Source: an uncultured Candidatus Melainabacteria bacterium (GTDB lineage Bacteria; Cyanobacteriota; Vampirovibrionia; Gastranaerophilales; Gastranaerophilaceae). From it: a DNA stretch of 64,000 nt. The first letter of the stretch is position 1. Every line of letters starts with the position of its first letter. Both the position numbers and the translations under genes were made by a program. The notes under the pieces were generated by a model. It ran no database searches and was not told the origin of the DNA. It was given only the letters and a program-made list of their open reading frames with translations. The stretch spans positions 1 through 64,000 of the forward strand of contig CATLFB010000006.1 in the NCBI GenBank assembly GCA_949927415.1. The letters are read 5' to 3'. Shown here piece after piece: positions 1-64,000 of the stretch.

Positions 1-2
1 TT

Positions 3-42
3 AAAAAGAGAACTGAATTGCAAATGTGATTCAGTTCTTTTT
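3..42. terminator. Bidirectional hairpin terminator
   Basis: A 9-bp perfect stem (GAACTGAAT paired with ATTCAGTTC) is flanked by an A-run on the left and a T-run on the right. It could therefore stop transcription in either direction. It probably ends a gene that lies left of the window. Confidence 0.7.
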
Positions 43-321
43 CATATAAATCTTTATATTGATAGTTTTAATAGTGTCGCTCTAATAATTAATTTTATAT
101 TTATGCAAAAGGCTTCCGGGCAAGAGGTTTTAAGTACGATTAGGGGTGATTTATTTATTGCCTTGTGAGTCGGAAACCGTGTCAGAAAGAAACTAATCCC
201 TCCTTAAAAAATTATATAAATAAAATACCTTATTCAGACCTCACCCCCACCCTTTATATTAACTTAGGATTGAGTGACATACTCCGGAATAAATGCATGA
301 ATCCTAATTTGGTCTTATGAA
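43..321. other. Gene-free stretch with partial fold-back
   Basis: I see no open frame with a ribosome binding site here. Part of the stretch can fold on itself: GGCTTCCG near 110 pairs with CGGAAACC near 172 with one mismatch, and a GATTAG/CTAATC pair lies inside and beyond it. A structured RNA is possible but I cannot assign a family; it lacks the recognisable cores of SRP RNA, tmRNA or RNase P RNA. Confidence 0.3.
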
Positions 322-975
322 CTAAATCAATATATTGAATAAATCTGCTTCAACTGCGGGAGAATGCTCTTCGATACTTATAATTTCTTGTAATTTTTTC
401 ATTGTTTCAATAACATTTTCTCTTCGGGTACGCATGGCAAGAATTCCGTTTTCCCCGCCGCGCTGCTTAAATCCTAACTGCATATATTTTGTTACCGGAT
501 TAAACGGACCATTTGTTATGGCATCCAAATCAATCATCTGGTTTTTTGTTTTGAGAAAATCTTCAAACATCATGTAAAATAAAGTTTTTCCGGCGTACGG
601 AACTTTTTTCCCAACCTCTGAAGGCCAGGTGCATATTGTGTTAACCATGGCTTTCAAGGAGGGCTTGTGGGTATATGCCATAAGCCCGCATGGTTTGTTA
701 TTATATACTGCCATAAGCCCATTTTTGCCCTGTTCTGTGACTTGATTGGAGGCAAACTGAAAAATATATCTCCAGATGTCAAGCTTGCTTTCTTCTAAAT
801 TCGGCATTAGCGATTTTAAATCTGTTTTATTGTGCAAATGTTTGATAAAATCTTTATCAAAATTGGTTAGTTTATAGATTTCAATTGGCGTCTCAATATT
901 TTTCAGATAATTTTTGGTTGTCGCAATGTGATATGCATTAAAATTTTGTTTTGAGTTGGTGTTTTGAATTTTCAT
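322..975 (-). CDS. GNAT-like protein with lineage N-terminal leader
   Basis: 217 aa. The central and C-terminal part (residues about 85-190) has the layout of a GNAT acetyltransferase: a strand with NGLMAVYNNKPCGLMAY, a helix, and a late YMQLGFKQRGGE segment resembling the closing beta strand. The usual acetyl-CoA pyrophosphate-binding loop is not clear, so catalytic activity is uncertain. The protein begins MKIQNTNSKQNF, a short leader also seen on several unrelated proteins in this window. There is no signal peptide or membrane segment, so it is probably cytoplasmic. No strong Shine-Dalgarno is visible before the ATG at 975. It stands alone, separated from the next leftward gene by only 43 bp. 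Confidence 0.55.
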   Translation of the reverse strand: MKIQNTNSKQNFNAYHIATTKNYLKNIETPIEIYKLTNFDKDFIKHLHNKTDLKSLMPNLEESKLDIWRYIFQFASNQVTEQGKNGLMAVYNNKPCGLMAYTHKPSLKAMVNTICTWPSEVGKKVPYAGKTLFYMMFEDFLKTKNQMIDLDAITNGPFNPVTKYMQLGFKQRGGENGILAMRTRRENVIETMKKLQEIISIEEHSPAVEADLFNILI

Positions 976-1018
976 AATATAGGAAAAACTATAAAGAAAA
1001 TTTTTTGCGGATTTATAA

Positions 1019-1549
1019 TTATTTGTAAATTTCTCTTAAAACAAAAATGTCGTTTTCGCTTGGAGTTGAAATGTTTTTCCGGTGCGGAACAAACATTATG
1101 TCGTCAATGTCAACGCCATGGCCAAGTCCGAGCGCATGTCCGAATTCATGCATTATCGCGCAATAAATACTTAAGTCAGTGGTATTTTTTCCTGAAAATT
1201 CGTTTGGAAGTCCTATCTCAACAGAAACTTTTTTAATTTCATCGTTTATTACGCTCAAATATTTGCACATTCCCTCATAAACTCTTCCGACTTTGACGCG
1301 ATGTACTATAATGTCAGCTGAGAGGGCATTTGAAACCTCTTGAAAATGTATGGGTAGACCATTTTCTCTTAAATAAGAATTCCAGGATTCGGCGGCTTTT
1401 TCTATTTGAAAATGCAGGTCGTCTTTTTGAATATTAGCGCCTGCGGGAGGAGTTATGTAATAATTTACAAAAGATTTTTTCCAGCGTGCAAGCTTGCCGC
1501 GAATTTTTGAATTTTCAATATATACGTTTATATTATTCGAAATTCCCAT
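1019..1549 (-). CDS. Metzincin (matrixin-type) zinc metalloprotease
   Basis: 176 aa. The extended zinc-binding motif HEFGHALGLGH (residues 134-144) supplies three histidine ligands and the catalytic glutamate. It is followed at the correct distance by a Met-turn (DDIMFVP, 149-155). These are the hallmarks of the metzincin clan, matrixin-like M10 group. A SWNSYLRENG helix and a following strand precede the active site, as in matrixin catalytic domains. The protein has no propeptide cysteine switch and no recognisable signal peptide, so where it acts is unclear. No good ribosome binding site is visible. It is transcribed in the same direction as the GNAT-like gene 43 bp downstream and may share its transcript. 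Confidence 0.8.
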   Translation of the reverse strand: MGISNNINVYIENSKIRGKLARWKKSFVNYYITPPAGANIQKDDLHFQIEKAAESWNSYLRENGLPIHFQEVSNALSADIIVHRVKVGRVYEGMCKYLSVINDEIKKVSVEIGLPNEFSGKNTTDLSIYCAIMHEFGHALGLGHGVDIDDIMFVPHRKNISTPSENDIFVLREIYK

Positions 1550-1750
1550 TGCTAAATTATAGCATGCGTTTTGAAAAAAACAAGCAAAAAAAAGAGTCTG
1601 TCTAAGACTCGTTGGAATTAAGAATAGCTGGAAGTATGAAAAAGATTTATGTAATTATTTAAATAAATAAACACCTGTTTGGCAATTAGTCAGGTGGGCA
1701 ATATTTTAAAAAATTTTTGACTTTTTTAATCACATTATTAAAAGAGTAGT

Positions 1751-2128
1751 ATGATGATATTGGAGTTCTTTAGAAAAAATAAATCTTGCACGCATTCAAA
1801 AATCAGGCCTGACGAAGAATTCGCCTATTGTCCTGATTGCGGCGAACTTATTGAAAACAGATGGTTTTTGACGCGCTGCGCATGCTGCGGGGTTAAGTTG
1901 AAATCGGTTATCAGAAACGGGGAGGTTGTGCCGGAAGAACATTTTTGTCACAATTGCGGCTCAAAAGGTTTCGTGGTTGAAAAGCTTGAGAAGATAAGCT
2001 TTATCAACATTGACTATGCAGTTCTTGTCAAAACTATTGTTAATCTGTGTGTTGAAGATAAAGTTCAAAGCTGGGTTGATATAAAAAATGCAAACTACAG
2101 TCCTGATTTAATCCCGCAATTTATGTAG
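1751..2128 (+). CDS. Zinc-ribbon protein
   Basis: 125 aa. Three CxxC knuckles are visible at C27-C30, C43-C46 and C66-C69, plus C13 and nearby histidines. This suggests one or two zinc ribbons in the first 70 residues. The C-terminal 50 residues are not recognisable but look folded and helical. No signal peptide or membrane span is present. Two adjacent ATGs (1751 and 1754) could start it and neither has a clear Shine-Dalgarno. It is convergent with spmB, whose stop lies 19 bp away. Function unknown; zinc ribbons of this kind often mediate nucleic-acid or protein contacts. Confidence 0.6.
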   Translation: MMILEFFRKNKSCTHSKIRPDEEFAYCPDCGELIENRWFLTRCACCGVKLKSVIRNGEVVPEEHFCHNCGSKGFVVEKLEKISFINIDYAVLVKTIVNLCVEDKVQSWVDIKNANYSPDLIPQFM

Positions 2129-2146
2129 ATTGAGCCGCAGAGTTTT

Positions 2147-2683
2147 CTATCCAAACATCCATTTTACGACTGCAATTGCCGCAATGATTCCGACAAAATC
2201 TGCGAGCAGCCCGACAATTAATGCATATCGAAGTTTGGAAATCCCGATTGCACCAAAGTAAACTGCAAGTACGTAAAACGTGGTTTCGCTGGAGCCTACC
2301 ATAACTGCCGCAAGTTTTGTTGTGTAAGCGTCTGCGCCGGAATTGTTTGCAATATCCGAAAATACCCCCAGAGCCGCAGAGCCGGAAAGCGAGCGCACAA
2401 TCATTATCGGAAGCACATCTGCGCTTACTTTAAAATGTTCCAATAAAGGAGCGCAAACCACTCCGATACTTTCGATTATCCCTGAGGCCCTGAACATCGA
2501 AATTCCGACAATAATTGCTACAAGATAAGGAATTATGTTAACCGCAACCTTAAAACCTTCTTTTGCCCCGTCTGTGAAGACTTCATACAAAGGAATTTTG
2601 CGCACCAATCCGATGGTCAGAATTAAAATAATTATTCCGGGCAATGCCCATAGAGAAATGAGGTTCATTAGTTGATGAAACAT
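2147..2683 (-). CDS. spmB: Spore maturation protein B family (nucleoside recognition domain)
   Basis: 178 aa, the normal length for SpmB. It is an integral membrane protein with about five hydrophobic segments. The signature region with IIPYLVAIIVGISMFRASG and the SGSAALGVFSDI motif belongs to the nucleoside-recognition (Gate) domain family. The start ATG at 2683 coincides with the stop region of spmA, so the two are translationally coupled. In Bacillus, SpmA and SpmB are needed for spore core dehydration. The family is also widespread in non-sporulating bacteria, where its transported substrate is not established, and nothing else here suggests sporulation. Confidence 0.9.
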   Translation of the reverse strand: MFHQLMNLISLWALPGIIILILTIGLVRKIPLYEVFTDGAKEGFKVAVNIIPYLVAIIVGISMFRASGIIESIGVVCAPLLEHFKVSADVLPIMIVRSLSGSAALGVFSDIANNSGADAYTTKLAAVMVGSSETTFYVLAVYFGAIGISKLRYALIVGLLADFVGIIAAIAVVKWMFG

Positions 2684-3351
2684 TAATTCTCACCTCCGAA
2701 ATCCTCACCCGAATTTCTAACACCGGTTCCTCCTGCTGAAATTCTACCCTCTCCCATAGCTAGAGGGGATTGCTGGGGCGCCCAAAACTTTTGTAATAAC
2801 TTTGACATAAATATTGCGCTTAAAAATGCAATCGTTGTAACCAGAAGCGTCGGTGCAATGATTTCTGTCGGATTTTCATAGCCGACTCCTATTAAAATCG
2901 CAATGACAGTCGCCGGCACAAGCTGAAATCCCGCGGTGTTCATCGCTAAAAACATGCACATTGCATTTGATGCTGATTTCTTGTCAATATTTTGTTTCTG
3001 AAGCTCTTCCATCGCCTTTATTCCAATTGGCGTTGCCGCATTCGTCAAGCCAAAAGCGTTTGCAGAAAAACTCATCGCAATGTCACCAATTGCAGGCGAA
3101 TCCTCCGGAATTTCGTTGAAAAGTTTTTTAGTCACCGGCTTGATAATTTTTGCAATAACTCCGATAAGTCCGCTTTTCTTTGCAATTTTCATCATCCCAA
3201 GCCAAAATGCCATAATGCCTATTAGCGAAAACGCAACTTTTACGCTTAATTCCGCACCTGTTAGTATTGCATTCACAACATCCGGCAGCTTGCCGTTCGC
3301 CGCACCCGCAATAATCGAAACTACAATAAGAAAATAAAATATGTAATTCAT
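2683..3351 (-). CDS. spmA: Spore maturation protein A family, with repeat-derived C-terminal tail
   Basis: 222 aa membrane protein, first gene of the spmA-spmB pair. The Gate domain covers residues about 35-195, with recognisable AFWLGMMKIAKKSG, SFSANAFGLTNAATPIGI and MFLAMNTAGFQLVP segments. The last 30 residues (from SPLAMGEG to the end) do not look like SpmA. They are Gly/Ser/Glu-rich, and their DNA (about 2690-2775) contains a small palindrome, CCCTCT...AGAGGG. That resembles an intergenic repeat that has been read into the gene. The tail should lie after the last membrane segment and may be tolerated. Function as for SpmB; substrate unknown. Confidence 0.88.
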   Translation of the reverse strand: MNYIFYFLIVVSIIAGAANGKLPDVVNAILTGAELSVKVAFSLIGIMAFWLGMMKIAKKSGLIGVIAKIIKPVTKKLFNEIPEDSPAIGDIAMSFSANAFGLTNAATPIGIKAMEELQKQNIDKKSASNAMCMFLAMNTAGFQLVPATVIAILIGVGYENPTEIIAPTLLVTTIAFLSAIFMSKLLQKFWAPQQSPLAMGEGRISAGGTGVRNSGEDFGGEN

Positions 3352-3410
3352 AAGATTATTAAATCATTAAAGCATTGTCCGGTCAATTTGTAAAAGATAA
3401 AACCTCAATT

Positions 3411-4115
3411 TTACCAGTGTCTGTGCTCATGTCTGTGAGGCGGTGTTGAATGCTTGTGTTCATGCGGTCTGTGGAAGTTATGCACCGGCGGCGGCGCCGG
3501 TCTATAATCATGATGATGATGTCGGTGGTGGTGCGGATGAAGAGGAGGCGGATAAAATCCCGGCATCGGCAGGATTTGCCATAGATTGATAAAGCTATTC
3601 ACCTCTTTTGTTTCCATATAATCCTTCATCACGGCTTTATATTCGCGGTAATTCAGAGTGTACGGGTCAGAATCATCTTCGTTATACATTTTTGATATTG
3701 CGTTGAATTTTTCCTCTGTATTTCGCATCTGAGTTGTAGTGTAGGGAGTCAGATTATTCAAATTCCAGTTGTTGCGTTCTGTGCGGAGGACTTCTTTAGC
3801 GGAGATTAAGCCGTTTTCGTTGCCGTTTGCATCAATTTCAGTGAATACTTCGCGCATGGATTTTTCACGGTCGTAGTTTCTTAAATCTCCGACTACAAAG
3901 CAATTCGGAACCGTTGTAACAGTCTGTGCCGGAACGTAATATGTATATGGATAAACCGGTGGCGGATAGAAGTATTGAGCGTCCGCTTCGTTTGCGGGTG
4001 CGGCGGCAGCAAGTGCAATTGCGGCGGCTCCTGCAGCATCGCGAAGTTTGTTCTTTGCGCTCTTTTCTCCTGCAAAATGCGGGTTTGACTGACAATTAAT
4101 TGCAGAAATTCTCAT
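3411..4115 (-). CDS. His-rich, EF-hand-like secreted or envelope protein
   Basis: About 234 aa from the ATG at 4115, which I prefer over the ATG at 4130 because GGGAGTT lies 8 nt before it. It starts with the lineage leader MRISAINCQSNPHFAG. Next comes an Ala-rich hydrophobic stretch (residues about 26-46) ending in EADAQ, which may be a signal or anchor segment. A Pro/Tyr-rich linker follows, then two EF-hand-like loops (DANGNENG...E and NEDDSDPYTL...E). The C-terminus is very rich in His and Pro and could bind metal ions. No family name is known to me. Calcium and transition-metal binding are inferences from composition. Confidence 0.55.
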   Translation of the reverse strand: MRISAINCQSNPHFAGEKSAKNKLRDAAGAAAIALAAAAPANEADAQYFYPPPVYPYTYYVPAQTVTTVPNCFVVGDLRNYDREKSMREVFTEIDANGNENGLISAKEVLRTERNNWNLNNLTPYTTTQMRNTEEKFNAISKMYNEDDSDPYTLNYREYKAVMKDYMETKEVNSFINLWQILPMPGFYPPPLHPHHHRHHHHDYRPAPPPVHNFHRPHEHKHSTPPHRHEHRHW

Positions 4116-4211
4116 AAAAATAACTCCCATATTTTGACCATAGTATATATTATGACGCTAAAGGAAAAATATGGGAGTTTATTAAAATTTTGTTACATTT
4201 GTCATAAATTA

Positions 4212-5007
4212 TTAGTAATGCAAAGGATAATCTTTTGGAATATGCCAACCGTTGCGCTGAATTATTGCTGTACAATATACTCTGTGTGCATTTATATTGC
4301 ATCCGTAATTTTTATTATCATACAAATCTTGTTCATTGCCGTTCCACCAGGCCATATATTGTTCAACACCTTTGTTTTTGTGATGATTAAAACTTGAACC
4401 TTTTGTATTTTCATTAGGCCAAAATCCAAATGCAAATATTTTCATTCCTATATTTTTTTTGTCAAAATGTTCAGGGCGGCAATTTTTTGCTTCCGGACAA
4501 AAGTAAAAATGTCCGCCGGATGTTTGCCATGTCACCTCGCCATCATCGTTTTCTGCATAATATATATCAATTCGAGCAGCGCTTCCATCAGTAAAATATA
4601 CTATTTTCTCTTTTTTACTCTTTACAAAAAAATCTTCCACATTTGTATAATGAAGATGTTTTTTAAGATAAATATTCCAGAATTCATCAGTGTCTGCGAT
4701 TACCCAGTCTTTTTTGTCTCCATGTTCGTTTTCCGCAAGCATGATTGCCTGATTCATTGCAGAATAAAACTTTTTGAGACGTGACTCAATAACCGTTTTG
4801 TGTCTGTGGTGAACGAGTGCCGGCAATGTCATAGCGGCAACTATGCCTATAATCCCCAATGTTATCAGAACTTCGGCAAGGGTAAAGGCGTAGCGGCTTT
4901 TCTTTTTAAAATGATTTTTTATATTAAATTGAAAAGTGTCGAAACTCTTGCTATTAGCGGATTTGACGGGGGGGGGGGCACGTAATAATACTATCTTCTC
5001 TAAGCAT
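4212..5007 (-). CDS. Type IV pseudopilin-like protein interrupted by a C11 tract (candidate phase-variable)
   Basis: The body (stop at 4212) encodes AFTLAEVLITLGIIGIVAA, the prepilin cleavage site and N-terminal helix, then a globular domain ending NGWHIPKDYPLHY. The latter closely matches the pseudopilin at 12589-13284. No ATG exists in that frame upstream of the helix. The only well-placed start is the ATG at 5007, preceded by GGAGG at the ideal 5-nt distance. It is in the wrong frame because of an 11-C run on the coding strand (4968-4978). Losing one C, or gaining two, would join them into a 264-aa protein with a 36-residue cytoplasmic leader. As written the start frame ends after about 30 codons. 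This could be phase variation, a decayed start, or a homopolymer sequencing error. Confidence 0.65.
4968..4978. repeat. Homopolymer G11 (C11 on the coding strand)
   Basis: Eleven consecutive G on the + strand lie between the Shine-Dalgarno/ATG at 5007 and the pseudopilin reading frame. Tracts of this length are prone to slipped-strand mispairing. Each single-base change switches the frame that joins the two halves. Confidence 0.9.
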
Positions 5008-5114
5008 TCTGACCTCCAATTTCTAAATTTATTATTGACGATTTTAAAGATTTTATCAATAGAAAAATATTTTTTAGCTGTTTTAAAGCTTTATGTAATT
5101 TTGAAGTGCATAAA

Positions 5115-5152
5115 CAAAAAAGACACCTTCAAAGTTGAAAGTGTCTTTTTGT
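5115..5152 (-). terminator. Terminator of the acyl-CoA synthetase gene
   Basis: AGACACcTTC pairs with GAAaGTGTCT, and a run of T follows on the minus strand. It sits just downstream of the stop at 5173. An A/T-rich flank on the other side makes it potentially bidirectional. Confidence 0.75.
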
Positions 5153-5172
5153 TTTTGTATCTCTATATCGGT

Positions 5173-7347
5173 TTATTTTCCGCAAGAGCAGGCTACAGAG
5201 CCGCATCCGCAAGAACAGCCCAGAGCTTCTTTAGCTTCTTCCATTCTGACTTTGATACGTCCGTCTACTGCAATTCCTTCGCCTGTTGCTTCAGAAATTA
5301 ATAGCGGATTGATATCTAATTCGTCGATGAATTTGAAGTCAGAAACAAGCTGTGATAATCTCAACAGAGTTTCTTTGATTTGATCCATCTGAGCCGGTTT
5401 TGTGCCGCGTGCGCCTTCCAGAAGTTTGTATGCTTTAACTGATTTAATCATTTCTTCAGCATCAACGTCTGTCAAAGGAGCGATTCTGAAGGTTACGTCT
5501 TTCATAACTTCAACGAAAACACCGCCCAAGCCGAACATCATCATCGGACCGTATTGAGGATCAGTTGCAATACCGCAAACCATTTCACGGCTGCCTTTAA
5601 CCATTTCCTGAATGATTACGCCTTCCAGACCTTCAAGAAGTCCTTTTGCTTCAAGTCTTTCAAGCAAACCTTTGTATTCCTTTCTCAATTGTTCTTCTGA
5701 TTTGATGTTTACAACAACACCGCCAACGTCTGTTTTGTGTGAAGTTGTTTTTGAAGTCATTTTCATAACAACCGGGTAGCCGATTGAGTTGCCGAGTTCA
5801 ACAACTTCGTCTTCGTTTGTTGCAAGACCGTATTTGCAAGCGCGGATTCCGTATGCTTGAAGAACGTCGATTGATTCAAGAGTTGTAAGTTGTGCGCGGC
5901 CTTCTGCAAGTGAATTTTTGATAATGTTTTCAACTTTTGCTCTGTCAACGTCGAAGCAAGGCATTTTGCCTTCCGGTCTTTCCATCCATTTTCTCTGCTG
6001 GTTAAGTCTGTTAAAGCCGTCAGCTGCTTCTTCTGCGTACATGAAGAACGGCATATTAACGTTCAAATCAGATAAAGCTGTGAAGAATTCGCTCTTGGTC
6101 ATGAATACGCCGATAACCGGTTTTTCAGGATGCTGAGCTTTGATTTCCATAACGGCTTTTGCAACATCGATGTCTTTCAAGCCAAGGAACGGCAGATAAA
6201 TTACCATAATCATATCAACATTTTCATCAGCGATAACTGTTTCGAGTGTTTGTTTATAGTGTTCGATAGGTGCTGATGCAATCATGTCAATCGGGTTTTT
6301 AACAGATGCTGCAGAAGGTAAGAAGCTTCTTAATTTGTCTTTTGTAGCGTCTGTAATTTGCGCCATCTGCATGCCGTATTCGCAAACAGCATCAGTTGCC
6401 ATAATGCCGGGGCCGCCTGAGTTTGTGATGATTGCTACTCTGTCGCCTTTCGGAATCGGGCAGTTTGCAAAAACTTTTGCGGTTGAAAACAGGTTTTTCA
6501 AAGAGTATTCTCTGATAACACCTGATTGCTGAAGAAGTGCATTAGCGGCTTTATCCGCACCGGCGAGTGAGCCTGTGTGAGAGGATGCAGCTGATGCGCC
6601 TGCTGCTGAACGGCCTGCTTTAAGTGCAAGAATAGGTTTCTTTTTAGAAATTCTTGATGCTAATTGTCTGAAGTTTGCAGGGTTTTGGATTGATTCCATA
6701 TAAAGAAGGATTTGTTCAACGTCTTCTTCATTTTCCCAGTATTCAATAGCTGTTTCAGCGTTAACATCAGCCTGGTTGCCGATTGAGATGAACTGTGCAA
6801 AGCCAAGGTTAAGGTCTTTCAAAATGTTCAAAATACCGCCGCCCAAAGCGCCTGATTGAGAAACGAAACCGATGTTTCCGCGCTCAGGAAGAGATTCTGC
6901 GAAACATCCGTCCATACGGATATCAGGGTGAGTGTTAACGACACCCAGGCAGTTCGGACCGACACATCTCATGCCGTATTCGCGAACTTTTGCAAGCAAT
7001 GCTTTTTCAGCTTCAGCGCCTTCTTTGCCTGTTTCTTTGAAGCCGGCTGTAATTATGCACAAACCTTTGATGCCTTTTGCATGGCACTGGTCGATTGTAT
7101 CAAGTACGAATTTTGCGTTTACTACGATGATTGCAAGGTCAACTTCACCCGGGATTTCGCCCACTGATGTGTATGCTTGCAAACCTTCGATAATTCCGCC
7201 TTTCGGGTTTACCGGATAAATTTTTCCATTGAATTTGTATTCCTGTAATCTTTTCATGATGTCAGAACCGATTGTGTGTTCTTTTGTTGAAGCACCAACA
7301 ACCGCGATTGACTTTGGTTTCATGATTTTGTCTAAATTACTGCTCAT
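5173..7347 (-). CDS. Acyl-CoA synthetase, NDP-forming (acetate-CoA ligase, ADP-forming type)
   Basis: 724 aa, single-chain alpha-beta fusion. Domains in order: CoA-binding Rossmann fold (AVVGASTKEHTIGSDIM near the N-terminus), succinyl-CoA-ligase-like flavodoxin domains with SQSGALGGGIL and the SSHTGSLAGAD segment that carries the phospho-histidine in this family, then a C-terminal ATP-grasp domain (GYPVVMKMTSKT...VGGVVV). The reaction is acyl-CoA + ADP + Pi to acid + CoA + ATP, a way of making ATP from acetyl-CoA during fermentation. It begins MSSNLDK at 7347 with AGGACAG upstream. The C-terminus is odd: it ends with CSCGCGSVACSCGK, six cysteines in 14 residues, which may bind metal or be a targeting tail. 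Codon use is regular, suggesting good expression. Confidence 0.9.
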   Translation of the reverse strand: MSSNLDKIMKPKSIAVVGASTKEHTIGSDIMKRLQEYKFNGKIYPVNPKGGIIEGLQAYTSVGEIPGEVDLAIIVVNAKFVLDTIDQCHAKGIKGLCIITAGFKETGKEGAEAEKALLAKVREYGMRCVGPNCLGVVNTHPDIRMDGCFAESLPERGNIGFVSQSGALGGGILNILKDLNLGFAQFISIGNQADVNAETAIEYWENEEDVEQILLYMESIQNPANFRQLASRISKKKPILALKAGRSAAGASAASSHTGSLAGADKAANALLQQSGVIREYSLKNLFSTAKVFANCPIPKGDRVAIITNSGGPGIMATDAVCEYGMQMAQITDATKDKLRSFLPSAASVKNPIDMIASAPIEHYKQTLETVIADENVDMIMVIYLPFLGLKDIDVAKAVMEIKAQHPEKPVIGVFMTKSEFFTALSDLNVNMPFFMYAEEAADGFNRLNQQRKWMERPEGKMPCFDVDRAKVENIIKNSLAEGRAQLTTLESIDVLQAYGIRACKYGLATNEDEVVELGNSIGYPVVMKMTSKTTSHKTDVGGVVVNIKSEEQLRKEYKGLLERLEAKGLLEGLEGVIIQEMVKGSREMVCGIATDPQYGPMMMFGLGGVFVEVMKDVTFRIAPLTDVDAEEMIKSVKAYKLLEGARGTKPAQMDQIKETLLRLSQLVSDFKFIDELDINPLLISEATGEGIAVDGRIKVRMEEAKEALGCSCGCGSVACSCGK

Positions 7348-7430
7348 GTTCTGTCCTTTCTTTGCGCCTGCACCTTTCTGTACAGTCTTCTTATTTTAAC
7401 TACATTTTTTATTTAATAAGTTGTATTTTT

Positions 7431-7838
7431 CTAGTCTTCATCTGTCATTATTTCAAACAATTTTTTGCCTAATTTTTTGAAAAAGTTACTGCATTTTTCT
7501 TGTAAACTTGCGGGCTTCGGAAGTTTTTCGTAATCCTCTATAACGCCCTTTGCTGCGTATTTGTAGAAATCAGCGTTTTTATTGAATGTGATTTCTGTGA
7601 AATTGTTTTTGCCTTTATAATAATCTTCGCCTTTTTGAGCAATTATGCTGATTGTATCTTTTTTATGCTTTTGTTTTATAAACAAATCGAAATTTTTATC
7701 AGCAATCAATTCTTGTAATGTTTTTAAATTTGCTCTGACGTATTTCGTCGGTACTGCACTAAGGTCATTTACTATGCAAACCCGACCCTGAAAGGTTTGT
7801 GGATTATTATTTGTTGATGATATATTTTGTACTTGCAT
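7431..7838 (-). CDS. Small protein of the lineage NxxF leader family
   Basis: 135 aa, no recognised domain. It opens MQVQNISSTNNNPQTFQGRV, the short leader also present on other proteins here. Residues 30-110 are paralogous to the broken gene at 7924-8303: KTLQELIADKNFDLFI aligns with PKLRKMISKKPFDLII, and the C-terminal ADFYKYAAKGVIEDY with AELYIEAAKQVIHDY. The remainder is Lys-rich. A predicted amphipathic C-terminus (FKKLGKKLFEIM) is present. There is no signal peptide. Function unknown. The tandem copies suggest a small lineage-specific family. Confidence 0.55.
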   Translation of the reverse strand: MQVQNISSTNNNPQTFQGRVCIVNDLSAVPTKYVRANLKTLQELIADKNFDLFIKQKHKKDTISIIAQKGEDYYKGKNNFTEITFNKNADFYKYAAKGVIEDYEKLPKPASLQEKCSNFFKKLGKKLFEIMTDED

Positions 7839-7923
7839 TTTTTATCCTGTTTGTAAATTTATTTATGTAAGAGGCTTGCGCCTCCGTCTTTATTCTGTTT
7901 GCTTACTTCCTTGTGTGTGTGGC

Positions 7924-8303
7924 TTATTTGACAAAGCCGGTTAGTTTATCCAGCATTCTTTCAAATAAGTTGCCGGGCTTTATATACTGTTTTGTGTAAT
8001 CATGAATAACCTGTTTTGCCGCTTCAATATAAAGTTCTGCCGGATTTCCGCCCTGTTCGTGGCATAAGCCGTTACGTGTTTCAGGTTATTGGCATTGTGG
8101 TCTTCAACTTTTTCTGCGCTTATTTTTATGACATTTCCGCTAAATCTGTCCTCTTGTATTATCAAATCAAAAGGTTTTTTAGAAATCATTTTTCTTAATT
8201 TCGGAAGCGCTTTATCAACATTATTTGATGTTATATGGCTGAATTCACCAAGCTTTAAGGCGTTGCCTGTAAAATTTTGTTTTGAATTTGAGATAGCTTG
8301 CAT
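7924..8303 (-). pseudogene. Frameshifted paralogue of the 7431-7838 gene
   Basis: The open frame from the ATG at 8303 (MQAISNSKQNFTG) runs to a stop at 7980, giving 107 aa whose last 20 residues are foreign. In the next frame the sequence continues as GGNPAELYIEAAKQVIHDY and on to LTGFVK with a stop at 7924, matching the C-terminus of the neighbour. The frames would rejoin by adding one G to the GGG at 8051-8053 (C on the + strand). Either the gene is a recent pseudogene or the base was lost in sequencing. The leader and the first two-thirds are intact, so the truncated product might still be made. Confidence 0.75.
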
Positions 8304-8317
8304 CTATTTACTCCTTT

Positions 8318-8941
8318 TTAGTAACCGTTTACAATCCACTCTCTCACTCTTAATTTTGCGCCAAGGTTTTGCGCAATTTCTTCGCATTTTTTTATGTCAA
8401 GATGGCGCCCTTTGTAGCCTTCGACAATGCTTGCGACAACTGATATATTTTCATCTGAACATGCTTTGATGAATTTTTTCACTTCTTCATAAGCCTCATC
8501 AAACTTTGGCTGTGAAAGTTCGTCATACTCTTCCTTTGACGCTCCGTTAAGGCTTACGGAAAATTCGTCAACAAGTCCTTTGCATTCAGGAACTACATTC
8601 TTTTTGTATACGAAATTTGCATGTCCGTTTGTGTTTACGCGAATTTTTGTCTGCGGATATTTTTCTTTTATGTATCCGGCAACCTCTTTTAATACGTCAA
8701 ATTTAAGCATCGGTTCGCCATATCCGCAAAAAATAACTTCTTTGGATGGGGTTTTTGTATAAATGTTTTCGAATTGTTCGATAACATCAGCGGACGTAGA
8801 ATTTTCGTCATCCAGCCACAAAGTCTGACCGACAACATCATCTTTGTCTTTTCTTAAACAAAAAATGCAATCATTCGTACAGCGATTAGTTAAGTTAATA
8901 TAAATTTTTCCGTCTAAAGTGTAAACTAAAACGTTTGCCAT
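8318..8941 (-). CDS. Radical SAM protein (TatD-associated type)
   Basis: 207 aa. The cluster-binding motif is C-x3-C-x2-C (NRCTNDCIFCLRK, residues about 19-30). A GYGEPMLKFDVLKEV motif (the GGE-like SAM-binding strand) and NTNGHANF follow, all in the order found in radical SAM barrels. The length and the sequence style match the short TatD-linked radical SAM group, whose reaction is unknown. No TatD gene is adjacent here. A 4Fe-4S cluster and an anaerobic cytoplasm are expected. It is leftward, 15 bp upstream of the frameshifted gene and possibly cotranscribed with it. Confidence 0.82.
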   Translation of the reverse strand: MANVLVYTLDGKIYINLTNRCTNDCIFCLRKDKDDVVGQTLWLDDENSTSADVIEQFENIYTKTPSKEVIFCGYGEPMLKFDVLKEVAGYIKEKYPQTKIRVNTNGHANFVYKKNVVPECKGLVDEFSVSLNGASKEEYDELSQPKFDEAYEEVKKFIKACSDENISVVASIVEGYKGRHLDIKKCEEIAQNLGAKLRVREWIVNGY

Positions 8942-8993
8942 GGCTTACCTTTCCACTAAAATTATCGCATGCTGAATATTTATTTACAAGTCA

Positions 8994-9224
8994 TTATTCA
9001 ATTAAAAGTAATCTATTTATATCAGTTTTCAACACTTTTGACAGTTCAAGAATTTTGCCTAAAGACATGTTAATTTTTCCTGTTTCGATTTTGGCTATAT
9101 ATGTCCAATGGATATCCATTAATTCAGCCAGCTGCTCCTGCGTTAATCCTTTTTTCATTCTGGCAAATTTAACATTCAAGCCGAATTTTTTCAACAATTC
9201 TTCTTTTGAAATATCTATATTCAT
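8994..9224 (-). CDS. XRE-family small DNA-binding regulator
   Basis: 76 aa, a single Cro/C1-type helix-turn-helix domain. LTQEQLAELMDIHWTYIAKIE gives helices 2 and 3, and KILELSKVLKTDINRLLLI the closing helices. It is divergent from the pseudopilin gene at 9309 with an 84-bp intergenic region. A second small XRE gene is divergent from another pseudopilin at 12.6-13.6 kb, so a local regulator-target relation is plausible. The TTGACA promoter of the pseudopilin lies only 20-48 bp from this gene's start, close enough for the protein to repress or activate it. Homodimeric binding is expected from the family. Confidence 0.8.
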   Translation of the reverse strand: MNIDISKEELLKKFGLNVKFARMKKGLTQEQLAELMDIHWTYIAKIETGKINMSLGKILELSKVLKTDINRLLLIE

Positions 9225-9243
9225 ATATATATATGTATAATGC

Positions 9244-9272
9244 TTGACAATGTAATTAAATAGCTATATGAT
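9244..9272 (+). promoter_or_regulatory. Sigma-70 type promoter of the 9309 pseudopilin gene
   Basis: The -35 box TTGACA (9244-9249) is a perfect consensus. The -10 box TATGAT (9267-9272) follows after a 17-bp spacer. The ATG at 9309 lies 36 bp downstream, with AGAGGT as ribosome binding site. Confidence 0.8.
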
Positions 9273-9308
9273 TCTAATTATTTAGATAAATATATATAAG
9301 AGGTAAGT

Positions 9309-10007
9309 ATGAATAAAGCGTTTACTTTGGCGGAAGTTTTAATTACTATCGGTATTATAGGTGTGGTTGCAGCATTTACTCTTCCTGCTTTGATAGGAAC
9401 TCATCAGGAAAAAGCAACCGTTGCAAAACTCAAAAAAATATATTCGACAATGGCACAAGCATACTTATCTGCGTCTGAAGAGTACGGCGGATCTATCGAT
9501 ACATGGGATTTAGGTTCTGCTATAGGTAATTATAATCCTGATGGGAATGACAAACTTGCAAAAAGCTTTGCAAAATATCTTGACGTAAACAAGTTTTGCG
9601 GAAGTGAATTATATAATAATTGCTGGAGGGGAGTAACTTATCACTTGAGCGGAAGATATTTTGAAACTCCGAATGCTAACAGACATTCAAAAATGATTTT
9701 AAAAGACGGTACATTACTGGCCTTTTACCGTGACAATTGTGTAACTTATACTTGCGGAGGCTTTTATGTAAAATTACACAACAAAAATAATAATAATATT
9801 TTAGGCAGGGATGTTTTTTATTTCAAAATCAGAAAAGAAGGAATTCTGCCATTTACAATTCCAATTGACGGAGAATTTAGTACTTTTTGCCGCAAGGATA
9901 ACTCCCGCGGCTGCGCAGGCTGGGTAATTTATAATGAAAACATGGATTACTTGCACTGTGAGGGACTCTCATGGAATGGAGCTAAAAGGTGTAAAGATTT
10001 ACGCTGA
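9309..10007 (+). CDS. Type IV pseudopilin-like protein
   Basis: 232 aa. The leader is only three residues (MNK) before AFTLAEVLITIGIIGVVAA, so cleavage by prepilin peptidase and N-methylation of Phe are expected. A 20-residue hydrophobic helix is followed by a variable globular domain with six or more cysteines (for example KFCGSELYNNCWRG and CRKDNSRGCAG), which suggests disulfides outside the cytoplasm. The stop overlaps the convergent 9999-11582 gene by 9 bp. It has its own consensus promoter and lies next to a divergent XRE regulator. No pilus assembly genes are nearby. It may be a minor pilin or a surface protein using the pilin export route. Confidence 0.85.
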   Translation: MNKAFTLAEVLITIGIIGVVAAFTLPALIGTHQEKATVAKLKKIYSTMAQAYLSASEEYGGSIDTWDLGSAIGNYNPDGNDKLAKSFAKYLDVNKFCGSELYNNCWRGVTYHLSGRYFETPNANRHSKMILKDGTLLAFYRDNCVTYTCGGFYVKLHNKNNNNILGRDVFYFKIRKEGILPFTIPIDGEFSTFCRKDNSRGCAGWVIYNENMDYLHCEGLSWNGAKRCKDLR

Positions 10008-11582
10008 TTTTTTCTCATTTGAGTAATCGGCGGTTCCGGGGAATTTGTCCTGACCTGTTGTCATTTTTGTAATCCAGTATTGCATTTTCGGTATTAATGT
10101 AGACAGGAATAATGCAGATGTTGCAAAGCCCATGCCCCAGTTGAAGGTGTTTTTGAAGAAGTTTTCGCGGCATGCTTTTTTAAGAACATCACCTGTTATA
10201 TCAACACCTTTTTTGGATGCTCTGTCTATAATTTTTGTTACATAATGTACGATATCTTCTTTGAGACATTCCATTTCTTTATTTGATACAAATTTGTATT
10301 TTTCGGCATAATCGCCCTGAGTTGCGACCCCGAGTACATTTTGCAAAAATTCCGGCATGTTAATTGCACCTTCTCTGAAAATATCTTTAACTTCGTTTTT
10401 CGTCAAAATCGACACGCCTTCAATTTGCGGCTGTAGTTTTGACATTTTGTCCGCAAGGTCTGAATATTTTTTGATAGATTCAGGCGAGAAGGTTTTGTGG
10501 TTGTTTAAATAATCTTTGAATGCATCAAGCGTGATAACACGGTTTTTGTCGAATTTTCGGTTAAGTTCTCTGTCAATGTAGCCGGTGTTGCTGTTGTCGC
10601 CAAGGGCATGTTTTGCAAAGTCTTTAACTGACATCCTTCCGCCGTTTTCATCTAAAACTGCCTGAAGATGGTCTGTAACCTGTTTTGCTGCAACCGGGTC
10701 TAATCTTGTTTTGCGGCCGTCTTCAATCTGGTTGAGCCATCTGTTGATGTTTGGCATATTGAACATATAGAAATATATCGACGTCAGGTCTCTAAATAAA
10801 ACTTCGGTTCTTTCATGGTTGTTTCTTGAACTAATAGCGCGGCCGCCTGCAATTCCGACGTCAGTTGAGAGAAGCTGATAGGTCGGGTCGTTTTCAAATT
10901 TGTTTGCCATTGAAAGCATCGTGCTGTAATTCATTCCAAATGAAACAGAATTGTTTTCATCTGTTTTTGTAAAGTTATCCATTGAAACCGGCTTTTGGTA
11001 CGGTGAAAATTGCGGTATTTTTTCTTCCTGTTTTACCTTCGGCAGATTACCGTCATTAAGATGTTTCTGGTGGTAGACGGCTGTAATGTGCTGGTTAATT
11101 TTCGGAACAACAAGCCCTACAAGCACGTTTGCCAGAAGAATACTTGAACCGACTTTCAACGTTTTGAAAATTGCTATTTGTTTTTGTGTAAGATTTTGGA
11201 TGAGTTTTCCGGTTTTACCCTCAGCTTTGGCTTGTAATTTTGCCAGTTTGTCGTCATGCAGGTAGTTTTTTAAAGGCGCACGAACGCCGTCGTCGTCTGC
11301 ATCAAAGTTGGCTGTCGGAAGGTTAAGAACTTTTTTGCCGATATGGTCGTTTATTTTGTTGAACATTTTGACACCGGCAAACCAGAATGCAGCGCCGACG
11401 CTTTCTTCCGTAAACCTTTCGCGAGCCTCTTCAAACCCGCCCCGTTTATAAGCCTGTACCGTACGTCCTCCGGTTACAAAGCATTCGAGCATAATTAGAG
11501 GAACAAGGCTTCTTTGGCCGATGCCGCGGACAAATCTTCTGGCATAACTGTAATCTGAAATTTTTTGAGGGGTTATTTTCAT
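9999..11582 (-). CDS. Lineage-type membrane protein of unknown function
   Basis: 527 aa. It starts MKITPQKISDYSYARRF, a variant of the recurrent leader. Hydrophobic segments occur near residues 50-75 (GAAFWFAGVKMF region), 145-165 (VGSSILLANVLVGLVVP) and near the C-terminus (GMGFATSALFLSTLIPKM). A long soluble, charged middle section lies between the second and third. The end, YWITKMTTGQDKFPG, faces one side of the membrane. The protein resembles the one at 45980-47026 in general layout, with N-terminal leader, NKI/DRF-like charged helices and paired membrane helices. It may belong to the same family. No function can be assigned. Confidence 0.6.
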   Translation of the reverse strand: MKITPQKISDYSYARRFVRGIGQRSLVPLIMLECFVTGGRTVQAYKRGGFEEARERFTEESVGAAFWFAGVKMFNKINDHIGKKVLNLPTANFDADDDGVRAPLKNYLHDDKLAKLQAKAEGKTGKLIQNLTQKQIAIFKTLKVGSSILLANVLVGLVVPKINQHITAVYHQKHLNDGNLPKVKQEEKIPQFSPYQKPVSMDNFTKTDENNSVSFGMNYSTMLSMANKFENDPTYQLLSTDVGIAGGRAISSRNNHERTEVLFRDLTSIYFYMFNMPNINRWLNQIEDGRKTRLDPVAAKQVTDHLQAVLDENGGRMSVKDFAKHALGDNSNTGYIDRELNRKFDKNRVITLDAFKDYLNNHKTFSPESIKKYSDLADKMSKLQPQIEGVSILTKNEVKDIFREGAINMPEFLQNVLGVATQGDYAEKYKFVSNKEMECLKEDIVHYVTKIIDRASKKGVDITGDVLKKACRENFFKNTFNWGMGFATSALFLSTLIPKMQYWITKMTTGQDKFPGTADYSNEKKSA

Positions 11583-11737
11583 AATTTATTCCGTTCGAAC
11601 AATAATTTTAATATAACTGAATATATTTTTTTGCTAACCCGGGTAATTTTTTTAATACTTTGTTACATTTTACTATATTGCTAACAAGAAAATTTTTGTT
11701 CATGTTTTTGCTACTATAAATGTGAAGGTAATTAATT

Positions 11738-12592
11738 ATGTTGATAAATAGAATTCAAAATATAACAGAGGCTAAAAACTCTTATCTGAGTGTAAACAAC
11801 CAATCGCAAGTTAACATAAACGGAGCAAAATTCTCTTTTGGCCACGGTTCAAAGCCCGCCGGCGAAAACGATGAAATTCCTTCCCAATTGAAACGTGGAG
11901 TTCTTATCTCTACAGTTGCAGCAGTCGGGCTTGCATCTGCTTTGATTGCAAAAAAACAGGGATTTTCGCTGAATCCGAAAGTTATATTTTCTCAGAATCC
12001 GAAAAACTGGGCAATATTTAAAATATTCAACAAGCATGACAAAAATGCAAAGTTAATGGAAATTGAAGAGAAAGAAATTCTTATTCTTGCCGGAGCTTCA
12101 GCGGCAGGCGGACTTGCAGGCGGCGCTGTTTTTGATGAGAAAAAACATTTTAAAGGCAAAGTCCGCGAAACCGTAAACCAACTTCTCGGAAACGTTGCGG
12201 TTCCGGTTGCCTGTGTGAGCGCTGTTGCGCATCTTTATGATAAAAATAAGGCAAAAATTTTAAGCAATGTTCCTCAAGCGCCCGGACTTGGCAAAAAGAC
12301 GGCTATATTCAACAAGCTTTTAACAGCGCTTCCTTCTGCGGCAATGACAATCGCTTCACTTGGAGCGGGAATTGTCGGCGGAAATAAACTTTCAAACTTT
12401 ATAAACGACAAAGTTTATCATAAAAAAGTTGAGCGAAAGATTAAAACAACAGATTTTGCGCCTCACGTAGACGATATTAGCATGGCTGTTACTCTGATGG
12501 CTGACAAATCAGCCCTTTCAACAGCGATAACAAGAACTGTTCCTGCATTTTTGTGCGTCCCGGGATATCAAATCGGAACTCACAGAGGTTAG
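11738..12592 (+). CDS. Lineage-type membrane protein, paralogue of the 34995 gene
   Basis: 284 aa. The N-terminus MLINRIQNITEAKNSY...NGAKFSFGHG carries the recurrent NxxF leader. Hydrophobic segments occupy about residues 52-70 (GVLISTVAAVGLASALIA), 112-130 (EILILAGASAAGGLAGGAV), 150-165 and 195-215 (TIASLGAGIVGG). The C-terminal block FINDK...DDISMAV...CVPGYQIGTHRG aligns with FINDP...DDAFGAL...YTWCGYRAGQSN of the protein at 34995-35690. Family function unknown; an integral inner-membrane protein is likely. Its stop overlaps the convergent pseudopilin gene by 4 bp. Confidence 0.65.
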   Translation: MLINRIQNITEAKNSYLSVNNQSQVNINGAKFSFGHGSKPAGENDEIPSQLKRGVLISTVAAVGLASALIAKKQGFSLNPKVIFSQNPKNWAIFKIFNKHDKNAKLMEIEEKEILILAGASAAGGLAGGAVFDEKKHFKGKVRETVNQLLGNVAVPVACVSAVAHLYDKNKAKILSNVPQAPGLGKKTAIFNKLLTALPSAAMTIASLGAGIVGGNKLSNFINDKVYHKKVERKIKTTDFAPHVDDISMAVTLMADKSALSTAITRTVPAFLCVPGYQIGTHRG

Positions 12593-13284
12593 TACCAGAT
12601 ACGGTGCGGGTAATCTTTTGGGACTTTCCATCCGTTTTGCTGCAATAAAAGTGTGCAATACGCTCCCCATCCTGTGCGGCAGCCGTATTGCGGATGGTTG
12701 TACAGGGCATCCATACTTATATCCCAGTCGAAAGTGTAATTATAAGGCGCAAATTCCCGTCCTCTTTTAGTTGACGTAGAATTCGGGGAATAATGAAAAG
12801 CAAATTTGCATATTCCATAACCTTTATTGTTTGCTAGTCCGTATTTCGCAATACATCTGTCCGGATTCCCGGGGAAGAATATCCAGTCTCGTCCGTTAGA
12901 TGAAGCATTCATAAAAGCTCCGCCATCCTTTAAATGATATGCATACATACCGTATGAGTATTGTTTTTCTTTTATAATATGGAGATGCGGTGCAATATGA
13001 CGTTTTACCCAGGCATGATTTTTTGATTTCTCTTCTTCATCCAGACCGTACAGGTCTTCAAACCACTCTTTACGGTCGCCGCTTTTAACTTCTTCCAGCA
13101 TTATCGCCTGATTCATTACTGAATAAAATTTTTGCAAGCGTGCTGAAAGTTCTCTTTCTTTATGGCTTTGGATAAGTGTAGGCAAAGTCATGGCCATTAC
13201 CACTCCGATAATCCCAAGGGTTATCAGAACTTCGGCTAAAGTAAAGCCATTACAGATTAAAGATTTATTATTGTTATGTTTCAT
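12589..13284 (-). CDS. Type IV pseudopilin-like protein
   Basis: 231 aa. A 12-residue basic leader (MKHNNNKSLICN) precedes GFTLAEVLITLGIIGVVMA, a textbook class III signal. The globular domain contains paired cysteines and ends NGWKVPKDYPHRIWY, nearly the same ending as the phase-variable pseudopilin at 4212. The two are close paralogues, which also share the YSVMNQAIMLEE/YSAMNQAIMLAE segment after the helix. The ribosome binding site is GGAGGT before the ATG at 13284. It is divergent from an XRE regulator at 13366. No pilus assembly gene is adjacent, so its pilus or secretion partner is elsewhere. Confidence 0.85.
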   Translation of the reverse strand: MKHNNNKSLICNGFTLAEVLITLGIIGVVMAMTLPTLIQSHKERELSARLQKFYSVMNQAIMLEEVKSGDRKEWFEDLYGLDEEEKSKNHAWVKRHIAPHLHIIKEKQYSYGMYAYHLKDGGAFMNASSNGRDWIFFPGNPDRCIAKYGLANNKGYGICKFAFHYSPNSTSTKRGREFAPYNYTFDWDISMDALYNHPQYGCRTGWGAYCTLLLQQNGWKVPKDYPHRIWY

Positions 13285-13365
13285 ATTTACCTCCTGTGAT
13301 TTATAGTTATCGCATGATAAATATAAAGCATAGAAGTGGTTTTGTCAATTCTATAAAATTAAAAT

Positions 13366-13584
13366 ATGAAAGATGAAAGACTTCTGAAATTAGGGCATAA
13401 AATTCGGTTTGAGAGAATGAAGCGGAATATTTCTCAGGAGATACTGGCTGAAAAAGCAATGATGTCAAGACGCGCAATCAGTTGTATTGAATGCGGAACA
13501 ACGGATGTGCATTATACGAAATTAGAACAAATTGCAGATGCTTTGGAAATTGAATTGTGCGAACTTTTAAACTTCAAGCTTTAG
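13366..13584 (+). CDS. XRE-family small DNA-binding regulator
   Basis: 72 aa, single Cro/C1-type helix-turn-helix. NISQEILAEKAMMSRRAISCIE forms the recognition core and YTKLEQIADALEIELCELL the following helices. It is divergent from the pseudopilin at 12589-13284, with 81 bp between the starts, mirroring the arrangement at 9 kb. It is about the same size as the regulator at 8994 but not a close copy. A role in switching the adjacent pseudopilin is an inference from position only. Confidence 0.8.
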   Translation: MKDERLLKLGHKIRFERMKRNISQEILAEKAMMSRRAISCIECGTTDVHYTKLEQIADALEIELCELLNFKL

Positions 13585-13692
13585 AAATAATGGTTTAAAC
13601 AGAAGACGCTGCATTTTGTTGAAAATTTTATTTGCGGCAGTTCTTTGAATAGGGAAATTTTTTTGTTTGTGATTTTATGGACGGTTGTTGTA

Positions 13693-13726
13693 TTAAAAAA
13701 GCGCCAGTTTCGCGGGCGCTTTTTGA
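13693..13726. terminator. Hairpin terminator
   Basis: AAAGCGCC pairs with GGCGCTTT around a 9-nt loop, with A- and T-runs outside. It lies just downstream of the GH77 gene stop (13731) and can work on either strand. Confidence 0.8.
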
Positions 13727-13730
13727 TGTT

Positions 13731-15785
13731 TTAATCTTCTTTTTCTTTCAGCACATTTGCAAAATGCTCCAGTTTATCCAAGAGCGGGCCGAATTCTTTA
13801 TTAAGTTCTTCGCGTTTTTGATTAATCATGTTTTCTTTATTCGGGTCTTCTTTTGGAATTGAGTTTGCAAAACCTACAACATTCATATCAATTCTGGCTT
13901 GAACTGCAGTTTTCAAGATTTCCGGAATATTCAAGGCTGTCGGGTTGTCGCTGGATAGATTTTCATAGTATTTTTCAAGAAAGTCTGGTGCGATTCGTTC
14001 TCTCCAGTTGACTTTGTTGTTTGAGCCTCCGATGTTGTAGACGATATTGTTGTCTGTAATTCCAAGAATATCAGCAAAAGAAACCTGAATTTTGCCTTTC
14101 GTAAACAGTTCTGCAAATTTAGCATTTACAAGTGCGCGGTCTGCTTTTTCAAGTTCTTTTCCTGTTTTTTCAATCCCGTCGACTTCACCTGCAATTGCTC
14201 TGCAGAATTTAATATTTTCTTCTAACCTTTCAGGATCCTGATTTAAGTAGCCGGCCAAATACATCGCATCCCACGCAGGATTGTTTCTTCTCCAGCCGTC
14301 GTCGCCTTTTAGCATGTTCATAGCCGGAATTGAGTCATGAGAGCCTACAAGATACCAGTGGCTGTTGCCGGCAAATTCGTCTTTCGTGTATTCCAGCTGA
14401 ATCAGTCGCGGAAGTTTTTCGTCGTTATAATAAATCTGTTTGAATAAACCGGGTTCACAACAAATATTTTCCCACACAGGATCGGTCTTATCGAGTCCAT
14501 GTTCCTGCAATACCGGAAGTACAAGTTTTCGTAGAATTCGCGGGTAATTATAATAATCATCGAGTTTTTCGCCGTTTTCATCCCTTAAATTAGACATGAA
14601 ATCGCCATGGATTTCTTCTTTAATCTGGCGTCCGTCTTCATCTTTTTTGACGGTCTTTTCTTCATATACAAACGGGTCAATAAGTCCTAAAGCATGGTCA
14701 ATTCGCATGTTTTCGCAAGTCTCAAGCGCATGTTCAAGTTTTTCTTTTAGGAATTGTCCGCCGATATTGAGGTCGTCTTCGCCTATGAATAGTTTTCGCG
14801 GATCCAAAACGGGGATTTGCCAGGTTTGGTGAGGTGTCTTCGGGTCATTTTCGTATGCTCCGATTGCATACCCTTCAAGAAATGCTTCTTTGTATCTCCA
14901 AACATCCATTTTTGAACAGCCGATTAAAAAGTCAGAAAAATATTTGAATCCGATTTTGTCGCGGAACTCTTTGTTTTCCTGAATTTGTTTTGATACTAAA
15001 AATTGTTCAAACTGATACTGTTCAATCGGTTTTTTGTATTTTTTAAGAAGAGATTCATAACGCAATTCAGCATCTTCAGAACCTTCTCTTATATCTGCCA
15101 TAAGATTTTGGTCTGAGACGTTTTTCCACGTTGTGAAATCTTCGCTTCTGTTTAAAGTAGCAAGGACTCGATACATCCCTTCTTCTTCTGTTTGTCTGCC
15201 TTTTTGCGCCTTGAATTCTTTAAATTCTGAATTTAGTTTTATTGCTTCGGGCTGGCCTTTTGCAAGATTTGTTTTGAAGTTTTTGTAGCTTTCAGAAAGC
15301 CCTAAATAATAGGTCATCTTAGCTTCCAGCTGGTCTGCAAATGAATAGTTTTTATCGGTCGGGATTATTGCGTCAGTAATTTTTTCGTAAGTTTCATTTG
15401 AAAGAATTTTTCCGTAAGCCGGAGTTGTTAAGGGCTTAAGGTCTATAAAAAGCTGGTTTTCGTTGAGCGCAGAGGCATTGTAGGGTGAGATTTCGTTGTC
15501 ATACAAAACGCCGTTTGGCCCAAGCTGGTTGCCGGTAAAACCGTTTAATTTCAGAAATTTTATATACTCTTTTGCCCCTTCCCCGTATGGTGAACCGATA
15601 AAGCTATCGCGGCCGAGGGCCGGAAACACAGAGCCATGAGTTATCGCAATTCTTTGTTCGGAGCCTGCAACTTTAAAGCCTGCTTCCATTGTTTTTTGAT
15701 ACTCTGCTTCCTCGTCTTTTCTAAGCCGTCTTTCAAATGATAGTCTGTTAAGTGATATCCCGTTTTGAATTTTTGTTATTTGCAT
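13731..15785 (-). CDS. malQ: GH77 family 4-alpha-glucanotransferase, divergent
   Basis: 684 aa. The nucleophile motif MRIDHALG (residues 360-367, Asp363) and the downstream VGSHDSIPAM segment, equivalent to the family's TxHD motif, identify glycoside hydrolase family 77. Early GNQLGPNG and SPYNASAL segments match the donor-site loops. The reaction moves maltooligosaccharide units between alpha-glucans, used in maltodextrin and glycogen metabolism. Two features are unusual: a 30-residue N-terminal extension starting MQITKIQNGISLNRLSF, the same leader type as on unrelated neighbours, and a long C-terminal helical tail. The start at 15785 follows a weak ribosome binding site. No other glycogen genes are in the window. 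Confidence 0.8.
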   Translation of the reverse strand: MQITKIQNGISLNRLSFERRLRKDEEAEYQKTMEAGFKVAGSEQRIAITHGSVFPALGRDSFIGSPYGEGAKEYIKFLKLNGFTGNQLGPNGVLYDNEISPYNASALNENQLFIDLKPLTTPAYGKILSNETYEKITDAIIPTDKNYSFADQLEAKMTYYLGLSESYKNFKTNLAKGQPEAIKLNSEFKEFKAQKGRQTEEEGMYRVLATLNRSEDFTTWKNVSDQNLMADIREGSEDAELRYESLLKKYKKPIEQYQFEQFLVSKQIQENKEFRDKIGFKYFSDFLIGCSKMDVWRYKEAFLEGYAIGAYENDPKTPHQTWQIPVLDPRKLFIGEDDLNIGGQFLKEKLEHALETCENMRIDHALGLIDPFVYEEKTVKKDEDGRQIKEEIHGDFMSNLRDENGEKLDDYYNYPRILRKLVLPVLQEHGLDKTDPVWENICCEPGLFKQIYYNDEKLPRLIQLEYTKDEFAGNSHWYLVGSHDSIPAMNMLKGDDGWRRNNPAWDAMYLAGYLNQDPERLEENIKFCRAIAGEVDGIEKTGKELEKADRALVNAKFAELFTKGKIQVSFADILGITDNNIVYNIGGSNNKVNWRERIAPDFLEKYYENLSSDNPTALNIPEILKTAVQARIDMNVVGFANSIPKEDPNKENMINQKREELNKEFGPLLDKLEHFANVLKEKED

Positions 15786-15838
15786 ATTTTTGTAAAAGCC
15801 GTGAAGATTTTTTTTTGCCGGTTGTTAATAAAAATTTA

Positions 15839-17314
15839 CTAAATACTTGAAATAATTTCGATGCCAAAATTGCAGCCGATTTCTTCGCGAGTTAGAACGA
15901 CAATATTGTTCATGTAGTTTGAAAGCAGCGTGAAGAAAAGATGCCTCAATTCCATTGGAACCAAAATTTTGGGCTCTTCAATATCTAATTGCTCTGCTTT
16001 TTTTGTAAGTTTTTGCGCAAGTTTTTCGGCAAATTCCCCGTCAATTTTGATGATAAAATCTTCGTCTTCTTCGAAACTCGGCAAAAACGAATCCAGAGTT
16101 TTTTCAGAAATTTCGATTAAATTTATTATGCCGTCTTCGTTTGCATATTGCGCGCAAATTCTTCTGGCAAGTGCCAGACGAACTTTTTTCAACAAATCTG
16201 ATTTTGCGCAGTCATCTGCAAAGTCGTTCATTTTTTCAAAAAGATAGGTGATATCTTTTATAGAAACACGTTCTCTGATAAGGCTTGTCAAAATGAATTT
16301 TAAATCAGACATCGAAATGAAATCCGGAATTAAATTTTCAACAAGAAACTCATTGCGTTTGCTCACCGCATCAATATATTTTTCTATATCATTGTAGTCA
16401 AGAAGTTCATCGACGTATTTTATTGCGCAAAATTCAAGCGCGCGTGCGATAAATTCAGCACCTGTCATGCCCTTTTCCCAAAAATCTTTTGTCTTGCTTT
16501 TTTCAATCCAAACGACTTTGCGGCCGGTAATGAAATCTGTATCGTAAATCGAATTCTTTATTTTTGTATCAAGATTGAGTTCTTCTTCAAAGTACATTGT
16601 AAAGTTTGGATAAACGCATGCTCTGAAAACATCAAGCCCGCGGATTGTGATTGAAAATTCATACGGATTTAAGTTTTCATCATCCTGAAAAACAATTTTC
16701 GGGATGATATAGCCTAATTCTTCGGTCAATTTCAGGCGGGTTTTGACGGTTTCTGCCAGAAGTGTTTCGTTTGCATCTTCCGATTCGTTTTCCACATATT
16801 CAAGCAGTTCATCGCTCAGGCGGATTGATAGTTTTTCTTCAAAAAGCTTTTCAAACATAACATCAGGCGATGTTGCTTTTGCAAGCTTGACTTTCAACTC
16901 ATCAAGTTCTTTAAGATTGGCCGAAATTTTGTCGTTGAGTTTTTTTCTGCTGACAGAAGCAGGCGCTTCCTTTTCGAGTTCTTTTTTTATTTTTGTGATT
17001 TTGCTCTGCTGGTTTCGGATTTTTGCCTGAATGTCAAGGCAGTTTTCGTAAGGAGAAAGTTTCGGCGAAAGCATTTTCTCCATCTGGCTTTTAAATGTTG
17101 AAATGTTTATAACATCAGACCCTGACATGTCGTCGTCGGTTTTTGTTTCTGACATGAAAATGCAGTTGATTTTGATACCTTCATCGGATTCCATTTCGTT
17201 CATGCTGTAAAGTTCCCAGCCGTTCATCGACATTTCGTTCAAAAGGTTTTGAAGTTCCTGCATGTTGTCGCCCGAACAGGTTTTTATTACATACTGCATT
17301 TTTTTATTAAACAT
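15839..17314 (-). CDS. Free-standing FlhA/SctV cytoplasmic-domain protein
   Basis: 491 aa. Residues about 160-491 match the cytosolic C-terminal half of the FHIPEP export-gate family: PYEFSITIRGLDVFRACVYP, RKVVWIE, FVENLIPDFISMSDLKFIL, RERVSIKDITYLFE, LALARRICAQYANEDGIINLI, then MELRHLF and a final strand. The eight membrane helices that normally precede this domain are absent. Instead there is an N-terminal DUF4177-like strand-helix segment (residues 6-50, NEMSMNGWELYSM) and a coiled coil (about 95-145). In flagellar and injectisome systems this domain forms a nonameric ring that receives export substrates. No other type III gene is in view. The start is at 17314, and 4 bp separate it from udp. 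Confidence 0.75.
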   Translation of the reverse strand: MFNKKMQYVIKTCSGDNMQELQNLLNEMSMNGWELYSMNEMESDEGIKINCIFMSETKTDDDMSGSDVINISTFKSQMEKMLSPKLSPYENCLDIQAKIRNQQSKITKIKKELEKEAPASVSRKKLNDKISANLKELDELKVKLAKATSPDVMFEKLFEEKLSIRLSDELLEYVENESEDANETLLAETVKTRLKLTEELGYIIPKIVFQDDENLNPYEFSITIRGLDVFRACVYPNFTMYFEEELNLDTKIKNSIYDTDFITGRKVVWIEKSKTKDFWEKGMTGAEFIARALEFCAIKYVDELLDYNDIEKYIDAVSKRNEFLVENLIPDFISMSDLKFILTSLIRERVSIKDITYLFEKMNDFADDCAKSDLLKKVRLALARRICAQYANEDGIINLIEISEKTLDSFLPSFEEDEDFIIKIDGEFAEKLAQKLTKKAEQLDIEEPKILVPMELRHLFFTLLSNYMNNIVVLTREEIGCNFGIEIISSI

Positions 17315-17317
17315 TTA

Positions 17318-18094
17318 TTACTCCTGAGTTTTGTCTTGTGCAATGAGAATTCTTAACGCTTCAATTGCGGCCTTGATTGCCATGTCTGTGTCATGGATTA
17401 CGGGGTTTTCAAGGTTTTGTTTTTCTCTTTCTTGATTTGCTACAGTCAAAAATACCGAACCTGCTTTTACCTGTAATGCGCTTGCCGCAATGAAAATCGC
17501 TGCCGATTCCATTTCTGAAGCCAAACAGCCAAGCCTTTTCCATGCTTCCCATTTGTTCAGCAATTCGTATCCGACAGGTGAATTGTCAGGTGAATGCTGG
17601 CCATAGAAAGAATCCTTGCACTGTACGACTCCTGCATGATATGGCTGATTCAGGTTTTTGCAAGCCTGTACAATTGCATTGGTAATTTCCAAATTGGCAA
17701 CGGCCGGAAATTCTATTGGCGCGTATTCTTTTGACGTTCCTTCCATACGGATTGCGCCTGTTGCAACGACCAAATCGCCGCCTTTGACGTTCAAATCCAT
17801 ACCGCCGCAGGTGCCGACACGGATGAATTTTTCAGCGCCGACTTTTACCAGCTCCTCAAGCGCAATCGCAGCTGACGCTCCGCCGATTCCGGTTGAAGTC
17901 ACAGAAACCTTTTCGCCGTCTAAAAAGCCGGTGTATGTTATAAATTCGCGTTTGTCTGCAATCAATTGGGCATTATCAAAATACGCGGCTATTTTTTCGC
18001 AACGCTTAGGGTCTCCCGGCAGAAGTACATATCTGCCGGCATCGCCTTCTTTTAATCCTATATGATATTGTTCGCCGTTTTGGGAATACTTCAT
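17318..18094 (-). CDS. udp: Uridine phosphorylase
   Basis: 258 aa, normal length for the PNP/UDP phosphorylase family. Recognisable motifs are [14 protein letters not shown] near the N-terminus, [23 protein letters not shown], and the nucleoside-binding SEMESAAIF. It cleaves uridine with phosphate to uracil and ribose 1-phosphate in the cytoplasm for pyrimidine salvage. The stop of udp and the start of the FlhA-like gene are 4 bp apart, so they are probably cotranscribed. A link in function between the two is not obvious. Confidence 0.9.
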
Positions 18095-18112
18095 AAAACG
18101 TGCGCTCCTGAT

Positions 18113-18565
18113 TTAGTAGCTTCCGCTTTTTAGTTTTTGGATTACCAAATCAGTAATATCTACTCCGCCAACAAAGATTACGCGGAAATCCACGATTGCG
18201 TCAAGTTTTTGTTCGACTAAAACTTGTTTTGCCGCCGCCTGAATTTTGTTGAAAACCTGTTCTTCTTTTTGTGCTTTTAGTTTCATCAAAGCTTCCTGTT
18301 TTGAACTGAATTCTTTTGCGGTTGCATCTTCAAAATTCTGCTTTTTCAAAGGCGTATCCAAAGCTTTGTACTGTTTTTCTTTGTCAACCATGTATTGCTG
18401 GAGTTCAAGTCCTTTTGCATCGACTTCTTTGATTGCGGCCTGCGCAAAAGCAAAGTTGTCCTGAACTTTCGGATAATTAATATAACCTACGCCTGCGGCA
18501 TCAGCCTGGCTGCAGAATCCGCAAATCCCCATCATAAGAGCAAATGCTGCTAAATTTTTCTTCAT
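18113..18565 (-). CDS. OmpH/Skp-family periplasmic chaperone
   Basis: 150 aa. An N-terminal signal peptide (MKKNLAAFALMMGICGFCSQADA) is followed by VGYINYPKVQ, the strand that opens Skp-like proteins. A long charged helix pair then covers residues 40-115, and the closing segment LDAIVDFRVIFVGGVDITD is typical of OmpH. Skp trimers hold unfolded outer-membrane proteins in the periplasm and hand them to BamA. It lies 19 bp downstream of bamA in the same direction, the usual partnership. A GGAGGT ribosome binding site precedes the ATG. Confidence 0.85.
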   Translation of the reverse strand: MKKNLAAFALMMGICGFCSQADAAGVGYINYPKVQDNFAFAQAAIKEVDAKGLELQQYMVDKEKQYKALDTPLKKQNFEDATAKEFSSKQEALMKLKAQKEEQVFNKIQAAAKQVLVEQKLDAIVDFRVIFVGGVDITDLVIQKLKSGSY

Positions 18566-18584
18566 ATTACCTCCTTAGTGTTTT

Positions 18585-20543
18585 CTAATACAGTAAATCG
18601 CCGACACCAAACGTGAAGTATCCGCTCTGGTTTCCGTTTGCTCCGGCATTGGTGAACGGAATACCGTAGTCGATTGAAAGCGGTCCCATTCCCGGAATGT
18701 AAAGTTTTAAACCGACACCGGCAGTGATTGCATGGAGCGGTCTGTCATAGATTGTATTTGTAACTGTCGGGTTGAATACTTTACCGGCATCAGCCCAGAC
18801 TGTGAATCTGATATTGTTTAAGAAGTTAACTTTTCTTGCAAGTCTTGTGCGGTCAATAAACGGTATCGGGGTTGCAAATTCTGCTGAACCCATCATAAAT
18901 GCATCGCCCGTACCGACGCCGCTCATCTTGAAGCCGCGGATTGTGTAAGGGCCGCCTAATCTGTACATCATAACTTCAGGCATATTGTCCCCGTGGATTT
19001 TTCCGCCGCCTTTGGCCGTGAATGACAATGAAGATTTTCTGCCGACCGGAATGTAATGTTTGATTGATCCGGTTAGTTTTCCATGCGTTTTGTCAAAGTC
19101 AACAAGGCCGAGTTCTTCATCAAATCTCAAGCTTGCGATGGTACCTTTTCTTGTGACTGCTCCCCCTTCACGCGTGTCGTAAATTAAAGACGGGCTTAGT
19201 GACATAAAAAAGCCGCCGTCAAGTTGTTTTGCACGTTCTGAAATCGGGATGTTGTATCTCTGATAAAGGCTTGCTATTTTGTTGAAGTCACCTTCTCTTA
19301 CGTCAATATTTTCAACGCCGAGAGAGAAAGTTGAGGTTACATGTTTGTTGCGCTTCATTCTGTGAGCAACGGTCATTTCGCCGCCGTATCGTCTTTCTAT
19401 TGCAAGCGGAACCTGATAGCTGCCGAAGTCTCTGAAGAACAATTTGCTCATTAAAGATGTGTCTGCGTTGAAGAAATACGGTTCAAAAAAGCTTAATTCA
19501 ACCTGCATGTTCATTCTGCGCTTGATAGAAGCATCGTTAAGGATTACACCTGAGCCGACAAGCCCGTTCAATGAAACTCTCTGGTTTCTTCCGCGGAAGT
19601 TGTTGTCTGCGATTCCGACAGAGCCGAAAACCCCGGTTACGGTATCTAAACCGCCGCCGATTGAGATGTTTGCTGTTCTTTGTTCCTGAACATTGATTGT
19701 AATATCATAAGCATCAGGAATATCTTCGCATGGCGTGATTTCTCTTGTTACATCTTTGAAAGCTTGGGATGCGTATAATCTTACAATATCTTCTTTCAAC
19801 ACGTTTTCGTTATAAACCATTCCGGGTTCTGTGAGAACATTGCGTTCGATAACGAAATCTTTTGTTTTTTCGTTTCCGGCAATAAGGATTCTGTTAACGG
19901 TGCCTTCTTTTAAAGTTATGTTAATTGTTCCGTCCGGATCGTCCGTTACTGATTCTACGCGTGCAAGAATAAAGCCTTTAGAGGAATAGCACTGCTGAAT
20001 ATTTGCAATTGCTTCGTTGAGTTGGGCGATGTTTTGAGGTTTGCCCTTCATATTAATCAGGTAGGCAAGGATTTCTTCTGTAGAAACGACAGTGTTGCCT
20101 TCGATTGTGAAATCTGTAACAGGCGCATTTTCTTCCAAAATTATTTTCAGCGTAATTGTGCCGTCAGGATTGTTGACGGGGATTGCGCGCATTTTTTCGC
20201 TGAAATAGCCAAGGTTGTAGATGTTTCGCAAGTCTTCCTGAACGGTGTCGCGATCGTATATTTCGCCTTTTTTCTGTTTTATTTGGGTTAGAATAACTTC
20301 CGGTTCAACAACATTTGTCCCGTGAATTTCGATATCTTTAATGTATTTGTCGCCGCCAGTTTTTGTCCTTGAAACTGCCGGAGTTTCATTTTCTTCGGCA
20401 ATGCGTTTCGTTTCAATGGCGGCAGTATCAACATTCATGCCATCAATGTTCCACAGGTCATCGGAAGCCATGCCGTTTAAAGGGTACAATGCCATCAATG
20501 CCGCTGATAGTATAATTTTTGATATTATCTTTTTTGACTTCAA
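18585..20543 (-). CDS. bamA: Outer-membrane protein assembly factor BamA (Omp85)
   Basis: 652 aa. The signal peptide covers residues 1-26. Three POTRA domains follow (about 68-140, 143-216 and 218-292), starting IKDIEIHGTN, VTDFTIEGNT and VNRILIAGNE. A 16-strand barrel contains YTIRGF, the conserved substrate-related motif on loop 6. Three POTRA domains are the cyanobacterial and plastid arrangement, against five in proteobacteria, which supports the lineage suggested here. The protein inserts beta-barrel proteins into the outer membrane, so the cell should be diderm. The next gene downstream is the Skp-like chaperone. Confidence 0.92.
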   Translation of the reverse strand: MKSKKIISKIILSAALMALYPLNGMASDDLWNIDGMNVDTAAIETKRIAEENETPAVSRTKTGGDKYIKDIEIHGTNVVEPEVILTQIKQKKGEIYDRDTVQEDLRNIYNLGYFSEKMRAIPVNNPDGTITLKIILEENAPVTDFTIEGNTVVSTEEILAYLINMKGKPQNIAQLNEAIANIQQCYSSKGFILARVESVTDDPDGTINITLKEGTVNRILIAGNEKTKDFVIERNVLTEPGMVYNENVLKEDIVRLYASQAFKDVTREITPCEDIPDAYDITINVQEQRTANISIGGGLDTVTGVFGSVGIADNNFRGRNQRVSLNGLVGSGVILNDASIKRRMNMQVELSFFEPYFFNADTSLMSKLFFRDFGSYQVPLAIERRYGGEMTVAHRMKRNKHVTSTFSLGVENIDVREGDFNKIASLYQRYNIPISERAKQLDGGFFMSLSPSLIYDTREGGAVTRKGTIASLRFDEELGLVDFDKTHGKLTGSIKHYIPVGRKSSLSFTAKGGGKIHGDNMPEVMMYRLGGPYTIRGFKMSGVGTGDAFMMGSAEFATPIPFIDRTRLARKVNFLNNIRFTVWADAGKVFNPTVTNTIYDRPLHAITAGVGLKLYIPGMGPLSIDYGIPFTNAGANGNQSGYFTFGVGDLLY

Positions 20544-20655
20544 GAAATCCGAATCCTCAAATCTTCACTATTCCAAAAATATTATATCATAAATTTAAAA
20601 AAGTGAAAACCATAATATTTTTCATTAAGTTTTAGTAACGTCAGGAATGTGCAAA

Positions 20656-22284
20656 TTAATCATGTTTTTTGTAGCGTCCGCTTTTTTTGAGTGATTCTTT
20701 TGCATGTTTTATTGCGTCCATTTCGTCATAAAAAACGCGATTAATCCCGATTTGTTGAATCACTGAATGCGATTGAAGCTGGTTTAGAACCTGTTCGCTT
20801 TTTATAACGAGAAGAATTTTTATATGCTGTGATTTGAGGCGGATTATGATATCTTCGAGCGCAAAGATTGCGGAAATATCAAGTAAATCGTCAGCCTCAT
20901 AATTAAGAATAAGATATTTTGTTCCTAAAACGTCATCAAACTTTGAGATAATCTGGGTTGCCGAGCCGAAGAAAAATTGGCCTGAAATATGCACAACGCG
21001 GATTTTGTGTTTGTAATCGGCTTCAAGAATTTTTTCTAATTTTCTAATATCTTTGTCATAAACTGTTTTGTGTACCAGATGAGCTTTATCTGCAACGCGT
21101 TTTGCATAAAGAAGAGCGGCAAGAGTAATTCCGGCGCCGACTGCGAATATCAGATTGTAAAAAACTGTTAGCAAAAATACAACCGCAAGAACATACAAAT
21201 CATCTTTTGGTGCGAATTTAACAACTTTAAGCAATTTTACATCAATTATATCGTAGCCGATTTTGATAAGAATTCCGGCAAGAACGGCAAGCGGAATTTC
21301 TGACACAAACCATGAAAATTTAAACAATAAAATACAAAGGATTATCGGATTGATAACGGCCGCAAGTTTTGTTGAGGCGCCTGTGTTTAATGCCGCAACC
21401 GTCCGCATTGTCGCTGCCGCACCGCACAGAGAGCCTGTTGTGGAGCATATTACGTTTCCGAGGCCTTGTGAAAATAGGATTCTTTTGGCATCTGTTCTTG
21501 TTTTTGTCAAACTGTCTGCGACAAGGCCTGTCAGCATGCTTTCTGCAGACAAAACAATTGCAAGGGTTAGTGCATATGGAAGATATGTTGTCAGATTTTT
21601 TATATCAAAAGCCGGAAGGGAAAAAGTCGGGAATTCTACTGAAATTTCCGAAATCCGCGGAACTTCAAGCCCCATTTTGATTGAAATAAATGTGCAGACA
21701 ACAAGAGCCAGAATTTGCGAAGGAATAAATTTGCTAAACTTTTTCGGTATTGCAAAAACAATCGCAAGCGTCAAAATTCCAAGCCACATTGCGGGCATGT
21801 TTATGTTTTGAAGATTTGCGTAAAATCCGCTCAGGCTGTCAAAAACATTTGCCATTGCGCCGTGCCCGATTAAAGGGTTCAGCTGGATTAGTATAATAAT
21901 TACCCCTACGCCGTTCATAAATCCTGAAATCACAGGATACGGGACGTATTTTACGATATCTGAAAAATTTGTAACAGAAAGAATAATCTGAAAAATTGCC
22001 GCAAGCAAAATAATCATTGCCACAGCCTGCATATCATGATTAAGAGCCGCGGCAACAGATGCGACAACGATTGTCATCGGTCCTGTCGGACCTGAAATCA
22101 TCGGAACTTTCGGCCCGAGAATTCCTGCCGTAAAACATAGAATAATTGCGCCCCAGATGCCGGCCGCCGCGCCGAATCCTGTTGCAACACCAAAGGCTAA
22201 TGCTTGCGGCAGAGCAACAATGGCAGAATTTATTCCGCCAAAAACGTCTCCTGACAGGCTTTGCAGTCTTGATTTTGTATTCAT
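20656..22284 (-). CDS. SulP-family anion transporter with STAS domain
   Basis: 542 aa. It has about 12-14 hydrophobic segments, beginning FGGINSAIVALPQALAFGVA and including the SGPTGPMTIVVA loop that forms part of the SulP substrate site. A C-terminal STAS domain covers roughly residues 425-530 (VVHISGQFFFGSATQI...YLILNYEADDLLDISAI). SulP proteins exchange sulfate, bicarbonate or other anions across the inner membrane. The substrate cannot be read from sequence. It is a single gene with no adjacent sulfur-metabolism partner. Confidence 0.88.
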   Translation of the reverse strand: MNTKSRLQSLSGDVFGGINSAIVALPQALAFGVATGFGAAAGIWGAIILCFTAGILGPKVPMISGPTGPMTIVVASVAAALNHDMQAVAMIILLAAIFQIILSVTNFSDIVKYVPYPVISGFMNGVGVIIILIQLNPLIGHGAMANVFDSLSGFYANLQNINMPAMWLGILTLAIVFAIPKKFSKFIPSQILALVVCTFISIKMGLEVPRISEISVEFPTFSLPAFDIKNLTTYLPYALTLAIVLSAESMLTGLVADSLTKTRTDAKRILFSQGLGNVICSTTGSLCGAAATMRTVAALNTGASTKLAAVINPIILCILLFKFSWFVSEIPLAVLAGILIKIGYDIIDVKLLKVVKFAPKDDLYVLAVVFLLTVFYNLIFAVGAGITLAALLYAKRVADKAHLVHKTVYDKDIRKLEKILEADYKHKIRVVHISGQFFFGSATQIISKFDDVLGTKYLILNYEADDLLDISAIFALEDIIIRLKSQHIKILLVIKSEQVLNQLQSHSVIQQIGINRVFYDEMDAIKHAKESLKKSGRYKKHD

Positions 22285-22339
22285 TAAATGAAGTTTATCA
22301 TAAACTTTTTACGGGTGCAAATTTGCAAGTGTGTTTTTT

Positions 22340-23164
22340 CTATTCTTTTACTCCGCCCTGCATAATGTCGTTTATAAAATATTTTTTCCCGACAAGGAAA
22401 ACCCCGATAACAGGAATCGTACAAATTACAGAGCATGCCAAAAGTTCTCCCCACAATGTGATTTCGCGAAAACTTCCTTTGAATATTGCAAGACCAACCG
22501 GCAAAGTCCTCATGCTCTCGGAATTTGTCGAAATCAAAGGCCAGAGAAAACTGTTCCAGGTTGTTACAAACGTAAATAGTGCAAGTGTTGCAACAGTCGG
22601 CAGTGCAAGCGGCAGTGCGATTTTGAAAAACGTTTGAAAAAGATTGCATCCGTCGATTTTTGCAGATTCTTCCAAATCCTTTGGCAGGCCTAAAAAATAC
22701 TGCCTCATCAAAAATATTCCGAAACCTCCGAAAAGCCCCGGCAAAATCAGTGACGAATACGTATTAATCAAATGCAATTCACGCATCAGGAAAAACAGCG
22801 GAATAATATTAACCTGCGGCGGAATCAGCATTGTGATAAGAATTGTTAAGAATAATGCGTTCTTAAATTTAAACTTGAATCTTGCAAACGCGTAACCTGC
22901 GAGTGCGGCAAAAATTACCTGTCCGAAAGTCGTAATTGATGCAACAATCAGGCTGTTAAAAAAATAGCGGCTCAAAGGTATTTCTTCAAAAACGTTTTTG
23001 TAATTTTCAAGCGTCAGATTGCTGTAGAAAATTTGTGACGTCCGGTTAAAAATAGCATTTTCGTCAGCAAAAGACATGTTAACCATCGCAAAAAACGGAT
23101 AGAGCATGCTTATTGCTATCCCGATTAACATTGCATATCCTAAAAAAGTTCTGAACTTTCTCAT
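22340..23164 (-). CDS. ABC sugar-transporter permease (MalG/UgpE type), orphan
   Basis: 274 aa, six predicted membrane helices. The EAA-type loop that contacts the ATPase is present as ESAKIDGCNLFQTFFKIALP (residues about 180-200), followed by WNSFLWPLI, typical of carbohydrate uptake permeases. The first helix starts with LGYAMLIGIAISMLYPFFAM. In normal operons this permease is preceded by a MalF-type partner and a solute-binding protein. Neither is here, and the upstream 340 bp hold only a 44-codon gene. The partners must lie elsewhere, or the gene is a remnant. Confidence 0.85.
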   Translation of the reverse strand: MRKFRTFLGYAMLIGIAISMLYPFFAMVNMSFADENAIFNRTSQIFYSNLTLENYKNVFEEIPLSRYFFNSLIVASITTFGQVIFAALAGYAFARFKFKFKNALFLTILITMLIPPQVNIIPLFFLMRELHLINTYSSLILPGLFGGFGIFLMRQYFLGLPKDLEESAKIDGCNLFQTFFKIALPLALPTVATLALFTFVTTWNSFLWPLISTNSESMRTLPVGLAIFKGSFREITLWGELLACSVICTIPVIGVFLVGKKYFINDIMQGGVKE

Positions 23165-23262
23165 GCAATAAATTTTATCACATAAATCCCTTTTGTTAAC
23201 TGTGAGTTTTGCGGTTTTTGAAAATTCGTCTTATCCGCAATGTGAAAAATTCATCCCGCAAA

Positions 23263-23397
23263 CTACATCGCAAAAAACAAAAACGCGAACATAAAGCAAA
23301 GAGATATAGAACTTAACACAAACCAGGTATGCATAACAGGGTGCTGATAAGCCCAGATTTGTTTGATTGTAGATGCGGCGTTTTCAATAGTCTGCAT
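23263..23397 (-). CDS. 44-aa single-span membrane protein
   Basis: A short open frame with a very good ribosome binding site (GGAGAG, 6 nt before the ATG at 23397). The product begins MQTIENAASTIKQIWAY and ends with a hydrophobic span, FVLSSISLCFMFAFLFFAM. It lies in an otherwise empty 344-bp gap between the ABC permease and the U32 gene. Apart from this gene the gap holds nothing recognisable. Function unknown; the amphipathic N-terminus followed by one C-terminal membrane helix suggests a small membrane-anchored peptide. Confidence 0.5.
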   Translation of the reverse strand: MQTIENAASTIKQIWAYQHPVMHTWFVLSSISLCFMFAFLFFAM

Positions 23398-23508
23398 ATT
23401 TTTATCTCTCCAAAAAACATATTTAACATTATCTATTTTCTACATTTATCAAAAATAATCATCACCTGATTGGTTGATTATTTTCACCCTTTAGGGTAAT
23501 ATCCGGTT

Positions 23509-24768
23509 ATGGATAAAGTTGAATTGTTAATGCCTGCGGGCAATCTGGAAAAATTGGAATATGCCGTAAGATACGGCGCTGACGCGGTTTATTTGGGAGT
23601 TGTTGACTTCAGCCTTCGCGCTATGAGAAAGGGAAGTCTTATCACTCTTGAAAACCTTAAAGAAGCGGTTGATTTGGCGCACAAACTCGGTGCGAAAGCT
23701 TATGTTACACTAAATATTTTCGCGTTTAATAATGATATAAAACTTCTGGAACAGTGCGTTGACAGGTTTAAAGACGCAAATCCCGACGCGTTTATCGTGA
23801 GCGATTTCGGGATTATGAATCTTTTGAAAAAATACGCACCCGATGTTCCTATTCATGTGAGCACGCAAACAAATACACTAAACTATGAAAGCGTGAAATT
23901 CTGGCAGGACTACGGCGCAACCCGTGTAATTCTCGCGCGTGAACTTCCCATAAAAGATATTGCCGAAATCAGAGCAAAAGTGCCCGATATCGAACTCGAA
24001 AGCTTTATCCATGGTTCTCAATGCGTTTCATTTTCCGGCCGCTGCCTTTTGAGCGACTATTTTACCAAAGGTGAAAGAAAAGCCAACCATGGAAACTGTT
24101 CCCAGCCTTGCCGCTGGAGTTACAAACTCGTCGAAAGCACCCGCCCCGGAGAATATTACGAAATCAATCAGGATGAGCGCGGCTCGCATATCTTAAGCCC
24201 CAAAGACCTTTGCCTTGTCGAATATCTTTCACAAATAATCGATGCGGGTGTAAATTCTCTAAAAATCGAAGGCCGAACAAAAAGTTTATACTATGTCTCT
24301 GCTGTTGCAAAAACTTACAGAAACGCAATTGATGAAGTTTTGAAAAATCCGTCGGCCGATTTGCACAAATATTTTATCGAACTTCAAAAAGTCGGAAACC
24401 GCGGTTATACAACAGGTTTTGCGCTTGGCGACAACAACAGCGAAAGCTACAGCTATGATATTTCAAAAGGCCTTGCAGGTGCGGATTTCTTATGTGAATT
24501 CAAAGGTGCAAAAGAACTATTGAAAACTGACGAAGGAATTTTTTATCCCGTGAAAGTCAAGAATAAAATGCATATCGGTGAGGAAATCGAAATTATAACG
24601 CCGGATGAACAGTTCATAACAAAACTTTTGTCTGTAAAAGATGAGCAGGGCATAGATTTGCCGCTTGCAAATACAAACGATGATGTTTATCTGCTTTTTG
24701 ATAAAGCACCGCAAGATTACAAATACGCGCTTGCACGTACAATAGGAGTGAAAAATAATGTTTCTTAA
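23509..24768 (+). CDS. Peptidase U32 family protein (tRNA/rRNA hydroxylation type)
   Basis: 419 aa. The N-terminal TIM-barrel-like U32 domain starts ELLMPAGNLEKLEYAVRYGADAVYLG, and the family signature ESFIHGSQCVSFSGRC is followed by two more cysteines in NCSQPCRW. Together these give the four-cysteine set conserved in YegQ/TrhP/RlhA. These enzymes help hydroxylate uridine or cytidine in tRNA or 23S rRNA in several bacteria, and the protease label is historical. A C-terminal beta domain closes the protein. The 3' end overlaps the YqeG gene by 11 bp, so they form an operon. Confidence 0.88.
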   Translation: MDKVELLMPAGNLEKLEYAVRYGADAVYLGVVDFSLRAMRKGSLITLENLKEAVDLAHKLGAKAYVTLNIFAFNNDIKLLEQCVDRFKDANPDAFIVSDFGIMNLLKKYAPDVPIHVSTQTNTLNYESVKFWQDYGATRVILARELPIKDIAEIRAKVPDIELESFIHGSQCVSFSGRCLLSDYFTKGERKANHGNCSQPCRWSYKLVESTRPGEYYEINQDERGSHILSPKDLCLVEYLSQIIDAGVNSLKIEGRTKSLYYVSAVAKTYRNAIDEVLKNPSADLHKYFIELQKVGNRGYTTGFALGDNNSESYSYDISKGLAGADFLCEFKGAKELLKTDEGIFYPVKVKNKMHIGEEIEIITPDEQFITKLLSVKDEQGIDLPLANTNDDVYLLFDKAPQDYKYALARTIGVKNNVS

Positions 24769-25237
24769 ACCTGATTATAATCTGGAAAGTATTTACGATA
24801 TCGACCTTGAAGATTTGAAGTCACAAGGAGTTAAAGCGTTGCTGTTTGATTTGGACAGCACAATTATGGCGTCAAAATCAGCGTCATATTTTGACGAAAC
24901 CCGCCGTTGGCTTGATAATGTCAGAAAAGACTTTTTTATTGCCGTGATTTCTAATAATAACAATCCGGCTTATGAAGAAAAAGTTCGCGCCGTATCTGAT
25001 TTTCCGATGCTTTTTGACGCGAAAAAGCCAAACGCGGATGCCGGCAGAGAATTTCTAAAACAGCATGGTATAAACCCCTCGGAAGCTGTTATGGTTGGCG
25101 ATAGGCCTCTGACCGATGTATGGTTTGGCAAAAAACTCGGCTGCAAAACAATTCTTGTAGATTCCATTACCGCAAAAACCGAAAAGAAAGTCGTCCGGTT
25201 TGTACGCAAACTCGAAAGACTTTGTGTCAAGCATTAA
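24758..25237 (+). CDS. yqeG: YqeG-family HAD phosphatase
   Basis: 159 aa. It has HAD motif I as LLFDLDSTIM, motif II around VISNNNN, a lysine in AKKPNADAG, and motif III/IV as MVGDRPLTDVWFGKKLG. Length and motif order match the IIIA-subfamily YqeG proteins. They are broadly conserved in Firmicutes and cyanobacteria, and their physiological substrate is not firmly known. It is translationally coupled to the U32 gene (11-bp overlap). Confidence 0.87.
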   Translation: MFLKPDYNLESIYDIDLEDLKSQGVKALLFDLDSTIMASKSASYFDETRRWLDNVRKDFFIAVISNNNNPAYEEKVRAVSDFPMLFDAKKPNADAGREFLKQHGINPSEAVMVGDRPLTDVWFGKKLGCKTILVDSITAKTEKKVVRFVRKLERLCVKH

Positions 25238-25274
25238 TCCACTTCCCGCAAGAAGAAATCCTCCATATTCAGGG

Positions 25275-25303
25275 TTGAATTATTATGTATAAAATGTTAT
25301 AAT
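25275..25303 (+). promoter_or_regulatory. Sigma-70 type promoter for the giant pseudopilin pair
   Basis: -35 TTGAAT (25275-25280), 17-bp spacer, -10 TATAAT (25298-25303). It lies 33 bp before the preferred start at 25336. Confidence 0.75.
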
Positions 25304-25335
25304 ATATAATAAACAATCTTATGAGGAATTACGTA

Positions 25336-26397
25336 ATGCAGCATAAAGGTTTAAACAAACACCTTTGTTACGGGAGCACGGCTGAAAAAGATAAAATTTG
25401 CACATACGAAGCATTTTCATTAGCAGAAATGCTTTGTGTTCTTTTAATTATGTCTTTTATTGCAATCGGACTTCCGGCAATCCACTTTAAGAAAACAGAA
25501 TTAAAAACAAAACGCAGCCTCCACGGCCGTTATGAATGCTACTACGAAGGCAACCAGCTGACGCAATATACCGTAAACGAAGACGGTGCGGCAACCGGCC
25601 CGACAGCAGTTTCGCAATGCAAATTTAAACCGCCTAAAAACGCGATATTCTTTATGGTTCATGCTGTTGGCGGCGGCGGCGGAGCGTCTTCCGGTGTAAG
25701 CGGCGGCGGAACAGCTTCCTGTACACCTAAAACAGTCGCAGAATCCTACAACAGAAACCAGGCCAATGATTTTCCGCAATGGCTAAAAGATGTTCAGGGC
25801 GCAGGGCAACTGCCGCCTCCGACAGTTGATGACAAATACAATACCGAAGTTACAGGCTGTGTGGCTGAGATTAGATACGGAAATGGCGGAAAGGCCGGTG
25901 AAACAATATCAATGTTTTTCCCACGCCTAAACAATGTTGAAATTGTAATGAATCCGGGCAGGGGCGGTGCGCTCGGCGGTGCCGGCGCGCAAACTACTGT
26001 CAAAATCGGGGATGCCGAAATGAAAGCCGCCGGCGGCTCAGGAGGCGGCTCCGGAAGTTCTACAGAAACTTTATGGTTTGATAGTACGGATTCTATCTGT
26101 AAAGTAACGGATAATGGCTCTCGTGAACCGGATGCATCTGATTTCGGAACAAATATTGAAATGGATTTTGGCACAAAAATGATTTCTAAAATGGCTTCTG
26201 CCTGTGCAGGCGGCGGCGGAGCAGGCGGGTTCAGTTCAACTAACGGAACATTGACAAAATATACCGTTAACGGAGTCGATGTAACAGCCTATGTCAAGAA
26301 AACAGCCTGTCAGGCGAAAATTGCTTGTGCAACCGGTGAAAATGATACCGGTGCGGCTCAGTCAGGCAGAAACGGAGCGGTAGTAATTTTATGGTAA
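25336..26397 (+). CDS. Large glycine-rich pseudopilin-like surface protein (I)
   Basis: About 353 aa from the ATG at 25336, chosen over the ATG at 25321 because GAGG lies 9 nt before it. A prepilin-type site (AFSLAEMLCVLLIMSFIAIG) sits after an unusually long leader of about 25 residues. The mature part has a block shared with the next two genes, HGRYECYY...QCKFKPPKNAIFFMV, followed by Gly-rich loops (GGGGGASSGVSGGG, GRGGALGGAG, GGSGGGSGSS). It ends in GRNGAVVILW. Paired cysteines occur throughout. It is probably exported and anchored or assembled through the pilin pathway. The exact role (adhesin, pilus tip, matrix) is unknown. Confidence 0.7.
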   Translation: MQHKGLNKHLCYGSTAEKDKICTYEAFSLAEMLCVLLIMSFIAIGLPAIHFKKTELKTKRSLHGRYECYYEGNQLTQYTVNEDGAATGPTAVSQCKFKPPKNAIFFMVHAVGGGGGASSGVSGGGTASCTPKTVAESYNRNQANDFPQWLKDVQGAGQLPPPTVDDKYNTEVTGCVAEIRYGNGGKAGETISMFFPRLNNVEIVMNPGRGGALGGAGAQTTVKIGDAEMKAAGGSGGGSGSSTETLWFDSTDSICKVTDNGSREPDASDFGTNIEMDFGTKMISKMASACAGGGGAGGFSSTNGTLTKYTVNGVDVTAYVKKTACQAKIACATGENDTGAAQSGRNGAVVILW

Positions 26398-27275
26398 ATA
26401 ATAAAAAACTCTCGGGATTTTCTTTGTTTGAAGCTTGCGTGACAATGCTGATTGTTGCAGTATTCGTTGCATTGTGTTCAAGCGCATTCACCAAAAGACA
26501 TATAACTTATCAGGAATCAGACGGGCATGGGCGCTATGAATGTTACCGTAATGGAAGCGGAATTGTCCAGCGATATGTTGAAAATAACAGCCCGCGAAAT
26601 GTTCCGGGTACAACCTGTATTTTCAGACCTCCAAGATATGCAAAATATCTTTTAATTAATGTCTCCGGCGGCGGCTCAGGCTCCGGTGCCGGTGAATTTA
26701 AAAGTATGTTTTACACATCTATTGATCAGCCTCTGACTATTTCTCCCGGAGCCGCCAGCGGAACTTCAACCGTGAAAAAAGGCTCCAAAACAGTGGCATC
26801 TGCCTCAGGCGGAGCGGGACAGCTTGTCGCTACAAGTACTGCCGCAAACAATGTTAAAAATTGTACTTTTAAATCCCGTTTGTATGACGGATGCGGAACT
26901 TCACCAAATTGTGCGCAGGCAGGTACTAATTTGTCAGTCACTTTTTGCCGTTCTAATACGGCAGGAGATTCGCAAACTCTCTCCATCCCGATTGCTGATA
27001 TCAAAGCCTACAGACAGTCATATTCCGGCGCAACTCTTGAGTACGCAGATATCTCTAACTATGTAGGGCACAATATTGAACCTAAAGATGCGGTTAAATT
27101 GATTCCAAGCGGAACTTTTGATTCATACTTTACTCTTAATGTTGAGTTCCAAACCCAGCAGTCACAGCAATCACAAATGGAAAACTACCTAACTGCACTC
27201 GGTATCACAGACGGTATTGCAACAGCAAGACCCGGTGCCGTAAATCATCCCGGAGGAGTTTTGATTCTCTGGTAA
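26391..27275 (+). CDS. Large glycine-rich pseudopilin-like surface protein (II)
   Basis: 294 aa, overlapping the previous gene by 7 bp. The prepilin-like site is GFSLFEACVTMLIVAVFVAL, with Phe in place of the usual Ala at position 4. The shared block HGRYECYRNGSGIV...TCIFRPPRYAKYLLINVSGGG aligns with the neighbours. The glycine-rich section is shorter. It ends RPGAVNHPGGVLILW, the same hydrophobic closing strand as its neighbours (VVILW and VVVIRW). Cysteines are paired. It probably acts together with the genes at 25336 and 27601. Confidence 0.7.
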   Translation: MVNNKKLSGFSLFEACVTMLIVAVFVALCSSAFTKRHITYQESDGHGRYECYRNGSGIVQRYVENNSPRNVPGTTCIFRPPRYAKYLLINVSGGGSGSGAGEFKSMFYTSIDQPLTISPGAASGTSTVKKGSKTVASASGGAGQLVATSTAANNVKNCTFKSRLYDGCGTSPNCAQAGTNLSVTFCRSNTAGDSQTLSIPIADIKAYRQSYSGATLEYADISNYVGHNIEPKDAVKLIPSGTFDSYFTLNVEFQTQQSQQSQMENYLTALGITDGIATARPGAVNHPGGVLILW

Positions 27276-27308
27276 TATCTGATAATTTCTGAACTTTATA
27301 AACATATT

Positions 27309-27346
27309 AAAAATCCGGTTTTTTCATTTTTAGACCGGATTTTTTG
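27309..27346 (+). terminator. Terminator of the pseudopilin pair
   Basis: AATCCGGT (27312-27319) pairs with ACCGGATT (27334-27341), with a T6 tail. The rest of the 325-bp gap (27276-27600) holds only A/T-rich DNA and the next terminator. Confidence 0.8.
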
Positions 27347-27551
27347 TTGAAAGTTTTTTATAAATATTAATCGTAAATTGTAAATCGTTTTTTGCTTTGA
27401 AGTTTAATTATAGGGTTTTCTTGTTATGTGTGGTTTGTAATTAGCACTTTGAATTCAGAGGAAGCTAATTTATTCCTGTTGAGGGTTATTCGTTAATTGG
27501 GAGTTTATATTGAGTTCTTTTAGGCTTGGTAAAAAAGTATTGAAGCGCATT

Positions 27552-27581
27552 AAAAAAGCCCTCATTCTGAGGGCTTTTAAA
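27552..27581 (-). terminator. Terminator of the 937-aa pseudopilin gene
   Basis: AAAAGCCCTC and GAGGGCTTTT form a perfect stem with a 5-nt loop; T-run on the minus strand. Confidence 0.8.
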
Positions 27582-27600
27582 CAGGTTTATTTGGTTTGTT

Positions 27601-30414
27601 TTACCATCTGATAACAACAACCCCTGCGATACCGTCCTGTGCAACCGGAGTTGCTGACCAGTAGACGCCTTTACGGCAAGCATAGGTTTGCATATCTGCA
27701 GCATCAAGATACATGCCAAGGTTGCCTTTTACGCGTTGGCCTTCAAACCAGCGCTGCCATTCACTTGCCCAGCAGTGGTTTCTTGAACCGCCGCCATCTC
27801 CGCCTGCTCCGGAGGCCATCAGCCATCTGTCAAGTATGTTGTCATCACCGACCGGCAAGACCAGATTCATGATATTTGACTTGAAGTTTGCAATACTTGC
27901 TTCTTCACCGGGGGTGCCGTTTTTGCCGGCTAAGAAGTCTCCGCCCTGGAACCAGGTAGGAAGTTGTTCCGTCGGGGTTACAAGCCCGCCGGGTCCGCCT
28001 GCACCTCCTTGTACAAACAAAAGGTTTTGTGCAGCTTCGCCGCCTGCAGGAATAAATTGGATGGTTGTATCACCGCCGTTTTCGCCTGCATCGCCGGAAC
28101 CTTCTGCACCGCCTCGACCGCCGCGGCCGGGGGTGATTAGGAAGTCGCCGTCTTTAATTGTTCGAATAAGCTTGATATTGTATCCGCCTGCTTTACCGCC
28201 TTCGCCATACTGGAGATAGTTGGTGTTCCAGGTGTATTTATAAGTGTATTTTCCGTTTTCTGTTGTTCCGCCGGCACTGCGTACAAGGCAATAGCCTACA
28301 TGGTTTTCGCCGCAGGTGCCGGTTCTGGTATTGCCGGTTTGCGTGCCTTGTGCGCGTCCTGCGCCGTTAACCGGTGCGCTTTTACCTGCTGTCGGAGTTG
28401 TGCCGCCTGCAGTTAGTTTGCGTGCACCCTGTCCCTGGGTTGGTGGTTGAACGTTTACTTCGCAGTTGTCGCCGTTCAGCTCGACTCTGGCTGAACCAAC
28501 TGAATCTGTGCCGTTTTCGGCATAGCAGTTGCCCAGCTGATTTTTCCATTCAGCTTCAGTGTACATTGACTGATAGCCTGCGTTAGTACAGTTTTTGTCA
28601 CTGCCGCGCACGCCAGGAACAACATCTGATTTGCCGACATACTTGATACCTAAACCGGCATTAACATCGTTTGTTCGGCATTGTTTGCCGGTGCCGCCTT
28701 TACCGCCGTCTACTTTTTCAGGGTAGTAGGAGGCATATTTTGATGATGGAGAGTAGCTGACCAGACATTCTGTGCCGGATGAGTTACGTCTCGGGCAACT
28801 ACAGTATGCAGAGCCGTTGCCGTATACTGTTGTGGATGTTGTATATGAACCGGTTGACCAAATTGAACCGTTATCATAGCCTCTTGGGCAGCTGTCATAG
28901 CTGGAGGTGCCATAATCGACTCTATATCCTGTGATAAGGCTTTTTACCGGGTTTTGGTTGAATCCGGGAGTTGTGTTCGGATCGTTTCCGTCTTGCGGAA
29001 TTGTTGTTTGTGTAAGCTTTCCGCAGCTAGGCATTCCTGTCGGCATATTTGAACTTGGGCCGTTATTAGCTGCATCACTAAAACATCTTGCACCATACGC
29101 ATTTTTATTTTCTTCTGATTCATCGTATTCGATTTTTTTGCTGTAAACTGCTGATGATGCTTTGGTAACAACTTCTGCAATAGCAGCAGAGCCACCGCCC
29201 ATCGGGATAATATCTTCTCCGAAAGCATCCATTATGCCCTGCGTGTTGCAGGTTACACCAACAGGGTCATACCCTTCAAAGAATGCTCCGAATATGCCGT
29301 CGCTGACGCCTGAGAATTTACTCGGGTTTCCGTAGTTGCAAATGTTGTATGTTTTAGCTTGATCTCTAAGCACCTGACGTTCTTTTTTCTGTTCTTTTCC
29401 GTTTGCTTTAGTTTTTTCGTAAACTCTTTTAGGAGGATTTGTAGGTGTATTCAGCTGAGCATAGTCGTGGGTATATGTATCGACTGCTGAAACCTTAAGG
29501 TTTGAGTAGGTGTCACTGAAAGAACTTGTTGGTTTGCTATAGCTTTCACAAGTACCTGAACCCTGGTTTCTGCAGATGTAGGTTGACTGACAGGAGTTCC
29601 ATCTTTGACAGGTTGTTGTATATTTTTGGTAACAGTATGATGATGTGGACGATTTTCTTGAGTATCCGTCAGGGCAAGGATTTCCGTAGCCAACGTAAGT
29701 TGAACGTTCTTTTTCACACGTATAGTCATCATAACCGCCGCGGCAGCAGTTATCTGATACGTTTGAATAGCTGTAAGTGTAAACTCTGTAGGTTTCAGAG
29801 CGGGTGTTGCAGGAGCATTTAACTTCCTTGTCTCCCTGATAGTGCCATCTTCTGTATTTCAAGCAAACCGGGGTGGTATCCTGCTTGATATAATAGACAT
29901 CCCCGCCATCTCCTGCGTCTCCGCCAGGTTTGTTAAGCATTTTTCCGGTAGCATTAGCGTATGCCCAAATCTTGCCGCCTAATGACGACAATTCGCCTGA
30001 GCCAATACCTTTCAAATCAAGTATGCCTTGAGTAATACCAAAAGGTGACATAACTTCAGTTTTTGATTCGTAAACCTGAAGGTTTCCGCCCTGATAGCCG
30101 GAATCTCCGCCGCCTCCGCCGCCGGCAGTGGCTTGAATGTACATATAACCTGCTCTTTCGGGAGGAGTAAATCTGCATTCGGTGACATCGCGATCAAGGG
30201 TCTTTTTCGTAAGTCCTGAGCCGACGTATCTTTCTTCATGCAATGTGCCGTTTTTGTAGTAGCACATATATGCCCCGTGCATTGCTATTTTGGGGACTTT
30301 GACGTGTTTTTTAGAAATTACCGTAACACCCGACGCCAGCATCAGTGATACTATCAATAGGAGCATCATCATTTCGACAAGCGAAAACGCGCTCCAAATC
30401 CTCGTTTTGTTCAT
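27601..30414 (-). CDS. Giant glycine- and cysteine-rich pseudopilin-like surface protein (III)
   Basis: 937 aa, far longer than any ordinary pilin (about 150-200). It begins with a short basic leader and AFSLVEMMMLLLIVSLMLASG, a prepilin peptidase site and helix. The shared block HGAYMCYYKNGTL...ECRFTPPERAGYMYIQ comes next, then GGGGGGDSG. A cysteine-rich stretch (residues about 195-300, with CSCNTRS, DNCCRGGYDDYTCEKE, CQRWNSCQSTYICRN) could form a disulfide-knotted domain. Long Gly-rich, collagen-like loops follow (GGRGGAEGSGDAGENGG), and the protein closes with GIAGVVVIRW. It is convergent with the related pair at 25-27 kb. Likely an extracellular adhesive or fibre protein. Confidence 0.7.
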   Translation of the reverse strand: MNKTRIWSAFSLVEMMMLLLIVSLMLASGVTVISKKHVKVPKIAMHGAYMCYYKNGTLHEERYVGSGLTKKTLDRDVTECRFTPPERAGYMYIQATAGGGGGGDSGYQGGNLQVYESKTEVMSPFGITQGILDLKGIGSGELSSLGGKIWAYANATGKMLNKPGGDAGDGGDVYYIKQDTTPVCLKYRRWHYQGDKEVKCSCNTRSETYRVYTYSYSNVSDNCCRGGYDDYTCEKERSTYVGYGNPCPDGYSRKSSTSSYCYQKYTTTCQRWNSCQSTYICRNQGSGTCESYSKPTSSFSDTYSNLKVSAVDTYTHDYAQLNTPTNPPKRVYEKTKANGKEQKKERQVLRDQAKTYNICNYGNPSKFSGVSDGIFGAFFEGYDPVGVTCNTQGIMDAFGEDIIPMGGGSAAIAEVVTKASSAVYSKKIEYDESEENKNAYGARCFSDAANNGPSSNMPTGMPSCGKLTQTTIPQDGNDPNTTPGFNQNPVKSLITGYRVDYGTSSYDSCPRGYDNGSIWSTGSYTTSTTVYGNGSAYCSCPRRNSSGTECLVSYSPSSKYASYYPEKVDGGKGGTGKQCRTNDVNAGLGIKYVGKSDVVPGVRGSDKNCTNAGYQSMYTEAEWKNQLGNCYAENGTDSVGSARVELNGDNCEVNVQPPTQGQGARKLTAGGTTPTAGKSAPVNGAGRAQGTQTGNTRTGTCGENHVGYCLVRSAGGTTENGKYTYKYTWNTNYLQYGEGGKAGGYNIKLIRTIKDGDFLITPGRGGRGGAEGSGDAGENGGDTTIQFIPAGGEAAQNLLFVQGGAGGPGGLVTPTEQLPTWFQGGDFLAGKNGTPGEEASIANFKSNIMNLVLPVGDDNILDRWLMASGAGGDGGGSRNHCWASEWQRWFEGQRVKGNLGMYLDAADMQTYACRKGVYWSATPVAQDGIAGVVVIRW

Positions 30415-30607
30415 ACGCTATTCACCTTTATATAATAAACTAATAAATTATATTCTATTATAACATTTTACGGAACAAAAATCAAGGGGGGGTTGGGTTA
30501 TTTGGCGTAAGTTCCGGCCTGAATTTTCTTTCAATTGCAAGCCTCCGGTGATGTTGTAAATAAGAAATAGCCGAATGACTCAAAAAAAATTTTTACCCAT
30601 TTTTCTA

Positions 30608-30636
30608 TTGATTTTTAATTGGCAATAATGTTATTA
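30608..30636 (+). promoter_or_regulatory. Promoter of the photolyase gene
   Basis: TTGATT (30608-30613), 17-bp spacer, TTATTA (30631-30636). The -10 is weak. The ATG at 30644 would leave almost no leader, so transcription may start at or near the start codon. Confidence 0.4.
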
Positions 30637-30643
30637 TTAAAAA

Positions 30644-31915
30644 ATGAAAAACGGCAAAAAAGGAAATATCATTAATAGCCTTCCCGTAATTTTTGATGTG
30701 GAAAAAAGTCCGCTTCCTGAAAGGGTTACTCTTGTCAACAAAGGTGTCGGCGGGGAGGGGCCAGTTGTTTATATAATGGACAGAGAACTCAGGTGTGCGG
30801 ATAATTTTGCGCTTATATTTGCAGCGGCAAAGGCGGCTTCAAGAAAAAGGGGTTTGAAAATTTTTCATCTTTTTCAAAATTTTGAATCTGACGAAAAGCA
30901 AAGATTTTATGAAGATGAACTTGATGTATTGCGTCTTGATATGAAAAATAACAATCTTGATTTCAGGATTGAGTATGACAAGGATGCGGCGGAGCTTGTG
31001 AAGGAAATTTCGCCTGCGTGCGTTGTTGTTGATTTTAACCCGATTCGAAACGATGACAGTTTGATGGCTTTAAAATATATGGTTTACGAAGTCGACGGGC
31101 ATAACATTATTCCTGCGAAATTTATTTCGCAAAAGGCAGAATACAGCGCATATCAGTTTAGAAAACATGTTTATGATAAGATTTACGGCTATTTTACAGA
31201 GCCTGTTGAAAAGTACACATCCGGATCTGTCGGGTATTCGGTGCTGAATGATTTTTTGGAAAATAAGCTTGAGCGCTACGCTGCGGAAAAAAATAATCCT
31301 AATGTTGATGTTGTTTCAAATTTGAGTGCGTATCTTAATTTTGGTTTTTTGTCGGCGCAGAGGGTTGCGCTTGAGGTTTATAAAAGTGATGCGTCAAAAG
31401 AGAACAAGGAAGCTTTTTTGGAAGAACTTATCGTTAGGAAGGAGCTTGCTGATAATTTCTGTTTGTATAATAAGAATTACAAAGTTTTAAGGGGAGCGCC
31501 ATTGTGGGGTGTTCGCACACTGCTTAAGCATAAAAATGATTTCAGACCGCTTACATATACCATTGAGGAGTTAGAAAATGCAGGGACAAAGGATATTATT
31601 TGGAATGCGGCACAAAGAGAACTCACGTCAAAAGGAAAGATTCACGGGTATTTGAGGATGTATTGGGCAAAAATGCTCCTGCATTGGACGGAAACTCCGA
31701 TGGATGCAATTGCGGCCGCAATATATCTAAATGACAAATATGCCTTTGATGCGCCTTCCGCGAATGGTTATGTCGGGATTTTGTGGGCTATTGCAGGGCT
31801 TCATGACCGTCCTTTTGCGGAAGAATCCGTGTCCGGTAAAATCCGGCGGATGAGTTACAAGTCTTTGTATAAAAAATTGAAAAATGGTGAATATTTAAAA
31901 CAGTCCGGGTTGTAA
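30644..31915 (+). CDS. Class II CPD photolyase (deoxyribodipyrimidine photo-lyase)
   Basis: 423 aa, close to the 440-460 usual for class II enzymes. The N-terminal alpha/beta domain has VVYIMDRELRCADNFAL, the class II opening. The C-terminal FAD-binding domain has LSAYLNFGFLSAQRVALEV, EELIVRKELADNFC, and LTSKGKIHGYLRMYWAKMLLHW, the best-conserved class II signature, followed by NGYVGILWAIAGLHDRPF. It repairs cyclobutane pyrimidine dimers using blue light and reduced FAD. The presence of a light-dependent enzyme is notable if the host is a gut anaerobe, and may reflect ancestry or an exposed environmental stage. Confidence 0.9.
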   Translation: MKNGKKGNIINSLPVIFDVEKSPLPERVTLVNKGVGGEGPVVYIMDRELRCADNFALIFAAAKAASRKRGLKIFHLFQNFESDEKQRFYEDELDVLRLDMKNNNLDFRIEYDKDAAELVKEISPACVVVDFNPIRNDDSLMALKYMVYEVDGHNIIPAKFISQKAEYSAYQFRKHVYDKIYGYFTEPVEKYTSGSVGYSVLNDFLENKLERYAAEKNNPNVDVVSNLSAYLNFGFLSAQRVALEVYKSDASKENKEAFLEELIVRKELADNFCLYNKNYKVLRGAPLWGVRTLLKHKNDFRPLTYTIEELENAGTKDIIWNAAQRELTSKGKIHGYLRMYWAKMLLHWTETPMDAIAAAIYLNDKYAFDAPSANGYVGILWAIAGLHDRPFAEESVSGKIRRMSYKSLYKKLKNGEYLKQSGL

Positions 31916-31936
31916 TCAAACCGGACTGTTATTTTC
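31898..31936 (+). terminator. Terminator overlapping the photolyase stop
   Basis: CAGTCCGG (31901-31908) and CCGGACTG (31921-31928) form a perfect stem whose loop contains the stop codon; a T-rich tail follows. Confidence 0.75.
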
Positions 31937-31955
31937 TAAGTTTTATATTTTAATT

Positions 31956-32561
31956 TTACTTTCTGCTTTTTTCTCTTGAAACAGAACTTGATTTCAGGAA
32001 TTCTTTTTCCATTGCGCCTTTGACTTTGACTCCGCCGTCGGGCTGAACAAAAATTGAGTATCTGTCGGGGGTTTTGCAGTTAGTGGCATTGTAAGCGCAG
32101 TTTGGAGCTTTATCTCCGTTTATATCAATAATAATTTCTGCGTCAGTGGCAAATGAACTGTTCGGAATGCGGTATTCGATGCTGTCATTTGTTCTGAAGC
32201 TGGGAGTTTGATTGCCGTTGCAGGTGACATCTCCGTCAATAGTGTTCATTTTCATTGCAAAAAGCTGGCAGAATTTAGTTGCGCCGGAATAAGACTTGTC
32301 GTTAAGAGTTATGGCTGTTGTATTGTCGAGGCCCTGGTATGCACTGCCGTCATCTTTTGTTGCTTCAGGATAAAGATATGCGTCATTAACAAGTTCTGTG
32401 ACAACGCGTTCAACGTTGGTGTAAGCCTTTTTGAAAAGCATTTTTTGTTTGTCCGGCTGGATTTGGTTGATTGCCGGAAGAATTAATGATGCGATAATAC
32501 CGACTATTGCCAGAGTTACTAGAACTTCGCCTAAAGAAAATGCTGACATTTTATTTTTCAT
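31956..32561 (-). CDS. Type IV pseudopilin-like protein
   Basis: 201 aa. The leader MKNKMS precedes AFSLGEVLVTLAIVGIIAS, a prepilin-type helix with Gly at position 4. The globular part has a four-cysteine pattern and a calcium-like or beta-hairpin segment (IIIDINGDKAPN) also found in the divergent neighbour at 32759 (VVFADINGSKAPN). The shared DINGxKAPN segment marks these two as one subfamily, different from the NGWxxPKDYP subfamily at 4.2 and 12.6 kb. The C-terminus is basic (SSSVSREKSRK). Its start lies 197 bp from the divergent start at 32759. Minor pilin or pseudopilin, partners unknown. Confidence 0.82.
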   Translation of the reverse strand: MKNKMSAFSLGEVLVTLAIVGIIASLILPAINQIQPDKQKMLFKKAYTNVERVVTELVNDAYLYPEATKDDGSAYQGLDNTTAITLNDKSYSGATKFCQLFAMKMNTIDGDVTCNGNQTPSFRTNDSIEYRIPNSSFATDAEIIIDINGDKAPNCAYNATNCKTPDRYSIFVQPDGGVKVKGAMEKEFLKSSSVSREKSRK

Positions 32562-32696
32562 ATTTCATAATCCTCACTTGTCTTAATAATATTACTATGC
32601 CACTATTTATGAGTTTAATATCATTATAATAATTTATGAAAAGAAAAAATCATCTGTTTGATTTGTTTTTGCGGCGTAAACGACGGTGGTTTTACC

Positions 32697-32725
32697 TTGA
32701 CGCAATGCCGGCGATGTGTTATAAT
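32697..32725 (+). promoter_or_regulatory. Sigma-70 type promoter of the 32759 pseudopilin gene
   Basis: -35 TTGACG (32697-32702), 17-bp spacer, -10 TATAAT (32720-32725), 33 bp before the start codon. Confidence 0.85.
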
Positions 32726-32758
32726 TAAAAGTGTTATACTAAAGATTTGGAGCTGGAT

Positions 32759-33631
32759 ATGTTGAAGAAATTAAAGGGTATTACGATAGCTGAAATGATG
32801 ATTACATTAGGAATCATCGGCATTATATCAACCTTGGCTCTTATTACAATAAAGCCTTATGATAAAACATATAAATGGTTATATGTAAGAATATTCCATA
32901 CATTAGAAACAGCTGTTTACAACTCAATGATGTCCCGTGACGGCGCAGGTTTCCCATCATCCACAACAGCATTTTGCGAAATGCTTGGCGAGTATATGAA
33001 CATTGATGAAAACAACTGTACAACTGCGGGCGATTTAGACATAAATGCCTCAACTTTTCCGGAAACAAATATCAAACTTGTCGCCAGTAACGGTATGAGA
33101 TTGTGGATAGCCGCAAACGGCGGTGCTCCGTTTGTTCATACAAATACAACGATTGACGGCTCTCCTGCTAATATGAAGTATTATGTGGTTTTTGCTGACA
33201 TAAACGGTTCAAAAGCTCCGAATAGAGCACAGTGGACTGATGAAGGAAATTTGGGTTGGAATTATAACAGCAAGCTTGTTGATATTGTTGCATTTGTCGT
33301 CACAGAGGCATCTGTTGTCATTCCTGTAGGGCCTCCGGAAATAGATACCAGATATATGCTTGCAACAGCAATTTATCCGCCGGATGATGAGACAAAACCT
33401 GAAGGAACAAGATCTATTCCTGTGTCTTATTATGAAGCCAAACATCTGGCGTTTGGAAACAGCAAATCCTTAACCGAGCCGATGTCTCTGGATTTTTACA
33501 GAGATTTTGCAACGAACAGCCCGTTTTCAATAACATATCCTGCGGCACCTTCTGTTAGCGAAGATAAAGGATGTGTGGAGGGTGCAAATGTTGTTTCTCC
33601 ATGTTATGTGAAAATTGAGGATTATAACTAA
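32759..33631 (+). CDS. Type IV pseudopilin-like protein
   Basis: 290 aa from the ATG at 32759, preceded by GGAG. The prepilin-like site is GITIAEMMITLGIIGIIST, with Ile replacing Phe at +1 of the mature protein. The large globular domain contains VVFADINGSKAPNRAQW, related to the divergent 31956 gene, and ends with two cysteines (GCVEGANVVSPCYVK). It is longer than usual pilins. A clean promoter and terminator make it a single-gene unit. Confidence 0.8.
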   Translation: MLKKLKGITIAEMMITLGIIGIISTLALITIKPYDKTYKWLYVRIFHTLETAVYNSMMSRDGAGFPSSTTAFCEMLGEYMNIDENNCTTAGDLDINASTFPETNIKLVASNGMRLWIAANGGAPFVHTNTTIDGSPANMKYYVVFADINGSKAPNRAQWTDEGNLGWNYNSKLVDIVAFVVTEASVVIPVGPPEIDTRYMLATAIYPPDDETKPEGTRSIPVSYYEAKHLAFGNSKSLTEPMSLDFYRDFATNSPFSITYPAAPSVSEDKGCVEGANVVSPCYVKIEDYN

Positions 33632-33649
33632 TCAGGTCGAAGATTTTAT

Positions 33650-33690
33650 AAAAAGCGCGTCTTTTCTTTATTTGAAAAGGCGCTTTTTTG
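33650..33690 (+). terminator. Terminator
   Basis: AAAAGCGC...TTTTC pairs with GAAAA...GCGCTTTT with small bulges; a T6 tail follows. It ends the pseudopilin transcript. Confidence 0.8.
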
Positions 33691-33778
33691 TTATATTTAC
33701 CCGGGCGAAATTTTAGGGTATGTAATTTTATTTGTGTTAATATTGAATTAATAAAACAATCTAAAATCGGAGTTTTCT

Positions 33779-34804
33779 ATGAACGACATTAATAACCAAT
33801 CTTTTGACAATAACGAAATTTCGCAACTTTCCGGTCAGGAAAAGCGGAATCAGAACAATAAGATTTTAATCCTTTTTGTTATGGCAATCGTTTTTATTGC
33901 ATGCGCGCTAGCCGCCTTTAACGCTCTGTTTTCGCAACGAACGGAGGACGCGGTTGTTGAAAGTTTAATAATAACGGCGGCTTCAAAGGTTGATGGTTAT
34001 ATCGCATCTGTTAATGCCAAAATTGGAGATGAAGTTAAGGCAAACCGGCTTCTTGCGGAAATTGATACTCAAAGTTTTGAGAACGTTTTGAGAATAGCAG
34101 AAAATAAGCTTTCTGATTTTAAATCAAAATTAAGTGCGCAGGAAAAACTGGTGAGCGAAAGTATATCCAATGTAAATTCAGCCATCCAAAAGCGAAAGGC
34201 TGCTGCTTCAAAGCTTTCAAATGCCGAAGCTGATTACACAAAATCTGCCCAGATGTACAAAGAAGGAATTATCTCAAAACAAGAATATGACAATGCTTTG
34301 AATGTATTAACCTCAGTTCAGGGAGAGGCAAAATTTGCAGAAGAAAATTTGAATTCTGCAAAATCCATTCTTGAAAACAACAAACAAAAACTCCAAACAT
34401 TAGAAAGCGAAATAAAACTTGCGGAAGATGATATCAAACGTGCGCAAACAAACCTTTCTAACACAAAAATTTATGCGCCTGAAGAGGGCAAAGTTTCTTC
34501 AATACTTGCAAAAGAAGGTGATTATATTCTGATTTCGCAGCCGATATTAGAAATTACTCCGAAAAAAATATGGGTACTTGCAACTTTCGACGAGAAACGT
34601 TTTGCAATAAAGGTTGGCCAAAAAGCACAAATCAAAATTCCGGCTTGTAAAAATAAAACATTTAAAGGCCATGTAAAAAGTGTTCACCGCGCAACAGGTG
34701 AGTATGTAAAAGGAGTTCTTGTTAAAATTCTGGTTGATGATGACACGAGTGCAGAAAATATTGTTTCCGGAATGCAGGCAATCCCGACAGTCAAGAAATA
34801 TTAA
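33779..34804 (+). CDS. HlyD/EmrA-family membrane fusion protein, orphan
   Basis: 341 aa. A cytoplasmic N-terminus of about 27 residues is followed by one membrane helix (KILILFVMAIVFIACALAAF). Next come the barrel-sandwich strand (KVDGYIASVNAKIGDEVKANRLLAEID), a long coiled coil (about residues 95-220), and the second half-barrel (KIYAPEEGKVSSILAKEGDYI). These are the elements of HlyD-type periplasmic adaptors that link an inner-membrane exporter to an outer-membrane channel. The usual EmrB, ABC or TolC partner is not adjacent, since the next gene is a lineage membrane protein. Start ATG at 33779. Confidence 0.87.
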   Translation: MNDINNQSFDNNEISQLSGQEKRNQNNKILILFVMAIVFIACALAAFNALFSQRTEDAVVESLIITAASKVDGYIASVNAKIGDEVKANRLLAEIDTQSFENVLRIAENKLSDFKSKLSAQEKLVSESISNVNSAIQKRKAAASKLSNAEADYTKSAQMYKEGIISKQEYDNALNVLTSVQGEAKFAEENLNSAKSILENNKQKLQTLESEIKLAEDDIKRAQTNLSNTKIYAPEEGKVSSILAKEGDYILISQPILEITPKKIWVLATFDEKRFAIKVGQKAQIKIPACKNKTFKGHVKSVHRATGEYVKGVLVKILVDDDTSAENIVSGMQAIPTVKKY

Positions 34805-34994
34805 TCTTTGATATTTCTACAAATTTTCGACGTCCGTAACAGGCGGATGCGGCAATCGGTTTCAAAATTGCGTGCGCTGACGATTTTTTTTATTGCAGTG
34901 ATAATTCCTGATATTAATCTGTAAATTAATATTAAGCCGGATGTTATTTTTTGAAGTTATTTATATTATAATTGTAGTGAAAGCGGATAAAATA

Positions 34995-35690
34995 ATGCAA
35001 AACCAGCTTAACATCAATAATTCCACCATAAAACCTTTTAACTCTTTCAAAAATTCCGCCAAAGTCAAAAAGGCTTATTTGAATTACCGTTGGCATAATA
35101 CCGATGTAGTTGAAATTCATACAAAAATAAAAGCTTTTGCAGGCTCTCTTCTTGGCGTCGCATTAGCAACCGGATTTGTTGCGAAAAAACAGAATTTGAA
35201 ACTTTCAAACCCCTTGACTCTTTTCAAAATCAAATACGGGGTGAAAGAAATGGTTTCAATCAGCGCCATTTCTATAATCGGCGGTGTCCTTGGCGGAATG
35301 ATAGGCTCTGATAAGAAAAAAGAAAAAATTAATGAAGGTGTTTTTCAATTCATGAATGCCTCCGTTCCGCTTATGGTCGTTCATCCTGTCACAAAGCTTT
35401 TGGATAACTGCAAAAACGCTAAAATAAAAGAAAATAAACTCATTCGTATTGGTGCAACCTTTGCCGTACTGTTTGCCGGCATGAAAGGCGCTGCCGTGCT
35501 TTCTAATTTTATAAATGACCCGCACGACAAAGTTCCGGATAGAAAATTAACAATGAAAGATTCGCTTGCAAATATCGACGATGCCTTCGGCGCTCTTGCG
35601 GTTGCAAAAATTCCGTATGCAAATAACGTTGAAAAAGTGCTTCCGTTTATCTATACCTGGTGCGGTTACAGAGCAGGGCAAAGCAATTAA
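34995..35690 (+). CDS. Lineage-type membrane protein, paralogue of the 11738 gene
   Basis: 231 aa from the ATG at 34995; the upstream in-frame ATG at 34941 would add a non-conserved stretch before MQNQLNINNSTIKPF. Hydrophobic segments are KAFAGSLLGVALATGFVA, SISAISIIGGVLGGMIG and IRIGATFAVLFAGMKGAAVL. The C-terminal block aligns with the 11738 protein (FINDP, then DDAFGAL, then a terminal aromatic-Gly-Arg-Ala-Gly stretch). It carries the recurrent N-terminal leader. Predicted inner-membrane protein of unknown function. Confidence 0.62.
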   Translation: MQNQLNINNSTIKPFNSFKNSAKVKKAYLNYRWHNTDVVEIHTKIKAFAGSLLGVALATGFVAKKQNLKLSNPLTLFKIKYGVKEMVSISAISIIGGVLGGMIGSDKKKEKINEGVFQFMNASVPLMVVHPVTKLLDNCKNAKIKENKLIRIGATFAVLFAGMKGAAVLSNFINDPHDKVPDRKLTMKDSLANIDDAFGALAVAKIPYANNVEKVLPFIYTWCGYRAGQSN

Positions 35691-35724
35691 AAAGCATCCG
35701 CAGAGTTTGTTCTGCGGATGTTCA
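35689..35724 (+). terminator. Hairpin terminator
   Basis: CATCCGCAGA and TCTGCGGATG form a 10-bp stem directly after the stop; only a short T-rich tail follows. Confidence 0.6.
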
Positions 35725-35736
35725 ATATCTAAATAT

Positions 35737-36069
35737 TTATTGAATGCTTTGAATTTTTAACTGCCCGTCCTCTTCTACAAACTGAACGTTTTGCCGCGGC
35801 TGTTGATTGTAAATTCTCTTCATTGCAGGCTCTGTAAGTTGAAATTCCTTATTCTTCGCATCTTTTTGCTCTTTCATGTCTTTAAAGTCGTTGTATTCCT
35901 GATAGCGGAATTTCATATCTTTAATCATTTGCATATCATGCACCTGCGTCCCGCCAACGCCCATTGACGAATTTATCATTCCTGCCGGAACTTCTCCGCC
36001 CGGAAATGCCATTGCGGAAGTTCCGATTGTTACGAAACTTAATAATATTGCGAATTGTATCTTTTTCAT
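35737..36069 (-). CDS. Small exported protein
   Basis: 110 aa. A clear signal peptide (MKKIQFAILLSFVTIGTSAMA) is followed by a Met/Gln/Lys-rich mature part with no recognised domain. A charged helix lies around residues 55-85 (FRYQEYNDFKDMKEQKDAKNK). It is 11 bp downstream of the SIMPL gene and in the same direction, so it is probably its operon partner. The product should be periplasmic. Function unknown. Confidence 0.65.
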   Translation of the reverse strand: MKKIQFAILLSFVTIGTSAMAFPGGEVPAGMINSSMGVGGTQVHDMQMIKDMKFRYQEYNDFKDMKEQKDAKNKEFQLTEPAMKRIYNQQPRQNVQFVEEDGQLKIQSIQ

Positions 36070-36080
36070 ACTATTTCCTC

Positions 36081-36806
36081 TTACTTAATTCTAAACACGA
36101 CATTTGCAACAGAAGTGACTTTTTTGTCTATTGTTGAAGTGTCGTTTATGCCGTAGTCTGAAACGTTTGTTGAATCAGGCGGCGTAATCTGGAATACACC
36201 CATTCTGACAGATTGGATTTTTCCTGCGCGGTTGTGAGTTGCCTTAAGCATTGCGCTGGCTCTTTGTTTTGCGTCAGTTGTTGCATCCTCCAACAGTTTA
36301 ACCTTTAAATCAGACAATTGCGAATAAAAATACGAAGGCTCAAATACGTTTATATCAATTCCCTGTGAAATAAGGCTGTTGATGTCTGTTGAAACTTCTT
36401 TTATTTTATAAACATCTTTTGATGTAACAGCAATCTGTTGTGTGAGATTGTAGTATGCAATTTCATTAGTTGTTGTTCCGTTTGGCAGGTATTTGTACTG
36501 GTTGTAGCCGTTTTGGGATTTTATTTCAATGTCTTCTTTGGCAAATCCTTTGTCTTCAAGATATTTCAAAACAACAGGCATTTGTTTTTGGATTTGCGCG
36601 TATGCAAGAGCTTTGTTCGGCTGTCTTGTCATAACTTCAAACTGAAGACGGCCGCTGTCTGATTTTACAACCTCAGAGGCAGAACCTGTTACTGTAATCT
36701 GGTCGTGGGAAAACGTTCCGGATACCACTTTTGCCGCCCCGATAAGCCCTGCTGCTAAAATAATTGCAAGTGTCACAATTTGCAGCTTTTCTAATTTTTC
36801 AAACAT
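36081..36806 (-). CDS. SIMPL-domain (DUF541) membrane-anchored protein
   Basis: 241 aa. An N-terminal membrane anchor (LQIVTLAIILAAGLIGAAKVV) is followed by the SIMPL/DUF541 domain: QITVTGSASEVVKSDSGRLQF, a VLKYLEDKGFAKEDIEI helix-strand, and AKQRASAMLKATHNRAGKI near the C-terminus. Related proteins form periplasmic oligomers, and some (BP26 of Brucella) form channels. The bacterial role is not well defined, with links to oxidative stress in a few species. It is the first gene of a two-gene unit with the exported protein at 35737. Confidence 0.82.
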   Translation of the reverse strand: MFEKLEKLQIVTLAIILAAGLIGAAKVVSGTFSHDQITVTGSASEVVKSDSGRLQFEVMTRQPNKALAYAQIQKQMPVVLKYLEDKGFAKEDIEIKSQNGYNQYKYLPNGTTTNEIAYYNLTQQIAVTSKDVYKIKEVSTDINSLISQGIDINVFEPSYFYSQLSDLKVKLLEDATTDAKQRASAMLKATHNRAGKIQSVRMGVFQITPPDSTNVSDYGINDTSTIDKKVTSVANVVFRIK

Positions 36807-36944
36807 AATTTTACTCCTTTACTTCTCTTCTGATAATTATATATAATAACAAAAATTTCAATTATCATATGATTTATATAGATTTATGAAGTTGTGGAAT
36901 ATTATAGCCCGAATGTGTATAATAATCTAAAACAGGAGACATTT

Positions 36945-38297
36945 ATGAGCGATTATATAAACGAAGTTTTGGAAAATATTAAGCAAAAAAATATTCACGA
37001 ACCCGAATTCCTGCAGGCTGTAAACGAAGTTTTGACAACGATTGCGCCTGTTGTGGATAAACATCCCGAATACAAAAAACTTGCAATTTTAGAAAGAATG
37101 ACAGAACCCGAAAGGATAATTACTTTCCGCGTTCCCTGGGTAAACGATAACGGCGAAATTATAGTCAACCGCGGCTACAGAGTTCAATACAGCGGACTTA
37201 TCGGGCCTTATAAGGGCGGCCTTCGTTTTGCCCCGAACGTAAACCTGTCAATTATGAAGTTTTTGGGGTTTGAACAGATTTTTAAAAATGCCCTGACCGG
37301 TCTTCCGATAGGCGGCGGCAAAGGCGGAAGCGACTTTGATCCGAAAGGTAAATCCGATATGGAAATTATGCGTTTTTGCCAGAGTTTCATGACAGAACTC
37401 CAAAGACATATCGGGCCGGATGTTGATGTTCCGGCAGGCGATATTGGTGTTGGCGCGCGAGAAATCGGTTATCTCTACGGACAGTACCGCCGCATAAAAG
37501 ACAGATATGACGGAGGTGTTTTGACCGGCAAAGGCGTTGAATACGGGGGCTCTCTTGCCAGAACCGAAGCAACCGGCTACGGGCTTATATATTTTATGAG
37601 AGAAATGCTGAAAGCCAACGGCGGCCAGAGTTTAGAGGGTAAAAGAGTGACGATTTCAGGTTCCGGTAATGTTGCGATTTATGCCTGTCAGAAAGCGCAG
37701 GCGCTCGGCGCAAAAGTTGTTGCAATGAGCGACAGCAGCGGATGCATAGTTGATGAAAACGGCATTGATATTGAAATTATCAAGCAAATTAAAGAAGTTG
37801 ACAGAAAACGCATAAAAGAATATTTGAATTACAAAACCGGTGCTGCATACGTTGAGCGTGAAGGCGAAGATTCTCCGATATGGCAAATCCCGACTGATAT
37901 TGCGCTTCCATGTGCAACGCAGAATGAAATAACATTGAATTCTGCCAAAAAACTTGTTGAAAACGGTGTAATTGCGATAGGCGAAGGTGCAAATATGCCT
38001 TGCGTTATTGCTGCAACGGAATATTTCCTTGAACATGGTGTTCTTGTGGCACCGGCAAAGGCTGCAAATGCCGGCGGAGTCGCAACTTCCGCTATCGAAA
38101 TGAGCCAGAATTCAATGAGATATTACCTTTCTTTTGAACAGGTTGACAATATGCTGGATGCGATTATGGTAAACATTTTCAAATCCACTCAGGAGGCTTG
38201 CGAAACCTACGCCCTTGGTAACAACTACGTAGCGGGCGCTAATATTGCGGCATTCACAAAGCTTGCAAAAGCAATGATTGCGCAGGGTGTTGTTTAG
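36945..38297 (+). CDS. gdhA: Glutamate dehydrogenase (hexameric, NADP type)
   Basis: 450 aa from the ATG at 36945, preceded by CAGGAG; an earlier ATG at 36894 lacks such a site. The catalytic region GLRFAPNVNLSIMKFLGFEQ...LPIGGGKGGSDFDPKG is the diagnostic hexameric GDH signature with its active-site lysine, and ISGSGNVAIYACQ is the dinucleotide-binding loop. Length and sequence style fit the small NADP-linked biosynthetic enzyme that makes glutamate from 2-oxoglutarate and ammonium. Cofactor choice is inferred from the subfamily. Single gene with its own terminator. Confidence 0.93.
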   Translation: MSDYINEVLENIKQKNIHEPEFLQAVNEVLTTIAPVVDKHPEYKKLAILERMTEPERIITFRVPWVNDNGEIIVNRGYRVQYSGLIGPYKGGLRFAPNVNLSIMKFLGFEQIFKNALTGLPIGGGKGGSDFDPKGKSDMEIMRFCQSFMTELQRHIGPDVDVPAGDIGVGAREIGYLYGQYRRIKDRYDGGVLTGKGVEYGGSLARTEATGYGLIYFMREMLKANGGQSLEGKRVTISGSGNVAIYACQKAQALGAKVVAMSDSSGCIVDENGIDIEIIKQIKEVDRKRIKEYLNYKTGAAYVEREGEDSPIWQIPTDIALPCATQNEITLNSAKKLVENGVIAIGEGANMPCVIAATEYFLEHGVLVAPAKAANAGGVATSAIEMSQNSMRYYLSFEQVDNMLDAIMVNIFKSTQEACETYALGNNYVAGANIAAFTKLAKAMIAQGVV

Positions 38298-38339
38298 TTT
38301 TAAGACTGATTTTAAAAGCTTTTGAGAAAAATTTTCAAA

Positions 38340-38377
38340 AAGGTTTCGGAAAGATTTCACCGAAACCTTCTTTTTAA
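38340..38377 (+). terminator. Terminator of gdhA
   Basis: AGGTTTCGG (38341-38349) pairs perfectly with CCGAAACCT (38360-38368), with a T-rich tail. Confidence 0.85.
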
Positions 38378-38444
38378 ATCTCCCCGGCCGGCTGATTTTT
38401 CATCCCTTTAACTCCTTATAATTTTTTATTAAGGAGATATTCAA

Positions 38445-38894
38445 ATGAAAAATTACAAAAGACTATCTGATGAAGTTTTGAGAAAAAAACTTAATGAAAT
38501 TTCTTATAAAGTTACACGCCAAAATGCTACGGAAAAGCCATTCAGCAGTCCTTATAATAAAAATTTTGCAGACGGGCTTTACGTTGATATCGCAAGCGGC
38601 GAGCCGTTGTTTTTGTCTAAAGATAAATTTGATTCAGGCTGCGGCTGGCCGGCTTTTTCAAATACTGTAGATGATGAGGCTGTGCGGGAGTTTGCGGATA
38701 ATAGTTTTGGAATCGAGCGGGTTGAAGTTCGAAGCAGATATGCAAATTCCCACCTTGGCCACGTGTTTGAAGACGGGCCGAAAGAATTCGGCGGGCGCAG
38801 GTTTTGCATAAACGGTGCGGCACTCAAATTCATTCCGAAAGAAAATCTTGAACGTTTGGGATATGCGGAATTTCTGAAATATTTCAAAAGTTAA
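38445..38894 (+). CDS. msrB: Peptide-methionine (R)-S-oxide reductase MsrB
   Basis: 149 aa, full length for a single-domain MsrB. It contains FDSGCGWPAFSN, RSRYANSHLGHVFEDGP and the catalytic cysteine in RRFCINGAALKF. The zinc-coordinating CxxC pairs of many MsrBs are absent, so it belongs to the metal-free subtype. It repairs methionine-R-sulfoxide in proteins. A strong AAGGAG lies before the ATG at 38445. It shares a bidirectional terminator with the convergent hydrolase gene. Confidence 0.93.
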   Translation: MKNYKRLSDEVLRKKLNEISYKVTRQNATEKPFSSPYNKNFADGLYVDIASGEPLFLSKDKFDSGCGWPAFSNTVDDEAVREFADNSFGIERVEVRSRYANSHLGHVFEDGPKEFGGRRFCINGAALKFIPKENLERLGYAEFLKYFKS

Positions 38895-38919
38895 AAGCCG
38901 GAATTATTCCGGCTTTTTG
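38893..38919. terminator. Bidirectional terminator between msrB and the hydrolase gene
   Basis: AAAAGCCGGAAT and ATTCCGGCTTTT form a perfect stem with a minimal loop between two convergent genes, overlapping the last codons of both. Confidence 0.85.
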
Positions 38920-39875
38920 TCATCAAAAATCGTTTGTAAAAATTCAGTTACGAGCGCAAAAACAGCTTTTACCTGAGCCGAATCCTGAAGAGCATTTAAG
39001 AGCATAAAATCATGAATAGTTCCGCCGCTTCTGAAATTTTGTACTTTCACGCCGGCCTGTTCAAGTTTTTTTGCAAATTCTTCTCCCTCATCTCTCAAAA
39101 CATCGTTTTCATCTGTAATTAAAAGCGTTGGAGGAAGATTTTCCAAGTCCTTTTCCTCCATTTTCAAAATCGAAACGAATTTATCACCTTTAAGTTTTTC
39201 CGATGAAAGATACGCATCAAAAAAGTATTCCATTGCTTTTTTGCTAAGCCAGGGACCGTTTTTAAATACATTATAAGATTTTGAATTCATAGATGTGTCG
39301 CACACAGGATAAAATAAAATTTGGCCTGAAATTTTGGGCGATTGGGCAAGTTTTGCGCGCACAAGTGCCGCGGCTGTCATATTTGCGCCTGCGCTGTCGC
39401 CTGCAACAACGATTTTATCTTTGTCTATATTGAATTCATCCGGATTATAGTAAACATATTCCATCACGCCATAGATTTCGTTTAAGGCTTTCGGGTATTT
39501 TGCCTCCGGCGAGCGGGAATAGTTTACAAAAATTACGGTAGCCTGCGCTTTTGCAGAAAGTCTTTTCATAAGCGAATCAAAGTCGTCTTTGTCGCCCATA
39601 ACCCAGCCGCCGCCATGTGAATATATTATTGCGGGAAGTTTTTGACGGTTTTCTTTCGGTCGGAAAATTCTAACATCAACCTCTCCGCCTGAATCTGTTA
39701 AAATGGTTCTGTCTTCTGTGTCGGCGTCTTGGGGTTGTGAATATTTTTGCTGGATTGTGTTCAAAAATTTTCGTGCTTCTGTTGGCGTCATCTCAAAAAC
39801 CGGCTTTCCGCCTTCAAGAGTCAGTTCATCCAGAAATTTTTTCACATCATCTGTAAGATTAAAGTTTTCATTCAT
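38904..39875 (-). CDS. Alpha/beta hydrolase, hormone-sensitive lipase type
   Basis: 323 aa. The oxyanion-hole motif HGGGW (residues 87-91), the nucleophile elbow GDSAG (Ser161), a late Asp in LLITDENDVLRDEG and a catalytic His in GTIHDFM are all present. They place it in the HSL/acetyl-hydrolase esterase group. It hydrolyses carboxylic esters of small or medium acyl chains; the natural substrate is unknown. No signal peptide, so cytoplasmic. It runs against msrB, sharing the terminator, and stands alone otherwise. Confidence 0.88.
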   Translation of the reverse strand: MNENFNLTDDVKKFLDELTLEGGKPVFEMTPTEARKFLNTIQQKYSQPQDADTEDRTILTDSGGEVDVRIFRPKENRQKLPAIIYSHGGGWVMGDKDDFDSLMKRLSAKAQATVIFVNYSRSPEAKYPKALNEIYGVMEYVYYNPDEFNIDKDKIVVAGDSAGANMTAAALVRAKLAQSPKISGQILFYPVCDTSMNSKSYNVFKNGPWLSKKAMEYFFDAYLSSEKLKGDKFVSILKMEEKDLENLPPTLLITDENDVLRDEGEEFAKKLEQAGVKVQNFRSGGTIHDFMLLNALQDSAQVKAVFALVTEFLQTIFDDKKPE

Positions 39876-39906
39876 TTTTATACCTCATATCTTTTTGTAA
39901 AAAGTT

Positions 39907-39994
39907 TAGCCGACGGAGGCGAAGTTTTCTAAAAATTTCTGTATAAGTTTTTGTCAGAAATTTTTAGAAAAAACTTCAAAAAGTGCCGCCGGAT
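39907..39994. repeat. Long imperfect inverted repeat
   Basis: The left arm 39921-39941 (GAAGTTTTCTAAAAATTTCT) and the right arm 39955-39977 pair throughout except for a 2-nt bulge, around a 13-nt spacer. GC-rich ends (CCGACGG and CCGCCGG) extend the palindrome outward. It lies in the gap between two leftward genes. It may be a small mobile palindromic element or an RNA stem; no transposase is attached. Confidence 0.65.
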
Positions 39995-40071
39995 TAGGAA
40001 ATAACTTTTTGATTTTCTATTGGATTGATATGAGATAAATCCCGCTTGTATTTAGTTTTGAAGGTTATAAT

Positions 40072-40626
40072 TTAATCGGCATTTTTAATAGGTTTGCACG
40101 GATTTCCAACCGCGATGACGTTTTGGGGGATATCTTTTGTTACAACGCTTCCGGCGCCGATTACCGTGTTGTCGCCAATTGTGACACCCGGCATTATGCA
40201 GACATTTCCGCCAAGCCAAACGTTGTTTCCGATTGTGACCGGTTTTGCATATTCTATTCCTGCATTTCGCTCTTCCGCGTTTGTCGGATGGCAGGCTGTG
40301 TAAATTCCGCAGTTCGGGCCGATGAAAACGTTATCGCCAATTTTGACCTTTGCGCAATCTAATATTACAAGGTTGTGGTTTGCATAAAAGTTTTCGCCGA
40401 CTTCGATATTGTAGCCGTAATCACAGAAAAAATTCGGTTCGATGTGCGTGTGATCTTTGCATTTTCCTAAAATCCCGCGAATGATTTTTCTGCGGGTTTC
40501 GCTGTCGCATGGCGCTAGTTGGTTATATTTTTGACATAAAGTTTTTACTTTTATTCTTTCGTAATAAAGTTCGGCATCCGCCGGATTGTAGATTTCGCCG
40601 GAAATCATTTTTTCTTTTTCACTCAT
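40072..40626 (-). CDS. Maltose/galactoside O-acetyltransferase family protein
   Basis: 184 aa. The N-terminal MAC domain (MISGEIYNPADAELYYERIK) leads into a left-handed beta-helix of hexapeptide repeats (IGDNVFIGPNCGIY, IGNNVWLGGNVCIM, IGDNTVIGAGSVV). The conserved HPTNAEERNAGIEYAKPVTI loop carries the catalytic His. This is the normal length and layout of the Maa/LacA group, which acetylates sugars from acetyl-CoA. The natural acceptor is uncertain. Single gene. Confidence 0.9.
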   Translation of the reverse strand: MSEKEKMISGEIYNPADAELYYERIKVKTLCQKYNQLAPCDSETRRKIIRGILGKCKDHTHIEPNFFCDYGYNIEVGENFYANHNLVILDCAKVKIGDNVFIGPNCGIYTACHPTNAEERNAGIEYAKPVTIGNNVWLGGNVCIMPGVTIGDNTVIGAGSVVTKDIPQNVIAVGNPCKPIKNAD

Positions 40627-40699
40627 AAAATTCTCCGTTTTTGAATATTATACAGGATTTTATTTTTCCGGTAATCACCTGTAAAAATAGATTGTTCGG

Positions 40700-41866
40700 C
40701 TATTCGTTACGTAATTTTTCGACAAAGTTTTTGAGTCTTTGAATTGCGATTTTAAGGTTTTCGATAGAATACGCATAAGAAATCCTCAAATAACCTTCGC
40801 CGCAGTCGCCAAATGCTGTGCCGGGAACAACTGCAACTTTTTCTTCTCTCAAAAATCGCGTTGCAAATTCTTCGCTTGTCATGTTGAATTCTTTTATGCT
40901 CGGGAAAACGTAGAATGCGCCATAAGGTTCAAAGCATTCGAGATTCATTTCCCTAAAGGCGTTAAGCAAAAATCTCCGTCTTTGATTGTAAGCCTGACGC
41001 ATAGTTTCAACATCAGCGTCTCCATGTTTTAGAGCTTCGACTGCTGCATACTGGCTTGTTGTCGGCGCGCACATGATTGCGTACTGGTGAATTTTTGTCA
41101 TCTGTTGAATAATTTCTTTAGGCCCGCAGGCATAACCTAAACGCCAGCCGGTCATTGCATAAGCTTTTGAAAATCCGTTTATCAGAATTGTACGCTCTTT
41201 CATCCCCTCAAGTTCGGTTATTGAAACGTGTTTTTCTTTATATGTAAGTGCTGCATAAATTTCATCAGACATTACAAGAATGTCTTTTTCTCTGATAATT
41301 TGGGCGATTTTTTCAAGATCCTCACGCTCCATAATAGCGCCTGTCGGGTTGTTCGGATAGGGCAGTATAAGAACTTTTGTTTTTTCTGTGATAGCATCAA
41401 GAAGTTCTTCTGGCTTGAGGCGAAAGTCGTTTTCAGCTTTTAAGTTTATTATAACCGGCTTTGCGCCTGTCAAAACAGCACATGGTTCGTAAGAAACATA
41501 AGACGGCTGCGGGATTATTACTTCATCTCCCGGGTTTATAACCGCACGAAGTCCGATGTCGATTGCTTCTGATCCGCCGACTGTGATGAGAATTTCTGAA
41601 TTTGCATCGTAGGAAACATTTTGCGTACGTTTCAGATAATTTGAAATTTCTTCGCGCAAATCTTTTAATCCGGCATTTGATGTGTAAAAAGTTCTTCCGC
41701 GCTCAAGTGCGTAGATGCCTTCGTCTCTGATGTGCCAGGGCGTATCGAAGTCGGGTTCTCCAACGCCTAAGGATATTGCATCTTTCATCTCAGATACGAT
41801 GTCAAAGAATTTTCTTATGCCTGATGGCTTTATTGAGGTTACTTTTTCCGAGAGAAATTTATTCAT
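40700..41866 (-). CDS. Class I/II PLP aminotransferase
   Basis: 388 aa. Fold-type I aminotransferase with ISLGVGEPDFDTP, ILPYPNNPTGAIM, and the PLP lysine in LINGFSKAYAMTGWRLGY. The C-terminal VVPGTAFGDCGEGYLRISYA carries the carboxylate-binding Arg. It resembles the aspartate/aromatic and alanine-type subgroup; the amino donor cannot be fixed from sequence. Its ATG overlaps the stop of the upstream Lrp-type regulator by 4 bp, so regulator and enzyme form one operon, as is common for amino-acid-responsive pairs. Confidence 0.9.
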   Translation of the reverse strand: MNKFLSEKVTSIKPSGIRKFFDIVSEMKDAISLGVGEPDFDTPWHIRDEGIYALERGRTFYTSNAGLKDLREEISNYLKRTQNVSYDANSEILITVGGSEAIDIGLRAVINPGDEVIIPQPSYVSYEPCAVLTGAKPVIINLKAENDFRLKPEELLDAITEKTKVLILPYPNNPTGAIMEREDLEKIAQIIREKDILVMSDEIYAALTYKEKHVSITELEGMKERTILINGFSKAYAMTGWRLGYACGPKEIIQQMTKIHQYAIMCAPTTSQYAAVEALKHGDADVETMRQAYNQRRRFLLNAFREMNLECFEPYGAFYVFPSIKEFNMTSEEFATRFLREEKVAVVPGTAFGDCGEGYLRISYAYSIENLKIAIQRLKNFVEKLRNE

Positions 41867-42345
41867 GGGGTGATAACCTCTCTTTCATCGTGATTTTTTT
41901 CGTTTAAAATTGTGCCGTGGTCTTTGTATTTTTTTAGAATAAAGTGGGTTGCGGTGCTTAGAACGCTGTCGAGGGTTGAGAGTTTGTCAGAGACAAAGCC
42001 TGCGATTTCTTTCAGGGTTTTTTCTTCTAACGTTACAAGAAGGTCATATCCGCCTGATATGAGATAAACATCACGGACTTCGGGGTAGTTGTAAATCCTT
42101 TCGGCCATTTTGTCAAAACCCTGACCGCGCTGGGGCGTCACTTTTACTTCAATTAAAGCTGTTACTTTTTCGATAGATGTTTTTTCCCAGTTGATAAGAG
42201 TGTGATAGCCGCAGATTATTCCTTCTTTTTCAAGCGCCGTAATTTCTTTTAAAACTTCTTCTTCTTTGGCGCCAAGCAGAACCGCAAGTTCTGAAAAATC
42301 AATCCGGCTGTTTTTTTCTATTATTGCCAGTAACTCTTCTCTCAT
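41863..42345 (-). CDS. Lrp/AsnC-family transcriptional regulator
   Basis: 160 aa. The N-terminal winged helix (LLAIIEKNSRIDFSELAVLL...LEKEGIICGYHTLI) and the C-terminal RAM ligand-binding domain (ALIEVKVTPQRGQGFDKMA, DVYLISGGYDLLVTLEE) are complete. The 20-residue C-terminal extension is acidic and basic, longer than in Lrp itself. It likely senses an amino acid and controls its own operon with the coupled aminotransferase. The stop overlaps the aminotransferase start as ATGA. Confidence 0.9.
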   Translation of the reverse strand: MREELLAIIEKNSRIDFSELAVLLGAKEEEVLKEITALEKEGIICGYHTLINWEKTSIEKVTALIEVKVTPQRGQGFDKMAERIYNYPEVRDVYLISGGYDLLVTLEEKTLKEIAGFVSDKLSTLDSVLSTATHFILKKYKDHGTILNEKNHDEREVITP

Positions 42346-42415
42346 AAATTTCTCCTTATATCTTTAATTCTGATTATACTTCAAATTTTAAAATAAACCA
42401 AATATTTAAAACCGG

Positions 42416-42444
42416 TTGAAATGATTTTTCAGGCGTTGTAATAT
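42416..42444 (+). promoter_or_regulatory. Sigma-70 type promoter of the HAD/aldolase operon
   Basis: -35 TTGAAA (42416-42421), 17-bp spacer, -10 TAATAT (42439-42444), 23 bp before the preferred start at 42468. Confidence 0.65.
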
Positions 42445-42467
42445 TGAGAAATAAGAAGGTTGGATTT

Positions 42468-43175
42468 ATGAGTGAAAAAGTTGTTTTTTTAGATTTTGAC
42501 GGAGTGTTGTTTGACAGCGTGAAAGAGGCTTATCTTCTTTCAAGAAAGTCTTATTTTGATATTGATATAAAAGCGCCGATTGATACAATGCATTATTCGA
42601 AATTTCGCAAATTCAGGTATCTTATAACTCACAGCTGGCAATACTTTTATATGCTGCAGATGATTGAGAATAATATTGGGGAAAATGAGTTTGAACAAAA
42701 GTTTTATGATGTTGTAACGAAAAGTTTGCAGGCCGAAGATTTTGACAGAAATTTTGCGCTTGCAAGAGAAAATCTTTTGAAAACGGATTTTGAATACTGG
42801 GACAGTATTGATGAACCTTTTGAATTTTTTAAGGATGTCGCGCGGCTTTGTGACGAGTTCCCGGAAAAGTTCATAATCCTTACGAACAAGAAAAAACTTC
42901 CCGTCCAAAACAAGCTTAAAAAATATAAAGTAAATAACATTAAACTATTTGCAAACGAGGATTTGTTGTCATACAATAATAAAGCTGAATTTATTATCGA
43001 TTATATGGAAAAGCACAATTTGCAGAAAAGTTTTCTCGTGGAAGATAGTATTGATAATATAAATTCATGCGGGAAATATCCTCAAATACATACGCTTCTG
43101 GTTGATTGGGGCTATATTCACCCTCGGGAAAAAGGTGTTTCAAGAGATGAAATCCTTGAGATAATTAAGGAGTAA
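42468..43175 (+). CDS. HAD-superfamily hydrolase
   Basis: 235 aa from the ATG at 42468 (GAAGG upstream); the track-length ATG at 42444 overlaps the -10 box and is unlikely. Motif I is VFLDFDGVLFDSV, motif II is IILTNKK, a lysine follows, and motif III/IV is FLVEDSIDNINSC. A helical cap sits between motifs I and II. It is probably a small-molecule phosphatase. It is the first gene of an apparent three-gene unit with the 34-codon gene and the aldolase-like gene, which suggests a sugar-acid or cell-surface sugar pathway. Substrate unknown. Confidence 0.8.
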   Translation: MSEKVVFLDFDGVLFDSVKEAYLLSRKSYFDIDIKAPIDTMHYSKFRKFRYLITHSWQYFYMLQMIENNIGENEFEQKFYDVVTKSLQAEDFDRNFALARENLLKTDFEYWDSIDEPFEFFKDVARLCDEFPEKFIILTNKKKLPVQNKLKKYKVNNIKLFANEDLLSYNNKAEFIIDYMEKHNLQKSFLVEDSIDNINSCGKYPQIHTLLVDWGYIHPREKGVSRDEILEIIKE

Positions 43176-43177
43176 AA

Positions 43178-43282
43178 ATGAATTTTTACAGTAGAATTGA
43201 TTTTTATATAAAGATTTCCGATATCGGTTTGGTTCAGCCCACGCACAAAAAATACAGGATGAATGATTATGTCAAAAATTAG
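43178..43282 (+). CDS. 34-aa ORF overlapping the aldolase start
   Basis: An AAGGAG with ideal spacing precedes the ATG at 43178, 2 bp after the HAD gene stop. The product starts MNFYSRIDFYIKISD and ends RMNDYVKN. The ORF overlaps the first codons of the aldolase gene in another frame, so its translation could deliver ribosomes to that start by termination-reinitiation. It may also be the remnant of a longer gene. No family is recognised. Confidence 0.45.
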   Translation: MNFYSRIDFYIKISDIGLVQPTHKKYRMNDYVKN

Positions 43283-44846
43283 GGTTTTAGATTGTACTTT
43301 GCGTGACGGCGGGTATGTTAACAATTGGAGTTTCGGCGCTGATAATATCAGGAAAATTCTTGATAACCTTATTAAATCACGTGTTGATTATGTTGAATGC
43401 GGTTTTCTGGAACAGGGCGGATTTGACGGGAATAAAAGTTTGTTTCCGACGATTTCCCATCTTGAAAATCTTCTTAAACCGCCGGATTCCGGTGTCACTT
43501 TTATTTTGATGATAAGTTACGGCAGCTATAGAATTGAAGATATTCCCGATTGTGTGAATAAAAATATTAATCTGCGGGTTATTTTCAAGAAAAATGAAAT
43601 TCCGGACGCTCTGGAATACTGCAAAGCTCTGATTCAAAAAGGCTATGATATTTTTATAAATCCGAGACATACTAATACTTATTCTTCATCCGAACTTTTA
43701 TCTCTTGTAAAACAGGTTAATGAAATTAAGCCAAAAGGCTTCACAATAGTCGACACAACCGGCGCAATGAAAGAAAAAGATATTCTTACCGCTTTTTATG
43801 TTATCGACAGTTCTCTAAATCGTGATATTGCACTGTGTTTCCATTCTCATAATAATTTACAGCTTTCGTTTTCAAATGCGCAGTGTTTGATGAAAGTTTG
43901 CACTTCGCGCGAACTTATTATAGATTCCACGGTCTTTGGCATCGGCAGGGGCGCCGGAAACCTTTGTACGGAACTTCTCACCCAATATTTGAATGACAAT
44001 TACGGCGGGGATTACAATCTAGTTCCGATTTTGAAAATCGTTGACGAACAAATCAATCCGATTTTTGCAAAAACCCCATGGGGCTATTCCGTGCCATATT
44101 ATCTTGCCGCAACAAACCATTGCCACCCGAATTATGCAAAATATCTCATTGATAAACAAACTGTTCCGGTCGAATTTATCAACAATCTTCTTACATCTAT
44201 TCCTGAAAACAAAAAGGCTGCGTATGATTCTGATCTTATAAAACAGTTGTATTTAGACAAATTCTCGGCTATTATTGACGATTCGGCGGCAGTAAAATAT
44301 CTTGAAGATGTATTGCAGAAAAGAAAAATTCTAATCCTTGCGCCGGGCAAATCACTCAAATGCGAAAAAGAAAAGATTGAACAATTTATTGAAAAAGAAA
44401 ATCCTTTTATCTTTTCGCTGAATTTTGTGCCCGAAGATTTTGAAGAAAACCTTGCGTTTTTCACGAACGTGAAAAGATTTTCTGCGCTGAAGAATTATGA
44501 AAAGCCGCTTATTCTCTCTTCTAATATCGAAAATAGGCCGGAGAATGCGTTTTTGCTGAATTATTCATCATATCTGAATAAGTCAAATATGTTTGACAAT
44601 ATTGCGCTAATGCTTTTGACATTATTATCGAAAATCGGAGTTCGAGAAGTTTGGACTGCCGGTTTTGACGGGTTTTGCAATGACGCGGGCGAAAATTATG
44701 TGTCTGATGATTTGATTTTCAGCGCAAAAATCGTTGATCGCAATAAGCAAAACGAAATTATATCAGAAGAATTGCAAAAATTGTCCGAAAAAATTCAAAT
44801 TAATTTTATTACTAAAACACTTTATAAAGTTTCCAAAAGCTGCTGA
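43269..44846 (+). CDS. DRE-TIM metallolyase (HMGL/aldolase-like) with C-terminal domain
   Basis: 525 aa from the ATG at 43269, with an alternative ATG at 43263. The N-terminal half is an HMGL-like TIM barrel: VLDCTLRDGGYVNNW (the DRE-type metal site), YVECGFLEQGG, IVDTTGAMKEKDI, CFHSHNNLQLSFSN (metal His-x-His), and FGIGRGAGNL. This resembles 4-hydroxy-2-oxovalerate aldolase. The C-terminal 190 residues form a separate domain (ILILAPGKSLKCEKEKI...VWTAGFDGFCND) of the type seen with surface-sugar biosynthesis proteins. Such fusions are found in capsule or LPS loci, but none of those genes is adjacent. Exact reaction unknown. Confidence 0.75.
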   Translation: MSKIRVLDCTLRDGGYVNNWSFGADNIRKILDNLIKSRVDYVECGFLEQGGFDGNKSLFPTISHLENLLKPPDSGVTFILMISYGSYRIEDIPDCVNKNINLRVIFKKNEIPDALEYCKALIQKGYDIFINPRHTNTYSSSELLSLVKQVNEIKPKGFTIVDTTGAMKEKDILTAFYVIDSSLNRDIALCFHSHNNLQLSFSNAQCLMKVCTSRELIIDSTVFGIGRGAGNLCTELLTQYLNDNYGGDYNLVPILKIVDEQINPIFAKTPWGYSVPYYLAATNHCHPNYAKYLIDKQTVPVEFINNLLTSIPENKKAAYDSDLIKQLYLDKFSAIIDDSAAVKYLEDVLQKRKILILAPGKSLKCEKEKIEQFIEKENPFIFSLNFVPEDFEENLAFFTNVKRFSALKNYEKPLILSSNIENRPENAFLLNYSSYLNKSNMFDNIALMLLTLLSKIGVREVWTAGFDGFCNDAGENYVSDDLIFSAKIVDRNKQNEIISEELQKLSEKIQINFITKTLYKVSKSC

Positions 44847-45000
44847 TGAAATCCTGTGTGAATTTACAAAGCAGGAGATTTCCAGAAATTTTATGCAAAA
44901 TTTTTCAGGCAAATTATTCTTTCTCGCTGGTTGAGGCCAATGCGTCAGGCATGAATTGAACTTTCGGCTTTGTTTTCTGAATTGTTCAAGACCTTCCGGG

Positions 45001-45888
45001 TTAAGAATACATTAAAACGCTTCTGAAATGTACATCTTTTACAATGTCGATAATTTTGTTGATGAATTTTTTATATGCTTGTCTATCCGATTCGCCCGAA
45101 AGGATTATGTCAGCGTTTTCAATGGTCGGGTGAATGTGGGTTTTGGCTTTGCTTGCGGCGTTGTTGTAGACCTCATCGCTTGATGAACCTAACCCTCTTT
45201 CTGCGGCTCTTTTGTAAAATCTTTCTTTCTGAACGTCACTTGAAACATCTACATAAATTTTGAAATCAAATGCATCAACGACTTTTTCAGTTAATGTGAA
45301 CAACCCTTCCGAAATTATTATCGGAGCCGGAGTTGCAAGCGTCACATTGTCTTTTCTGATTGCGGTTCCGGACATATCGTATTTCGGAAGATAAACTTCC
45401 CTGCCGTTCAAAAGCGATTTGATATGTTGTTTCATCAATTCAAGTTCAAGTGCTTCCGGTACATCAAGGTCGTAATTTTTTGCGAATTCAGCGAAGCTTC
45501 CGGCCTCTTTTACCATCTCTGAACGGTCGTAATAATAATCATCCGTATTGATTCTCGTGATTGCATTCTTGATGCAGTATTCGTATGCAAAAGCTTCGAT
45601 GGTGCTGATTATATCATAAGTGATTGTTGATTTGCCGCTGGCGGTTTCGCCCGCAATGCCGATTGCACAAGCCCTTCCCTTGCAGCCGGATAAAAATAAT
45701 GCCATCTTATGAATGGCATTATTAGAAACATATTTAATTATAGAATCAGATGAATTCATTTCATCTGCAAAAATTTTATTGAGTTTTTTTTCAATTGATT
45801 GAAAAATAAGAAGATTATTGTTTCTTTTGTTTGAAAACAATTGCTGTTTTTCTGAAGGTCTGATGGTTTTTGTAACAGTGTTCTGCAT
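45001..45888 (-). CDS. Uridine kinase-like P-loop kinase
   Basis: 295 aa, longer than the typical 210. The Walker A loop is GIAGETASGKSTITYDI (residues about 76-92). The NTDDYYYDRSEM motif, the PKYDMSGTAIRK segment and IIISEGLFTL match the uridine kinase/phosphoribulokinase family. The N-terminal 70 residues are an extra helical region starting MQNTVTKTIRPSEKQQLF. The gene is flanked by unrelated functions. Substrate may be uridine or another nucleoside; the extended N-terminus leaves room for a different role. Confidence 0.82.
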   Translation of the reverse strand: MQNTVTKTIRPSEKQQLFSNKRNNNLLIFQSIEKKLNKIFADEMNSSDSIIKYVSNNAIHKMALFLSGCKGRACAIGIAGETASGKSTITYDIISTIEAFAYEYCIKNAITRINTDDYYYDRSEMVKEAGSFAEFAKNYDLDVPEALELELMKQHIKSLLNGREVYLPKYDMSGTAIRKDNVTLATPAPIIISEGLFTLTEKVVDAFDFKIYVDVSSDVQKERFYKRAAERGLGSSSDEVYNNAASKAKTHIHPTIENADIILSGESDRQAYKKFINKIIDIVKDVHFRSVLMYS

Positions 45889-45979
45889 TTACAAATCCTT
45901 ATTAAATTCTTCACTTTTTTCTAATTCTACTACAATAAAAAATAAATAGATTGAAATTTGTCAAAAATGTTAAAAATGT

Positions 45980-47026
45980 TTAAACTTTGTTACACCCTGC
46001 AACATTTTTTGAAAGCTTCTTGTCGATTTTTTCGGCTGTATATGTTGAAATTACCGGCAAAATGCCATAGTATATCGCGGCAAAAATTATTGCAGGCCGC
46101 ACAATATTAAGCCCTTCGATATATTTCGGAAGTTTTGGATTGTTTTTGTGAAGTTTGGAGAATTTGTCTATAAATTTCTGAGTTCTATTCTTTATCAGGC
46201 TGTCAATAAAGTATCCGCATGATAACGTTATTGCGGTTGAAATTACGTTGTTGTAAATAAGCGCTTTTTTTCGCTCTTCTTTTATTTTTTTGCTTTTGTT
46301 TGTCTGCAGAGCAAAACTTGAGGTCAGAAGTATGTCGGTTGCGGCACTCATGTGTTTTGCAATATTTTTGTCATTGTTTTCATTGTGTATTGCAAAATTT
46401 CTGAACAAATCCCAATCAAGAATTTTTCCGATACCTTTTGGAATGCTTTCTGTAAGACGTCCGGTAAAAGGTATTTTGTCTGTCTGATTTTTTTCTTCAG
46501 ATAGTGCTTGGGAAGGAATTTTCGGGGTCGGTAAAATTTTCAGATTAAATAATTTATCCATAATGACAGGAATGAATGCAATTGTAAAAACGGATTTCGG
46601 GATTGCTGAAAGGAAGCCTGCGCCGAGTTTGATTGTTTGTGCGGCAAGCCTGTAGCTTTTTGAATCCGTTATTGCTGCGGCAGAAGGCGTAAAGCTTTTT
46701 ATAGTATCTTTTTTTAAGTATTTTTCGGGATTTGCGTCAATTTTTTTTACGGCATATTCGATAGGAAGAGCAACAGTTTCTACAATTCCGAATTTTATAA
46801 GTCCTGAGCCGATAGAATTTGCGCAGGCATATTGTTTGTTTTCTTTTTCAACATCCGGTGTTGAAAGAATTGCAAGCGGTCTGACAGTTAGTGACATAGT
46901 CAGCGCTGTTGCTGCAGAAAAAGAGGTTCCATGTTCTGAAATTTTTTCTAAAGCCTTAAGCGCAGTTTTGTTTGTCAACAAGCTTGTAAAATTTGTATTA
47001 TTTCGGCTGATGTTGTTTACTTGCAT
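45980..47026 (-). CDS. Lineage-type membrane protein of unknown function
   Basis: 348 aa from the ATG at 47026, preceded by GGGAAA; the longer frame to 47056 adds ten residues before the conserved leader MQVNNISRNNTNFTSLL. Hydrophobic segments lie near residues 40-60, 90-110 (GLIKFGIVETVALPIEY), 155-175 (SAIPKSVFTIAFIPVIM), 260-280 and 320-345 (RPAIIFAAIYYGILPVI). Charged connecting regions are similar in style to the 527-aa protein at 9999. Probably an inner-membrane protein. Its start lies 88 bp from the divergent pnuC start. Confidence 0.6.
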   Translation of the reverse strand: MQVNNISRNNTNFTSLLTNKTALKALEKISEHGTSFSAATALTMSLTVRPLAILSTPDVEKENKQYACANSIGSGLIKFGIVETVALPIEYAVKKIDANPEKYLKKDTIKSFTPSAAAITDSKSYRLAAQTIKLGAGFLSAIPKSVFTIAFIPVIMDKLFNLKILPTPKIPSQALSEEKNQTDKIPFTGRLTESIPKGIGKILDWDLFRNFAIHNENNDKNIAKHMSAATDILLTSSFALQTNKSKKIKEERKKALIYNNVISTAITLSCGYFIDSLIKNRTQKFIDKFSKLHKNNPKLPKYIEGLNIVRPAIIFAAIYYGILPVISTYTAEKIDKKLSKNVAGCNKV

Positions 47027-47113
47027 TTTTATTTCCCTATTATTAGTAGACAACACACAAAGAAAAAAGTAAAATATTTCCTTGAAAAAAGATTTTATTC
47101 TATAATAAAACTG

Positions 47114-47842
47114 ATGGAAATAAAAGAATTTATCAAATCCGAATTGCGCGGCTGGGGAAAGTATGAGAGAGTGCTTTTTCCGCTGGAAATTATTTTTATT
47201 ATTCTGCTTTCGTTTTACATTGGCGATAATAAGGTTGCGCTTGTTTCTGCGATATGCGGAATAAGCTATACGATTCTTGCGGGCAAGGGCAAGATATCGT
47301 GTTATTTTTTCGGGCTTTGCGGAACTTTGTGTTACGCATATTTGTCATATAAAAACAGTCTTTACGGAAACTTGATGTTATATGCACTATATTATTTCCC
47401 AATGCAGATTCTTGGGATTTTCAGATGGCGGAAGCATTTAAAACCGGAGTCGGGTGAAATTGTAAAAACTTCTTTAAAATTTCGGGAGCAAATGTTCTAT
47501 TTTTCATTCTCGATTGGGTTGTCTTTGTTATTTTCGGTTATATTGCGTAAGTTTGGGGATTTAACTCCGTTTGTGGATGCTTTTACGACTGTATTTTCGA
47601 TATTCGGTTTAATATTAACGATAAAACGTTGTATTGAGCAGTGGTATATTTGGACAGTTGTAAACGGACTTTCAATATATATGTGGATAAGCGCATATAT
47701 GCATGGATCGAATTGCTTGGCGACGATATTAATGTGGGTTACATATTTTGTGCTGGGATTATATTTTTTATACGTCTGGAAAAAGGAATTATCAGTTTCA
47801 GCTTTAGGAGATATTGAAATGAAAGAATCATTTAAAGCCTGA
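47114..47842 (+). CDS. pnuC: Nicotinamide riboside transporter PnuC
   Basis: 242 aa from the ATG at 47114 (MEIKEFIKSEL); the frame extends upstream to 47021 but that part is not conserved. It has about seven membrane helices, including LVSAICGISYTILAGKGKISCYFFGLCG, LYALYYFPMQILGIFRWRKH and a C-terminal WITYFVLGLYFLYVW-like helix. These are PnuC features, with the substrate-site Trp/Asn residues of helices 4-6 present. It imports nicotinamide riboside for NAD synthesis. The C-terminal end is disturbed: the stop falls inside a short duplicated piece of the gene itself. No riboswitch is visible upstream. Confidence 0.85.
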   Translation: MEIKEFIKSELRGWGKYERVLFPLEIIFIILLSFYIGDNKVALVSAICGISYTILAGKGKISCYFFGLCGTLCYAYLSYKNSLYGNLMLYALYYFPMQILGIFRWRKHLKPESGEIVKTSLKFREQMFYFSFSIGLSLLFSVILRKFGDLTPFVDAFTTVFSIFGLILTIKRCIEQWYIWTVVNGLSIYMWISAYMHGSNCLATILMWVTYFVLGLYFLYVWKKELSVSALGDIEMKESFKA

Positions 47843-47888
47843 GTCAGGAGAAACTGTTAAGACTTTTTTAGCAAATTTCCGGAAATAA
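47829..47888 (+). pseudogene. 20-codon remnant of a second pnuC copy
   Basis: Read in another frame, this stretch encodes HLKPESGETVKTFLANFRK, which matches HLKPESGEIVKTSLKFRE inside pnuC (about 47433-47490). The DNA matches across about 45 bp. It overlaps the last codons of pnuC and runs into the tRNA upstream region, so it marks an old tandem duplication or a recombination scar. Confidence 0.7.
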
Positions 47889-47901
47889 AAATTCAGGGTA
47901 C

Positions 47902-47931
47902 TTGATTTTTAAAATTTACGGAGCATAATAT
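47902..47931 (+). promoter_or_regulatory. Probable promoter of tRNA-fMet
   Basis: TTGATT (47902-47907), an 18-bp spacer, and TAATAT (47926-47931), about 40 bp before the mature tRNA. Confidence 0.5.
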
Positions 47932-47970
47932 AAGTGTTGAGGGAATTTCCTCGATACGCGATAAACATAT

Positions 47971-48047
<77 letters not shown>

Positions 48048-48055
48048 TTTGATAT

Positions 48056-48092
48056 AAGTGACTTTTAGAGATTTTCTAGAAGTCACTTTTTT
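48056..48092 (+). terminator. Terminator of the tRNA-fMet transcript
   Basis: AAGTGACTT...TAGA pairs with TCTAGAAGTCACTT around a small loop, and a T6 tail follows. The chromosomal part of the window appears to end close to here. Confidence 0.85.
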
Positions 48093-48164
48093 AGTAAATA
48101 CAACACATTTTACTGCACAATAGAATAATTTGAATTAAAAACTTATAACAAAATTGTAATAAAC

Positions 48165-48417
48165 TGAGTAATTTGGTCGGGGCAGATGGTGTGATTTTTT
48201 CGGGTAATCGGCTCTGTGTACGAGTTTGAGGGGTAGGAAATAATCAAACCATGTGAACCAAAATTACTCACTTTACTCTTTTTCTACTCAGGGCAGATGG
48301 TGTGATTATTTTGGGCAAACCTGATTTTTGAATAATAGCCTGATTTTTCGGGGGGGGGGTTACTTAGGTCAAATGGTATGATTATTTTGGGCAAATGAGT
48401 AATTTGAGTAATTTGAT
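48165..48417. repeat. Array of repeated sites, probable left end of the Mu-like element
   Basis: Four copies of a 20-28 bp site with core CATGGT/GATGGTGTGATTATTTT occur at 48181-48200 (+), 48237-48256 (inverted), 48290-48318 (+) and 48367-48395 (+). The last two also share TTTTGGGCAAA. A second box, TGAGTAATTT, accompanies them at 48165, 48261 (inverted) and 48396. Clustered sites of mixed orientation next to the transposase are how MuA/TnsB-type transposases recognise element ends. The rest of the 440-bp gap between the tRNA and the GNAT gene is A/T-rich, with a G10 run at 48350-48359. Confidence 0.7.
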
Positions 48418-48494
48418 TTTTCATGAATAACCGTTTTGAAATTTATCCAAATTTGCCGGGATTTTTATTTTTCATTTTATGATAAAATATGACA

Positions 48495-48923
48495 ATGAAA
48501 AATTTAACATATAAAAAGTTCACTGGACTTAATGACGATATTATAAAAATTAGAATGTCTATTTTTGTTGAAGAACAAGGTTTCAATAATGAATTTGATG
48601 AGATTGATAAAACTTGTTCGCATATCGTTTTATATGATAATAATAATCCTATTGCGACTTGTCGTTATTTTTATGAAAACAATAACTATCATATTGGAAG
48701 AGTTGCTGTTTCAAAAGAATATCGCGGAAAACATTTAGGCAACGAAATTATGCAAATTGCCGAAGATGAAATTAAAAAAGAAGGTGGCAAAACTATCGAA
48801 GTTTCTGCACAAGTTAGAGTTTCAAGTTTTTATAAAAAACTCGGTTTTAATGAAGTCGGTAGTGTTTATTTAGATGAGTTTTGCGAACATATAAGAATGA
48901 TTAAAAATATAAATTTTGTTTGA
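48495..48923 (+). CDS. GNAT acetyltransferase, first gene of the element
   Basis: 142 aa from the ATG at 48495 (MKNLTYKKF); an ATG two codons earlier is also possible. GNAT motif A is intact: IGRVAVSKEYRGKHLGNEIMQIAEDEI, with the acetyl-CoA-binding R-x-x-G-x-G/A-like loop. The closing SSFYKKLGFNEVG strand is typical. It resembles the ElaA/YjcF-like small N-acetyltransferases. Base composition and codon use are more A/T-rich than the chromosome to the left and similar to the following transposition genes, so it is probably cargo or a regulator of the mobile element. Acceptor unknown. Confidence 0.8.
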   Translation: MKNLTYKKFTGLNDDIIKIRMSIFVEEQGFNNEFDEIDKTCSHIVLYDNNNPIATCRYFYENNNYHIGRVAVSKEYRGKHLGNEIMQIAEDEIKKEGGKTIEVSAQVRVSSFYKKLGFNEVGSVYLDEFCEHIRMIKNINFV

Positions 48924-48992
48924 TACGAAACCGACACAATGCTCGGAAGTGGTGTTCCAATCCTTTGTATTCAGAGGTAAAGTGTTCGTACC

Positions 48993-50990
48993 ATGAAAAA
49001 CGAATATGTTAACATTAAAAAAATCGCACAGGCAAAGGGTTTGAAAAGCACTCGTTCAATCCGAATGGAAATCAACAAGTCCGAAAGCAAATATATTTCA
49101 AGAGAGGTTAAGGTTAACGGTGGCACTTCTTATGAGATCCTGTTTTCAAGTTTAGAGCCTGAATTACAACAAAAACTTCGTGAGAACGAAACAAAATCAG
49201 CAGCACTTGTGCCTCTGAATTATCAGCCTCCAGTTATAACAGATAAAGCAAGAATAACAGCTAATCATCGAATGAATATTGTCAAAGCCGCTCTTGAACA
49301 TCGCAAAAAATATAATACTCAAAAACAAGCAGACCACGAATTTTTAGAGTTATACAACACAGGATTATTTTTACCAAAAGCATACGAATTTCTTGGAAGC
49401 ATTTCAATCGGAACATTAAGGCGATACATTCAAGCCTATTTAAAAAGCGGAAATGCAGAGAATTTAGTTCCTCAATACAAAATTACAAAGCAGGGTGAAT
49501 ATAACGGCATATTAAATAATGATATGAAAAAAGTTCTGCTCGCTCTTTTACTTCATCAAAATAAATTCGGTTACAATACAGCCATTCGCTTGGCTAAACA
49601 AATATTAATTAAGCAAGGATATGATGAGGAAAGTTTACCAAGTAATATTACATTCAAACGATTTGCAGAGCATTTTAGAGATAATAATTATGCCGAATGG
49701 ACTCTAAAACGTGAAGGAATAAAAGCCTACCACGATAAGGTTGAGCCGTATATTGAACGAGATATTTCTAAAATCGAAGTGGGCGATGTTTTAATCGCAG
49801 ACGGTCACGTTCTTAATTTCCAAGTAATAAATCCATTTACAGGTAAGCCAACGAGAGCGACACTCGTTGGCTTTTTAGATTGGAAATCAACAACCCTTGT
49901 CGGGTATGAAATTATGATGAGCGAAAACACTCAATGTATCGCCTCAGCTTTACGGAATGCAATTTTAAATCTTGGTTTGATTCCAAAGGTTGTGTACCAA
50001 GATAACGGAAAGGCTTTTAAATCAAAATATTTTCAACATTGTGATTTTGAGGAGGGGGAATTTAACGGAGTGTATGCCAATTTAGGTATTCACTCCGTTT
50101 TTGCTAAACCATACAATGCAAGAGCGAAAGTCATTGAGAGGTTTTTCTTAGAATTTCAAGAAGAATTTGAAAAATTAATGCCAAGCTACATTGGTACTTC
50201 AATTGAAAATCGTCCTGCTTGGATGAACAGAAATGAAAAACTCCACCTTCAAATTCACGAGAAACAAACTGGTGGAAAAATTCCAACGGTACAAGAAGTA
50301 ATTAAATACATTGATTGTTGGCTTGAATTTCACAATCAAAAACTTTGTCCTAATGACCGTTCAATAACTATTCAAGAGGTATTAAACTCTGTTCAAAGAC
50401 AAGATATCAATAAATCAGCTCTTGATTATCTAATGATGAAAACAGAGGGCAGAACGATAAATAAACATGGCATTACATTCTTAAATATGCATTACAGAAG
50501 CGATGCAATTCTCGGACTCAGAGATAAAATTTATATCCGATACAGTTTATTTGACCTTTCAAAAGTCTATGTCTACTCTGCTAAAGGCGAGCCTTTATGC
50601 GTTGCACACAGAGTGCAGAAAGTTCATCCAATGGCAAGGGTCTTAGGAACGGTGCAAGATATGGAAGAATACAATCAGCAATACAAAAAGCAACAACAAA
50701 TAAAAAGCCGGCTGATTAAAAAAGTTAAATCGTACTACAAATCCGAAGATATTCCACTCTTGGAAATCGAGCCGGAAGTAATTGATGAAATCGCTCCAAT
50801 TCTTGAAGAGAAACCGAAACGTGAAAAGAAGAAAACACCTCGTGAACAGCAGATGAACAGACCGATTTTTGCAAATGATGCCGAGAAATATGAATGGTTA
50901 ATTGCTCATGGCTGTACAAACCAAGAGGACAGAAAATTTCTAACTAAATTTATACAAAGCGAACAATACCAATTATTATATGGAGATTAA
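48993..50990 (+). CDS. DDE transposase 1 (MuA/TnsB-like)
   Basis: 665 aa. The N-terminal region (1-60) looks like the Mu-type winged HTH that binds internal or end sites, and a second helical DNA-binding region covers about 85-245. The RNase H-like integrase core has Asp270 (LIADGH), Asp337 (YQDNGKAF) and Glu382 (AKVIERFF), a complete DDE triad. A beta-barrel domain then follows (about 440-560) and a basic, Lys-rich C-terminal tail that in MuA contacts the ATPase partner. The next gene, its ATPase, starts 4 bp after this stop. This transposase is not a close paralogue of the second one at 52895. Confidence 0.9.
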   Translation: MKNEYVNIKKIAQAKGLKSTRSIRMEINKSESKYISREVKVNGGTSYEILFSSLEPELQQKLRENETKSAALVPLNYQPPVITDKARITANHRMNIVKAALEHRKKYNTQKQADHEFLELYNTGLFLPKAYEFLGSISIGTLRRYIQAYLKSGNAENLVPQYKITKQGEYNGILNNDMKKVLLALLLHQNKFGYNTAIRLAKQILIKQGYDEESLPSNITFKRFAEHFRDNNYAEWTLKREGIKAYHDKVEPYIERDISKIEVGDVLIADGHVLNFQVINPFTGKPTRATLVGFLDWKSTTLVGYEIMMSENTQCIASALRNAILNLGLIPKVVYQDNGKAFKSKYFQHCDFEEGEFNGVYANLGIHSVFAKPYNARAKVIERFFLEFQEEFEKLMPSYIGTSIENRPAWMNRNEKLHLQIHEKQTGGKIPTVQEVIKYIDCWLEFHNQKLCPNDRSITIQEVLNSVQRQDINKSALDYLMMKTEGRTINKHGITFLNMHYRSDAILGLRDKIYIRYSLFDLSKVYVYSAKGEPLCVAHRVQKVHPMARVLGTVQDMEEYNQQYKKQQQIKSRLIKKVKSYYKSEDIPLLEIEPEVIDEIAPILEEKPKREKKKTPREQQMNRPIFANDAEKYEWLIAHGCTNQEDRKFLTKFIQSEQYQLLYGD

Positions 50991-50993
50991 ACA

Positions 50994-51710
50994 ATGAAAA
51001 AGACATTTATTAAAACGAAAAATGTTAAACGGTTTATTACTTTAATGGATGAACTTCAAAAACTTCCACCCAACATTCCAAAATTAGCCCTTGTTTATGG
51101 TGAACATGGGCTTGGTAAATCACAGACAATTCAATGGTGGGCTAATAAGAACGATTCGATTTATGTAAGAGCAACTCAAGGAATGACAAGCAGATGGCTT
51201 TTATCTGAAATTGCAGAAGAAATTGGCGAAGATCCGTATTGGCATACTCAAGAAACATTCAGCTTAATTGAAAACCATTTAAGACAAAATCCTAAAGTAA
51301 TAATTGTTGACGAGATTGATTATTTAATAGAAAAACACACCGTTGAAACCTTGCGAGATTTACACGATAAAACAGGCTGCCCGATTGTTTTGGTTGGAAT
51401 GGGAGCGGCGGATAAAAAACTTGCAAGATATCCGCATTTAATGGATAGAGTTTACAGACAACTTAAATTTGAACAATTTAATCAGGAGGATATTTCAGAC
51501 ATTTTATGCCAATTAACGGATTTAAGTTTTACTGAAGATTCAATAAATTATCTTGCAACACGCACAAACCAATTCAGGCAATTAGTTAAATTGATAAATA
51601 AAATTGAAAAATTATCTCAAACAAACCAAATTGAAGAATTAGACGAATACACATTGAAAGGACTTTTAAATGAAAGAGCGAATATTAAGACTTTGCAAAA
51701 GGTTGGATAA
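50994..51710 (+). CDS. Transposition AAA+ ATPase 1 (TnsC/TniB/MuB-like)
   Basis: 238 aa. Walker A is GEHGLGKS (residues 36-43), Walker B is KVIIVDEIDYL (101-111), and a sensor region has PIVLVGMGAADKKL with an arginine-rich MDRVYRQLKF after it. It lacks the N-terminal helix-turn-helix that the second ATPase (54846) has. MuB-type ATPases assemble on DNA, choose the target and activate the transposase. The gene sits between transposase 1 and the winged-helix gene, whose start overlaps this gene's 3' end by 41 bp. Confidence 0.88.
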   Translation: MKKTFIKTKNVKRFITLMDELQKLPPNIPKLALVYGEHGLGKSQTIQWWANKNDSIYVRATQGMTSRWLLSEIAEEIGEDPYWHTQETFSLIENHLRQNPKVIIVDEIDYLIEKHTVETLRDLHDKTGCPIVLVGMGAADKKLARYPHLMDRVYRQLKFEQFNQEDISDILCQLTDLSFTEDSINYLATRTNQFRQLVKLINKIEKLSQTNQIEELDEYTLKGLLNERANIKTLQKVG

Positions 51711-52347
51711 ATTCTCATTAGATGAAATTGAAATGGTATCGGAACTTGAAAGCGAAGAATTAATGCCGATTTTATCCGAATTAAAACGTGAAAACAAACT
51801 GATTCAAAAGGGTAATTCCTATTTTTATAACAAAGTTTCTGCCACAAAGAGAACTTTTGGGAATTTGCCTCTATGTTTTCAGTTTCATTCAAAAGAGGAA
51901 ATTGACTACATTTTAAAAGGTTTTTGCTGCGATATTGAAGTTTTAAAAATGATTGATTTATTTGGACTTACAAAACACACCTTAGATAAATTTTATAACT
52001 GTTTTAGAATGACGATTTATGAAAAACAATTCAATGAATTGTTAGAACACTTTGAAAAAACACCAAAGATGCCGCAAGAGCGAGTTTATATGAATACAAA
52101 AGTTTATTTATATTTATATAACGGTAAATTGTTTGTATCTGAAAAATATCTTGTTTCAAAAGATGCAAGAAAACATCGAGAAGAAGAACGGCTTGAGATT
52201 AAAAATATTTATTTAAAAAGCTACAGAAAAGTTTTAAGTCGCTCGTTCGCTCATAAATTTCATCTGCACCTATCAGAAGAATTGTGGAAGTATGGCAAGG
52301 AGTTTAATGAACAATATGTTTTAATGAATAAAATGTTATTTTCTTAA
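51670..52347 (+). CDS. Winged-helix protein associated with transposition module 1
   Basis: 225 aa. It starts inside the ATPase gene with a 41-bp overlap. Residues 14-56 (FSLDEIEMVSELESEELMPI...LIQKGNSYFYN) form a winged helix. The rest has several aromatic, Lys-rich helices and a YLYLYNGKLFVSEKYLV hairpin that may be a second DNA-binding element. The final basic part (KSYRKVLSRSFAHKFHLHL) is also suited to DNA binding. It is not recognisable as TniQ/TnsD. Position after transposase and ATPase suggests a third transposition factor, perhaps for target choice or end pairing. Confidence 0.6.
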   Translation: MKERILRLCKRLDKFSLDEIEMVSELESEELMPILSELKRENKLIQKGNSYFYNKVSATKRTFGNLPLCFQFHSKEEIDYILKGFCCDIEVLKMIDLFGLTKHTLDKFYNCFRMTIYEKQFNELLEHFEKTPKMPQERVYMNTKVYLYLYNGKLFVSEKYLVSKDARKHREEERLEIKNIYLKSYRKVLSRSFAHKFHLHLSEELWKYGKEFNEQYVLMNKMLFS

Positions 52348-52682
52348 CATTTCTTAATATAAAACAGGACAATTTTTTCTCTTTATTATTGCGTTTCAAA
52401 TTTGATAATTTTTTATAATTCTAAATTAAAACCTTTTATATTATAGTTTTCGGAGTTTTTATATTTCTGTCCTATTCAGGACAGGCAAAGTTTTTCATCT
52501 CTTTTAATATTTAAATATTCAAATATAATTGATTTATAGTTTGATTGTGTTTCTGTATAGCCAAGCAGATAGCCCATTTGGGCTACTTCGTGGTGTGCAA
52601 AAAATAAGATAGTCAGCTAATAGTAAAAATTTAAAAAAAGATTACTGCTTGAATAGTACCCCGTTACTAATCAAGAGAGGAA
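52348..52682. other. 335-bp gap between the two transposition modules
   Basis: It holds no gene. It contains a palindrome CTGTCCTATTCAGGACAG (52467-52484), a matching half-site CAGGACA at 52365, a short hairpin TAGCCCA/TGGGCTA (52570-52585) and, just before the HTH gene, an 11-bp stem with one mismatch (CTTGA.TAGTA). These look like operator and leader structures. No copy of the left-end transposase site is found here, so I see no right end for module 1. Confidence 0.55.
52467..52484. promoter_or_regulatory. Perfect palindromic operator candidate
   Basis: CTGTCCT-ATTC-AGGACAG, a 7-bp perfect dyad with a 4-bp spacer, 208 bp upstream of the Ner-like gene. A third copy of the half-site lies about 100 bp upstream. 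This spacing and symmetry fit a dimeric phage repressor or the small HTH protein encoded next. Confidence 0.55.
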
Positions 52683-52691
52683 TTGATAAAA

Positions 52692-52901
52692 ATGAACAAC
52701 TGTGTTAACTGCCAAAAGAAAATTTTACTAAAATTTATTATGTCGTTTTACAACATAAAAGCAACCGACATAGCAAGAGAAATCAACGTTTCTGACAGTC
52801 TTGTCAGAAAGCATATCGATGGAATTCGTAATTGTGAACAAGTGGATTTATATATAATCCATGCTTGTTTCGGAGATAATTTTGGAGCGATTAAATGCTA
52901 A
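52692..52901 (+). CDS. Ner/Cro-like small HTH protein
   Basis: 69 aa from the ATG at 52692 (GAGAGG 11 nt upstream); a TTG at 52683 is an alternative. One helix-turn-helix: IKATDIAREINVSDSLVRKHIDGIR, then a short hydrophobic C-terminus. It occupies the place of the Ner protein in Mu-like phages, immediately before the transposase gene, where it would moderate early transcription. The 3' end overlaps transposase 2 by 7 bp, so the genes are coupled. Confidence 0.7.
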   Translation: MNNCVNCQKKILLKFIMSFYNIKATDIAREINVSDSLVRKHIDGIRNCEQVDLYIIHACFGDNFGAIKC

Positions 52902-54856
52902 AAACTACGCAAGAAAAATTAAATATTCCTGCGTGGATTTCTATTGAGGAGGCATCAAAACTCCTTAATGTAAAAGTAAAAACAGTTAAAAACCGTTGTT
53001 ATAAAGGCGATTTTAATTATAAAATCGAAATTAAAAACAATGTAAGACAATTATTTATTCGTTACTCATCTTTGCCTATTAAATTTAATTGTGATTCAGA
53101 AGTAGAAAATCAAAAATATTCAGATGCTCCTGTGTGGTCTAAAATTCAAGCTGATAAATATAGTAGTATTGTAAAAGAAAGCATTAAACTTAAAGGACAA
53201 AAATTACAAGAATTTATTGATTCTTGGAATATCGATCATCCAGATAATCAAACTTCATACTCTTCAATAATAAGAATGAGAAGACGATATCGTAATAAAG
53301 GATTAAACGGACTTTTAGCAAGATATGGGAACAATTTAGGAAGAACCGTCATTGATGATTATTACTTTGAGTATTTTAAAAATTTATATCTCGTTGAAGG
53401 TGCGCCTTCGCTACAAACTTGTTGGGATTTAACACTTGGTCACGCAGTAAGAGAGAATGGAATTGATAGATTAGAATTCCCGAGTTGCTCATCTTTCAAA
53501 CGCAGATTAAGACGTGATGTACCAAAACAAAGTATTTATTTAGCGAGATATGGGCAAACAGCATGGAATAGGAGATACGGGAACTACATTGAGAGAGATT
53601 ATTCAAACGTGGTCTGTGGCAAAGTTTGGGTTTCAGACCACGCACAAATCGACGTTGCTTGTCTGTCACCAGACGGCAATGTCGTTTTTCCTTGGGTTAC
53701 CGCTTGGAGAGATTACAAATCCGGTAAGTGGCTCGGTTGGCTTTTACAATGTGGTAATCCAAATTCCGACCATATCTTTCAAACTTTTTATTACGCAGCC
53801 GAAGAGTATGGACTTCCTGAAGATGTAATTATCGACAACGGTAAAGATTACCGTTGTAAAGATTTTGCCGGAGGCAGAACTAACAGAATTCATGTTGAAA
53901 CTAATCAGCCTAAAACAACAGCAATGCTTGCAGAATTGAATGTTGATGTGCATTTTGCTTTGCCATATAACGCACAGACAAAACCTATTGAACGAGATTT
54001 TCTAAAAATCAAGGAATTATTGTCTAAGCATTGTGTAGGTTATAGAGGCGGAAATGTGGTTGAAAGACCTGAAAAACTTGCTGCTGAAATCAAAGCTGGC
54101 AAAATTATGTCTTTTGATAGATTCAAAGCTGTATTTGATGATTTTATAGTTAATGTCTTGAATAAAAGACCATCTGAAGGTAAAAACCTCAAAGGTTTGT
54201 GTCCTGATGATTTATTTGAACAGGAATTTACAGAAAAAATTACAACATCTTCTGATGCTCTGAAATTGTTCTGTATGAGAACATCTAAAACTTATACAGT
54301 TGGCAGAAACGGCATTAAAGACAATTCTCTCGGCATTACATATTGGGCGGATTGGATGATTTCAAAAACAGGATTAAAAGTTTATCTTCGTCGGGATGTT
54401 CAAAATTACAAAGAGGCTTGGGCATTCAGAGCGGATAATGACGAGTTTGTAGGTAAGATAAAAGCAGTTAAAGCCGTTGCGGCACTTCACGCAGATAGTA
54501 TTTCAAAAGAAGAATTCAAAGAGGCAATGGCAATTAAAAAACGTAATTTAAAAATTGCTAAATCATACATTAAACAAACATTTGAAATCCCTATTGAAGA
54601 ACAATACGAAAATTACAAAGCCGCTTATGGCAGCGTTGAAAAGCAATTAAAGCCTAAAGTTTCAAAAATTGCCAACACCAATATGGATAAGGCTATCCGC
54701 AAGAATAAAGAAATGGAAGCGTTTGGCAGACAGGATTTGTCTATATTTTTAGATGAAAAACCTCAAAAAAAAGAAAAATTGTATCTTTTTGAGACTGATA
54801 AAATCCTCGAAGAAGAACGTAAAGCACAATTAAAAGGAGTTGCGTATGGATATTAG
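52895..54856 (+). CDS. DDE transposase 2 (MuA-like)
   Basis: 653 aa. The N-terminus (WISIEEASKLLNVKVKTVKNRCYKG) is an HTH of the Mu DNA-binding domain type. A second HTH-like region follows (about 85-210, with RMRRRYRNKGLNGLLARYG). The catalytic core has Asp248 (VWVSDHA), Asp314 (VIIDNGKDYR) and Glu366 (TKPIERDF). A beta-barrel and a basic, helical C-terminal domain for contact with the ATPase complete the protein. It is the transposase directly linked to the Mu-like GemA and Mor genes downstream, so it is probably the phage's own. Overlaps ATPase 2 by 17 bp at most. Confidence 0.9.
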   Translation: MLKTTQEKLNIPAWISIEEASKLLNVKVKTVKNRCYKGDFNYKIEIKNNVRQLFIRYSSLPIKFNCDSEVENQKYSDAPVWSKIQADKYSSIVKESIKLKGQKLQEFIDSWNIDHPDNQTSYSSIIRMRRRYRNKGLNGLLARYGNNLGRTVIDDYYFEYFKNLYLVEGAPSLQTCWDLTLGHAVRENGIDRLEFPSCSSFKRRLRRDVPKQSIYLARYGQTAWNRRYGNYIERDYSNVVCGKVWVSDHAQIDVACLSPDGNVVFPWVTAWRDYKSGKWLGWLLQCGNPNSDHIFQTFYYAAEEYGLPEDVIIDNGKDYRCKDFAGGRTNRIHVETNQPKTTAMLAELNVDVHFALPYNAQTKPIERDFLKIKELLSKHCVGYRGGNVVERPEKLAAEIKAGKIMSFDRFKAVFDDFIVNVLNKRPSEGKNLKGLCPDDLFEQEFTEKITTSSDALKLFCMRTSKTYTVGRNGIKDNSLGITYWADWMISKTGLKVYLRRDVQNYKEAWAFRADNDEFVGKIKAVKAVAALHADSISKEEFKEAMAIKKRNLKIAKSYIKQTFEIPIEEQYENYKAAYGSVEKQLKPKVSKIANTNMDKAIRKNKEMEAFGRQDLSIFLDEKPQKKEKLYLFETDKILEEERKAQLKGVAYGY

Positions 54857-55724
54857 AGCAGAACTTCGAGAATTAATGGAAATTAAAAATTTTAGTATGA
54901 CATACGTTTCAACTGCGACTGGACTTGCTAAATCTACAATTAGTATGTGGTTAAACGGAAATTATGCAGGCAAAAACGATAAAGTTACAGATGCAATAAA
55001 TAATTTTATTCAAAGAGAACAGGAACGCTCTGTTAATAACGATTTGCCTTTTGTAAATATCTCAATCGTGAAATATGTTTCTGAAATTGCACGACTTTGT
55101 CATACTCAGGGTAAAATTGGAGTTTGCGTAGGTCGTGCCGGACTCGGTAAAACCGTTGCAGTAAAAAGATATACAAAAGAATTCTTGGATTCAATTTTAA
55201 TTGAAAGTGATTCAGGTTATACCGCAAAATCATTATTAAAAGAAATACACAGACGACTTGGATTATCAAGTAAAGGCTCTGTTTATGATTTAATGGGCGA
55301 AGTTGTCCGTAAATTAAACCAATCAGGCAGACTTCTTATTATTGACGAAGCTGAAAACCTACCCTACAGAGCATTAGAAATTACTCGCAGAATCCACGAC
55401 AAAACGGGAGTTGGTGTACTTTTAATCGGAAGGGGCATATTACTTGAAAACCTCAAAGGTTATAACAATCAGTACGATCAACTATATTCAAGAGTGAAAT
55501 ACACAAAAATTATTGATGGCTTGCTTATTCAGGATGTAGTAAAAATTCTTGAAGCAATTGAGCAAGATCCAAAATTGGCTGAAACCTATCTTAAGTATTC
55601 AGATAGAAATACTCGAAGATTGGAACATCTAATTAGTCACAGCATCGGCGTTGCTAAATTCAATGGCAAGGCTGAGGTCGATGATGGTGTGATTCAAGAA
55701 ACTTCTAAGTTATTGATGGCGTGA
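54846..55724 (+). CDS. MuB-like transposition ATPase 2
   Basis: 292 aa from the ATG at 54846, which has AAGGAG 6 nt upstream. Residues 1-60 form a Cro-like HTH (MTYVSTATGLAKSTISMWLNG), as in MuB. Walker A is GRAGLGKT (about 94-101), Walker B is LLIIDEAENL, and ITRRIHDKTGVGVLLIGRG follows as sensor region. The C-terminal helical domain is also MuB-like. MuB binds DNA as a filament and delivers target DNA to the transposase, and gives target immunity. It follows transposase 2 directly. The HTH distinguishes it from ATPase 1. Confidence 0.9.
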   Translation: MDIRAELRELMEIKNFSMTYVSTATGLAKSTISMWLNGNYAGKNDKVTDAINNFIQREQERSVNNDLPFVNISIVKYVSEIARLCHTQGKIGVCVGRAGLGKTVAVKRYTKEFLDSILIESDSGYTAKSLLKEIHRRLGLSSKGSVYDLMGEVVRKLNQSGRLLIIDEAENLPYRALEITRRIHDKTGVGVLLIGRGILLENLKGYNNQYDQLYSRVKYTKIIDGLLIQDVVKILEAIEQDPKLAETYLKYSDRNTRRLEHLISHSIGVAKFNGKAEVDDGVIQETSKLLMA

Positions 55725-55739
55725 AAGAGAGGTTAAATC

Positions 55740-55913
55740 GTGATACATAAATTTGCCGGTAAGTTTTTATTCCGACCCGACTATACTGCATTTTATATAT
55801 TCTTAATCGCTCTTGCCATCTTTATCTTGGGAGTTCAAATCGGAATCAAACATGGTCGTGAATTGCAACTTGAAGATATGAGGATTAAATATGGCTACGA
55901 CTTCACAGATTAG
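55740..55913 (+). CDS. 57-aa membrane protein of the early phage operon
   Basis: It starts with GTG at 55740, with GAGAGG 9 nt upstream. The product has one hydrophobic span (YTAFYIFLIALAIFILGVQIG) flanked by basic ends. It overlaps the GemA-family gene by 23 bp in a different frame. Small membrane proteins at this place are frequent in Mu-like phages but vary in sequence. No function assigned. Confidence 0.6.
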   Translation: MIHKFAGKFLFRPDYTAFYIFLIALAIFILGVQIGIKHGRELQLEDMRIKYGYDFTD

Positions 55914-56373
55914 AAAAATCCACACATTAAAAAATATTATTGGATTAGATGATGATTTATATCGTGAAATGCTGATGTCTTTTGATGTACAAAGTTCTAA
56001 AGATTTAACTTATACAGAAGCAGTTATCTTCACAGAAATTTTAGAAGAAAAAGCCGTTGCTCTCAATCGTTGGCAAAAGCAGCCAAAGAAATATGAAGGC
56101 TTATATCGTGGCGAAAAAATGGCAAGCGATGCCCAACTTCGAATGATTGAAGGGATGTGGCGAGAAGTTTGTTACTTTGATAATGACTCATTCGCAAAAA
56201 AATCTCTCAGAAAATTTCTGAACTCTAAGTTCAAAGTAGATGATGTTATGTTCCTAACTAAAGCCAAAGCCTGCAAAGTTATTCAGGCATTACAGGCTAT
56301 AAAAAAGAATTTAAATAAGAAAAAAGTGCGGCCACACTTGATTAGTAGAAGAAAAATAAGGAGAAAAACATGA
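55891..56373 (+). CDS. GemA/Gp16-family phage regulatory protein
   Basis: 160 aa. Matches the Mu Gp16/GemA (DUF1018) style: ATTSQIRKIHTLKNIIGLDDD at the start, YREMLMSFDVQSSKDLTYTEA, then MASDAQLRMIEGMWREVCYF and a C-terminal repeat of the same DUF fold (KFKVDDVMFLTKAKACKVI). In Mu, GemA modulates host gene expression and DNA relaxation, and it lies just before mor, as a Mor-type gene does a little further on here. The C-terminus is basic. Confidence 0.85.
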   Translation: MATTSQIRKIHTLKNIIGLDDDLYREMLMSFDVQSSKDLTYTEAVIFTEILEEKAVALNRWQKQPKKYEGLYRGEKMASDAQLRMIEGMWREVCYFDNDSFAKKSLRKFLNSKFKVDDVMFLTKAKACKVIQALQAIKKNLNKKKVRPHLISRRKIRRKT

Positions 56374-56699
56374 ATTCAACAATGGAAAACATGACGAATG
56401 AAAACACACCAATGATGGAAACAACTATGTATGGGGATTTCTTGCATAAAGATAATTCCAAAGAATGTGCTGTTATGGGATTGATTAAAAATCAAATAAT
56501 TGTGCTTGATGAAGAATTAAACGAAGCAAAACTTCGTTATGCCGATGTCGCTCTTGAAGAAGAGAATTGGAGTGCAAAATACGAACGAAAACAGGCTTGC
56601 AAAATTCTTGAAGGTCAAATTGCAATTCTCAACAAATTACAGAGAGACTTTGAATGTATGATTACACCAATGCCTAAATCAATGGCGATGGCAGGTTAA
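56370..56699 (+). CDS. Coiled-coil phage protein A
   Basis: 109 aa, starting 4 bp before the GemA stop, with AAGGAG 6 nt upstream. The N-terminal 30 residues are Met/Asn/Thr-rich and probably disordered. Residues 40-100 form a helical hairpin (LIKNQIIVLDEELNEAKLRY...KILEGQIAILNKLQRDF). No domain is recognised. The stop at 56697-56699 is 2 bp before the first hammerhead ribozyme. Confidence 0.6.
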   Translation: MNSTMENMTNENTPMMETTMYGDFLHKDNSKECAVMGLIKNQIIVLDEELNEAKLRYADVALEEENWSAKYERKQACKILEGQIAILNKLQRDFECMITPMPKSMAMAG

Positions 56700-56701
56700 A
56701 A

Positions 56702-56766
56702 GGTCGAAACGGTCGGCTAACAGTGCAAGCTGACCGTCTTAGAGTAAGGCTCTAACTGATGAGACC
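56702..56766 (+). ncRNA. Type II hammerhead ribozyme 1
   Basis: The core is complete. Stem II is open-ended: GGTC (56702-56705) pairs with GACC (56763-56766). GAAA follows at 56706-56709. Stem III is ACGGTCGGC with GCTGACCGT (9 bp, one G-U). The cleavage triplet GTC occupies 56736-56738. Stem I is TTAGAG with CTCTAA, then CTGATGA at 56756-56762. All core residues of the hammerhead consensus are present in the type II permutation, with the 5' and 3' ends in stem II. Predicted self-cleavage follows C56738. It lies in the mRNA between two early phage genes. Confidence 0.92.
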
Positions 56767-56789
56767 AAAGAAAAGAAAAGGAGACAAAT

Positions 56790-57077
56790 ATGGAGAATTT
56801 GGCATTTGAAATTTTAGACAACGAGATTAGCAGAGTTGAGCAAAACATTGATCGTAACAAATACGAACTTGGCGAATTGGTTATTGAGATATTTAAATTT
56901 GATGAATTTCACATCTGTTCGTCAGCTGATATTGCAAAGCATTATGACAACCTTAAAAAGTTACCAATGCTTGTTAATCATATTGATTCTTGCGAAGCAC
57001 AGTATGAAGTTTTGTCAAATGCTAAAACAAGACTTATTGCCAAACTTGAAAAGGAAAAAGAAGAAACAACTGTGTAA
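56790..57077 (+). CDS. Coiled-coil phage protein B, flanked by ribozymes
   Basis: 95 aa, preceded by AAGGAG 8 nt before the ATG at 56790. It is helical throughout: an N-terminal heptad region (AFEILDNEISRVEQNIDRNK) and a C-terminal coiled coil (NAKTRLIAKLEKEKEETTV). No family is recognised. This is the only gene between the two hammerhead ribozymes, so cleavage of both would release a 367-nt RNA (56739-57105) carrying just this reading frame and its ribosome binding site. Confidence 0.65.
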   Translation: MENLAFEILDNEISRVEQNIDRNKYELGELVIEIFKFDEFHICSSADIAKHYDNLKKLPMLVNHIDSCEAQYEVLSNAKTRLIAKLEKEKEETTV

Positions 57078-57080
57078 CAG

Positions 57081-57133
57081 GTCGAAACGAGCTTTATGCT
57101 CGTCTTGGTGTGATGCACCAACTGATGAGACCA
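57081..57133 (+). ncRNA. Type II hammerhead ribozyme 2
   Basis: Same architecture as the first but different helices. Stem II is GGTC (57081-57084) with GACC (57130-57133). GAAA is at 57085-57088, and stem III is ACGAGC with GCTCGT (loop TTTAT). Cleavage triplet GTC is at 57103-57105, stem I is TTGGTG with CACCAA, and CTGATGA is at 57123-57129. Stems I and III differ in sequence from ribozyme 1 yet remain fully paired, which is covariation evidence for the fold. Cleavage is predicted after C57105. Confidence 0.92.
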
Positions 57134-57155
57134 ATAAATAAGTATGAGGAGATTA

Positions 57156-57473
57156 ATGGATTTCAAACCATGGATGGAAAATATAACAATTGAGGACATG
57201 CCAAACGATGATTTAAAGTTTGTGGCACAATGTGCCGGCATTAAGGCTGCCTTGACGTTGATTTTCTGTCTGCCGGGATTGATTCTAAATATACCTAAAA
57301 ACGCTCTTAAAAGGCTCAAAGAACGTTATATTTTAAAAGAATATGACGGTACAAAAATGACATTAAACAGGCTTGTCGTTGAATGTGATCTATCTCAAAG
57401 ACAGGTCGAGGCATTAATCAGAAAACAATTAAAAAAATCTAAAAAACCTCCTGCTGATTCTATAAATAAGTAA
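57156..57473 (+). CDS. Mor-family transcription activator
   Basis: 105 aa from the ATG at 57156, which has AGGAG 5 nt upstream; the ATG at 57144 lacks one. It follows the Mor pattern: DDLKFVAQCAGIKAALTLIF (dimerisation helices), LILNIPKNALKRLKERYILK (the conserved strand and linker), then a HTH, LNRLVVECDLSQRQVEALI. In Mu, Mor activates the middle promoter as a dimer and is encoded after gemA, as here. It is the last rightward gene, ahead of two terminators, and is the natural candidate to switch on leftward promoters with paired dyads (58085, 59329). Confidence 0.8.
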   Translation: MDFKPWMENITIEDMPNDDLKFVAQCAGIKAALTLIFCLPGLILNIPKNALKRLKERYILKEYDGTKMTLNRLVVECDLSQRQVEALIRKQLKKSKKPPADSINK

Positions 57474-57486
57474 ACATCACTTCTTT

Positions 57487-57539
57487 GCTCTAATGGATTA
57501 CATGGTATATTTAAAATTTCCATTAGGGCTTTTTTTATT
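57487..57539 (+). terminator. Terminator of the early phage operon
   Basis: GCTCTAATGGA pairs with TCCATTAGGGC (one bulge), separated by a long A/T loop, with a T7 tail. Confidence 0.75.
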
Positions 57540-57545
57540 TTGGGA

Positions 57546-57577
57546 AAGCAAAACGCTATTATAATAGCGTTTTGCTT
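57546..57577. terminator. Perfect bidirectional terminator
   Basis: AAGCAAAACGCTAT and ATAGCGTTTTGCTT form a perfect 14-bp stem with a 4-nt loop between the convergent early and cargo operons. Confidence 0.8.
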
Positions 57578-57586
57578 GTTGAAAAA

Positions 57587-57778
57587 TTATTCTTCAACAG
57601 GAGTTATTGAATCCATATCGATATTATATTTTCTGCCGTCTTCATCAACGCAGGTTGCAAATGGAACTTCTGCATCGGCATAAATATTTGTCCAACTGTA
57701 TAATAATATTCCTTGCTTTTGAGTTTTATGGTTAAAAACCTTAGTTCCAAACATTGTTCTGTCTTTTTCATTTGTCAT
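57587..57778 (-). CDS. Small conserved-looking phage protein
   Basis: 63 aa. It looks like a compact beta domain: GTKVFNHKTQKQGILLYSWT, then VPFATCVDEDGRKYNIDMDSI. Strands alternate with charged turns. It lies 14 bp after the 57793 gene and is in the same transcript, which ends at the bidirectional terminator. A ribosome binding site (GGAT region) is weak. No function assigned. Confidence 0.5.
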   Translation of the reverse strand: MTNEKDRTMFGTKVFNHKTQKQGILLYSWTNIYADAEVPFATCVDEDGRKYNIDMDSITPVEE

Positions 57779-57792
57779 TGTTTTTATCCTTT

Positions 57793-58032
57793 CTATTCTT
57801 CAGTTCTATCTAATAAATTCCAACTCTTTGTTTCACCATCATTTTTAAATGTTAATTGAATTTTTATATTTTCAAATTCTACAAGCATAAATTCATAAAA
57901 ACCTGTGTAATTACTAAAATCAATAATGTTGATATCTTGAGGTTTTAGATTTACATAACCAAAACAATTTAAAATTAATGCTGATTTGTTTTTTAAATTT
58001 TGTTCTGTTTCTTTTGATAATGGAGTTTTCAT
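57793..58032 (-). CDS. Small phage cargo protein
   Basis: 79 aa, unknown. N-terminal helix (LSKETEQNLKNKSALILN), then mostly strands (INIIDFSNYTGFYEFMLVEFENIKIQLTF). AAGGAC precedes the ATG at 58032. It is the first gene after the dyad promoter element at 58085-58130 and is followed by the 63-aa gene. Probably a phage cargo unit expressed from its own promoter. Confidence 0.5.
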   Translation of the reverse strand: MKTPLSKETEQNLKNKSALILNCFGYVNLKPQDINIIDFSNYTGFYEFMLVEFENIKIQLTFKNDGETKSWNLLDRTEE

Positions 58033-58084
58033 AATTTATGTCCTTTCGTTTTAATGTGCATTAACATTTATCGCTCTCAAGTCC

Positions 58085-58130
58085 TTTAATTTAAAGTCAT
58101 TGGGAGTAATTTTGTATCATTCAGACACAT
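58085..58130 (-). promoter_or_regulatory. Dyad promoter element, copy 2 (candidate Mor-type target)
   Basis: On the minus strand it contains the inverted pair TGTGTC-N5-GATACA followed by AAAT, then a conserved CAATGACTTTAA block. It matches the copy at 59329-59373 over about 45 bp with few differences. It begins right after the stop of the 58133 gene, and the conserved block ends about 52 bp before the ATG at 58032. A TTTAAA lies about 32 bp from the dyad centre, the expected -10 place for an activator bound near -42. Confidence 0.65.
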
Positions 58131-58132
58131 AT

Positions 58133-58384
58133 TTATTGAGCAATATAATATTGCGTGCGAGCATAATTATTAAAATTCCAACGTAAACTGAAGTAAAAAT
58201 CTCGCTCATAATTTGGAGTCGGTTTAACGAAAGGCGGCAGGAAGTTTTTTCGTTCCTTATCTGATTTATACGATTCTATTGCTAATTTTAATTCATTTTT
58301 AAATTTTGCTTTAAATTCATCTAAGGTTAATTCCAAGCGTTCATTATGGTTTCGTCTATTCCTGATTATAATTTTTCTATTCAT
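58133..58384 (-). CDS. Small basic phage protein
   Basis: 83 aa, rich in Arg/Asn/Lys at the N-terminus (KIIIRNRRNHNERLEL) and aromatic at the C-terminus (YFSLRWNFNNYARTQYY). No domain recognised. It sits between the terminator of the DUF4268 gene and dyad element copy 2. It has its own A/T-rich upstream region. A basic, Lys/Arg-rich small protein could bind nucleic acid; this is only a compositional hint. Confidence 0.45.
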   Translation of the reverse strand: MNRKIIIRNRRNHNERLELTLDEFKAKFKNELKLAIESYKSDKERKNFLPPFVKPTPNYERDFYFSLRWNFNNYARTQYYIAQ

Positions 58385-58435
58385 TTCTATTATCCTATCT
58401 TATAATTTTTTAATCCGTAATTACCTGAATGGCTA

Positions 58436-58463
58436 ATAAAAAACAGGGGATAACCCCCTGTTT
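58436..58463 (-). terminator. Terminator of the DUF4268-like gene
   Basis: ACAGGGG and CCCCTGT with a short loop, followed by T6 on the minus strand. Confidence 0.8.
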
Positions 58464-59280
58464 ATAGATATTTTTTAAATGTTTCTCTAAATTTTTCTGC
58501 TAACTCAATGTGCTTTTTAGCCGTTTCTTTGTAGGTTTCTTTGTCTTTTAAATCAGCATCTATGACCTGCCTTATATTACAACTTTTATTTGTATCCAAA
58601 CATTGCCATATTAGGATTCCGAGTTCTTTTTCAATTTCGTCTTTGTGCTTGTATAACTCGGCATATTTGGCTTTATCGTTTCCGATAAATATTTCCGTTG
58701 CAACATAGGCATCTTTTACACTCATTGTCTGCTTAATATAAGCACCTTTAACTCCGATTGGAATGTTTTGATAATGTTGTGATGCCGGCTGAACTTGAAA
58801 ATCACCTAAGCCCATCTCATCGCAGACTTCAGAATAAACAGTCCAATAATCAAATTGAATACCGCTTGTTTGAGTGATTGCTCTTGGTTTCTTTTCTTTG
58901 GTTTTAAATTCAGGTTTCAATAAACATTCAAAGTCTATTTTATTCTCGTTCAAAGATGCTCTAAAAACAAAGAATCCAAGTTCGCCCTCTGAGCCTTCAT
59001 TTAAAACTTTTAAAAAGTTCATAATTTGCTCTTTTGGATTTGTAATTATCCAAGCGAAATACGGCTTTTTAGGTAGATTTAAAACAGTTTCATTGTTAAT
59101 TGCATTAACCAAAGTGTCGAAGTTTTGTGTTAAATCAACGAGGGTAACAACAACCTTGCCGCTTTTGCTTTGATAATTTGCCATTGTTGAAGTAACGATA
59201 GCGGGTGTGTTCTTTTCCAAGTATTCAGAGAAATTTTGCTTGGTCTTTAATACTTGTTCAGGTGTAATGTTTTCTGTCAT
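58462..59280 (-). CDS. DUF4268-like phage cargo protein
   Basis: 272 aa from the ATG at 59280 (GGAGG 5 nt upstream); the longer frame to 59310 adds a poor start. The C-terminal part (about residues 185-272, TMSVKDAYVATEIFIG...LGILIWQCLDTNKSCNIRQV) resembles DUF4268, a domain found at the end of restriction-associated and phage proteins. The N-terminal half has VVVTLVDLTQNFDTLVN and YFAWIITNPKEQIMNFL. It may interact with nucleic acid or host defence, but no catalytic motif is clear. It is expressed as a single-gene unit with a dyad promoter (59329-59373) and a terminator, the layout of a phage moron. Confidence 0.6.
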   Translation of the reverse strand: MTENITPEQVLKTKQNFSEYLEKNTPAIVTSTMANYQSKSGKVVVTLVDLTQNFDTLVNAINNETVLNLPKKPYFAWIITNPKEQIMNFLKVLNEGSEGELGFFVFRASLNENKIDFECLLKPEFKTKEKKPRAITQTSGIQFDYWTVYSEVCDEMGLGDFQVQPASQHYQNIPIGVKGAYIKQTMSVKDAYVATEIFIGNDKAKYAELYKHKDEIEKELGILIWQCLDTNKSCNIRQVIDADLKDKETYKETAKKHIELAEKFRETFKKYL

Positions 59281-59328
59281 AATGACCTCCTTTGTTTTGT
59301 ATACACCCATTCATCACTCGTTTGATAA

Positions 59329-59373
59329 TTTAATTAAAGTCATTGTGCTTGATTTTGTATCATTTGGACACAA
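59329..59373 (-). promoter_or_regulatory. Dyad promoter element, copy 1 (candidate Mor-type target)
   Basis: TTGTGTC-N5-GATACAA (6 of 7 bases symmetric) on the minus strand is followed by AAAT and the conserved CAATGACTTTAATTAAA block. It starts directly at the stop codon of the 59374 gene and ends about 49 bp before the ATG at 59280. The shared sequence with copy 2 covers dyad, spacer boundary and -10-like TTTAAT. No TTGACA-like -35 is seen, consistent with an activator-dependent promoter. Confidence 0.65.
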
Positions 59374-59778
59374 TTATTTTTTTCTTACATTTCTCTTTTC
59401 ATTAAGTGCCAAATAATGAATTTGAGTTTTCATATCCGATAAAGTCCTTGCTTCTCTTACACGTTCAACTTGTCTGTCAAACTCATCAGATATTTTAGGG
59501 AAGTTTTCATCGTTTGAATCTGTATTAGAAAATTTTTCTCTAATCTTATTAAAAGATTCTAATTCCGTATCTAAATTTCTGCGAGCTTTATTCATTTGTG
59601 CTTGAGTGGATCTATATGCTTTGTTTAATTCGTCATCTGTCATTTGATGATATTTATCCATAAACTCTGTACGAAATGAATTATTATCATTTTCATATTT
59701 ATTTCTTAATTCGGAAGAGTTCGCTCCTCCGCCTCCTCCACCGCCACCTCTTCCACCGCCGGAACCACGACCACCCAT
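59374..59778 (-). CDS. Glycine-rich N-terminus helical phage protein
   Basis: 134 aa. The first 18 residues are almost all Gly (MGGRGSGGGRGGGGGG), a head often found on phage and integrative-element proteins of Gram-positive type hosts. The rest is helical, with YHQMTDDELNKAYRSTQAQM and a coiled coil ending in RTLSDMKTQIHYLALNEKR. It overlaps the DUF4417 gene by one base (TAATG) and is coupled to it. Function unknown. Confidence 0.55.
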   Translation of the reverse strand: MGGRGSGGGRGGGGGGGGANSSELRNKYENDNNSFRTEFMDKYHQMTDDELNKAYRSTQAQMNKARRNLDTELESFNKIREKFSNTDSNDENFPKISDEFDRQVERVREARTLSDMKTQIHYLALNEKRNVRKK

Positions 59779-60398
59779 TATGACCTCGCTTTCTTAAATT
59801 TATTCATGTACGGTTCGAACCAACGGAGGTTTTTATATCCGTCAAGTTCTGTCAGTCTGTTTCCATAAATCAAAATCTCTTTCGGTTCAAGTTGTTTTAA
59901 CATCTCTTTAAACCCTTGCATAAAGAGCTTTTTAGCATTCTCATCATTCAAAACTCCAACCGTTCCGATTGCAACGACAGAATGTTTGGGAATTCCTAAA
60001 AATGCATATTTATAACTTGATTCATCTGACCAACTAACTGTTGGAATGACTTTTATTCCTAAACTTTGCCAATAGCAAGCACACCAACGATTCCTGTAAA
60101 CCTGCCATATTTGAAAGGCCGTCGGATAATTTGTGTACATAGAAAAGTCAGGAGACAAGACTCCGTCATATTTTTTTAATTCTTCAATCTGAGAATCAGC
60201 ATTTTTCCAACATCTCTCAAAACGATAGTCATCTAAAAAGAAGTGTGCCGTTCCGTTCCTGTTTTTATCAACCCTGTAGGGGATGAGTTCTTTTATATCG
60301 AACTCATCCGGCTTTAAATCAGGGATACCATAGGGATTAGAGGAGGAGAAAAAACCTTTTTCAACATTTTGCACATTCAGCATATCTTTCCAATACAT
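59778..60398 (-). CDS. DUF4417-family phage protein
   Basis: 206 aa. It matches DUF4417 by its run of conserved aromatic motifs: THE HFFLDDYRFERCW segment, VLSPDFSMYTNYPTAFQIWQ, YRNRWCACYWQSLGIKVIPT, VSWSDESSYKYAFLGIP and ILIYGNRL. The family is common in phages and integrative elements and has no established function. AAGGAG lies before the ATG at 60398. The Gly-rich protein follows immediately, and this pairing suggests the two act together. Confidence 0.75.
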   Translation of the reverse strand: MYWKDMLNVQNVEKGFFSSSNPYGIPDLKPDEFDIKELIPYRVDKNRNGTAHFFLDDYRFERCWKNADSQIEELKKYDGVLSPDFSMYTNYPTAFQIWQVYRNRWCACYWQSLGIKVIPTVSWSDESSYKYAFLGIPKHSVVAIGTVGVLNDENAKKLFMQGFKEMLKQLEPKEILIYGNRLTELDGYKNLRWFEPYMNKFKKARS

Positions 60399-60407
60399 AT
60401 ATACTCC

Positions 60408-60698
60408 TTATTTCCTCAAATCTGCTACAACTTCCAACAGATAATTTGCAAAAGTTTCAATTGCGTTCACACCTTGATTAAAACAATAATCATCAAGTTC
60501 ATTTGGGGAGTTTTTGATTTTCTCTTTTAATTTGAACAAGCTGTCAATCGCAGGCTGTGTGTATTTCGCAAGATTTTCATAGAGTTTTGTAATTGTAGTT
60601 GGAACATTCTTTTTTAATAACCTAAATACAAACGGCTGAATAACTGTCCATATAAAACTAAAATCTTTCCAAGACTTAACCAATGTAAATAAATTCAT
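60408..60698 (-). CDS. Small phage protein in holin-like position
   Basis: 96 aa. A moderately hydrophobic N-terminal segment (FSFIWTVIQPFVFRLLKK) is followed by amphipathic helices (YTQPAIDSLFKLKEKIK, GVNAIETFANYLLEVVADL). It is 10 bp from the DUF4417 gene. Its place near the amidase would suit a holin, but the membrane segment is weak and I would not call it one. GAAAGGAAAT upstream serves as ribosome binding site. Confidence 0.4.
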   Translation of the reverse strand: MNLFTLVKSWKDFSFIWTVIQPFVFRLLKKNVPTTITKLYENLAKYTQPAIDSLFKLKEKIKNSPNELDDYCFNQGVNAIETFANYLLEVVADLRK

Positions 60699-60807
60699 AG
60701 TAATTTCCTTTCTTTGTTTACCGTACTGTTGTATTAATCTTTATATAATCTTAATCTCTATATTTTATTAAAGTTTTATAATTATTAATGTAATAAGGAG
60801 ATAAAGA

Positions 60808-61074
60808 ATGAGTGTATTTGAAGCTGGTATGATGGTATGTTTTGGAATCAGTTGGCCCATCGCAGCTTACAAAACATATAAGGCAAAATGCGTACATGGT
60901 AAGAGCTTTGCTTTTTCATGCTTGATTATGTTGGGATATATCTTTGGCATAATTCATAAGTTATTCTTTTATACTGATTGGGTAATTTGGTTGTATTTGT
61001 TGAATATGTTATTTTTGGGTATAGATATGGGGCTATTCCTACGATATAAAAATAATTCACCCGGTGTTAAATAA
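60808..61074 (+). CDS. PQ-loop/SemiSWEET-like membrane protein, inserted against the late operon
   Basis: 88 aa with three hydrophobic helices, the length of SemiSWEET half-transporters. The loop FGISWPIAAYKTYKAKCVHGKSFAFS is the MtN3/PQ-loop-like signature with the Pro in helix 1. AAGGAG lies 8 nt before the ATG. It is transcribed rightward while all surrounding genes run leftward, and its stop overlaps the amidase stop region by 8 bp. It is most likely a cargo (moron) gene. Transport of a small solute is inferred from the family only. Confidence 0.65.
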   Translation: MSVFEAGMMVCFGISWPIAAYKTYKAKCVHGKSFAFSCLIMLGYIFGIIHKLFFYTDWVIWLYLLNMLFLGIDMGLFLRYKNNSPGVK

Positions 61075-61576
61075 CTGATTTTTGTTTCATTTGATACCAT
61101 TGAATTTTGTTTCTTAAATAATCGCCAATTCTCTCTTTTGATAGATTTGGTAAATACGGAAGATATGTGAAATCAATTTTTCCGTAACTTGAAGTTTTAG
61201 GATGGGATTGACCGAATTCATAATGTGTAAAAACAGTTTTTTCTGAAACTGTAATTCCATATAAACTGCATAGCTTTGCTACTTTGGAACACATCGCCTC
61301 CACTTGTTTTTGAGTTAGAGGATATTTTGTTTTTTTATCTTTTAAATTAAAACCATACATCCCACAACAAGAAACTCCGATACATCCGGTGTTTCCACCA
61401 CCGCAATGAGCAGCATAATTGCCGTCGTAACAGTTTAAATTATCTTCAGGCTTATGCGATCCCGGATAAATTCTGCCAAATTTGTCGATACAATAATGAT
61501 ATGAATTCAAATCAAGTTGGCATGGTGAATTAGCACCTGCTGTCCAATGCAGGCAGATTTTTGATAGTGATGTCAT
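61067..61576 (-). CDS. N-acetylmuramoyl-L-alanine amidase (phage endolysin)
   Basis: 169 aa, a single Amidase_2 domain with no cell-wall-binding module. The zinc ligands are His10 (ICLHWTAG), His118 (FTHYEFG) and probably Asp135 in GKIDFTYLPY. SYHYCIDKFGRIYPG and AAHCGGGNTGCIGVSCCGMYG are the expected inner motifs. The enzyme cuts the stem peptide from glycan strands of peptidoglycan and would release phage. It lies next to a possible holin-position gene (60408) and after the tail-fibre genes. Confidence 0.88.
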   Translation of the reverse strand: MTSLSKICLHWTAGANSPCQLDLNSYHYCIDKFGRIYPGSHKPEDNLNCYDGNYAAHCGGGNTGCIGVSCCGMYGFNLKDKKTKYPLTQKQVEAMCSKVAKLCSLYGITVSEKTVFTHYEFGQSHPKTSSYGKIDFTYLPYLPNLSKERIGDYLRNKIQWYQMKQKSVI

Positions 61577-61577
61577 A

Positions 61578-62015
61578 TTAAATAATCCTTTCTTGTAGGG
61601 TTTGTAACTGGTTTCTTAACTCCAAAATTTGAGCATTATAGTAATCAAGCCAAGTTTCACCAGTTTCTTCATCTTTTATACTCGGTTCGCATAAAGCTCT
61701 AATTCTTTTGAAATCTAAGTCTTGAATAGTTGCTTTTATAGAATCGGCTTCAAGTTGCAATTCTTCATTGATTTTTCGTTGTTGGAATTCTTCTTCAGTT
61801 TCGAGATAATTTAGAACTTCTTTTATGTTCTCATCTGTTTCGGAATATGTTATTTTATATTTTCTTGTATCTTGAGGTTTTTCAATTTCAATAAATTCTT
61901 TATATCCGTCTGTTTTTAATAAATTTTTATTGAGATTGTAATTTAAGACACCATTTTTATTTATTGGTGCAAATGTAATATTTCCACCTTCATCAAGTTT
62001 TGCATATTTAGTCAT
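61578..62015 (-). CDS. Tail-fibre-associated phage protein (chaperone-like)
   Basis: 145 aa. The N-terminal half reads like short tail-attachment proteins (YAKLDEGGNITFAPINKNGVLNYN). The C-terminal half is a coiled coil (EEFQQRKINEELQLEADSIKATI) ending in LDYYNAQILELRNQLQTL. Together with an upstream protein ending in QEARKQVVEYDW (63815), it belongs to the group of small helical proteins that accompany tail fibres and often act as assembly chaperones. It starts 9 bp after the propeller-like gene and 2 bp before the amidase start. Confidence 0.55.
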   Translation of the reverse strand: MTKYAKLDEGGNITFAPINKNGVLNYNLNKNLLKTDGYKEFIEIEKPQDTRKYKITYSETDENIKEVLNYLETEEEFQQRKINEELQLEADSIKATIQDLDFKRIRALCEPSIKDEETGETWLDYYNAQILELRNQLQTLQERII

Positions 62016-62023
62016 TTTTCTTC

Positions 62024-63073
62024 CTATTTTATTAAATCTTCAAAGGGTGCTGAGTAAATGTATTTGTCATTTGTTTGTACATAAACAATTCTGTCTATAA
62101 CTCCGAGCAGAGAATTTAATTTGTTTTTGTTTGGAAAACTAATCTCTTTATAATTGGCAAAAGTTTCGTCATGCAACCTAATACCATTTCGTTCTCTTAC
62201 GGTTAAATACTTCTTGATATCTGATAAATAAATTGTTGATTTATTTATCCATCCAGTAAGGTTGGATGAAAAACTTTCAAAAGTGTGTCCGTCTGTTGAT
62301 TTATACCCCCTAAAATTATCTGAAATATACCAAGTTCCATTCAAATAAAAAGTGTCTCCAGAATATGGATTACTGCCAGATGTTCCTTTTGAAACATTGT
62401 AAGCAGTATATTTGGTAGGGGTAGTAAAAACTAAAAATTTGTAACAAGTATCAAATTCTGCATAAGCAATATATTTGCCGTTATTATATCCAAAGTTTTT
62501 AATATCGTCATAATCACCGTTTAAAACATTTTCCCCATGTCCAAGAGTAACAATCTTCCAAGTCGCACCGTCATCACTTGAATAAGCATATTTTTGAGCC
62601 CAGTTTTGCTTTGCACCCAACCCGGAGGCTGTTGGTCGAGCATTTGTTGAGTAATTAAAGATTAAATAATTACCCATTCTACAAATTTCTGTAAGGTCAA
62701 CAGATGCCCAACCTGATTCAAGTGGCTGTATCGTTTCCAATGTTTGCTCTTTTTTGTTAAAGTTTGCATCAATATATCCAATAATACAGGATGAAGTAAA
62801 ACCACCATTACTTGCACGTCCTGAAGAATCATCTGTATAAAAAACTTTTCCTGTTTTTGAATCAATATTCGCACAAACTGTTGAACTAAATGTTTTAAAT
62901 GTTTTAAAATCGCTTGTGAATGAAATATAGCTGGTTGTTGAACATTTCTCAAAAATAACATAGCGATTATAATATGAAGAATAAACGACTGTTGAGTTTT
63001 TCGTCCAAAAATTACAAGTTCCCAGTTTTTTCCATTTTGAATTTTGAAAAAGTAACCTTCTTGAAATTATCAT
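62024..63073 (-). CDS. Tail-fibre-region protein with beta-propeller/sialidase-like repeats
   Basis: 349 aa. Repeating strand motifs of the type SSYYNRYVIFEKCST, SSDDGATWKIVT, YNNGKYIAYAEFDT, YLNGTWYISDNF and STDGHTFESFSS are spaced like blades of a propeller. The SxDGxTW Asp-boxes match the bacterial-neuraminidase repeat consensus. Catalytic sialidase residues are not identifiable. Propellers of this kind serve as receptor-binding parts of tail fibres. Its start overlaps the 63070 gene by 4 bp. Confidence 0.65.
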   Translation of the reverse strand: MIISRRLLFQNSKWKKLGTCNFWTKNSTVVYSSYYNRYVIFEKCSTTSYISFTSDFKTFKTFSSTVCANIDSKTGKVFYTDDSSGRASNGGFTSSCIIGYIDANFNKKEQTLETIQPLESGWASVDLTEICRMGNYLIFNYSTNARPTASGLGAKQNWAQKYAYSSDDGATWKIVTLGHGENVLNGDYDDIKNFGYNNGKYIAYAEFDTCYKFLVFTTPTKYTAYNVSKGTSGSNPYSGDTFYLNGTWYISDNFRGYKSTDGHTFESFSSNLTGWINKSTIYLSDIKKYLTVRERNGIRLHDETFANYKEISFPNKNKLNSLLGVIDRIVYVQTNDKYIYSAPFEDLIK

Positions 63074-63825
63074 CCGAGTAAGTCCTCTAAATCGCTGTCA
63101 ATAATACCTTCATGGCTTCGCAATAAATCAGGTATATAAATTGTTGTATTTGTATCAAGAATTACAGTTCCTGTTTTTGTTGCCGGATCAGAATTATTAT
63201 TATAGCATTCTATTGTATAATCAATTTTAGTGCCTTTTGGGTAATATAATGTAAAGGTTTGAGTTCTAGAAGTGTCACCACGATCAAAATCTTCTCCGTC
63301 ATTGATATTAAGTTCAAAAATTCCTGAATAAGTGCCAAAGTCAATTTTTATAAATCGTTGACCAAGAGTACCATTCTTTTTTACAACTCCAACAAACCAA
63401 GTATCATCATGGTATTCAAATAAAATATTATAAAGACCCGCTTGTGACATATCAGGTGTATCTGATGAAAGATAATTATTAGTTCCCAATGTAAAACTAA
63501 CAACAGAAGGCATAGATATTTGAACGAGTATTTCATGAAATATTGTGTTATCACTAATTTCAGGTAATACAAAAATAATATCGCCAGTAGTTTCAATAAT
63601 ATTTATACTATTATCTTCTAAATTTATTGTTCCGCTTGTTGGCAATACGTTTATGTTTTTTGTTGATTGACTTGAAGAACTGCCGGAAGCCGCAATTTTA
63701 TGAATTCCATTTTCCGTACCGATATATAATTCTTTAGTATCTGTACACCATAAAGGCATTCCGCTTGGTGCGGATATTGGCAGATTAGACTTTAAACCCC
63801 GTCTGAACTGTAAATTACCAGTCAT
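63070..63825 (-). CDS. Tail-fibre N-terminal protein
   Basis: 251 aa from the ATG at 63825 (AGGTGG 6 nt upstream); the TTG at 63831 is an alternative. The N-terminus GNLQFRRGLKSNLPISAPSGMPLWCTDTKELYIGTENG is the hallmark of phage tail or adhesin proteins that begin with a tropism-determinant-like trimerisation domain. The centre is beta-rich. The start overlaps the stop of the upstream gene. It probably forms part of the fibre that recognises the bacterial surface. Confidence 0.7.
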   Translation of the reverse strand: MTGNLQFRRGLKSNLPISAPSGMPLWCTDTKELYIGTENGIHKIAASGSSSSQSTKNINVLPTSGTINLEDNSINIIETTGDIIFVLPEISDNTIFHEILVQISMPSVVSFTLGTNNYLSSDTPDMSQAGLYNILFEYHDDTWFVGVVKKNGTLGQRFIKIDFGTYSGIFELNINDGEDFDRGDTSRTQTFTLYYPKGTKIDYTIECYNNNSDPATKTGTVILDTNTTIYIPDLLRSHEGIIDSDLEDLLG

Positions 63826-64000
63826 ATTCAACCACCTGCTTTCTCGCTTCTTGGCGTTTATTTAACAAATCAATATATTGTTCATTATTTAGAGATGTTT
63901 CAAGTTTCAAATCGAGTTGATCCCTGTGTCGAATAACAAGCCAATCTGTATCTGTAAGATAATTTCTTGCGGTTTTGTTGTTTTCTAATATGCTCGCAAC
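63815..64000 (-). CDS. Partial phage tail protein, 3' end only
   Basis: The frame enters from the right edge and gives 61 residues ending TDTDWLVIRHRDQ...EARKQVVEYDW and a stop at 63815. The YLTDTDWLVIRHRDQ segment and the RQEARKQ end match the C-terminus of short tail-fibre assembly proteins in gut phages. It overlaps the start of the 63825 gene by 11 bp. The rest lies outside the window. Confidence 0.6.
   Translation of the reverse strand, partial: VASILENNKTARNYLTDTDWLVIRHRDQLDLKLETSLNNEQYIDLLNKRQEARKQVVEYDW

Follow-up and report, generated by a model that had tools for sequence, protein, structure and literature searches.

A homopolymeric tract in the leader of a type IV pilin-like gene as a probable phase-variation switch, one of a genome-wide set in a Gastranaerophilales-type lineage

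A type IV pilin-like (DUF6613) gene was found to carry an 11-base C tract in its cleavable leader, where the tract probably acts as a slipped-strand phase-variation switch and as one member of a genome-wide set in a Gastranaerophilales-type lineage. The gene lies in the window, the 64,000-nt stretch analyzed here, which corresponds to C6:1-64000 of the source genome (G000), a 22-contig draft. As read from the sequence, the present length of 11 keeps an ATG supported by a Shine-Dalgarno (SD) sequence out of frame with the pilin body, lengths of 10 and 13 would restore the frame, and dozens of pilin genes in each genome share this layout. By predicted translation, off is the default in each genome, where the frame read at the modal tract length soon runs into a stop. 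In the source genome, about half of the sixty-odd pilin-like surface protein genes carry a 10- to 13-base G/C run in their front piece. New here are the scale of the system, the matching of the off-frame stop to the modal tract length, and an SD-complementary (anti-SD) element after most G tracts.

Tract and reading frames at the window locus

All features of the locus are on the minus strand. The SD sequence GGAGG, read directly at positions 5013 to 5017, is separated by a 5-nt spacer from an ATG (5005 to 5007), and translation from this ATG passes through the C11 tract (4968 to 4978; G11 on the plus strand), the proposed switch, into a stop 14 nt past the tract, giving an off-state frame of 17 codons (MLREDSIITCPPPRQIR; 4954 to 5007 with its stop). 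The pilin-like helix FTLAEVLITLGIIG begins at 4886, in a frame that differs from that of the ATG at 5007. In the pilin frame, the tract is followed by the remainder of a prepilin leader, which contains no start codon (VKSANSKSFDTFQFNIKNHFKKKSRYA; 4887 to 4967), and by the type IV prepilin N-terminal hydrophobic helix (FTLAEVLITLGIIGIVAAMTLPALV; 4812 to 4886), with cleavage predicted just before its F. The predicted mature pilin-like protein occupies 4212 to 4886, including the stop codon at 4212 to 4214. The GGAGG, the 5-nt spacer, the ATG at 5007, and the out-of-frame 11-C run of the earlier note were all confirmed, as was its statement that no ATG stands ahead of the cleavage helix: for the pilin frame, the sole listed start, a TTG, lies within the helix, and none precedes it.

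At other tract lengths, translation gave products of 264 aa (C10) and 265 aa (C13), compared with 17 aa at C11. Both lengths join the ATG to the pilin body as the note had proposed, and its size of 264 aa applies to C10. Lengths of 9 and 12 led to early stops after 28 and 29 aa, respectively. Past the tract, the off frame other than that of the 17-codon product is open for 49 nt. A long 5' homopolymer of which one length class yields the full-length product and the other two run into early stops is the arrangement of a phase-variable gene, and it was found here.

The encoded protein

The N terminus of the window gene scored 21.0 bits against TIGR02532 (cutoff, 16.3) and 24.5 bits against Pfam N_methyl (PF07963; cutoff, 21.2), and the predicted mature protein matched DUF6613 (PF20318) with an E value of 1.1e-49. 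The segment FTLAE carries Glu at position 5 and opens a hydrophobic helix, as in the prepilin motif. Residue -1 is Ala (YA/FTLAE) rather than Gly, and the protein is for this reason termed pilin-like; in paralogs of the same window, this residue is G or A. A prepilin peptidase is encoded in the source genome (C1:251224-251613; PF01478 above the cutoff). A structure model based on six sequences (pLDDT, 70.7) had a long N-terminal helix (residues 9 to 61) and a four-strand meander sheet, and its best match in the PDB was gonococcal pilin 1ay2, which was not significant (E, 0.057; TM, 0.19). The closest orthologs, in G001, G004, G023, and G034, were 53 to 59% identical, and a search of viral contigs found no relatives. 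Pilin bodies that were off in the consensus of two species had a dN/dS of 0.16, i.e., were under purifying selection, and such bodies are therefore used.

Further pilin-like genes on the minus strand of the window, at 9309 to 10007, 12589 to 13284, and about 32540, had ordinary short leaders and no tracts. A prepilin-type start (MNKTRIWSAFSLVEMMMLLLIVS) at about 30387, also on the minus strand, heads a frame of about 930 residues, an unusual length for a pilin.

Gain of the switch

Syntenic orthologs of the window gene in G001 and G004 had leaders of 4 to 7 aa and no tract, and so did the homologs closest to it in G023 and G034. In the source genome, about 100 nt, including the C tract, lie between the start and the helix. 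Since the syntenic orthologs are short leadered and tract-less, the switch was gained at this locus in the source genome. The sequence TGGAGGT ahead of the ATG in the tract-less G001 and G004 orthologs resembles the window's TTGGAGGT. A related C-type leader was present on three other pilins of the source genome. The C-type leader was also considered as an inverted G-type element; the similarity was weak (p of about 0.001 at best, from two related copies), and this origin is not claimed.

G/C tracts across the source genome

The run-length survey took in 2.005 of the 2.176 Mb of the source genome (37% GC). G/C runs of 5, 6, 7, 8, and 9 bases numbered 392, 49, 5, 1, and 0, respectively, and those of 10, 11, 12, and 13 bases numbered 4, 12, 32, and 4, with one further run of 18. 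The spectrum was thus bimodal, falling off near 7 and rising to a second peak at 10 to 13. The 53 runs of 10 or more bases, one of which is the window tract, compare with an expectation of about 0.01 to 0.2 (about 0.015 by geometric decay and about 0.16 for the two bases by a low-order Markov estimate). At least 38 of the 53 stand ahead of a pilin helix or body, so that the locus which the note had described singly is one of at least 38 such loci in this genome, with up to 115 tracts in relatives. Among 70 helix motifs, a few of which are not pilins, 36 had a tract and 34 did not, and most of the tract-less motifs had an ordinary in-frame start. The number of tracts per genome ranged from 0 to 115 within the family and from 0 to 6 in other families of the order, and several relatives had pilins with few or no tracts.

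About 10 long tracts of the source genome were not at pilins, including those at C2:246513, C5:145961, and C1:388501 (L100, L149, and L080); two lay near the starts of other long frames, which have 500 and 365 residues, and the 18-base run was intergenic. Within the window, an intergenic G10 tract (48350 to 48359) was followed at a distance of about 630 nt by a Mu-type transposase gene (48993 to 50990), next to which a TniB-like ATPase is encoded (50994 to 51710). At some tract loci, including C1:382467 and C1:513450 (L080 and L086), the leader between tract and helix was 150 to 225 residues long, and these long leaders contained in-frame repeated sequence resembling palindromic repeat insertions.

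Tract length change and registers

Tract length differed between near-identical gene copies. In G001, the loci L186 and L204 had identical 50-nt flanks on both sides and carried G12 (out of frame) and G11 (in frame), respectively, and other copies in that genome showed similar differences. Orthologs in G001 and G011 had tracts of 11 and 12. One source-genome locus with a degenerate tract (G5-A-G6; MKTYGMTEFTGEGGPENKLLSRVLGFTLAEVL) had ATG, leader, and pilin fixed in a single frame, a relic that shows the on product to be start, leader, and pilin in one chain. The proposal that the tract is a phase switch drew support from this length variation, from the relic, and from in-frame versions at 20 of 152 loci (about 13%; counted over five family genomes and single loci of further genomes). 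In a near-strain comparison, G003 and G012 shared one 3.3-kb stretch at 98% identity, but their tract loci did not align; G002 and G011 had only three tract-locus pairs in common, at 84 to 91% identity. Loss of MutS was ruled out as the cause of tract instability because MutS1 was present in all 59 genomes.

Tract states were not distributed in random thirds; nearly all loci were off, in one register. Of the 34 tract pilins of the source genome with an SD-supported start, 30 were in one off register, 3 were in the other, and a single locus (C5:168466) was in frame. In-frame loci numbered 6 of 24 in G001, 6 of 32 in G034, 1 of 27 in G012, 5 of 22 in G003, and 1 of 13 elsewhere. The overall 20 of 152 was below one third (binomial p, 1e-8), although the copies are related and the count by distinct arrangements was 11 of 43, indicating that the bias toward off partly reflects copying. 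The register itself varied: in G034 the modal G10 was off in the register opposite to that of the source genome and G11 was in frame, and in G001 G12 was off and G11, again, was on.

The near-uniformity of the off register in the source genome (30 of 34 loci) and in G012 (25 of 27), which holds despite differences in tract length and in the spacing of the start, made slippage recoding the main rival. Under that explanation, the polymerase or the ribosome slips on the G/C run, and a fixed out-of-frame allele yields a low, constitutive level of pilin with no heritable switch. The retention of the same off state at G11 by the G001, G002, and G011 orthologs and the conservation of bodies in the off state are in its favor, and the single in-frame locus among 34 in the source genome is compatible both with a rare on state and with recoding. 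Recoding is nevertheless unlikely: in-frame alleles occurred in every genome analyzed, otherwise identical copies differed in tract length, and the modal off registers of G034 and the source genome were opposite, so that one fixed ribosomal shift cannot serve both, although polymerase slippage could go in either direction. A fixed programmed frameshift was rejected as the main reading on account of the in-frame alleles and the opposite registers. Genes with such frameshifts (prfB, dnaX, and insertion sequence elements) resemble the present loci in that two frames overlap, the register of the shift is conserved, and a stop lies close to where the shift occurs; they differ in that here in-frame alleles exist and the register varies between genomes.

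Off-frame stop and SD pairing in the leader

Of 139 loci, 128 had a stop codon within 18 nt past the tract in the modal off frame, and 15 had one that close in the other off frame. The off-frame stop tracked the modal tract length of each genome and was formed by TAA, TGA, or TAG over differing pilin-frame residues. Assembly error would not yield such a match, and the pattern recurs in independent genomes, which makes it very improbable that the tract lengths are misassembled; the body frames are intact and conserved, which argues against frameshifted pseudogenes. The draft state of the source genome (22 contigs) and the start of contigs C5 and C7 within 6 nt of a tract are what speak for an artifact. 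These two contigs (C5:6 and C7:6; L143 and L151) share their first 5 nt, followed in both by a 12-base tract and a leader fragment of identical sequence, which suggests that a repeated switch module interrupted the assembly.

Initiation downstream of the tract, with the leader frame as a separate short peptide, is the least probable reading, given that an ATG accompanied by an SD-like element in the interval from tract to helix, found at 14 of 27 loci in G012, was absent at the window locus and present at only 1 of 34 loci in the source genome, 0 of 24 in G001, and 0 of 32 in G034, and that the relic links the ATG to the body in frame.

The sequence CTCCT, complementary to the SD, occurred about 11 to 16 nt after most G tracts, in varying reading frames. 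At least 6 contiguous SD/anti-SD pairs were possible at 17 of 30 loci in the source genome, 19 of 24 in G001, and 23 of 27 in G012; the corresponding share was 3 to 11% for shuffles and 8% for 1,343 other genes. In predicted folds, the SD was paired with the CTCCT region at a mean probability of 0.5 to 0.78 in four genomes and 0.23 in G034, and covariation between genomes was modest. Such pairing was not found at the C-type leader of the window locus itself. In G-type leaders, a ribosome that stops in the off frame would leave CTCCT free to close the SD and would thereby tighten the off state. A more speculative extension is that the leader forms a compound default-off device, composed of a length-tuned tract, a stop in the modal frame, and an anti-SD that closes the SD; it might allow low-level expression by slippage and, having spread as a module over dozens of pilin genes, might provide a combinatorial pilin repertoire that is one step from on in a cyanobacterial gut lineage.

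Discussion

The phase-variation switch proposed for the window locus would operate by replication slippage of one base, by which a minority of cells would turn on single genes. The leader would then be cut off by prepilin peptidase, and the tract would therefore never touch the mature pilin; the outcome would probably be a population mixed in the pilins that it displays. For slippage, leader removal, pilus assembly, and population mixing, we infer this course from systems such as Neisseria pilC and the Campylobacter phasomes.

Phase variation by slippage is best known in pathogens, and no report of phase variation in the present lineage was found in the open-access literature searched. The opa genes of Neisseria form a multigene surface family in which each copy is switched independently by slippage. 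They are not pilins and their repeats are pentamers, whereas the tracts described here are homopolymers on pilin-like genes. The opa pentamers are listed in PMC5320596, as are pilC1 and pilC2, in which single-base length changes in a 5' poly-G run toggle the frame and the run varies from G9 to G15 between strains. The present loci resemble pilC in that a G run lies close to the 5' end of a gene for pili and that single-base changes in it would set the frame on or off. In contrast to pilC, a single pilus-biogenesis protein encoded in two copies, dozens of pilin subunit genes are involved here, the tract lies in a prepilin leader that a peptidase would remove, and off is the default. Campylobacter genomes likewise combine low GC with many long G/C tracts, most of them in reading frames, and have homologs with interrupted tracts (PMC6321876), as found here. 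The Campylobacter tracts lie in diverse genes and are mostly G9 to G10, with an on fraction near that of neutral drift in a larger data set (PMC6321876), whereas those of the present lineage are concentrated in one pilin family and are mostly G10 to G13, with about 13% in frame.

If the switch reading is correct, about half the members of a large pilin family would be under the control of slippage in an uncultured, cyanobacteria-related lineage of the gut, and cell-by-cell diversification of pili by commensals, for adhesion or for escape from phages or immunity, becomes testable. Standard gene calling would assign wrong starts to many such pilins or miss them.

For the RpoB of the source genome, the closest entries were 8syi, 8h3v, and 8gzg, RNA polymerases that we take to be cyanobacterial. 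The RpoC is split, the first piece being 576 aa long. These features and the gene content fit a nonphotosynthetic, Gastranaerophilales-type cyanobacterial lineage, the name of the order being our inference. A metagenome-assembled genome labeled Heliobacteriaceae bacterium Gx481_bin109 (L275 and L276) carried the same family of pilins; it probably belongs to this lineage and is misnamed.

Follow-up and report, generated by a model that had tools for sequence, protein, structure and literature searches.

The window analysed in this study, a stretch of 64,000 nucleotides, lies in the 124.7-kb contig C6 of the genome (G000; 2.18 Mb) of a gut bacterium, Candidatus Gastranaerophilales. This bacterium is the host of a prophage that was mapped at contig positions 48,155-100,511 (52,357 bp) and that carries two transposition modules in tandem, of which module 1 comprises T1, A1, and W, and module 2 comprises H, T2, and A2, with linked genes for GemA and Mor. 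The features are as follows:

47971..48047, + strand: tRNA-Met(CAT) gene (ARAGORN); the element is inserted behind it, on the same strand
48150..48154: target-site duplication AAAAT, left copy; the right copy is at contig 100,512-100,516 (L063:16512-16516)
48155..48182: left terminus, 5'-TGTAATAAACTGAG...; TGTA termini are conserved in relatives
48183..48207, + strand: end site L1, CAGATGGTGTGATTTTTTCGGGTAA (PWM, 33.9 bits)
48231..48255, - strand: end site L2, inverted, CACATGGTTTGATTATTTCCTACCC (PWM scan)
48294..48318, + strand: end site L3, CAGATGGTGTGATTATTTTGGGCAA (PWM scan)
48370..48394, + strand: end site L4, CAAATGGTATGATTATTTTGGGCAA (PWM scan)
48489..48923, + strand: GNAT-family acetyltransferase (Pfam PF13673, 5e-17), cargo between the left end and T1
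48993..50990, + strand: T1, DDE transposase of 665 aa with rve and Mu-transpos_C domains
50994..51710, + strand: A1, AAA+ regulator, TniB/TnsC-like (PF05621 TniB, 6e-10; AAA_22, 1e-18), without HTH
51670..52347, + strand: W, third gene of module 1, with a winged helix at residues 1-61 (AlphaFold model); its reading frame overlaps A1
52348..52682, + strand: intergenic control region with the palindrome CTGTCCTATTCAGGACAG at about 52,470-52,487
52683..52901, + strand: H, Ner-like HTH protein, first gene of module 2
52895..54856, + strand: T2, Mu-type DDE transposase with Mu DDE_2, Mu I-gamma, and Mu-transpos_C domains
54840..55724, + strand: A2, MuB-like ATPase (AAA_22 plus N-terminal HTH_3)
55891..56373, + strand: GemA (PF06252, 3.4e-17)
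57144..57473, + strand: Mor-like late/middle transcription activator (phrog_836, 2.4e-10)
contig 100,455-100,501, beyond the window, inverted orientation: right-end sites R2/R1 (matrix scan)

An earlier note on this DNA had described two complete, different modules of a DDE transposase and an AAA+ protein in tandem, and all of their parts were found in place. By sequence, the best solved relative of T1 is TnsB of type V-K CAST (ShCAST; E 2.5e-4), and that of T2 is MuA (1.3e-10). Full DDE triads, claimed for both transposases, were assigned by motif and proved to be invariant, D270/D337/E382 of T1 in 75 aligned homologues and D248/D314/E366 of T2 in 20. Both proteins fall into the broad phage transposase family phrog_310; they are only ~28% identical over ~385 aa and, as had been proposed, are not recent duplicates. 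An N-terminal HTH was likewise detected where the earlier note had placed it, as HTH_3 on A2, and none was detected on A1.

No additional gene, such as one for the TnsA endonuclease (which some Tn7-like branches lack), lies between T1 and A1, and the overlap of the W reading frame with A1 points to joint production of T1, A1, and W. W is constrained too, yet between otherwise close phages (G064 and G109) it has been swapped for a version that is ~33% identical. The fold matches of W cover residues 1-61 only and correspond to a generic winged helix. No support was obtained for W as TniQ, with neither a profile match nor a fold match to TniQ among fold matches that are limited to residues 1-61; PF06527 (TniQ) was without a match in nine whole genomes, and control genomes were equally silent. 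The palindrome of the control region recurs in relatives at a near-constant position and with a different sequence. W as a repressor reading this downstream palindrome was dropped as a candidate, since the W N-termini of G108 and G127 are nearly the same and their palindromes differ.

The prophage has the termini 5'-TGTA...TACA-3' and carries the 5-bp duplication AAAAT on both flanks. The repeat array at the left edge, beside module 1, is real and consists of four ~25-bp transposase-type sites, L1(+), L2(-), L3(+), and L4(+), the spacing of which is kept in relatives; the edge itself, at 48,155, is slightly upstream of where it had been drawn. The right end, which had not been visible in the window, was found at contig position 100,511, where a matrix including the L1-L4 sites, run over the remaining contig, recovered one more pair of sites in inverted orientation (R2/R1). 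Outside the outermost sites, the left end reads 5'-TGTAATAAAC (48,155) and the right end reads 5'-TGTAAAGAGT (contig 100,511, other strand). The layout of several sites at the left end and two at the right end is conserved. A prophage in a genome of a different family (G127), with T1 72% identical, is laid out in the same way; it measures 53.1 kb and is flanked by the duplication TTGAG. At the right end, its outermost 73 bp are 88% identical to those of G000, and the sequence immediately inside is unrelated.

Duplications were identified in seven elements, namely AAAAT and TTGAG in the two prophages above, AACAG, CCAGC, TTTAA, and TCACT in smaller elements with the same termini (G127-b, G084, G022, and G007 C2, respectively), and GCTAT in the G079 C1 element, which is T2-free, has T1 39% identical and TGTAA termini, and lies 132 bp behind a tRNA-Asn gene. 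The left end of G064 was left out of the termini because DNA from upstream of another element's T1 has taken the place of its outermost 28 bp. Since termini and duplications of this kind are also found in T2-free elements, the outer ends go with module 1, and T1 would be the protein that binds L1-L4 and R1-R2. End sites specific to T2 were not found, as the L and R sites of T2-free elements are no different.

These ends bear on three proposals of the earlier note. Module 1 as a transposon nested inside the prophage, or as its passenger, is ruled out, since the module-1 end sites and the 5-bp AAAAT duplication enclose the whole 52-kb phage. Module 1 as an independent transposon holds for the lineage, in which relatives carrying module 1 alone, T2-free and with clean ends and duplications, were found (G007 C2, G079 C1), but not for this copy, where the duplication frames the whole phage. 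Module 2 is the phage's own as far as origin is concerned, since it occurs alone with GemA and Ner in Mu-like phages, but the chromosomal ends of the prophage are module-1 ends.

Virion and packaging genes in the prophage, according to PHROGs, include those for the portal, capsid, protease, terminase, sheath, tape measure, and baseplate. The element is a single transposon-like unit whose ends are defined; it contains a full set of virion genes and two complete modules, and it sits behind a tRNA gene with its orientation fixed. The GNAT cargo gene is missing in several relatives, in which the distance from the end to T1 is ~340 bp. The tRNA-Met site in G000 is also home to an integrase island.

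Insertion behind tRNA genes is a recurrent property of module-1 elements. In a first set, made up of loci with T1 at least 60% identical, a tRNA gene on the same strand lies at most 1 kb upstream of T1 in 21 of 26 loci and at most 3 kb upstream in 23 of 26, whereas only ~2.7% of random positions in the same DNA have a tRNA gene, a figure itself inflated by sampling. A second set, from a different scan with genomes partly overlapping those of the first and with identical-flank copies removed, has a same-strand tRNA gene within 1 kb in 34 of 54 loci and within 3 kb in 41 of 54. No tRNA gene on the opposite strand was found within 3 kb in either set (43 vs 0 and 41 vs 0, binomial tests). The neighbouring isotypes are Met, Ser, Phe, Arg, Asn, Asp, Ala, and Gln, and they vary even among T1 proteins that are >80% identical (Ser in G109, Asn in G001, and Met in G007). 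Where the terminus could be placed (38 loci), it lies 39-137 bp past the tRNA 3' end in 32. Several loci with a distant tRNA gene (G127, L272, L274) have cargo between the terminus and T1, the terminus itself being beside the tRNA gene, and at L304 a tRNA-like 3' end was overlooked by the tRNA finder.

In more distant T1 lineages the trend is weaker with the same orientation: 18 of 52 loci have a same-strand tRNA gene within 3 kb and none has one on the opposite strand, and one large group showed no tRNA gene in the flanking DNA examined. The tRNA association may also not be exclusive to module 1. Targeting by module 1 alone is less certain because a T2-only phage (43% T2 identity), present in two species (G118, G138), begins a few hundred bp past a tRNA-Met gene in both.

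The order T1-A1-W-H-T2-A2-GemA recurs in >10 prophages and in four IMG/VR contigs, with a distance between the T1 and T2 starts of mostly ~3.7-4.0 kb, and this dual order is conserved across three families. In G128, a genome of a further family, T1 (49%) and T2 (54%) are again found in tandem, with a different third gene, the product of which matches the T2 N-terminal region. The four contigs were retrieved by T2 peptide patterns; T1 peptide patterns found no close T1 relatives in IMG/VR, and the T2-only phage of G118 and G138 had no match there. In the phage records searched, T1 and T2 each match no more than one place per record. Codon comparison gave dN/dS values of 0.05-0.19 for T1 and T2 and of 0.01-0.13 for A1 and A2; selection on both transposases is strongly purifying, and both machines are in use. 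Of the options raised for module 1, that of a second system serving a separate step has the best support, in view of this co-retention under purifying selection across families and of the oriented insertion next to tRNA genes.

The modules also occur apart. Module 1 without T2 is found in elements of 13-15 kb, such as G007 C2 and G079 C1, and module 2 without module 1 is found in Mu-like phages with Ner, A2, and GemA, often with a divergent repressor-like gene before T2, at the place where the T1-A1-W operon sits in dual phages. In the T1 tree, small elements with T1 and T2 form their own clade and T1-only copies are intermixed with dual phages. Therefore, T2 has been gained or lost repeatedly.

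The explanation that appears somewhat more probable than all others together is that the 52.4-kb element is a single temperate myophage with two transposition systems, of which T1-A1 would serve tRNA-directed, oriented integration for lysogeny and T2-A2 would serve Mu-type lytic replication. It builds on the gene content, the exact ends, the duplications, the association with tRNA genes and with orientation, the co-conservation, and the purifying selection observed here, and the assignment of an integration machine for lysogeny to T1-A1 and of a lytic machine to T2-A2 follows the analogy with Tn7 and Mu. In this scheme, the TnsB-like T1 would bind L1-L4 and R1-R2 at the phage ends and, with help from A1 and probably also from W or from features of the host's tRNA genes, would direct insertion ~40-140 bp behind a tRNA gene, in one orientation and at many isotypes. 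The insertion by T1-A1 would make the 5-bp duplications, and this Tn7-like 'safe-site' integration would found lysogens. In the lytic cycle, the MuA-like T2 and the MuB-like A2, regulated by the Ner-like protein, would then carry out Mu-type replicative transposition. T2 may act on the same outer ends, and target choice may come from W or A1.

It is also conceivable, although unlikely, that T1-A1 performs all transposition, integration as well as lytic, and that T2, with or without A2, is an accessory, such as a heteromeric end-binding subunit, a regulator, or a competitor. All detectable ends are of the T1 type; some small elements have T2 and lack A2, with T2 being kept without A2 beside T1-A1-W in elements of 14.5-21 kb; and in module-1 elements that are only distantly related, A1 is followed by a gene that matches the N-terminal DNA-binding region of T2 only. 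However, the T2 triad is invariant and dN/dS is low for T2 and A2, and T2-A2-GemA alone forms a complete Mu-like core in other phages.

Another reading is a composite origin: a tRNA-targeting module-1 transposon would have received a Mu-like phage long ago, T2 would still use its own ends inside the composite, and module 1 would move all of it. Such an origin would agree with the separate occurrence of both modules and with the cargo genes that separate the phage core from the right T1 end. It would also agree with the left boundary of the T2-only phage of G062, which, from comparison of two copies (C92 and C153), is just upstream of Ner, where W ends in dual phages. A search for internal T2 ends gave nothing above chance: in an inverted-motif test against shuffles, the gap between W and H and the right part of the prophage share no motif beyond chance, whereas the same test does recover the T1 ends in the two prophages with the right end in sequence. 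In T2-only phages, a search for duplications and inverted termini gave chance-level candidates only and no complete end pair. Joint conservation in three families and a near-constant spacing point to a fixed unit, and a composite is considered quite improbable. Finally, the proximity to tRNA genes could reflect survival at safe intergenic sites rather than targeting, with module 1 as an ordinary second transposase. Many elements are tolerated behind tRNA genes, the spacing of 39-137 bp is less fixed than that of Tn7, and one module-1 element (L252) has a left terminus without a tRNA gene within ~9 kb upstream. A reverse insertion would, however, be equally harmless, and no opposite-strand case exists within 3 kb in either set; the many isotypes and the same pattern in small T2-free elements also speak against survival bias, which is therefore regarded as very improbable.

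The prophage shares features with known systems. Module 1 and Tn7-like transposons share a TnsB-related DDE transposase and a TnsC/TniB-type AAA+ protein, TGT/ACA termini, left and right end-site arrays that differ from each other, 5-bp duplications, and, including the tRNA-homing type I-D and I-B2 CAST relatives, oriented insertion just downstream of tRNA genes. Type V-K CAST (ShCAST) is alike in that its TnsB is the closest solved protein to T1; no sign that CRISPR or Cas12k is used was noticed here. Homing of Tn7-like elements behind tRNA genes has been described for CAST relatives (PMC10293859, PMC11406308), CyCAST inserts 30-33 nt downstream of a tRNA gene (PMC10293859, PMC11406308), and most att sites of type V-K CAST are by tRNA genes (PMC11406308). 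Tn7-like transposons use TniQ/TnsD, whereas module 1 has W as its third gene; closely related module-1 elements, unlike Tn7-like transposons, use many tRNA isotypes; and what is carried here as cargo is an entire Mu-like phage, second transposase included. Judged from the termini, the duplication, the TnsB/TnsC pair, and the oriented insertion at an att gene, module 1 would work like a Tn7-like system, of which it is a putative member.

With Mu, BalMu-1, and their relatives, the prophage shares the MuA-like T2, the MuB-like A2, Ner, GemA, Mor, Mu-like virion genes, and a 5-bp duplication; unlike in these phages, a second complete module frames the genome here. Mu-type phages use a single transposase for lysogeny and replication, with near-random targets. 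By gene content, the whole element is a transposable phage without this near-random choice, as the dual prophages lie behind tRNA genes. To our knowledge, known transposable phages carry one transposase, and no published precedent for two-module phages or for Tn7-like ends framing a phage was found in the literature searched, which was mainly freely accessible and included few preprints.

The prophage links Tn7-like transposons with transposable phages and may be regarded as a natural experiment on the separation of target choice from replication mode. It looks like a Mu-type phage, able to 'jump anywhere', that has gained a Tn7-type means to 'land at a safe address', and this pairing is conserved in many related phages. 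Module 1 could possibly allow a compact, CRISPR-free insertion of ~15-50 kb at safe positions downstream of a wide range of tRNA genes.

As a wider proposal, which is tentative and somewhat less probable than not to hold in full, there may be a class of temperate phages that splits transposition between a Tn7-like machine for any tRNA isotype in lysogeny and a Mu-like machine for lytic amplification. The 14.5-21-kb elements, which share the phage ends, carry T1-A1-W and in some cases T2, and encode a homologue of the phage's packaging-region DNA-binding protein, would be its satellites. The protein in question is encoded beside the large terminase gene in G000 and is a DNA-binding protein according to PHROGs; its gene position suggests the small terminase subunit. 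In G127-b, G084, G022, and G007 C2, the gene after the transposition genes is a homologue of this terminase-adjacent protein (E 1e-14 to 1e-18), a similarity which hints that these four small elements may be phage satellites.

The tRNA-Met behind which the G000 phage lies is also occupied by a separate integrase-type island, with a 49-bp repeat of the 3' part of the tRNA gene (48,002-48,050 in the window and 113,729-113,777 on the same contig, C6) and a tyrosine integrase:

C6 107,890-109,077 (L064:3890-5077, in the part of the contig beyond the window): tyrosine integrase

The insertion point of the G000 phage is 107 bp beyond the tRNA-Met, within the left edge of this island. A Mu-like phage with only T2, the transposase of module 2, occurs in two species (L210 in G138 and L211 in G118; 99.9% identity across 8.7 kb), and in each host its start lies a few hundred bp past a tRNA-Met, which is the same one in both.

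Elements of 14.5-21 kb with the ends of module 1 (T1-A1-W) are found in four genomes:

G127 C1, ~373.8-394.8 kb: small module-1-ended element
G084 C1, ~81.8-96.2 kb: small module-1-ended element
G022 C2, ~109.5-128.3 kb: small module-1-ended element
G007 C2, ~220.9-236.3 kb: small module-1-ended element

No virion genes were recognised among their ORFs; they carry restriction/methylase, transporter, and other cargo, and encode a homologue of the DNA-binding protein from the packaging region of the phage. It is possible that these elements are satellites of the dual phages, which have both modules.

A palindrome is present at ~52,470-52,487 of the window, with counterparts in relatives. Its position, 104-138 bp 3' of W, is near-constant, and its sequence differs between phages (CTGTCCTATTCAGGACAG, CGGGGAATATTCCCCG, and AAGGTCAAATATTTGACCTT), agreeing more closely with how similar the Ner-like proteins are than with how similar the W proteins are. 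The palindrome looks like an immunity-type operator.

In distant module-1 elements (L216-L221, L177, and others), the gene after A1 encodes a protein of 245-570 aa, which matches T2 only at residues ~66-220, the DNA-binding part. This protein is possibly a target selector or regulator that originated in a T2-like transposase.

G000 also has another T1-A1-W copy, decayed and with broken frames (~5,298-8,630 of L215, G000:C3:100000-114000), behind a tRNA-Asn located 339 bp ahead of it. C6 88,476-97,126 (L063), located between the core of the phage and its right end, holds large restriction-modification and helicase-type genes; the G127 phage shares the 88.5-94.4 kb stretch but not the remainder.
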